Positions 1 to 15,799 of a DNA stretch of 15,799 nucleotides are shown here, in pieces; positions within the stretch are counted from its first letter, which is position 1, and every line of letters starts with the position of its first letter. The notes under the pieces are model-generated. The model was given only the letters and a program-made list of their open reading frames with translations. It made no database searches and was not told the DNA's origin. A program made the position numbers and the translations under genes. The DNA is from Rhizobium sp. Q54 (GTDB lineage Bacteria; Bacteroidota; Bacteroidia; Flavobacteriales; Flavobacteriaceae), in contig CALPLL020000015.1 in assembly GCA_943324395.2 (NCBI GenBank), positions 1-15,799 on the forward strand. The letters are read 5' to 3'.

Positions 1-100
1 ATTTCTGGAGTAAGGAAATGGAGTAAGGAATTAATAAAAAAAATGATTAAAAATCATCGAAAACCCTTATATTTAAAAGCACTTAAATAGATTTAATTAT
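1..100. other. A+T-rich non-coding flank left of the tRNA fragment
   Basis: No convincing gene is visible. It holds a short tandem repeat, TGGAGTAAGGAA at 6-17 and again at 19-30, and a small perfect inverted repeat, ATGATT (43-48) and AATCAT (52-57) around a 3-base loop. If the tRNA fragment to the right is an attachment scar, this stretch would be the end of the integrated element. That is inference. Confidence 0.4.
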
Positions 101-103
101 TTT

Positions 104-143
104 CATAACCCTGAGGTCGAGAGTTCAAATCTCTCTCTCGCTA
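104..143 (+). tRNA. 3' half of a tRNA (probably tRNA-Met, CAT), displaced fragment
   Basis: The sequence starts inside an anticodon loop (CATAA), continues with the 3' strand of an anticodon stem (CCCTG), a variable region, a perfect 5-bp T arm (GAGAG 119-123, loop TTCAAAT, CTCTC 131-135), a 7-base acceptor 3' strand (TCTCGCT 136-142) and discriminator A143. The matching 5' acceptor strand (AGCGAGA), D arm and 5' anticodon strand are absent from the upstream bases, so this cannot be a working tRNA alone. A tRNA broken at the anticodon loop with its 3' part kept is the usual product of integrase recombination at a tRNA 3' end. The CAT reading depends on the loop alignment, so elongator Met versus Ile2 is not settled. 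Confidence 0.72.
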
Positions 144-147
144 CAAA

Positions 148-179
148 AAAACCCCTAACAAACGTTAGGGGTTTTTTTA
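148..179. terminator. Bidirectional intrinsic terminator
   Basis: A perfect 9-bp stem, ACCCCTAAC (151-159) with GTTAGGGGT (164-172), encloses an AAAC loop. A T run follows on the plus strand (172-178) and an A run precedes it (145-151), which makes a T run on the minus strand. It can end the tRNA transcript from the left and the cas9/guide transcript from the right. Confidence 0.85.
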
Positions 180-214
180 TTCTTTACCAATTCAGGTTCT
201 ATGACTCAAAAAAG

Positions 215-250
215 GAGAATTTTATTTCTAATCTTTAATCAAACTACAAT
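215..250 (-). CRISPR. Single type II CRISPR-like repeat, isolated
   Basis: Read on the minus strand it begins ATTGTAGTTTGATTAAAGAT and ends near position 215, giving a 36-base unit of the size and ATTGTAG/GTTGTAG opening usual for type II-C repeats. It is complementary to the anti-repeat of the tracrRNA at 3767-3798: 5 bp (250-246 with 3794-3798), a 5x5 internal loop, 15 uninterrupted bp (240-226 with 3774-3788), a one-base bulge, then 7 bp (224-218 with 3767-3773). That pairing is the main evidence. No second clean copy is found in the window, so the exact ends, especially the 3' end, are uncertain and the unit may be partly decayed. Confidence 0.8.
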
Positions 251-280
251 CTAATAGCGTTACTACTTAACTAAAATCTT
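215..280 (-). ncRNA. Candidate single guide crRNA (spacer 251-280 plus repeat)
   Basis: In type II systems the crRNA is spacer then repeat, so on this strand the guide would be the bases just 5' of the repeat. A 30-base spacer would occupy 280 down to 251, with the seed end (CGCTATTAG) touching the repeat. The unit sits between the cas9 stop codon (293-295) and the bidirectional terminator at 148-179, so it could come from the 3' end of the cas9 message or from its own start near 280. The upstream spacer boundary is assumed from usual spacer length because no repeat lies on that side. Its target is unknown. Confidence 0.55.
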
Positions 281-285
281 AATTT

Positions 286-312
286 CAAATAACTATAAAT
301 TGAATTTTTCAA
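286..312 (-). promoter_or_regulatory. Weak possible promoter for the guide RNA
   Basis: On the minus strand GTTATTTG (293-286) keeps the TTTG half of the Bacteroidetes TAnnTTTG element, and a TTG lies at 312-310, 16 bases upstream. A start 5-7 bases downstream would fall at about 279-281, where a 30-base spacer would begin. Two of the six defined -7 bases mismatch and the spacing is a little short, so this is only suggestive. Confidence 0.25.
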
Positions 313-3300
313 TTTTTCCAATAACAGAAACTCTAACTTTTATTGGATTAAGATCAATCCATTTTTTAAAACTTTGTATTGAAATTTCTTGGTCTTTATT
401 ATCTAAAGTTGCAGCATTTGCGTGTCGAAAAATAAACTCAAATGAATTTTCTTTTTTGGAAGTTTTTTGAACTCGATACAAATGCTGTGTTATAATTTTA
501 TAATCTAAATTATCCCAATCTATATTTTCATCTTTTAATCCCAATAAAAAAGTGTTATTAATTTGTAATGAACATATTATTTCCAATCCGTCTTCCGGCA
601 ATTTAATATCGTTTTCAAAGCACCGTTTTCTTTCAACAACGGACCAAAAGGAAACAACATCATCTTTTAGACTACCAAATTTATCTCGGTATACCAATGC
701 GTGATGGTTATTTCTTGGATTTACATATTGGTTTACCCCTTTTTTTAATTGTTCTGCTCTTCTAAAACTTTCCTTTATTCTAACTTTCATAATAGGAATA
801 GAAATGCCTTTTTTATTGGGTAAGAACAATTTTGGTTGTTTAACACCAAAATCATCTTCAGAAAAATAGGTGTTTTCAGGAACAATCCCTTTTATAAAAC
901 CTCCTAATTCTATTACTCGCTTTAAAATGATTTTTTTTATGGTCGGATCTACAATTTTGTCAATTTGAGTTTCCGTTTTTAAACTTTCTACTGGTTTTCT
1001 AATGTGAAAAGCTTGAATTCCATTGAGATTTCTTAGTCCGAAAATTGTTTCTTTGTGTAATTGCCCTCTAGCTGAAATTCCTCTAAACCCATCTTTTTGA
1101 TTGGAACCGGATTGAACTGTAATCGTTTTATTTACATTTTTGTGAGATACTACTATCGTTTTTAATGCCAATTCCACGTCGTAAATAAAATTCTTCCAAG
1201 GTAAAGGATAACTGAATTTTGGTGAATTTATATCATATCTGTTCCACTTTGATAACTCTTGGATTTGGTTTACAGAAACATTTGCAACTATCAATGCTTC
1301 AATTGCTTGCTGCAGATAATCATTGCTTGAAAATAAATATAAACCCCATTTATTCTTTAAATTAGTGGTAATTTTACTGTTGGTAATGGTAACCTTACTA
1401 CAACTATTTAATAAATATTCTTTTGTTGATTTACTAATGTATTTTGTATCGTTTAAGTTTTTATTTATAAAATCATCATCAAATTTTTTTTGAATAAAAC
1501 GCTTAAACTTTCTATATCCGTCAGGATTTTGAGAATAATCTGAGAACAAATTTAAAGCCCTATTTTTAACTTCATTCCACTTCTCTTCCCCTTGAGAATT
1601 ATAAAATTCATAGGGGATTTTTTCTCCTTTACTAATTTTTTCGTCAGAAAAACAAAGTGTTTTATTAATAAAACTGTCGTTCAATGATTTACACCAAGCG
1701 TGAATGTATTCAACTTCTATATCGTCACTAAACAATTGATTAATGCTGATGTTATTTCCAGTATAGGGACAGGTTTCTTTGCATTCTTTCCACAATTTAA
1801 ATAGCATCACATTATTATTTGTAGTTTTAAAGCCCTTGCTCTTTAGCTCATCTTTAATTTGATTGGTTTCTTTTTGAAGATTTAATTGTTTTTTCTTAAA
1901 TTCATATCTGCCAGATTTTGACGCTTTTAAATTTGGAGACAATGCTACTTTTATTTCATTTAGATTTCCATATTCATTAGATAATTTGTTTATTAATTTT
2001 CGAATTTCAAATAATACATTACTAAAAACAGGATTTCTTAAATTATTGATTTTTTTATCAGCTGAAGAGCCAAATTCTAACTTTTCAGATTTATCATTTA
2101 TATTTTCAAAAACTGAAATTTGATATAATTTAGTTATCTGCTCTGAATCAAATTGCAACTCTGTTTTTAGGTATTCAACTAAAATGTCATCTAATCCTGA
2201 TTTGAAATTAGAATAATACAATTCCGAGACTTGATCAATAATTATAGCTTTTTTAACCTCATCAAGATTTTCCCAATAATTTGCAAAAGCATTTTTTATA
2301 CCACCCAAAACAACCGCCAATTCATATTGGCATCCCATTTTCAAAAACGGAAAAATGTTGTTCATAGCCTTTCGACAAATGTTAGCATAGCCAGGTTTCA
2401 AATTAAAATTAGATATTTGTTGAGCTTGTATTGGAGTAAATCCCCATTTTTCAATAGCATAATTCTCTAATTTATCTTTATCGCCAAAAAAGTACAATAT
2501 ATGCCAAATATCATCTTGTTCCTTATCCGAAAATTCCAACCATTTTTTACCAAAATACTTGCTACTACTGAGATTAGGAATGGTATTAGCAACACAAATT
2601 TTATCCTGATCTTTTTGATTAAATTTATAAAAAGGATCTAACTTGTCAATCACTTTTCGAATTTCTTTAAAAAAAGGTTTTTCTTTAAAACAAAGAAAAT
2701 GGGCAATTTTATGTCTTTCAGTTTCATTCAATTTAATACCATTGTATTCAACAGAATTTATCCATTTATAAATGCTAAAATTCTCGTAAGAAATTGAACT
2801 CAAATGGGCTTTCTTTTTCTTTTTTTCAAAGGAACAATTGCCTACTAAATGTTTTTTTGATTTTAAAGGTCGTTGATGAAATAGAATCCCATTTTCATTG
2901 AATCCATCATTTTTTCTACCACCAAATTTTTCTTTTAATTCTAATGATAATTCAGGATGGTAGTTTTTTTGGTGTTCCCAAATTTGTTCAAATTCGTCAA
3001 TATACATCTGCCTTGTAGTGTATCTATTTCGAATTCTTTCCAACCCATTTTCAAAGGATACGTTTTGTTTTGGATGAATTTCATATAAATATGACCCTAA
3101 AGTAGTAGATTCAATTTGGGCTCTAGTTTCATTTATTCCAATAGTATTATTTTTAGAATTTCCGTTAAAAATGTGACCATCATCACTAGGAATTATTCGG
3201 CTATTACTTAAATATCCTCTTCGTTGAATTAGATGATAAAAAATCCTCCCAATTGATTCTAATGGTACTTTTTCCGAAAGGGCTTTGTGCCGATTTTCAT

Positions 3301-3640
3301 AGGGATTAATTGCAAACCAAGAAGATAATTCTTGAGATGGAAATTGTTTTGTAGTATTCCAATTGTCGATATCCTTAGAGGTCAAAGGACACATTTTTTG
3401 GTTAACAAGTTCTTTTAATAAGATTTTTTTTCTGAGACGTTTTCTGAAAAACTGTTTTCGTATTCTTCTATTTTGGGTTCTAATTGCATTTCGAGATAAT
3501 TCGGCAGCACCGTCACCTAAATTATTGACACCCACAGGAAATACTCTTGTTCCTAAGCTAAGAATTGAACTGGATTTGGTATCCAGAATAGCCCAACCAA
3601 TTGAGTTGACCCCTAAATATAAACCAAGAATTTTTGTCAT
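293..3640 (-). CDS. cas9: Cas9 homologue, type II-C, predicted nuclease-dead
   Basis: An RNA-guided DNA-binding protein of 1115 residues; from memory, flavobacterial II-C Cas9s are often about 1400 or more. Visible in order: RuvC-I with GLYLGVNSIGWAI (6-18), arginine-rich bridge helix (about 50-78), recognition lobe (about 80-540, including LGRIFYHLIQRRG-type and FHQRPL segments), RuvC-II (561-578), HNH with CPYTG (624-628) and NDSFINKTL (654-662), RuvC-III (773-786), then WED/PAM-interacting region (about 845-1115, with RGQLHKET and NQYVNPRNNHHA). Catalytic positions by alignment from memory: RuvC-I Asp is Tyr8, RuvC-II Glu is Ala566, HNH Asp-His are Glu644-Tyr645, HNH Asn is Lys668, RuvC-III His is Gln778 and Asp is Glu781. 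No stop or frameshift interrupts the frame. A tracrRNA gene is divergent upstream and one repeat lies downstream; cas1 and cas2 are absent. Cas9 identity is near certain; loss of cleavage is a strong prediction, and a regulatory role is inference. Confidence 0.96.
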   Translation of the reverse strand: MTKILGLYLGVNSIGWAILDTKSSSILSLGTRVFPVGVNNLGDGAAELSRNAIRTQNRRIRKQFFRKRLRKKILLKELVNQKMCPLTSKDIDNWNTTKQFPSQELSSWFAINPYENRHKALSEKVPLESIGRIFYHLIQRRGYLSNSRIIPSDDGHIFNGNSKNNTIGINETRAQIESTTLGSYLYEIHPKQNVSFENGLERIRNRYTTRQMYIDEFEQIWEHQKNYHPELSLELKEKFGGRKNDGFNENGILFHQRPLKSKKHLVGNCSFEKKKKKAHLSSISYENFSIYKWINSVEYNGIKLNETERHKIAHFLCFKEKPFFKEIRKVIDKLDPFYKFNQKDQDKICVANTIPNLSSSKYFGKKWLEFSDKEQDDIWHILYFFGDKDKLENYAIEKWGFTPIQAQQISNFNLKPGYANICRKAMNNIFPFLKMGCQYELAVVLGGIKNAFANYWENLDEVKKAIIIDQVSELYYSNFKSGLDDILVEYLKTELQFDSEQITKLYQISVFENINDKSEKLEFGSSADKKINNLRNPVFSNVLFEIRKLINKLSNEYGNLNEIKVALSPNLKASKSGRYEFKKKQLNLQKETNQIKDELKSKGFKTTNNNVMLFKLWKECKETCPYTGNNISINQLFSDDIEVEYIHAWCKSLNDSFINKTLCFSDEKISKGEKIPYEFYNSQGEEKWNEVKNRALNLFSDYSQNPDGYRKFKRFIQKKFDDDFINKNLNDTKYISKSTKEYLLNSCSKVTITNSKITTNLKNKWGLYLFSSNDYLQQAIEALIVANVSVNQIQELSKWNRYDINSPKFSYPLPWKNFIYDVELALKTIVVSHKNVNKTITVQSGSNQKDGFRGISARGQLHKETIFGLRNLNGIQAFHIRKPVESLKTETQIDKIVDPTIKKIILKRVIELGGFIKGIVPENTYFSEDDFGVKQPKLFLPNKKGISIPIMKVRIKESFRRAEQLKKGVNQYVNPRNNHHALVYRDKFGSLKDDVVSFWSVVERKRCFENDIKLPEDGLEIICSLQINNTFLLGLKDENIDWDNLDYKIITQHLYRVQKTSKKENSFEFIFRHANAATLDNKDQEISIQSFKKWIDLNPIKVRVSVIGKIEKFNL

Positions 3641-3664
3641 AATTAACTTGAATGGCGTTGAATA

Positions 3665-3672
3665 AAAATATA
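3665..3672 (-). promoter_or_regulatory. Probable cas9 promoter -7 element
   Basis: On the minus strand TATATTTT (3672-3665) matches TAnnTTTG at five of six defined bases and lies 24 bases before the ATG, predicting a start near 3659 and a leader of about 20 bases. No TTG is found at the expected -33 distance, so the promoter may be weak or dependent on an activator. Confidence 0.4.
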
Positions 3673-3728
3673 AGCGTGTAAATAACTTTCTAAAGATAAT
3701 TAATTAATTGAATAAAGAAGAAAAATAA

Positions 3729-3758
3729 TTGAATTTTAATATAAATAGCTTACATTTA
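3729..3758 (+). promoter_or_regulatory. tracrRNA promoter (Bacteroidetes type)
   Basis: TTG at 3729-3731, 19 bases, then TACATTTA at 3751-3758, which matches TAnnTTTG except for the last base. The predicted start (about 3761-3764) falls exactly where complementarity to the CRISPR repeat begins, which supports both promoter and RNA. Confidence 0.65.
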
Positions 3759-3761
3759 TAG

Positions 3762-3854
3762 GGTGAAATTTTATTCTAATCTTTAATCTTATCACAATAA
3801 GGCTAAATGCCGTAGATGAAAATCTTTAATCCCGCTTCGGTGGGATTTTTTTTT
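3762..3854 (+). ncRNA. tracrRNA for the Cas9 homologue
   Basis: A trans-activating CRISPR RNA pairs with the repeat part of a crRNA and anchors it to Cas9. The anti-repeat (3767-3798) is complementary to the isolated repeat at 215-250 in blocks of 7, 15 and 5 bp with an internal loop between the last two. Next comes ACAATAAGGCTAAATGCC with the nexus hairpin GGC (3801-3803) and GCC (3809-3811), the typical II-C layout. A linker GTAGATGAAAATC leads into a stem of 8 bp, AATCCCGC (3828-3835) and GTGGGATT (3840-3847), with a TTCG loop and a T run to 3854 serving as terminator. It is divergent from cas9. The scaffold is well preserved even though the partner protein has lost its catalytic residues. 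The 5' end is estimated from the promoter. Confidence 0.9.
3828..3854 (+). terminator. tracrRNA terminator hairpin with UUCG loop
   Basis: An 8-bp stem containing one G-T pair, closed by TTCG, followed by nine T. In type II tracrRNAs the terminal hairpin usually also contacts Cas9. Confidence 0.88.
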
Positions 3855-3923
3855 GGTAAGGGTAATATAATTTAAATTAACTAACCCAAGAATAACTTTA
3901 ACATCAACTTAAATAAAATCTTA

Positions 3924-3954
3924 TTGCGAGGGTATTGCTGTTTGATTACCTTTG
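3924..3954 (+). promoter_or_regulatory. Promoter of the nadCAB operon
   Basis: TTG (3924-3926), 20 bases, then TACCTTTG (3947-3954), a perfect TAnnTTTG. The predicted start is about 3959-3961, giving a leader of roughly 85 bases before nadC. I see no clear riboswitch fold in that leader. Confidence 0.75.
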
Positions 3955-4044
3955 CATGGCTGTTGAAAATCATTTTTCCTAAAAAATAAAATTCGTTTAA
4001 ACATCATGAATACTTAACATCATTAATAATTTGAAATATAATTA

Positions 4045-4884
4045 ATGCAAGAAGATATTAAATTATTCATTACTAACGCCTTATTAGAAGATATTGGAAT
4101 GGGCGACATTACCAGTTTAGCTACAATAAATAAAGAGCAAAAAGGGGAGGCTATTTGTTATGTAAAAGAAGATTGCATAATTGCTGGAATTGAATTAGCT
4201 AAATTAATTTGTACTCAAGTGGATCCGTTATTGACAGTTTTATTTGAGGTTGAGGACGGTGAATTTGTTAGTAAAAATACACCTATTGGAAATATTTCTG
4301 GCTCTATACAATCTATATTAAAATTAGAAAGATTGTTGCTAAACTGTATGCAACGAATGAGCGCAATTGCTACTAAAACTAATTACTTTGTAAATTTAAT
4401 TGCTCCTTACAATGTTAAAGTATTAGACACTCGAAAAACAACACCTAATTTTAGAATTTGTGAAAAATGGGCCGTAAAAATTGGTGGCGGCGTAAACCAT
4501 CGTTTTGGATTATACGATCAGGTTTTAATTAAAGACAATCATATTAAAGCTGCTGGAGATATTAAAAATGCTGTTGAATCATGCACAGAATATTTACTTG
4601 AAAATCAATTAAAAATACCTGTTGTTGTTGAAGTTAAAGATTTAGAGGAATTCAATAAAATAAAAAATTATGAAATTGTTGATCGGATTTTGGTTGATAA
4701 TTTCAAACCAATTGATATTATTGAATTAATTAAACACAATTCTACACATAAAACAATTGAAGCTTCAGGCGGAATCAATGCAAGTAATATTGTAGAATAT
4801 GCCAAAACTGGAATCGATTATGTCTCGTTGGGAGATTTAACGCACCATGTCAATTCTATAGATATTTCCCTTAAAATTATATAA
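4045..4884 (+). CDS. nadC: Quinolinate phosphoribosyltransferase (nicotinate-nucleotide pyrophosphorylase)
   Basis: Converts quinolinate and phosphoribosyl pyrophosphate to nicotinate mononucleotide, CO2 and pyrophosphate in cytosolic de novo NAD synthesis. The 279-residue length is normal. Family signatures in order: an N-terminal region with LLEDIGMGDIT (13-23), DTRKTTP (128-134), GGGVNHR (147-153), LIKDNH (161-166), VEVK (195-198), LVDN (216-219) and EASGGI (239-244), together covering the substrate-binding barrel. It is the first gene of a tight operon: its stop is one base before the nadA ATG. A perfect promoter lies about 90 bases upstream. Nothing is missing or odd in the sequence. Confidence 0.97.
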   Translation: MQEDIKLFITNALLEDIGMGDITSLATINKEQKGEAICYVKEDCIIAGIELAKLICTQVDPLLTVLFEVEDGEFVSKNTPIGNISGSIQSILKLERLLLNCMQRMSAIATKTNYFVNLIAPYNVKVLDTRKTTPNFRICEKWAVKIGGGVNHRFGLYDQVLIKDNHIKAAGDIKNAVESCTEYLLENQLKIPVVVEVKDLEEFNKIKNYEIVDRILVDNFKPIDIIELIKHNSTHKTIEASGGINASNIVEYAKTGIDYVSLGDLTHHVNSIDISLKII

Positions 4885-4885
4885 A

Positions 4886-5866
4886 ATGTTATTCGAAAAT
4901 GAAATTGCAAAAGTGGGTTATATAAGCAGATCCGTTCCTGAGGGAATAGACTTAAAGGAGGCCATTTTAAAAATGAAAGTTGAAAAAAATGCGGTAATTC
5001 TGGCACATTATTATGTGAGTGAAGACATACAGTCTATCGCTGATTTTGTGGGAGACAGTTTGGCTTTGGCCCAAGCTTCAAAAAAACAATCTTCAGATAT
5101 TATTGTTTTTTGTGGAGTTCATTTTATGGCTGAAACTGCAAAAATATTAAATCCAAATACTAAAGTACTTTTACCCGATTTAAATGCAGGATGTTCGTTA
5201 GCGGACTCAGCCCCTGAAGCTGAATTTATTGCTTTCAAAAATCAATATCCTGATGCAATAGTAGTAAGTTATATCAATTGCAGTTCTGAAATAAAAGCTC
5301 AAAGTGATTATATCTGTACTTCATCTAATGCAATAGATATTGTAAATTCTATCCCAAAAGACAAACAAATCATTTTTGCACCAGATAAAAACTTAGGAAT
5401 GTTTGTCCAAAAAGTAACTGGTCGGGAATTAATTCTTTGGGACGGTGCTTGTATCGTACACGTCAATATATCTATGGATAAATTAAATGCATTGCAATTG
5501 GCTCACCCCGATGCTGAACTAATTGCTCATCCAGAGTGTCTTCCTGAACTTCTTAACAAAGCCTCATTTATTGGTTCAACCTCCGCTTTACTAAATCATG
5601 TTCAATCTTCTACTTCAGATAAATTTATTGTTGCTACAGAAGCCGGAATATTGTATAAAATGAGACAGTTGGTGCCTCATAAAACTATTATACCAGCTCC
5701 GGCTTTAGAATCGAATTCCTGCGCCTGTTCTGAATGTCCGTATATGAAAATGAACACGCTCGAAAAATTATACAACGCACTGTATTATGAATTACCCGAA
5801 ATTCATGTGAATGAAAAAACTCAAATTGGCGCATTAAAGGCTTTAAATAATATGCTTTCTATATAA
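4886..5866 (+). CDS. nadA: Quinolinate synthase, [4Fe-4S] enzyme
   Basis: Condenses iminoaspartate (from NadB) with dihydroxyacetone phosphate to quinolinate. 326 residues, the usual size. Visible motifs: ILAHYY (38-43), GDSL (56-59), FCGVHFMAETAKIL (75-88), AGCSLAD (101-107), SYINCSSEIKAQSD (128-141), FAPDKNLG (164-171), WDGACIVH (185-192), HPECLPEL (215-222), GSTSAL (230-235), ATEAGILYKM (250-259) and CSECPYMKMN (281-290). The three cluster ligands by family comparison should be Cys103, Cys189 and one cysteine of the 279/281/284 group, most likely Cys284. The start is one base after the nadC stop, so translation is probably coupled. nadB follows after 8 bases. Confidence 0.97.
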   Translation: MLFENEIAKVGYISRSVPEGIDLKEAILKMKVEKNAVILAHYYVSEDIQSIADFVGDSLALAQASKKQSSDIIVFCGVHFMAETAKILNPNTKVLLPDLNAGCSLADSAPEAEFIAFKNQYPDAIVVSYINCSSEIKAQSDYICTSSNAIDIVNSIPKDKQIIFAPDKNLGMFVQKVTGRELILWDGACIVHVNISMDKLNALQLAHPDAELIAHPECLPELLNKASFIGSTSALLNHVQSSTSDKFIVATEAGILYKMRQLVPHKTIIPAPALESNSCACSECPYMKMNTLEKLYNALYYELPEIHVNEKTQIGALKALNNMLSI

Positions 5867-5874
5867 ATATAGTA

Positions 5875-7377
5875 ATGAAGCAATCATACGATATTGTAAT
5901 TGTAGGTTCTGGAATTGGTGGCTTGAGCACGCTTTTGTATTTATCCGAAACTCCAATATTTAAAGAAGGTAAACTCTCCATTTGTATAGTGGTTAAAGGT
6001 GCTTTAAATGAAACCAACACCAATTGGGCTCAAGGCGGAATTGCAGCTGTTAAAGCACTTGACGATAATTTTGAAAAACATATTAATGATACTCTTGTTG
6101 CTGGCGCTTACGCAAATGATAAAGCAATTGTAGAAAAAGTAATCCAATCAGCACCCGATTTAATTGAAGATTTAATTGAATGGGGAACCCAATTTGATAA
6201 AAAAAATAATGGTGAATTTGATCTTGCTAAAGAAGGCGGTCACAGTGATGCGCGAATTTGGCACAAAGAAGACCAAACTGGAAAGGACATTCAATCGTCA
6301 TTAATAAATAAAATCAAAGGCCTAAAAAACATAGACCTATTTGACAATTCCACACTTATCAATGCCGAAAAACTAGAAAATAATACCTTTTCAATTCAAC
6401 TATTTGATAATAAAAATAACTTTTTCAATAATGTAATTTGTAGTAAACTAGTTTTAGCAACTGGAGGAATTGGAGGGTTATTTGAAAAATCAACCAATCA
6501 AGAAAATGCAACAAGTGACGGCGTTTTTATTGCCAATAAATTAGGTGCTACAATTGAAAATTTATCCTTTATTCAGTTTCACCCAACAGGCTTATTTGAA
6601 GAAGGCAGTATTTCATTCTTAATTTCTGAAGCTTTAAGAGGTTCTGGTGCAATATTGAAGAATGAACAAAAAGAAGCTTTTATGTACAAATACGATGATC
6701 GCTTGGATTTAGCTCCAAGAGATGTTGTTTCAAGAGCTATTATTGATGAAATAAAAACACAAAAACTTCCTCACGTTTATTTAGATGCCACTAAAATTGA
6801 TCCATTAATAATAGACAAACATTATCCGCACATTAAAAAAGAATGCTTTTTAAGATTAGGAATCAATATTCAAAATGATTTTATACCAGTTATACCAGTG
6901 CAGCATTATTCATGTGGAGGAATTAAAGTGAATGAATTTGGCGAAACCTCCGTAAGTGGTTTATTTGCAATTGGCGAAGTGGCGTCAACGGGCTTGCATG
7001 GAGCAAATAGACTGGCTTCGAATTCATTGTTGGAAGCCATTGCATTTGCAAAATTCTCAATACCTTCATTAACTGCAAATTTATCAAACGATTTGGTGAC
7101 TTCTGATAATGATAAATTATTAAAGTTATTAAAAGTTGACAAAAATGTAATTCAAAAAATTATTAGTTCCAATGCTGGTATCGTTAAATCTAATGAAGGT
7201 TTGAAGAAAGCATTAGAACAACTTTTAGAAATAAAATCAAAAGCAGTTGAAAGTGATAAATTTAGTACAACCGATTTTGAAGCCAATTGCATTTTAGAAT
7301 CAGCCATACTTTTAATTCAAGATGCTTTAAATCAAAAAGTAAATAGAGGCGTTTATTTTAATATTGATTTAGTTTAA
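5875..7377 (+). CDS. nadB: L-aspartate oxidase
   Basis: Flavoenzyme oxidising L-aspartate to iminoaspartate, the first step of the bacterial de novo NAD route; the product passes to NadA. 500 residues, slightly short for the family. It has the N-terminal dinucleotide-binding GSGIGG (11-16), NTNWAQGGIAA (48-58), HSDARIWHKEDQTG (123-136), ATGGIGGLF (195-203), FIQFHPTG (232-239), SEALRGSGA (251-259), APRDVVSRA (280-288) with the expected active-site arginine, and the FAD-binding C-terminal run QHYSCGG (343-349) and TGLHGANRLASNSLLEA (372-388). The closing helical region is present. It ends the operon; the neighbour is convergent, and I see no strong terminator in the 26-base gap. Confidence 0.97.
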   Translation: MKQSYDIVIVGSGIGGLSTLLYLSETPIFKEGKLSICIVVKGALNETNTNWAQGGIAAVKALDDNFEKHINDTLVAGAYANDKAIVEKVIQSAPDLIEDLIEWGTQFDKKNNGEFDLAKEGGHSDARIWHKEDQTGKDIQSSLINKIKGLKNIDLFDNSTLINAEKLENNTFSIQLFDNKNNFFNNVICSKLVLATGGIGGLFEKSTNQENATSDGVFIANKLGATIENLSFIQFHPTGLFEEGSISFLISEALRGSGAILKNEQKEAFMYKYDDRLDLAPRDVVSRAIIDEIKTQKLPHVYLDATKIDPLIIDKHYPHIKKECFLRLGINIQNDFIPVIPVQHYSCGGIKVNEFGETSVSGLFAIGEVASTGLHGANRLASNSLLEAIAFAKFSIPSLTANLSNDLVTSDNDKLLKLLKVDKNVIQKIISSNAGIVKSNEGLKKALEQLLEIKSKAVESDKFSTTDFEANCILESAILLIQDALNQKVNRGVYFNIDLV

Positions 7378-7403
7378 ACAATTAAAAGCTACTAAATTTA
7401 TAT

Positions 7404-8453
7404 TTACAACTTCATTTTCTTTTGACCTTTGTCAACGCCTTTTACGAATTTAATCAATCCGCCCATGTACGTTTCTTGATCGTCATACATCGACATGTGA
7501 CTTCCATTTGGACAATATAAATAACTTCCATTTTGGAATTGTGTCGACATCCATTCCATGTGTTTAGGATCCATCGTGTCATTTTTAGCGCCTACAACAA
7601 GCGTTGGAGTTGAAATTTTCTTTAAATCTTGTGAACGATCCCATTTTTCTAATTTCCCAGAAAGTCCAAATTCACTTGGCCCTTGCATGGTTACATAAAG
7701 CGATTGGTTCATTTTAGAAAACGATCTGTTTACTGGCTCTGGCCAATTTTGAAGCGGGATTCTACAAATGTGTTCTGCATAAAAATTAGGCATTAGCAAT
7801 TCCATATACCTAGGATTCGAAAAATCTTTTTTAGCTTCAATTTCACGAATTTCTTTCAATACTTCCGGCTTGAATTGTTTAGAAAGAACGTCTTCAGCAT
7901 ATTTCCCATAATCGGGAGCGCTTGACATCATGTTTGAAATGATTAAACCTTTCAAGTTATTTTGATATTTCATAGCATAATCCATTGCTAAAATTCCTCC
8001 CCAAGAATGTCCAAGTAAATAGAAATTGTCTTTATTTAATCCTAATGCAATTCGAACTTGCTCCACTTCCTCTACAAAGCGAGGTAAATCCCACATAGCA
8101 ACATCATTTGGATTATCAGAATTTCCACAACCCAATTGATCATAATAAATGAACTCAATTCCCTCTTTTGGAAGGAAACTCTCAAAACACTCAAAATATT
8201 CGTGGGTTGCTCCAGGCCCACCATTTAATAGCAAAACTTTAATCTTTGGGTTGTTACCAATTTTCTTTGTCCAAACTTTAAAATTCCCTTTTGGAGTTGA
8301 AATGGTAACTACTTTTATTCCACCAGTTTTTATTCCAGTTTCAGTATCCGATAGATAACTCGAAGGAGTTTCAGATCCAGTTTTTTGATTACAAGAAAAC
8401 AATAAACCGATTATGGCAATAAAAAATATACTTTTTAAGAATGCGTTTTTCAT
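7404..8453 (-). CDS. Alpha/beta-hydrolase lipoprotein, proline iminopeptidase-like (S33)
   Basis: Predicted exported lipoprotein of 349 residues. The N-terminus has a short basic end, a hydrophobic stretch (about 9-19) and a lipobox ending LLFSC with Cys21 as the lipidated residue. The hydrolase part shows NGGPG (77-81), matching the HGGPG oxyanion motif of prolyl aminopeptidases, YYDQLGCGNSD (103-113), the nucleophile elbow GHSWGG (148-153, Ser150), a probable acid at Asp292 in GAKNDTMDP, and His319 in NGSHM. A cap region lies between about 180 and 270. The likely activity is release of N-terminal proline or a related hydrolysis at the cell envelope; substrate unknown. It follows hisS on the same strand with 14 bases between, so the two may be cotranscribed. 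Confidence 0.85.
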   Translation of the reverse strand: MKNAFLKSIFFIAIIGLLFSCNQKTGSETPSSYLSDTETGIKTGGIKVVTISTPKGNFKVWTKKIGNNPKIKVLLLNGGPGATHEYFECFESFLPKEGIEFIYYDQLGCGNSDNPNDVAMWDLPRFVEEVEQVRIALGLNKDNFYLLGHSWGGILAMDYAMKYQNNLKGLIISNMMSSAPDYGKYAEDVLSKQFKPEVLKEIREIEAKKDFSNPRYMELLMPNFYAEHICRIPLQNWPEPVNRSFSKMNQSLYVTMQGPSEFGLSGKLEKWDRSQDLKKISTPTLVVGAKNDTMDPKHMEWMSTQFQNGSYLYCPNGSHMSMYDDQETYMGGLIKFVKGVDKGQKKMKL

Positions 8454-8467
8454 AACTATTGATTTAA

Positions 8468-9844
8468 TTAATTATTTATAAGTGTGTTTTTTAATTCTTC
8501 AAAATTTAATGTTATTTGTTCTCCAGAAACCAAGTTTTTTAAGGCAAATTTATCCTCTTTCATTTCAGTTTCTCCAACAATAATTGCGAATTTAATTGCT
8601 CGTTTGTCGGCGTGCATGAATTGTTTTCCCACTTTAACTGCATCAGGATATAATTCAACTTTTATTCCAAAATTGCGTAATTTTTTTATTGCTTTCATAG
8701 AATAAAAGGCCTCTTTTTCACCATAATTGATAAACAACGCTTTCGAAGTTGAACTTACCGTTTCAGGAAATAAATTCAATTCTTCAATTACCAAATAAAT
8801 ACGGTCCAAGCCAAATGATATTCCCACCCCACTCATGTCTTTCAGTCCGAAAATCCCAGTCAAATTATCGTATCTACCACCACCACCAATGGATCCCATT
8901 GAAATTTCTTTTGGTGGAGCAACTTCAAATATTGCCCCTGTGTAATAATTTAATCCACGAGCAAGAGTTACATCTAAGTCTAAATTGGATTTGGATAAAC
9001 CCAATTCTGAAACCGCATCGCAAATAAATTTTACTTCTTCAATTCCTTTCATTCCTTCAGATGAAGAATGTAAAAGAGTTGCTAATTTTTCAATTTTATC
9101 AGAAATCGATCCCGTAAAATTAAATAACGGTTGTACTTTTTGAATTGCAGCTTCAGAAATTCCTTTTTCAAGCATTTCTGTTTTTACGCCGTCCTCCCCT
9201 ATTTTATCTAGTTTGTCTAAAGCAACTGTAAAATCTATTAACTTATCTGAAGCGCCAATAACCTCAGCAATTCCAGATAATATTTTTCTATTATTGATTT
9301 TGATTGTAACGCCATTCAAACCCAAATCGGTGAAAACAGCATCATACAATTGAATTAATTCCACTTCTTGCCATAACGATTTTGAACCTACCACATCGGC
9401 ATCGCATTGATAAAACTCTCTAAAACGGCCTTTTTGTGGACGATCAGCTCGCCAAACGGGTTGGATTTGGTATCTTTTAAATGGAAATTCAATATCATTT
9501 TGGTGCTGAACTACATATCTCGCAAAAGGTACGGTTAAATCGTAACGAAGTGCTTTTTCAGAAATACTTGAAGTCAACTTATTACTTTCTTTATTTACAA
9601 GTGCGCTTTCATTGGCTTTAGCCAAATAATCTCCTGAATTTAATATTTTAAATATCAATCGGTCTCCTTCTTCACCATATTTCCCCATTAAAGTTTCAGA
9701 ATTTTCAAAAGATGGCGTTTCAATAGGTTGAAATCCAAATTTTTCAAAATTACTTTTGATAATAGAAATAATATATTGACGTTTTGCAACTTCACTTGGT
9801 GAAAAGTCGCGCGTACCTTTAGGAATACTCGGTTTTTGAGCCAT
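8468..9844 (-). CDS. hisS: Histidyl-tRNA synthetase
   Basis: Class II synthetase that charges tRNA-His in the cytosol. 458 residues, normal length. Signatures: KGTRDFSP (9-16) at the N-terminus, motif 1 region (about 36-60), [14 protein letters not shown] (98-111), motif 2 with [19 protein letters not shown] (128-146), histidine-specific ARGLNYYTG (295-303), GGGGRYDNL (320-328) and motif 3 GISFGLDR (341-348). The anticodon-binding domain fills about 365-455. It reads on the minus strand, ahead of the hydrolase lipoprotein. A good -7 element lies upstream. All catalytic motifs are intact. Confidence 0.97.
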
Positions 9845-9909
9845 ATAAATAGCAGATTTTTAGGTTATAGATTTTAGAATTGAATCCTCTAAAAACTAAT
9901 TTTTAAGAG

Positions 9910-9917
9910 CAAATTTA
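9910..9917 (-). promoter_or_regulatory. Probable hisS promoter -7 element
   Basis: On the minus strand TAAATTTG is a perfect TAnnTTTG, 66 bases before the hisS ATG. The -33 position has only TTA/TTT sequence rather than TTG. Predicted leader about 60 bases. Confidence 0.45.
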
Positions 9918-10033
9918 TAATCTAAATTCTATAATTTTAAATTTCTCTATGCAAATATCATATTTTTATACTAAATAATGGACGTTCTAAAGCAAACTTG
10001 TTACAAAAATTGTATTTTCGTGTCAAATTACAA

Positions 10034-11278
10034 ATGATGTTCAAATTAACTGTAGAAAATATCCGAATTGCACTTGGTTCTATCCGAACTCAATTATTGC
10101 GAACTATACTTACTATTTTAATCATTGCAATTGGAATTACTGCATTAGTAGGAATTTTAACCGTGGTTTCGGCGTTAAAAAACACATTGTCTTCCAATTT
10201 TGCCTCAATGGGCTCAAATACTTTTAACATTACTCAATATGAAACTAGCACTCGAAGACGCGGTGGTGGTGAAATTGACAAAGTAAATCCTATTATTACT
10301 TGGCCTCAAGCCAAAGCGTTTAAAGAACATTACAAATATCCTTTTACAGAAACTTCATTGTCATTTGTAGCAACTTCAAAAGCAGAAGTGAAATTTGAAT
10401 CAGAAAAAACAGATCCAGAAATAGCAGTTGTTGGAGTTGACGAGCATTTTCTTACGAATTCTGGTTTGGAAACTACCTTAGGTAGAAACTTTACCGGTTT
10501 TGACATAGACAACAATGCCTATGTTTGCGTGGTAGGTTCCGATTTTGAAAAAGGCTTGTTAAAAGAGGTAAATCCGATTAATAAGATTATCTCTATTCGT
10601 GGCGCAAAATTTAAAGTCATAGGAGTTTTGAAAGAGAAAGGATCGACATTTGGCAATAGCCAAGATTTGCGAGTTTTAATTCCAATTCAAGTGGCTAGAT
10701 CATTGTTTACTGCTCCCAACATCAATTATGCTATGAGTATTATGGTAGCAAAAGAGAATTTATTGGATGAAGCTGTTGACAACGCTGGAAATATTATGCG
10801 ACGTATTCGTAAATTAAATCCTGTTCAAGAAAATAATTTTGGGGTTTCAAGAAGCGATGATTTAATTAATAGGATTTCAGAAATGACTGGGGTTTTAAGC
10901 GCTTCAGCGTGGATTATTGGAATTATCACCATATTTGGTTCTTCTATTGCATTAATGAATATAATGCTGGTTTCTGTTACAGAAAGAACACGTGAAATAG
11001 GAGTTAGAAAAGCATTGGGAGCTAAAAGAAGTACTATTGCATTTCAGTTTTTTATAGAAACTTTAATCATTGGTCAATTAGGTGGAATTGTAGGAATTAT
11101 CTTTGGTATATTGATTGGTTATGGGATTTCAACTGCAATCGATTTTAGTTTTGTTATTCCTTGGGGAGCAGTTATTGCGGCAACTATTACAACTTTTATT
11201 GTGGCAGTAGTTTCGGGTTCTTACCCTGCTTTAAAGGCATCTAAATTAGATCCAATTGAAGCTTTAAGATACGAATAA
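10034..11278 (+). CDS. ABC transporter permease, MacB/FtsX family
   Basis: Inner-membrane permease of the MacB type, 414 residues from ATG 10034. An upstream in-frame TTG at 9998 would add 12 residues, but MMFKLTVENIRIALGS is the usual beginning. Layout: TM1 (about 21-48), a periplasmic MacB-type core domain (about 50-285), then three C-terminal membrane segments (about 288-312, 338-366 and 374-396). The loop TERTREIGVRKALGA (317-330) is the conserved FtsX-domain segment that meets the ATPase, and the tail SYPALKASKLDPIEALRYE is characteristic. No ATPase or membrane-fusion partner is in the window, so it either pairs with distant genes or is a lone copy. Such permeases move peptides, lipoproteins, antibiotics or toxins; this one's substrate cannot be told. 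Confidence 0.9.
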   Translation: MMFKLTVENIRIALGSIRTQLLRTILTILIIAIGITALVGILTVVSALKNTLSSNFASMGSNTFNITQYETSTRRRGGGEIDKVNPIITWPQAKAFKEHYKYPFTETSLSFVATSKAEVKFESEKTDPEIAVVGVDEHFLTNSGLETTLGRNFTGFDIDNNAYVCVVGSDFEKGLLKEVNPINKIISIRGAKFKVIGVLKEKGSTFGNSQDLRVLIPIQVARSLFTAPNINYAMSIMVAKENLLDEAVDNAGNIMRRIRKLNPVQENNFGVSRSDDLINRISEMTGVLSASAWIIGIITIFGSSIALMNIMLVSVTERTREIGVRKALGAKRSTIAFQFFIETLIIGQLGGIVGIIFGILIGYGISTAIDFSFVIPWGAVIAATITTFIVAVVSGSYPALKASKLDPIEALRYE

Positions 11279-11281
11279 TTG

Positions 11282-12136
11282 TTAGAAATTACAGGCAATC
11301 ATTCGGTCATTTCCATAAATATCTTTTCGAAGTTCAATATTTTTTAAACCTAAAGATACCAATAAATCTTGGGTTTCTTTGCCTAAATATTGATTGATTT
11401 CAAAGAATAATTGTCCGTTAGGATTTAAATTCGCAGCAGCCAACTCAGCAATTTTCTTGTAAAAAATTAGCGGATCATTATCTGAAACAAATAACGCCAA
11501 ATGTGGTTCGTTATCCAAAACATTGGGTTTGATTTCAGCTTTTTCTATGTTTCTAACATACGGCGGATTGGAAACTATAATGTCAAATTTCTGATCTAAA
11601 TGATTTGTTTCCAAAATATCCTTGTGTAAAAAAGTCACAGAAACGTTATTTAAACTCGCGTTTTTATGGGCTACAGCCAAAGCCTTTTCGGAAACATCAA
11701 CAGCAAAAACTGCAGAATTTAAAATGTTCTTTGCCAATGAAATCGCAATACAACCGCTTCCTGTCCCAATATCCAATATTTTTAAATCTTTCTTTTTGGA
11801 TAATTTACTATTTAATTTTACAATCCAATCTACCAACTCTTCAGTTTCAGATCTAGGAATTAATACATTTTCATCAACAATAAATTCTGAATTATAAAAA
11901 TGAGTTGTACCTAATATATATTGAATCGGAATTTGAGTTTTTAATTTTTCTAAAATAACATTCCAAATTGAAATATCATCTTCTGAAAATTCTTTGTCAA
12001 CATCCAAAGCAAGATCAATTCTCCTTAACTGGTGTTTGTTTTCCAGTATTAAATAAAAGAAACTCTCTGCTTCCATTTCATCATAAAATGGCAACAGTGA
12101 TTTAATAAAATTGATTTTATATTCTTTTATCTTCAT
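11282..12136 (-). CDS. prmC: Peptide chain release factor glutamine methyltransferase
   Basis: SAM-dependent methyltransferase that modifies the glutamine of the GGQ motif in release factors RF1/RF2. From ATG 12136 it has 284 residues. Motifs: QYILG (72-76), LIPRSETEELV (92-102), SAM-binding DIGTGSG (122-128), an acidic ribose site AVDVS (145-149), and catalytic NPPY (190-193). An earlier ATG at 12163 would add nine residues but overlap the acetyltransferase gene by 22 bases; the later start sits 5 bases after that gene's stop and begins MKIKEYKINF, which looks more natural. It converges on the ABC permease, with only 3 bases between the two stops. No catalytic residue is missing. Confidence 0.93.
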   Translation of the reverse strand: MKIKEYKINFIKSLLPFYDEMEAESFFYLILENKHQLRRIDLALDVDKEFSEDDISIWNVILEKLKTQIPIQYILGTTHFYNSEFIVDENVLIPRSETEELVDWIVKLNSKLSKKKDLKILDIGTGSGCIAISLAKNILNSAVFAVDVSEKALAVAHKNASLNNVSVTFLHKDILETNHLDQKFDIIVSNPPYVRNIEKAEIKPNVLDNEPHLALFVSDNDPLIFYKKIAELAAANLNPNGQLFFEINQYLGKETQDLLVSLGLKNIELRKDIYGNDRMIACNF

Positions 12137-12141
12137 ACTCT

Positions 12142-12627
12142 TTATAGCTTTTTCAACATCCAAACTTCACAAGAATTGTGCCCTGTATTTCCTATTTGTT
12201 GTTCTAAATATTCAAAACCTGATTTTCGATATAATTTTTGAGCGGCATCCATGTAACTCATTGTTTCGATGTAACAACTTTCAAAACCAAATTCGATTGC
12301 TTTTTCAATACAAAGATTCATCAGTTTAGTTCCAAAACCTAGCCCACGAATTTCAGGAAGAAAATACATTTTCTGAAGTTCGCAAATGGTAGCTTCGGCA
12401 TTTTCCAATTGCATAATTCCTGCACCACCTAAAATTTTACCATTATTTTCAACCACATAATAAATAGCTCTTGGAATATCATAAACTTCAAATAGAGTAT
12501 CTAAATATGGATCTGCATAAGCCGTTCCTACTTTTGGTGCGCCTAAATCAGTTAATACATCTCTAACTATTGCTGCCATTTGAGCATTGTCTTGCTTTTG
12601 GATTTCTCTAATTCTAATGCTTTCCAT
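12142..12627 (-). CDS. GNAT-family N-acetyltransferase
   Basis: Cytosolic acetyl-CoA-dependent acetyltransferase, 161 residues from ATG 12627. An in-frame start at 12666 would add 13 residues that would run into the divergent ribD start, and MESIRIREIQ is a typical GNAT opening. The acetyl-CoA binding motif A is seen as MYFLPEIRGLGFGTKLM (87-103, with R94-G95-L-G97-F-G99), and the C-terminal AAQKLYRKSGFEY (128-140) is the usual motif B. The substrate cannot be read from the sequence; small-molecule amines or protein N-termini are both possible. It precedes prmC by 5 bases and is probably cotranscribed with it. Confidence 0.85.
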   Translation of the reverse strand: MESIRIREIQKQDNAQMAAIVRDVLTDLGAPKVGTAYADPYLDTLFEVYDIPRAIYYVVENNGKILGGAGIMQLENAEATICELQKMYFLPEIRGLGFGTKLMNLCIEKAIEFGFESCYIETMSYMDAAQKLYRKSGFEYLEQQIGNTGHNSCEVWMLKKL

Positions 12628-12642
12628 ATTACTTTTTAATCG

Positions 12643-12650
12643 TATTTTTG
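12643..12650 (+). promoter_or_regulatory. ribD promoter -7 element
   Basis: TATTTTTG is a perfect TAnnTTTG. A TTT (12621-12623) stands at the -33 position with 19 bases between. The predicted start is about 12655-12657, at or beside the ribD start codon, which suggests a leaderless message. Confidence 0.5.
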
Positions 12651-12651
12651 C

Positions 12652-13698
12652 GTGGTGAAGGTACAAGAAAAATATATAAAAAGGTGCATAGAATTAGCCA
12701 AAAATGGATTGGGAACTACCTATCCAAATCCACTTGTAGGTTGCGTAATTGTATTTGAAAAAAATATTATTGGTGAAGGTTGGCATAAAAAATCGGGAGA
12801 ATCTCACGCTGAAGTAATTGCCATAGAATCAGTTCAGAACAAAGAATTACTTTCTTCATCAACACTTTATGTGAATTTAGAACCTTGTAGCCATTTTGGC
12901 AAAACGCCACCTTGCGCCGATTTAATTTTGAAATATAAAATTCCAAATGTGGTTATTGGTACTATTGATCCAAATAGTAAAGTTGCTGGAAAAGGAATTC
13001 AAAAATTAAAGGATTCGGGAGTAAATGTAACCTTCGGATTTTTAGAAAAAGAATGCAACGAACTCAATAAACGTTTTTTTACATTTCATAGAAAAAATCG
13101 ACCTTTTATTATATTAAAATGGGCTGAAAGCTCCGATGGATTTATCAGTCCGAAAAATAAAGACGAACAAAAACCGGTATGGATTTCCAATGAATATTCT
13201 CGTCAATTGGTTCACAAATGGCGAAGTGAAGAACAAGCAATATTGGTTGGATCCCAGACAATTTTGGATGACAACCCTTCTCTAACCGTTCGCGATTGGA
13301 CAGGCGAAAATCCAATTCGTGTAATAATTGACAAAGAAAATCAAGTTGATTCTTCAAAAAATGTATTTGATAGTCAAGCAAAAACGATTGTTTTTTCAAA
13401 CAAAGAAGTGACTTCAAATTCAGAAACAATTCAAAATATTAAAATCAATTTTGACCAAAATTCTACACAAGCTATTGTCGAAAAACTATTTGAAAATAAC
13501 ATTCAATCGATTATAATAGAGGGGGGTAGAAAAACAATTCAGTCCTTTATAGATGCGAATCTTTGGGACGAAGCAAGAGTTTTTATTGGAGAGATTAATT
13601 TAAATGAGGGAACAATAGCTCCTAAATTAAATAGTCCCATTTATTCCAAAAGTTATCTGAAAAATGATACTTTATTAACCTACAGAAACGATGATTAA
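12652..13698 (+). CDS. ribD: Bifunctional diaminohydroxyphosphoribosylaminopyrimidine deaminase / reductase
   Basis: Catalyses the second and third steps of riboflavin synthesis: deamination of the pyrimidine, then NADPH reduction of the ribosyl side chain. 348 residues. The N-terminal deaminase domain (about 1-145) has zinc ligands His52 in SHAE, Cys79 in EPCSH and Cys88 in TPPCAD, with Glu54 as proton shuttle. The C-terminal reductase (about 150-348) opens with RPFIILKWAESSDGFI (150-165) and carries EGG (290-292). The start is GTG at 12652 or 12655; homologues begin close to QEKYIKRCIELA, so either is plausible. It is the first gene of a three-gene run and overlaps the next by 8 bases. No other riboflavin gene is present in the window. 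Confidence 0.95.
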   Translation: MVKVQEKYIKRCIELAKNGLGTTYPNPLVGCVIVFEKNIIGEGWHKKSGESHAEVIAIESVQNKELLSSSTLYVNLEPCSHFGKTPPCADLILKYKIPNVVIGTIDPNSKVAGKGIQKLKDSGVNVTFGFLEKECNELNKRFFTFHRKNRPFIILKWAESSDGFISPKNKDEQKPVWISNEYSRQLVHKWRSEEQAILVGSQTILDDNPSLTVRDWTGENPIRVIIDKENQVDSSKNVFDSQAKTIVFSNKEVTSNSETIQNIKINFDQNSTQAIVEKLFENNIQSIIIEGGRKTIQSFIDANLWDEARVFIGEINLNEGTIAPKLNSPIYSKSYLKNDTLLTYRNDD

Positions 13699-14293
13699 TA
13701 CTATTATTTTTGATTTTGGCGATGTATTTATCAACTTGGATAAAGAAGCTACTCCATTGGCCTTAAAAAAGTTGGGATTGATAGAATGGAGTTCAGAAAT
13801 AGACTCATTAAATTTTAATTTCGAAAAGGGATTAATCACGAGAACTGATTTTTTGCTTGGATTAAATAAACTAGTTCCAAATGCAACTCAGGAAGAAGTT
13901 CTTGAGGCTTGGAATGGAGTTTTATTAGATTTTCCAATGTACCGATTAGAATTTCTTGAAAAATTATCTAAAAAATACCAAGTCTTTTTATTGAGCAATA
14001 CCGATTCAATTCACATCAATCATTTTAAAGATAGATACGGAGACGAATTTTACTATAGATTTTACAATTGCTTTGAAAAAGTATATTTTTCTTATAATTT
14101 GGGTAGGAGAAAACCTGATGTTGGAATTTACAACTTTGTGATCAACGAAAATAATTTGATTCCTGAAAAAACACTTTTTGTAGATGATAACTTTGACAAT
14201 ATAGAAGGTGCTAAAAAAACAGGATTACAAGTTTGGAATTTACTGAAAGGCAAAGAAGACGTTATTGAATTATTTGAAAAGGTAATACTATAA
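13691..14293 (+). CDS. HAD-superfamily hydrolase (YihX-like)
   Basis: Predicted cytosolic phosphatase of 200 residues. HAD motifs: I IIFDFGDVF with nucleophile Asp8, II LLSNTD (Ser102), III RRKPD (Lys141), IV FVDDNFDN (Asp165, Asp166). The position two after the nucleophile is Gly rather than the Asp of many phosphatases; this DxGxV form is normal for the YihX-like branch, which acts on sugar phosphates. A helical cap lies between about 15 and 90. The start overlaps the end of ribD by 8 bases, indicating coupled translation. Some bacteria use HAD enzymes to remove the phosphate from the RibD product in flavin synthesis, so a link to riboflavin is possible but not shown by sequence. Confidence 0.85.
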   Translation: MINTIIFDFGDVFINLDKEATPLALKKLGLIEWSSEIDSLNFNFEKGLITRTDFLLGLNKLVPNATQEEVLEAWNGVLLDFPMYRLEFLEKLSKKYQVFLLSNTDSIHINHFKDRYGDEFYYRFYNCFEKVYFSYNLGRRKPDVGIYNFVINENNLIPEKTLFVDDNFDNIEGAKKTGLQVWNLLKGKEDVIELFEKVIL

Positions 14294-14299
14294 TTCATT

Positions 14300-14911
14300 T
14301 TGGAAATAAAAGACACCTATAAAACTATTGAAATTCAAACAGAGGAAATACTATTTAAAGAAAAGAATAGTAAATTTTTTGGCTATGCATTTCCTGTTTC
14401 AACAACCGATGAAATTAAGATTTACATTGAAAAATTAAAGAAGCAACATTTTGGTGCTGTTCACTTTTGTTATGCGTATCAAATAGGAACCGAAAAAATT
14501 GAATTTCGAGCCAATGATGATGGAGAACCAAGCAATAGTGCAGGAATTCCAATTTATGGACAAATACAATCTTTTGGTTTAACCAATATATTAATTGTTG
14601 TTGTACGATTTTTCGGCGGGACCAAATTGGGTGTTGGCGGACTCATTACAGCCTATAAAACAACCGCGCAATTAGTTCTTGAAAATGCTTCAATTTTAGA
14701 AAAAACAATAGATATTCGATTCAAAATTACATTTGATTATAAAAATATAAACAAGGTAATGCGAATCATAAAAGAAAAACAGTTGGATATTCAATCCCAA
14801 AAAATGGAAGAAAATTGTGAGCTAATAATTGTTACAAGAAAGAAAAATGCCGAACGTATATTCGACATTTTTGATTCTATATTTGAAATTTCAATTTCAA
14901 AATTAGATTAG
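14300..14911 (+). CDS. YigZ/IMPACT family protein (UPF0029)
   Basis: 203-residue protein of the YigZ/IMPACT family, whose bacterial role is poorly defined; links to ribosome or translation functions have been proposed. The family signature is complete: KNSKFFGYAFPV (22-33), HFGAVHFCYAYQIG (50-63), DDGEPSNSAGIPI (73-85) and VRFFGGTKLGVGGLITAY (102-119). The C-terminal UPF0029-C domain fills about 140-203. It starts with TTG at 14300: an in-frame stop lies at 14291 and no ATG exists between them, so TTG is the only reasonable choice. It lies 6 bases after the HAD gene and converges with the thioesterase, overlapping it by 4 bases. Confidence 0.9.
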   Translation: MEIKDTYKTIEIQTEEILFKEKNSKFFGYAFPVSTTDEIKIYIEKLKKQHFGAVHFCYAYQIGTEKIEFRANDDGEPSNSAGIPIYGQIQSFGLTNILIVVVRFFGGTKLGVGGLITAYKTTAQLVLENASILEKTIDIRFKITFDYKNINKVMRIIKEKQLDIQSQKMEENCELIIVTRKKNAERIFDIFDSIFEISISKLD

Positions 14912-15312
14912 TCTAACTTCACCAATACCTCTTTAATATAATCTGGAGGGTTGATTGGTTTTCCCGTTGATAAGTCCACAAATACCAAAATAAAATGAGC
15001 AGTTGTTAACAATTCATTTTTCTCATTATGGATTTCGCAATCAAACTCAACTTTAACTGAAGATTGACTTTTAAAAGCTGTAGAAATTGTTAATAATTCA
15101 TCGTAACGAGCCGGTTTTTTGTAATTGATATTCATGGAAACTATTGGTAAAGCAATCCCGCTTTCTTCCATTAATTTATACGAAACCCCTTTGTTTCTTA
15201 ACCATTCCACTCTTCCTATTTCAAAATAAGGAATATAATTTCCGTGATAAACAACCCCCATTTGGTCTGTTTCAGAATAACGAACACGAACTTGAATTTG
15301 ATGTTTTTGCAT
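14908..15312 (-). CDS. Acyl-CoA thioesterase, YbgC/FadM type (4HBT hot-dog fold)
   Basis: 134-residue single hot-dog domain protein predicted to hydrolyse acyl-CoA thioesters in the cytosol. The active-site segment RYSETDQMGVVYHGNYIPYF (11-30) has the conserved Asp16 and the following YHGNY, as in 4-hydroxybenzoyl-CoA thioesterase and YbgC relatives; EIGRVEWLR (31-39) follows. Length is typical. Acyl chain preference cannot be told. It is transcribed alone, away from dnaA, and its last 4 bases overlap the end of the convergent YigZ gene. Confidence 0.9.
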   Translation of the reverse strand: MQKHQIQVRVRYSETDQMGVVYHGNYIPYFEIGRVEWLRNKGVSYKLMEESGIALPIVSMNINYKKPARYDELLTISTAFKSQSSVKVEFDCEIHNEKNELLTTAHFILVFVDLSTGKPINPPDYIKEVLVKLD

Positions 15313-15493
15313 TTTAAATATTTAATATTACTAAATAAAATAGTGGTTGTCATATACAACAAAAATTTTAAAAAAATTAATCAAAAAAAATTTTTTTTTA
15401 ACGATTTATTATCACATATTTGTAGTCCAAAAAATAAACATCCCTTATCCGTTATTTTTTGTAACTTAATAAAACGATAACTTTTAAATTACT
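15313..15493. promoter_or_regulatory. dnaA upstream intergenic region, A+T-rich
   Basis: Divergent promoter region of the thioesterase and dnaA. It includes a run of eight A followed by about ten T (15383-15400). A possible dnaA -7 element CATATTTG (15415-15422) matches TAnnTTTG except for the first base, without a TTG at -33. No convincing cluster of DnaA boxes is seen. Confidence 0.35.
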
Positions 15494-15799
15494 ATGAGCA
15501 AAACTGCGCAATCAGTCTGGGAAAATTGTCTAGAATTCATCAAGGACAATATTCAAGACCAAGCTTACAAAACTTGGTTTGAACCAATAAAATCAGTAGA
15601 ACTTACTGATAACGCGCTGTATATACAAGTTCCTAGTAAATTTTTCTACGAGTGGCTTGAAGAACATTATGTAAAATTATTGAAAGTTGCATTAACTAAA
15701 GAACTTGGTAAAAACGCAAAGTTACTTTATAAAATTAAGATGGAGAACACTTATGGCAATAAACAACCATTTATGGAACAATTGCCAAGTGCTCATAGA
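15494..15799 (+). CDS. dnaA: Chromosomal replication initiator DnaA, N-terminal part, cut by window end
   Basis: The first 102 codons are open to the window edge, starting at ATG 15494 and reading MSKTAQSVWENCLEFIKDNI. DnaA is the AAA+ ATPase that binds and opens the origin; only domain I (about 1-85, which recruits helicase and DnaA partners) and the beginning of the linker are visible here. The segments AYKTWFEPI (about 25-33) and LYIQVPSKFFYEWLEEHY (about 47-64) are typical of domain I. The AAA+ and DNA-binding domains must lie beyond the window. The upstream gene is divergent, so dnaA has its own promoter in the A+T-rich gap. Confidence 0.93.
   Translation, partial: MSKTAQSVWENCLEFIKDNIQDQAYKTWFEPIKSVELTDNALYIQVPSKFFYEWLEEHYVKLLKVALTKELGKNAKLLYKIKMENTYGNKQPFMEQLPSAHR

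Follow-up and report, generated by a model that had tools for sequence, protein, structure and literature searches.

A type II-C Cas9 with all six canonical catalytic positions replaced in an open frame is likely (we put the probability at roughly 0.6) a native CRISPR-interference repressor, whose preserved tracrRNA and leftover guide are predicted by sequence comparison to target the starts of SusC genes. The gene lies in the window, that is, the whole stretch of 15,799 nucleotides analyzed here, and this reading concerns a single lineage known from one Flavobacterium-like genome (1.8 Mb, 65% complete). Among the papers listed in searches of the open-licence PMC literature, preprints excluded, none describes a native Cas9 that retains its RNAs after loss of the nuclease residues. 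The features of the locus are as follows.

293..3640, minus strand: nuclease-dead type II-C Cas9, 1115 aa (open reading frame, profiles, alignment of 120 homologues, loci of 29 other genomes)
214..250, minus strand: lone CRISPR repeat, 42 nt past the cas9 stop (sequence comparison)
251..274, minus strand: predicted guide, adjoining the upstream side of the repeat, as type II loci place the spacer 5' of the repeat
251-262, minus strand: guide seed of 12 nt, TAACGCTATTAG, with seed and PAM matches in two SusC genes
145..178, no strand assigned: symmetric terminator-like hairpin (the terminator scan lists the plus strand)
3729..3758, plus strand: putative tracrRNA promoter, TTG, 19 nt, TACATTTA (predicted from sequence)
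3761..3853 (ends approximate), plus strand: tracrRNA gene, divergent from cas9 (conservation, terminator, fold)
about 3764-3797, plus strand: anti-repeat of the tracrRNA, its 25-nt core identical to that of relatives
3799-3812, plus strand: nexus of the tracrRNA
3828-3847, plus strand: tracrRNA terminator (terminator scan)

Results

An open Cas9 frame without its catalytic residues

The frame starts with ATG and runs through 1115 codons without a stop. The preliminary description had called it an intact II-C Cas9, and open reading frame analysis, profiles and PDB matches agree. The PADLOC Cas9 profile matches with E=4.4e-71, Pfam HNH_4 and RuvC_III score above cut-off, and the top PDB matches are Cas9 chains with titles that include ThermoCas9, GeoCas9 and Nme1Cas9, which we take to be II-C proteins. 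It aligns over its full length with II-C homologues, and the adjoining tracrRNA is complementary to the repeat, as a II-C Cas9 requires. This is the only Cas9 match in the 65%-complete genome.

In alignment A1, which holds the best 120 of 2371 matches (7989 candidates scored), the canonical positions are occupied by Y8, A566, Y645, K668, Q778 and E781 (D8Y, E566A, H645Y, N668K, H778Q and D781E), and two further motif residues by A648 and Q777 (P648A and H777Q). The RuvC and HNH catalytic residues that mark an active II-C nuclease are thus replaced. E644 and D774 are retained, so that some residues of the catalytic motifs remain. All eight motif residues are intact in 118 of the 119 other proteins; the one exception, P0067, has N at 645 (H645N). 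The six substitutions had been named in the preliminary description, with an SpCas9 numbering of its own, SpCas9 standing outside A1; the ungapped motif context in A1 confirms them and rules out that the catalytic residues have shifted elsewhere. The check for recurrence that it had proposed finds the substitutions confined to the dead Cas9 among these best 120 of 2371 matches, save for the P0067 change.

Cas9 matches occur in 32 genomes, and loci were read in 30 of them, the genome studied here included. All 24 full-length Cas9 loci in further genomes of the genus have the same catalytic positions intact, as do five partial loci wherever these positions are covered. A degenerate pattern for Cas9 N termini with a replaced RuvC-I Asp (N-S-x-G-W-A kind only, G-initial codons excluded, own genome omitted, run without a positive control) gave two genome-contig matches, neither in a Cas9-like frame by eye. 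A protein-pattern scan of genome contigs returned no relatives of the dead Cas9. Structure prediction, also proposed in the preliminary description, was carried out, but the AlphaFold model is of low quality (pLDDT 67, pTM 0.36) and uninformative on RNA or DNA binding; Foldseek TM-scores of at most 0.29 among the 50 matches listed are too weak for use.

Divergence of the protein

The dead Cas9 shares 51-65% identity over matched parts with the proteins of the genus II-C loci L002-L028. In a tree rooted on members of the set it is placed inside the live Cas9s, on the longest terminal branch (0.64, the next being 0.15). At positions at least 95% conserved in A1, 145 of 597 are changed, against 22 or fewer in every other row; at sites at least 99% conserved the count is 89 of 440, and the frame is still open. 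No full-length protein at 61-100% identity to it occurs among the best 120 of 2371 matches. Genome G243 carries a 208-residue N-terminal Cas9 fragment at 65% identity with D8 present, and the 90% cluster of the dead Cas9 holds nine member sequences.

Conserved-site changes are denser in RuvC-II/III (44/122) than in the rest of the protein (101/475; Fisher p=0.0013, for a grouping picked after the table had been seen). They are not enriched in RuvC-I (5/30) or HNH (15/61), which we count against a repressor, as we do the 26 of 121 conserved WED/PI positions that differ, the PAM used below being that of a relative.

Misassembly is unlikely, because window positions 102-177 (100% identical) and 3749-8611, on the two flanks of cas9, stand in the same order in the relative G143.

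A preserved tracrRNA

The tracrRNA keeps 73 of the 80 positions conserved across 26 relatives' loci and has changed 7, as counted over 26 of the 27 loci L002-L028 (L011, without a full tracrRNA, omitted; L026-L028 with partial cas9). G143 lacks cas9 and is the nearest relative in the comparison; there, 53/80 are kept and 27/80 changed. The predicted fold has a z-score of -2.8, with 1 of 200 shuffles equally good. The basal G-C pair of the terminator has become A-U with pairing kept, and the C-to-U side is common to G143. Rfam at gathering thresholds and ARAGORN gave no matches. The TAnnTTTG sequence is the -7 motif of Bacteroidetes promoters, and TACATTTA in the putative promoter has one mismatch to it; several live loci have TACATTTG or TATATTTG in this place. 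The genus II-C loci L002-L028 share the same tracrRNA and anti-repeat with the dead Cas9 locus, but their 24 full-length Cas9s keep all the catalytic residues that the dead Cas9 lacks.

A lone repeat beside a predicted guide

The first 25 nt of the lone repeat match the canonical repeat at 23 positions, and its 3' third is replaced. No further copy with up to three mismatches occurs in the 1.8 Mb genome besides the anti-repeat. Among the loci L002-L028, a first repeat follows cas9 in 20 of 27; 19 of these 20 have at least four repeat cores in reach and L009 has one. L021 and L025 have no repeats in 1500 and 732 nt, and five loci are without 3' flank. The lone repeat corresponds in position and order to the first repeats in the live loci, and would have been the first of a former array. 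A II-C locus has a repeat-spacer array with cas1 and cas2; here there is a single repeat, with no cas1 or cas2 in the window and no Cas1 in the 65%-complete genome, and because of this incompleteness the absence of an array or cas1 elsewhere is provisional.

Pairing with the tracrRNA is slightly worse for the lone repeat than for the canonical one (-26.9 versus -27.7 kcal/mol), which we count against a repressor, and the pairing of its new tail lacks significance, as 360 out of 5000 random tails do equally well. The hairpin at 145..178 could, by its symmetry, end a cas9-guide transcript on the minus strand.

Predicted targets at SusC gene starts

Outside its own locus, the exact 12-nt seed occurs in the 65%-complete genome only at C40:2785 and C101:282, both within the first codons of genes for SusC-type TonB receptors. 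Both sites have TAAAA at +6, corresponding to the PAM NNNNNTAAAA, and lie in the orientation that blocks transcription. The chance expectation for both seed and PAM sites is 0.001 (TAAAA) or 0.003 (TAAA), and none of 12 one-mismatch seed sites has TAAA at +6. The guide match is limited to the seed, with 15/20 and 16/24 nt matching at both sites. Target 1 is a SusC-SusD pair.

The PAM is borrowed from the relative F. columnare, whose protein stands outside the comparison and whose II-C PAM is given as NNNNNTAAAA/NNNNNTAAA in PMC5524643 and PMC8092290. Array stretches of the live loci L002, L006 and L010 gave no phage matches, and the PAM is therefore taken solely from F. columnare. Of 198 further genomes of the genus, three contain seed and PAM together, each time at the same SusC start. 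These three are nearest by NadC among those compared (82-90% identity) and have no Cas9 match, so that the SusC site exists independently of Cas9; we count this against a repressor.

Discussion

Alternative explanations

Loss of array and nuclease function in a decaying remnant, its frame still open through recent inactivation, would account for the missing array and cas1/cas2 and for the long terminal branch, and G143, which has no cas9, keeps a rotten tracrRNA. We nevertheless regard decay as unlikely. The six catalytic positions changed without a stop in 1115 codons, although 89 near-invariant sites are changed. Neutral-decay simulations (60 runs per level, without indels, assuming that the changes postdate the loss of nuclease function) gave a mean of 4.7 stops (minimum 1) at 5% residue change, 10 (minimum 2) at 10% and 20 (minimum 13) at 20%. 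Differences to the live gene L013 at codon positions 1/2/3 are 0.31/0.20/0.50, so that protein-level constraint persisted. The tracrRNA and its anti-repeat were preserved while the G143 copy rotted, and the nine sequences of the 90% cluster also speak against a remnant. An ordinary pseudogene or frameshifted Cas9 was rejected on the absence of stops and frameshifts and on an RNA partner that is not decaying.

Binding may instead serve another purpose. The guide would then come either from an array lying in the unrecovered portion of the genome, for binding-only defence, or from the tracrRNA, for autoregulation, and the SusC match would be coincidental. Binding-only Class 2 effectors exist, and the incomplete genome and the single repeat at the locus leave room for such a role, as does the autoregulation by tracr-L described in PMC11417352. 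We hold it to be possible but doubtful, given that no further repeat with up to three mismatches was found in the 1.8 Mb besides the anti-repeat, that both exact seed sites are PAM-flanked (chance about 0.001) and that nowhere else in the window is the seed matched at up to two mismatches. A guide-free decoy or accessory protein, for example one sequestering tracrRNA or anti-CRISPRs for another effector, would need only the preserved tracrRNA. This is very improbable: the 65%-complete genome has one Cas9 match only, and such a role leaves unexplained why a repeat has been preserved next to a guide whose targets carry a PAM.

A proposed naturally evolved dCas9

The preliminary description had suggested selection for binding without cutting, with no mention of the flanking tracrRNA or of the lone repeat and its guide. 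This is supported as the best reading of the sequence by the preserved tracrRNA, the open frame, the density of changes in RuvC-II/III and the PAM-flanked host targets. A fuller account of the repressor, which we consider on balance probable, is that an immune nuclease became a dedicated repressor that uses a formerly extraneous crRNA as its single guide and silences SusC/SusD. An inverted repeat faces the upstream "extraneous" guide in most live relatives and is lost here. The first, cas9-proximal repeat would have lost this flanking hairpin together with the rest of the array and become the sole guide. The cas9 message would carry the guide at its 3' end, and the guide would pair with the tracrRNA and be cut out by RNase III. 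On the non-template strand, 34-45 nt into the SusC gene, the resulting RNP would open a 12-bp R-loop and halt RNA polymerase without cleaving the DNA. Both receptor genes have this signal-peptide sequence in common, so that a single guide would suffice for the two. SusC-type receptors are nutrient gates and, in Bacteroidota, phage entry points; silencing could thus serve feeding or defence.

RNA-guided repressors derived from TnpB and active Cas9s that moonlight as repressors are already known. If the repressor reading is true, laboratory dCas9/CRISPRi has a natural counterpart, a bacterium's own invention with Cas9, and the transition from immune nuclease to regulator becomes directly testable. 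The comparison set is at hand, with live relatives, the dead descendant, a relative with a tracrRNA relic and a predicted target.

Comparison with known systems

The dCas12f-sigma factor systems of Bacteroidota likewise use a nuclease-dead CRISPR effector as a regulator with SusCD targets, but they are built on Cas12f and use a sigma factor for activation; by eye, none was recognized among the window's open reading frames. TldR proteins are not known to have an HNH domain or a tracrRNA. The comparison with TldR made in the preliminary description holds in its logic, in that nuclease residues are lost, the frame is intact and a guide points to host genes (a link drawn here from sequence matches), but not in ancestry, the dead protein being nested among Cas9s. 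In PMC13418256, TldR is a nuclease-inactivated member of an RNA-guided nuclease family that kept guide and DNA binding, with a short guide and a surface-protein target, flagellin; it derives from TnpB, whereas the window protein is a Cas9 altered in both nuclease domains.

Another close system is the II-B system of Francisella novicida, in which, according to PMC12231574, native Cas9, tracrRNA and a noncanonical guide, the scaRNA, repress a chromosomal lipoprotein gene, with complementarity over about 11 bp. In PMC11417352, Pcas is repressed by means of a crRNA that matches over 11 nt. Where scaRNA-type repression has an approximately 11-bp seed and a PAM at a chromosomal gene start, we observed 12 nt and NNNNNTAAAA at the starts of two SusC genes. 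The nuclease of FnCas9 is active, and it represses from the 5'UTR (PMC12231574); the window protein, by contrast, is II-C, has lost its catalytic residues and array, and has its predicted target within the first codons. The predicted guide may correspond to the ecrRNA of II-C arrays, in which the first repeat adjoins the oldest spacer and its upstream flank would act as a guide, as outlined in PMC12080349. There, a hairpin, terminator or repeat mutation is reported to suppress the ecrRNA in most systems, whereas the locus studied here lacks the flanking inverted repeat and the ecrRNA-like guide would be the only one.

An intact cas9 gene with replaced catalytic residues

Ordinary chromosomal genes make up the surroundings of the locus (nadC, nadA, nadB, hisS, prmC, ribD and the start of dnaA, identified by eye from translations), in which the following features are found.

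Features of the CRISPR locus in the window
214-250, minus strand: lone CRISPR repeat, 42 nt past the cas9 stop
251-274, minus strand: predicted guide, 5' of the lone repeat
293-3640, minus strand: cas9, the sole CRISPR gene, between nadC and a terminator-like hairpin; open frame of 1115 codons
about 3761-3853, plus strand: tracrRNA, divergent from cas9, comprising an anti-repeat, a nexus and a terminator, an arrangement shared with relatives' loci

The product of 293-3640 is identified as Cas9 by PADLOC (E=4.4e-71) and by Pfam HNH_4 and RuvC_III, and its best PDB matches are Cas9 chains; several named close homologues among the matches listed come from Flavobacterium. The preliminary description claimed replacement of the canonical RuvC and HNH catalytic residues in a gene without a stop, and both parts are borne out. 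The frame is open throughout, and in an alignment of the best 120 of 2371 homologues the window protein has Y8, A566, Y645, A648, K668, Q777, Q778 and E781 at eight catalytic-motif positions, where 118 of the 119 other proteins have D, E, H, P, N, H, H and D. The one other protein with any of the eight changed, P0067, carries N at the HNH histidine (645, window numbering) with RuvC intact, and is possibly a natural nickase. At the cas9 loci of the genus, the catalytic positions are intact in 24 of 24 full-length proteins and, wherever sequence covers them, in 5 partial ones. E644 and D774 are retained in the window Cas9, and E781 is a mild change. According to established Cas9 biochemistry, the RuvC metal site needs D8 and E566, and the HNH site needs H645 and N668; with these residues gone, neither site is plausible. 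A structure model of the protein was too weak to inform.

No full-length protein with an identity to the window Cas9 between 61% and 100% was present among the matches listed, a pattern search of genome contigs gave no relative, and no further copy occurred among 398 genomes of the genus. Its own 90% cluster has 9 members.

Divergence of the gene

A tree rooted on members of the set, without an outside root, places the window Cas9 inside a 42-member clade of live proteins (support 0.83). Its branch is the longest of all, at 0.64 substitutions per site, against 0.15 for the next longest and a median of 0.036. It differs at 145 of the 597 positions conserved at 95% or more, compared with at most 22 in any other aligned row. 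Taken together, RuvC-II and RuvC-III are richer in such changes (44/122 versus 101/475 elsewhere; Fisher p=0.0013), a grouping picked after the table was seen and with domain borders set by us; RuvC-I (5/30) and HNH (15/61) show no enrichment. Residues 201-250 (1/26) and 1001-1115 (2/25) are nearly unchanged. A hot stretch at residues 451-550 (20/43 conserved sites changed) lies outside the catalytic motifs.

Differences from the live gene at L013, a locus of another genome of the genus, are 0.31/0.20/0.50 at codon positions 1/2/3. Neutral simulation (60 runs each, indels excluded), which assumes that the changes postdate nuclease loss, gave on average 4.7, 10 and 20 stops at 5%, 10% and 20% residue change, with minima of 1, 2 and 13; the window gene has none.

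Preservation of the tracrRNA

The window tracrRNA differs at 7 of the 80 positions common to at least 90% of 26 loci, three of these at the 5' edge, and its 25-nt anti-repeat core is unaltered. A basal G-C pair of the terminator has become A-U, the only pair altered on both sides; the C-to-U side also occurs in G143. This genome, the nearest of eight relatives compared (NadC 90% identical), has the same chromosomal neighbourhood (3749-7383 and 7390-8611 align), and no cas9 was found in it (it is outside the 58 genomes with a Cas9 match, and its ORFs were inspected). Its locus (L093, about 5005-5112, minus strand) holds a tracrRNA relic with 27/80 conserved positions changed and nexus and terminator broken. 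Between the window and G143, 22/84 tracrRNA positions and 63/177 of the adjoining flank differ. No relic was seen by eye in the aligned intergenic region of the near relatives G137 and G086. To judge from these sequences, G143 is a natural control, in which the tracrRNA rotted while that of the window stayed, and no other observation points as strongly to a dead Cas9 still working with RNA. The window Cas9 is, as far as sequence can tell, a real, unbroken, nuclease-dead protein with a preserved RNA partner.

Three near relatives carry a 147-aa gene near nadC (L093 6699-7142, L094 5102-5545, L095 1926-2369), the L093 copy of which matched no Pfam family; it is missing from the nadC neighbourhood of the window, where cas9 sits. 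At 102-144 the window carries part of a tRNA-like sequence, its 3' half (TTCATAACC...CTCGCTAC), which did not come up in tRNA calling. G143 and G137 have it in identical form, but the left-hand DNA of the window differs, as at an integration hot spot.

The lone repeat and its predicted guide

Repeats lie 3' of cas9 at 20 of 27 relatives' loci (L002-L028); of the remaining 7, 5 lack a 3' flank, and no repeats occur within 1500 nt at L021 or within 732 nt at L025. In the assembly holding the window (1.80 Mb, 237 contigs, 65% complete), neither Cas1 nor, apart from the anti-repeat, a second repeat copy at up to 3 mismatches was found. The predicted guide was placed at 251-274 because a type II guide stands 5' of its repeat. 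Pairing of the lone repeat with the tracrRNA is predicted at -26.9 kcal/mol, versus -27.7 for the canonical repeat; its altered tail is no evidence, since 360 of 5000 random tails paired equally well.

At 17 of the 20 loci, an inverted repeat (AAACCACAA...) able to fold onto the first repeat (L002 and L006 were folded) precedes it, and this element is lost in the window. For II-C systems, an extra first repeat, an "extraneous" crRNA formed from the non-spacer flank, and routes of its suppression are described (PMC12080349). We infer that a former extraneous crRNA would have become the only guide of the window.

Other arrangements were observed among the relatives. L009 (genome G046), with an intact Cas9 and a single repeat core within 1.5 kb downstream, is a possible second lone-guide mini-locus. 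At L003, L007, L009, L010 and L012 the array begins about 660-960 nt from cas9, and the interval contains a small frame or frame-like stretch that by eye resembles a ParD-type antitoxin. L002, L004, L005 and L006 share a AGTTCTTTGACATAA element in the flank before the array, which we take to resemble an rRNA-type boxA antitermination site; inspection by eye suggests a possible degenerate form on the minus strand of the window, at about 279-291.

Predicted targets in SusC-type receptor genes

The 12-nt seed TAACGCTATTAG (251-262) has exact copies in the assembly only at its own locus and on two other contigs, at C40:2785-2796 and C101:282-293, both in signal-peptide codons of SusC-type receptors (MRSKFKWIFTLLIAL...). 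The C40 receptor, above the TIGR04056 cut-off, is a full SusC (1069 aa) followed by SusD (540 aa; C40:2752-7596); that of C101, truncated at the contig end, is below it. At both sites TAGCG/GAGCG and then TAAAA follow the seed, that is, NNNNNTAAAA, which has been reported as the putative PAM of the II-C system in F. columnare (PMC5524643), a relative whose PAM may not be that of the window Cas9. TAAA stands at the PAM place in 0 of 12 sites with one seed mismatch, and by a second-order model built from 126 kb of sequence, 0.001 seed-plus-PAM sites are expected by chance (0.003 for TAAA). The match beyond the seed is poor (15/20 and 16/24).

In PMC8092290, NNNNNTAAA occurs at about 63% of phage-targeting spacers, was put into a plasmid-interference test, and is almost always absent at the few spacers that target self. 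A retained PAM at the self-target of the window is as expected for a Cas9 unable to cut.

Seed plus PAM recurs in 3 of 198 other genomes of the genus (G086, G137 and G143), each time at the same SusC start; their NadC is 82-90% identical to that of the window, versus 48-49% in five other relatives compared. No Cas9 match was present in these three genomes, so the site came down with the receptor gene and was already available for targeting. Pairing of the guide would involve the coding (non-template) strand, from 34 to 45 nt into the gene, and in this orientation dCas9 blocks elongation, as known from CRISPRi. The most likely role of the retained dead Cas9 is RNA-guided repression of SusC-type receptors.

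Comparison with known systems

To our knowledge, there is no earlier RNA-guided nuclease-dead regulator of Cas9 descent, and a search of the open-licence literature, preprints excluded, found no report of a native nuclease-dead Cas9 regulator. Short guides have published precedents: in F. novicida, Cas9 and a scaRNA with 11 complementary bp repress a lipoprotein gene (PMC12231574); Pcas repression in S. pyogenes Cas9 work employed a crRNA matching over 11 nt, and reporter levels were low (PMC11417352); and TldRs reduced motility with guides down to 6 nt (PMC13418256). The 12-nt seed is within these ranges. RNA-guided nuclease-dead regulators are a known kind, to which the window Cas9 most likely belongs as a predicted member.
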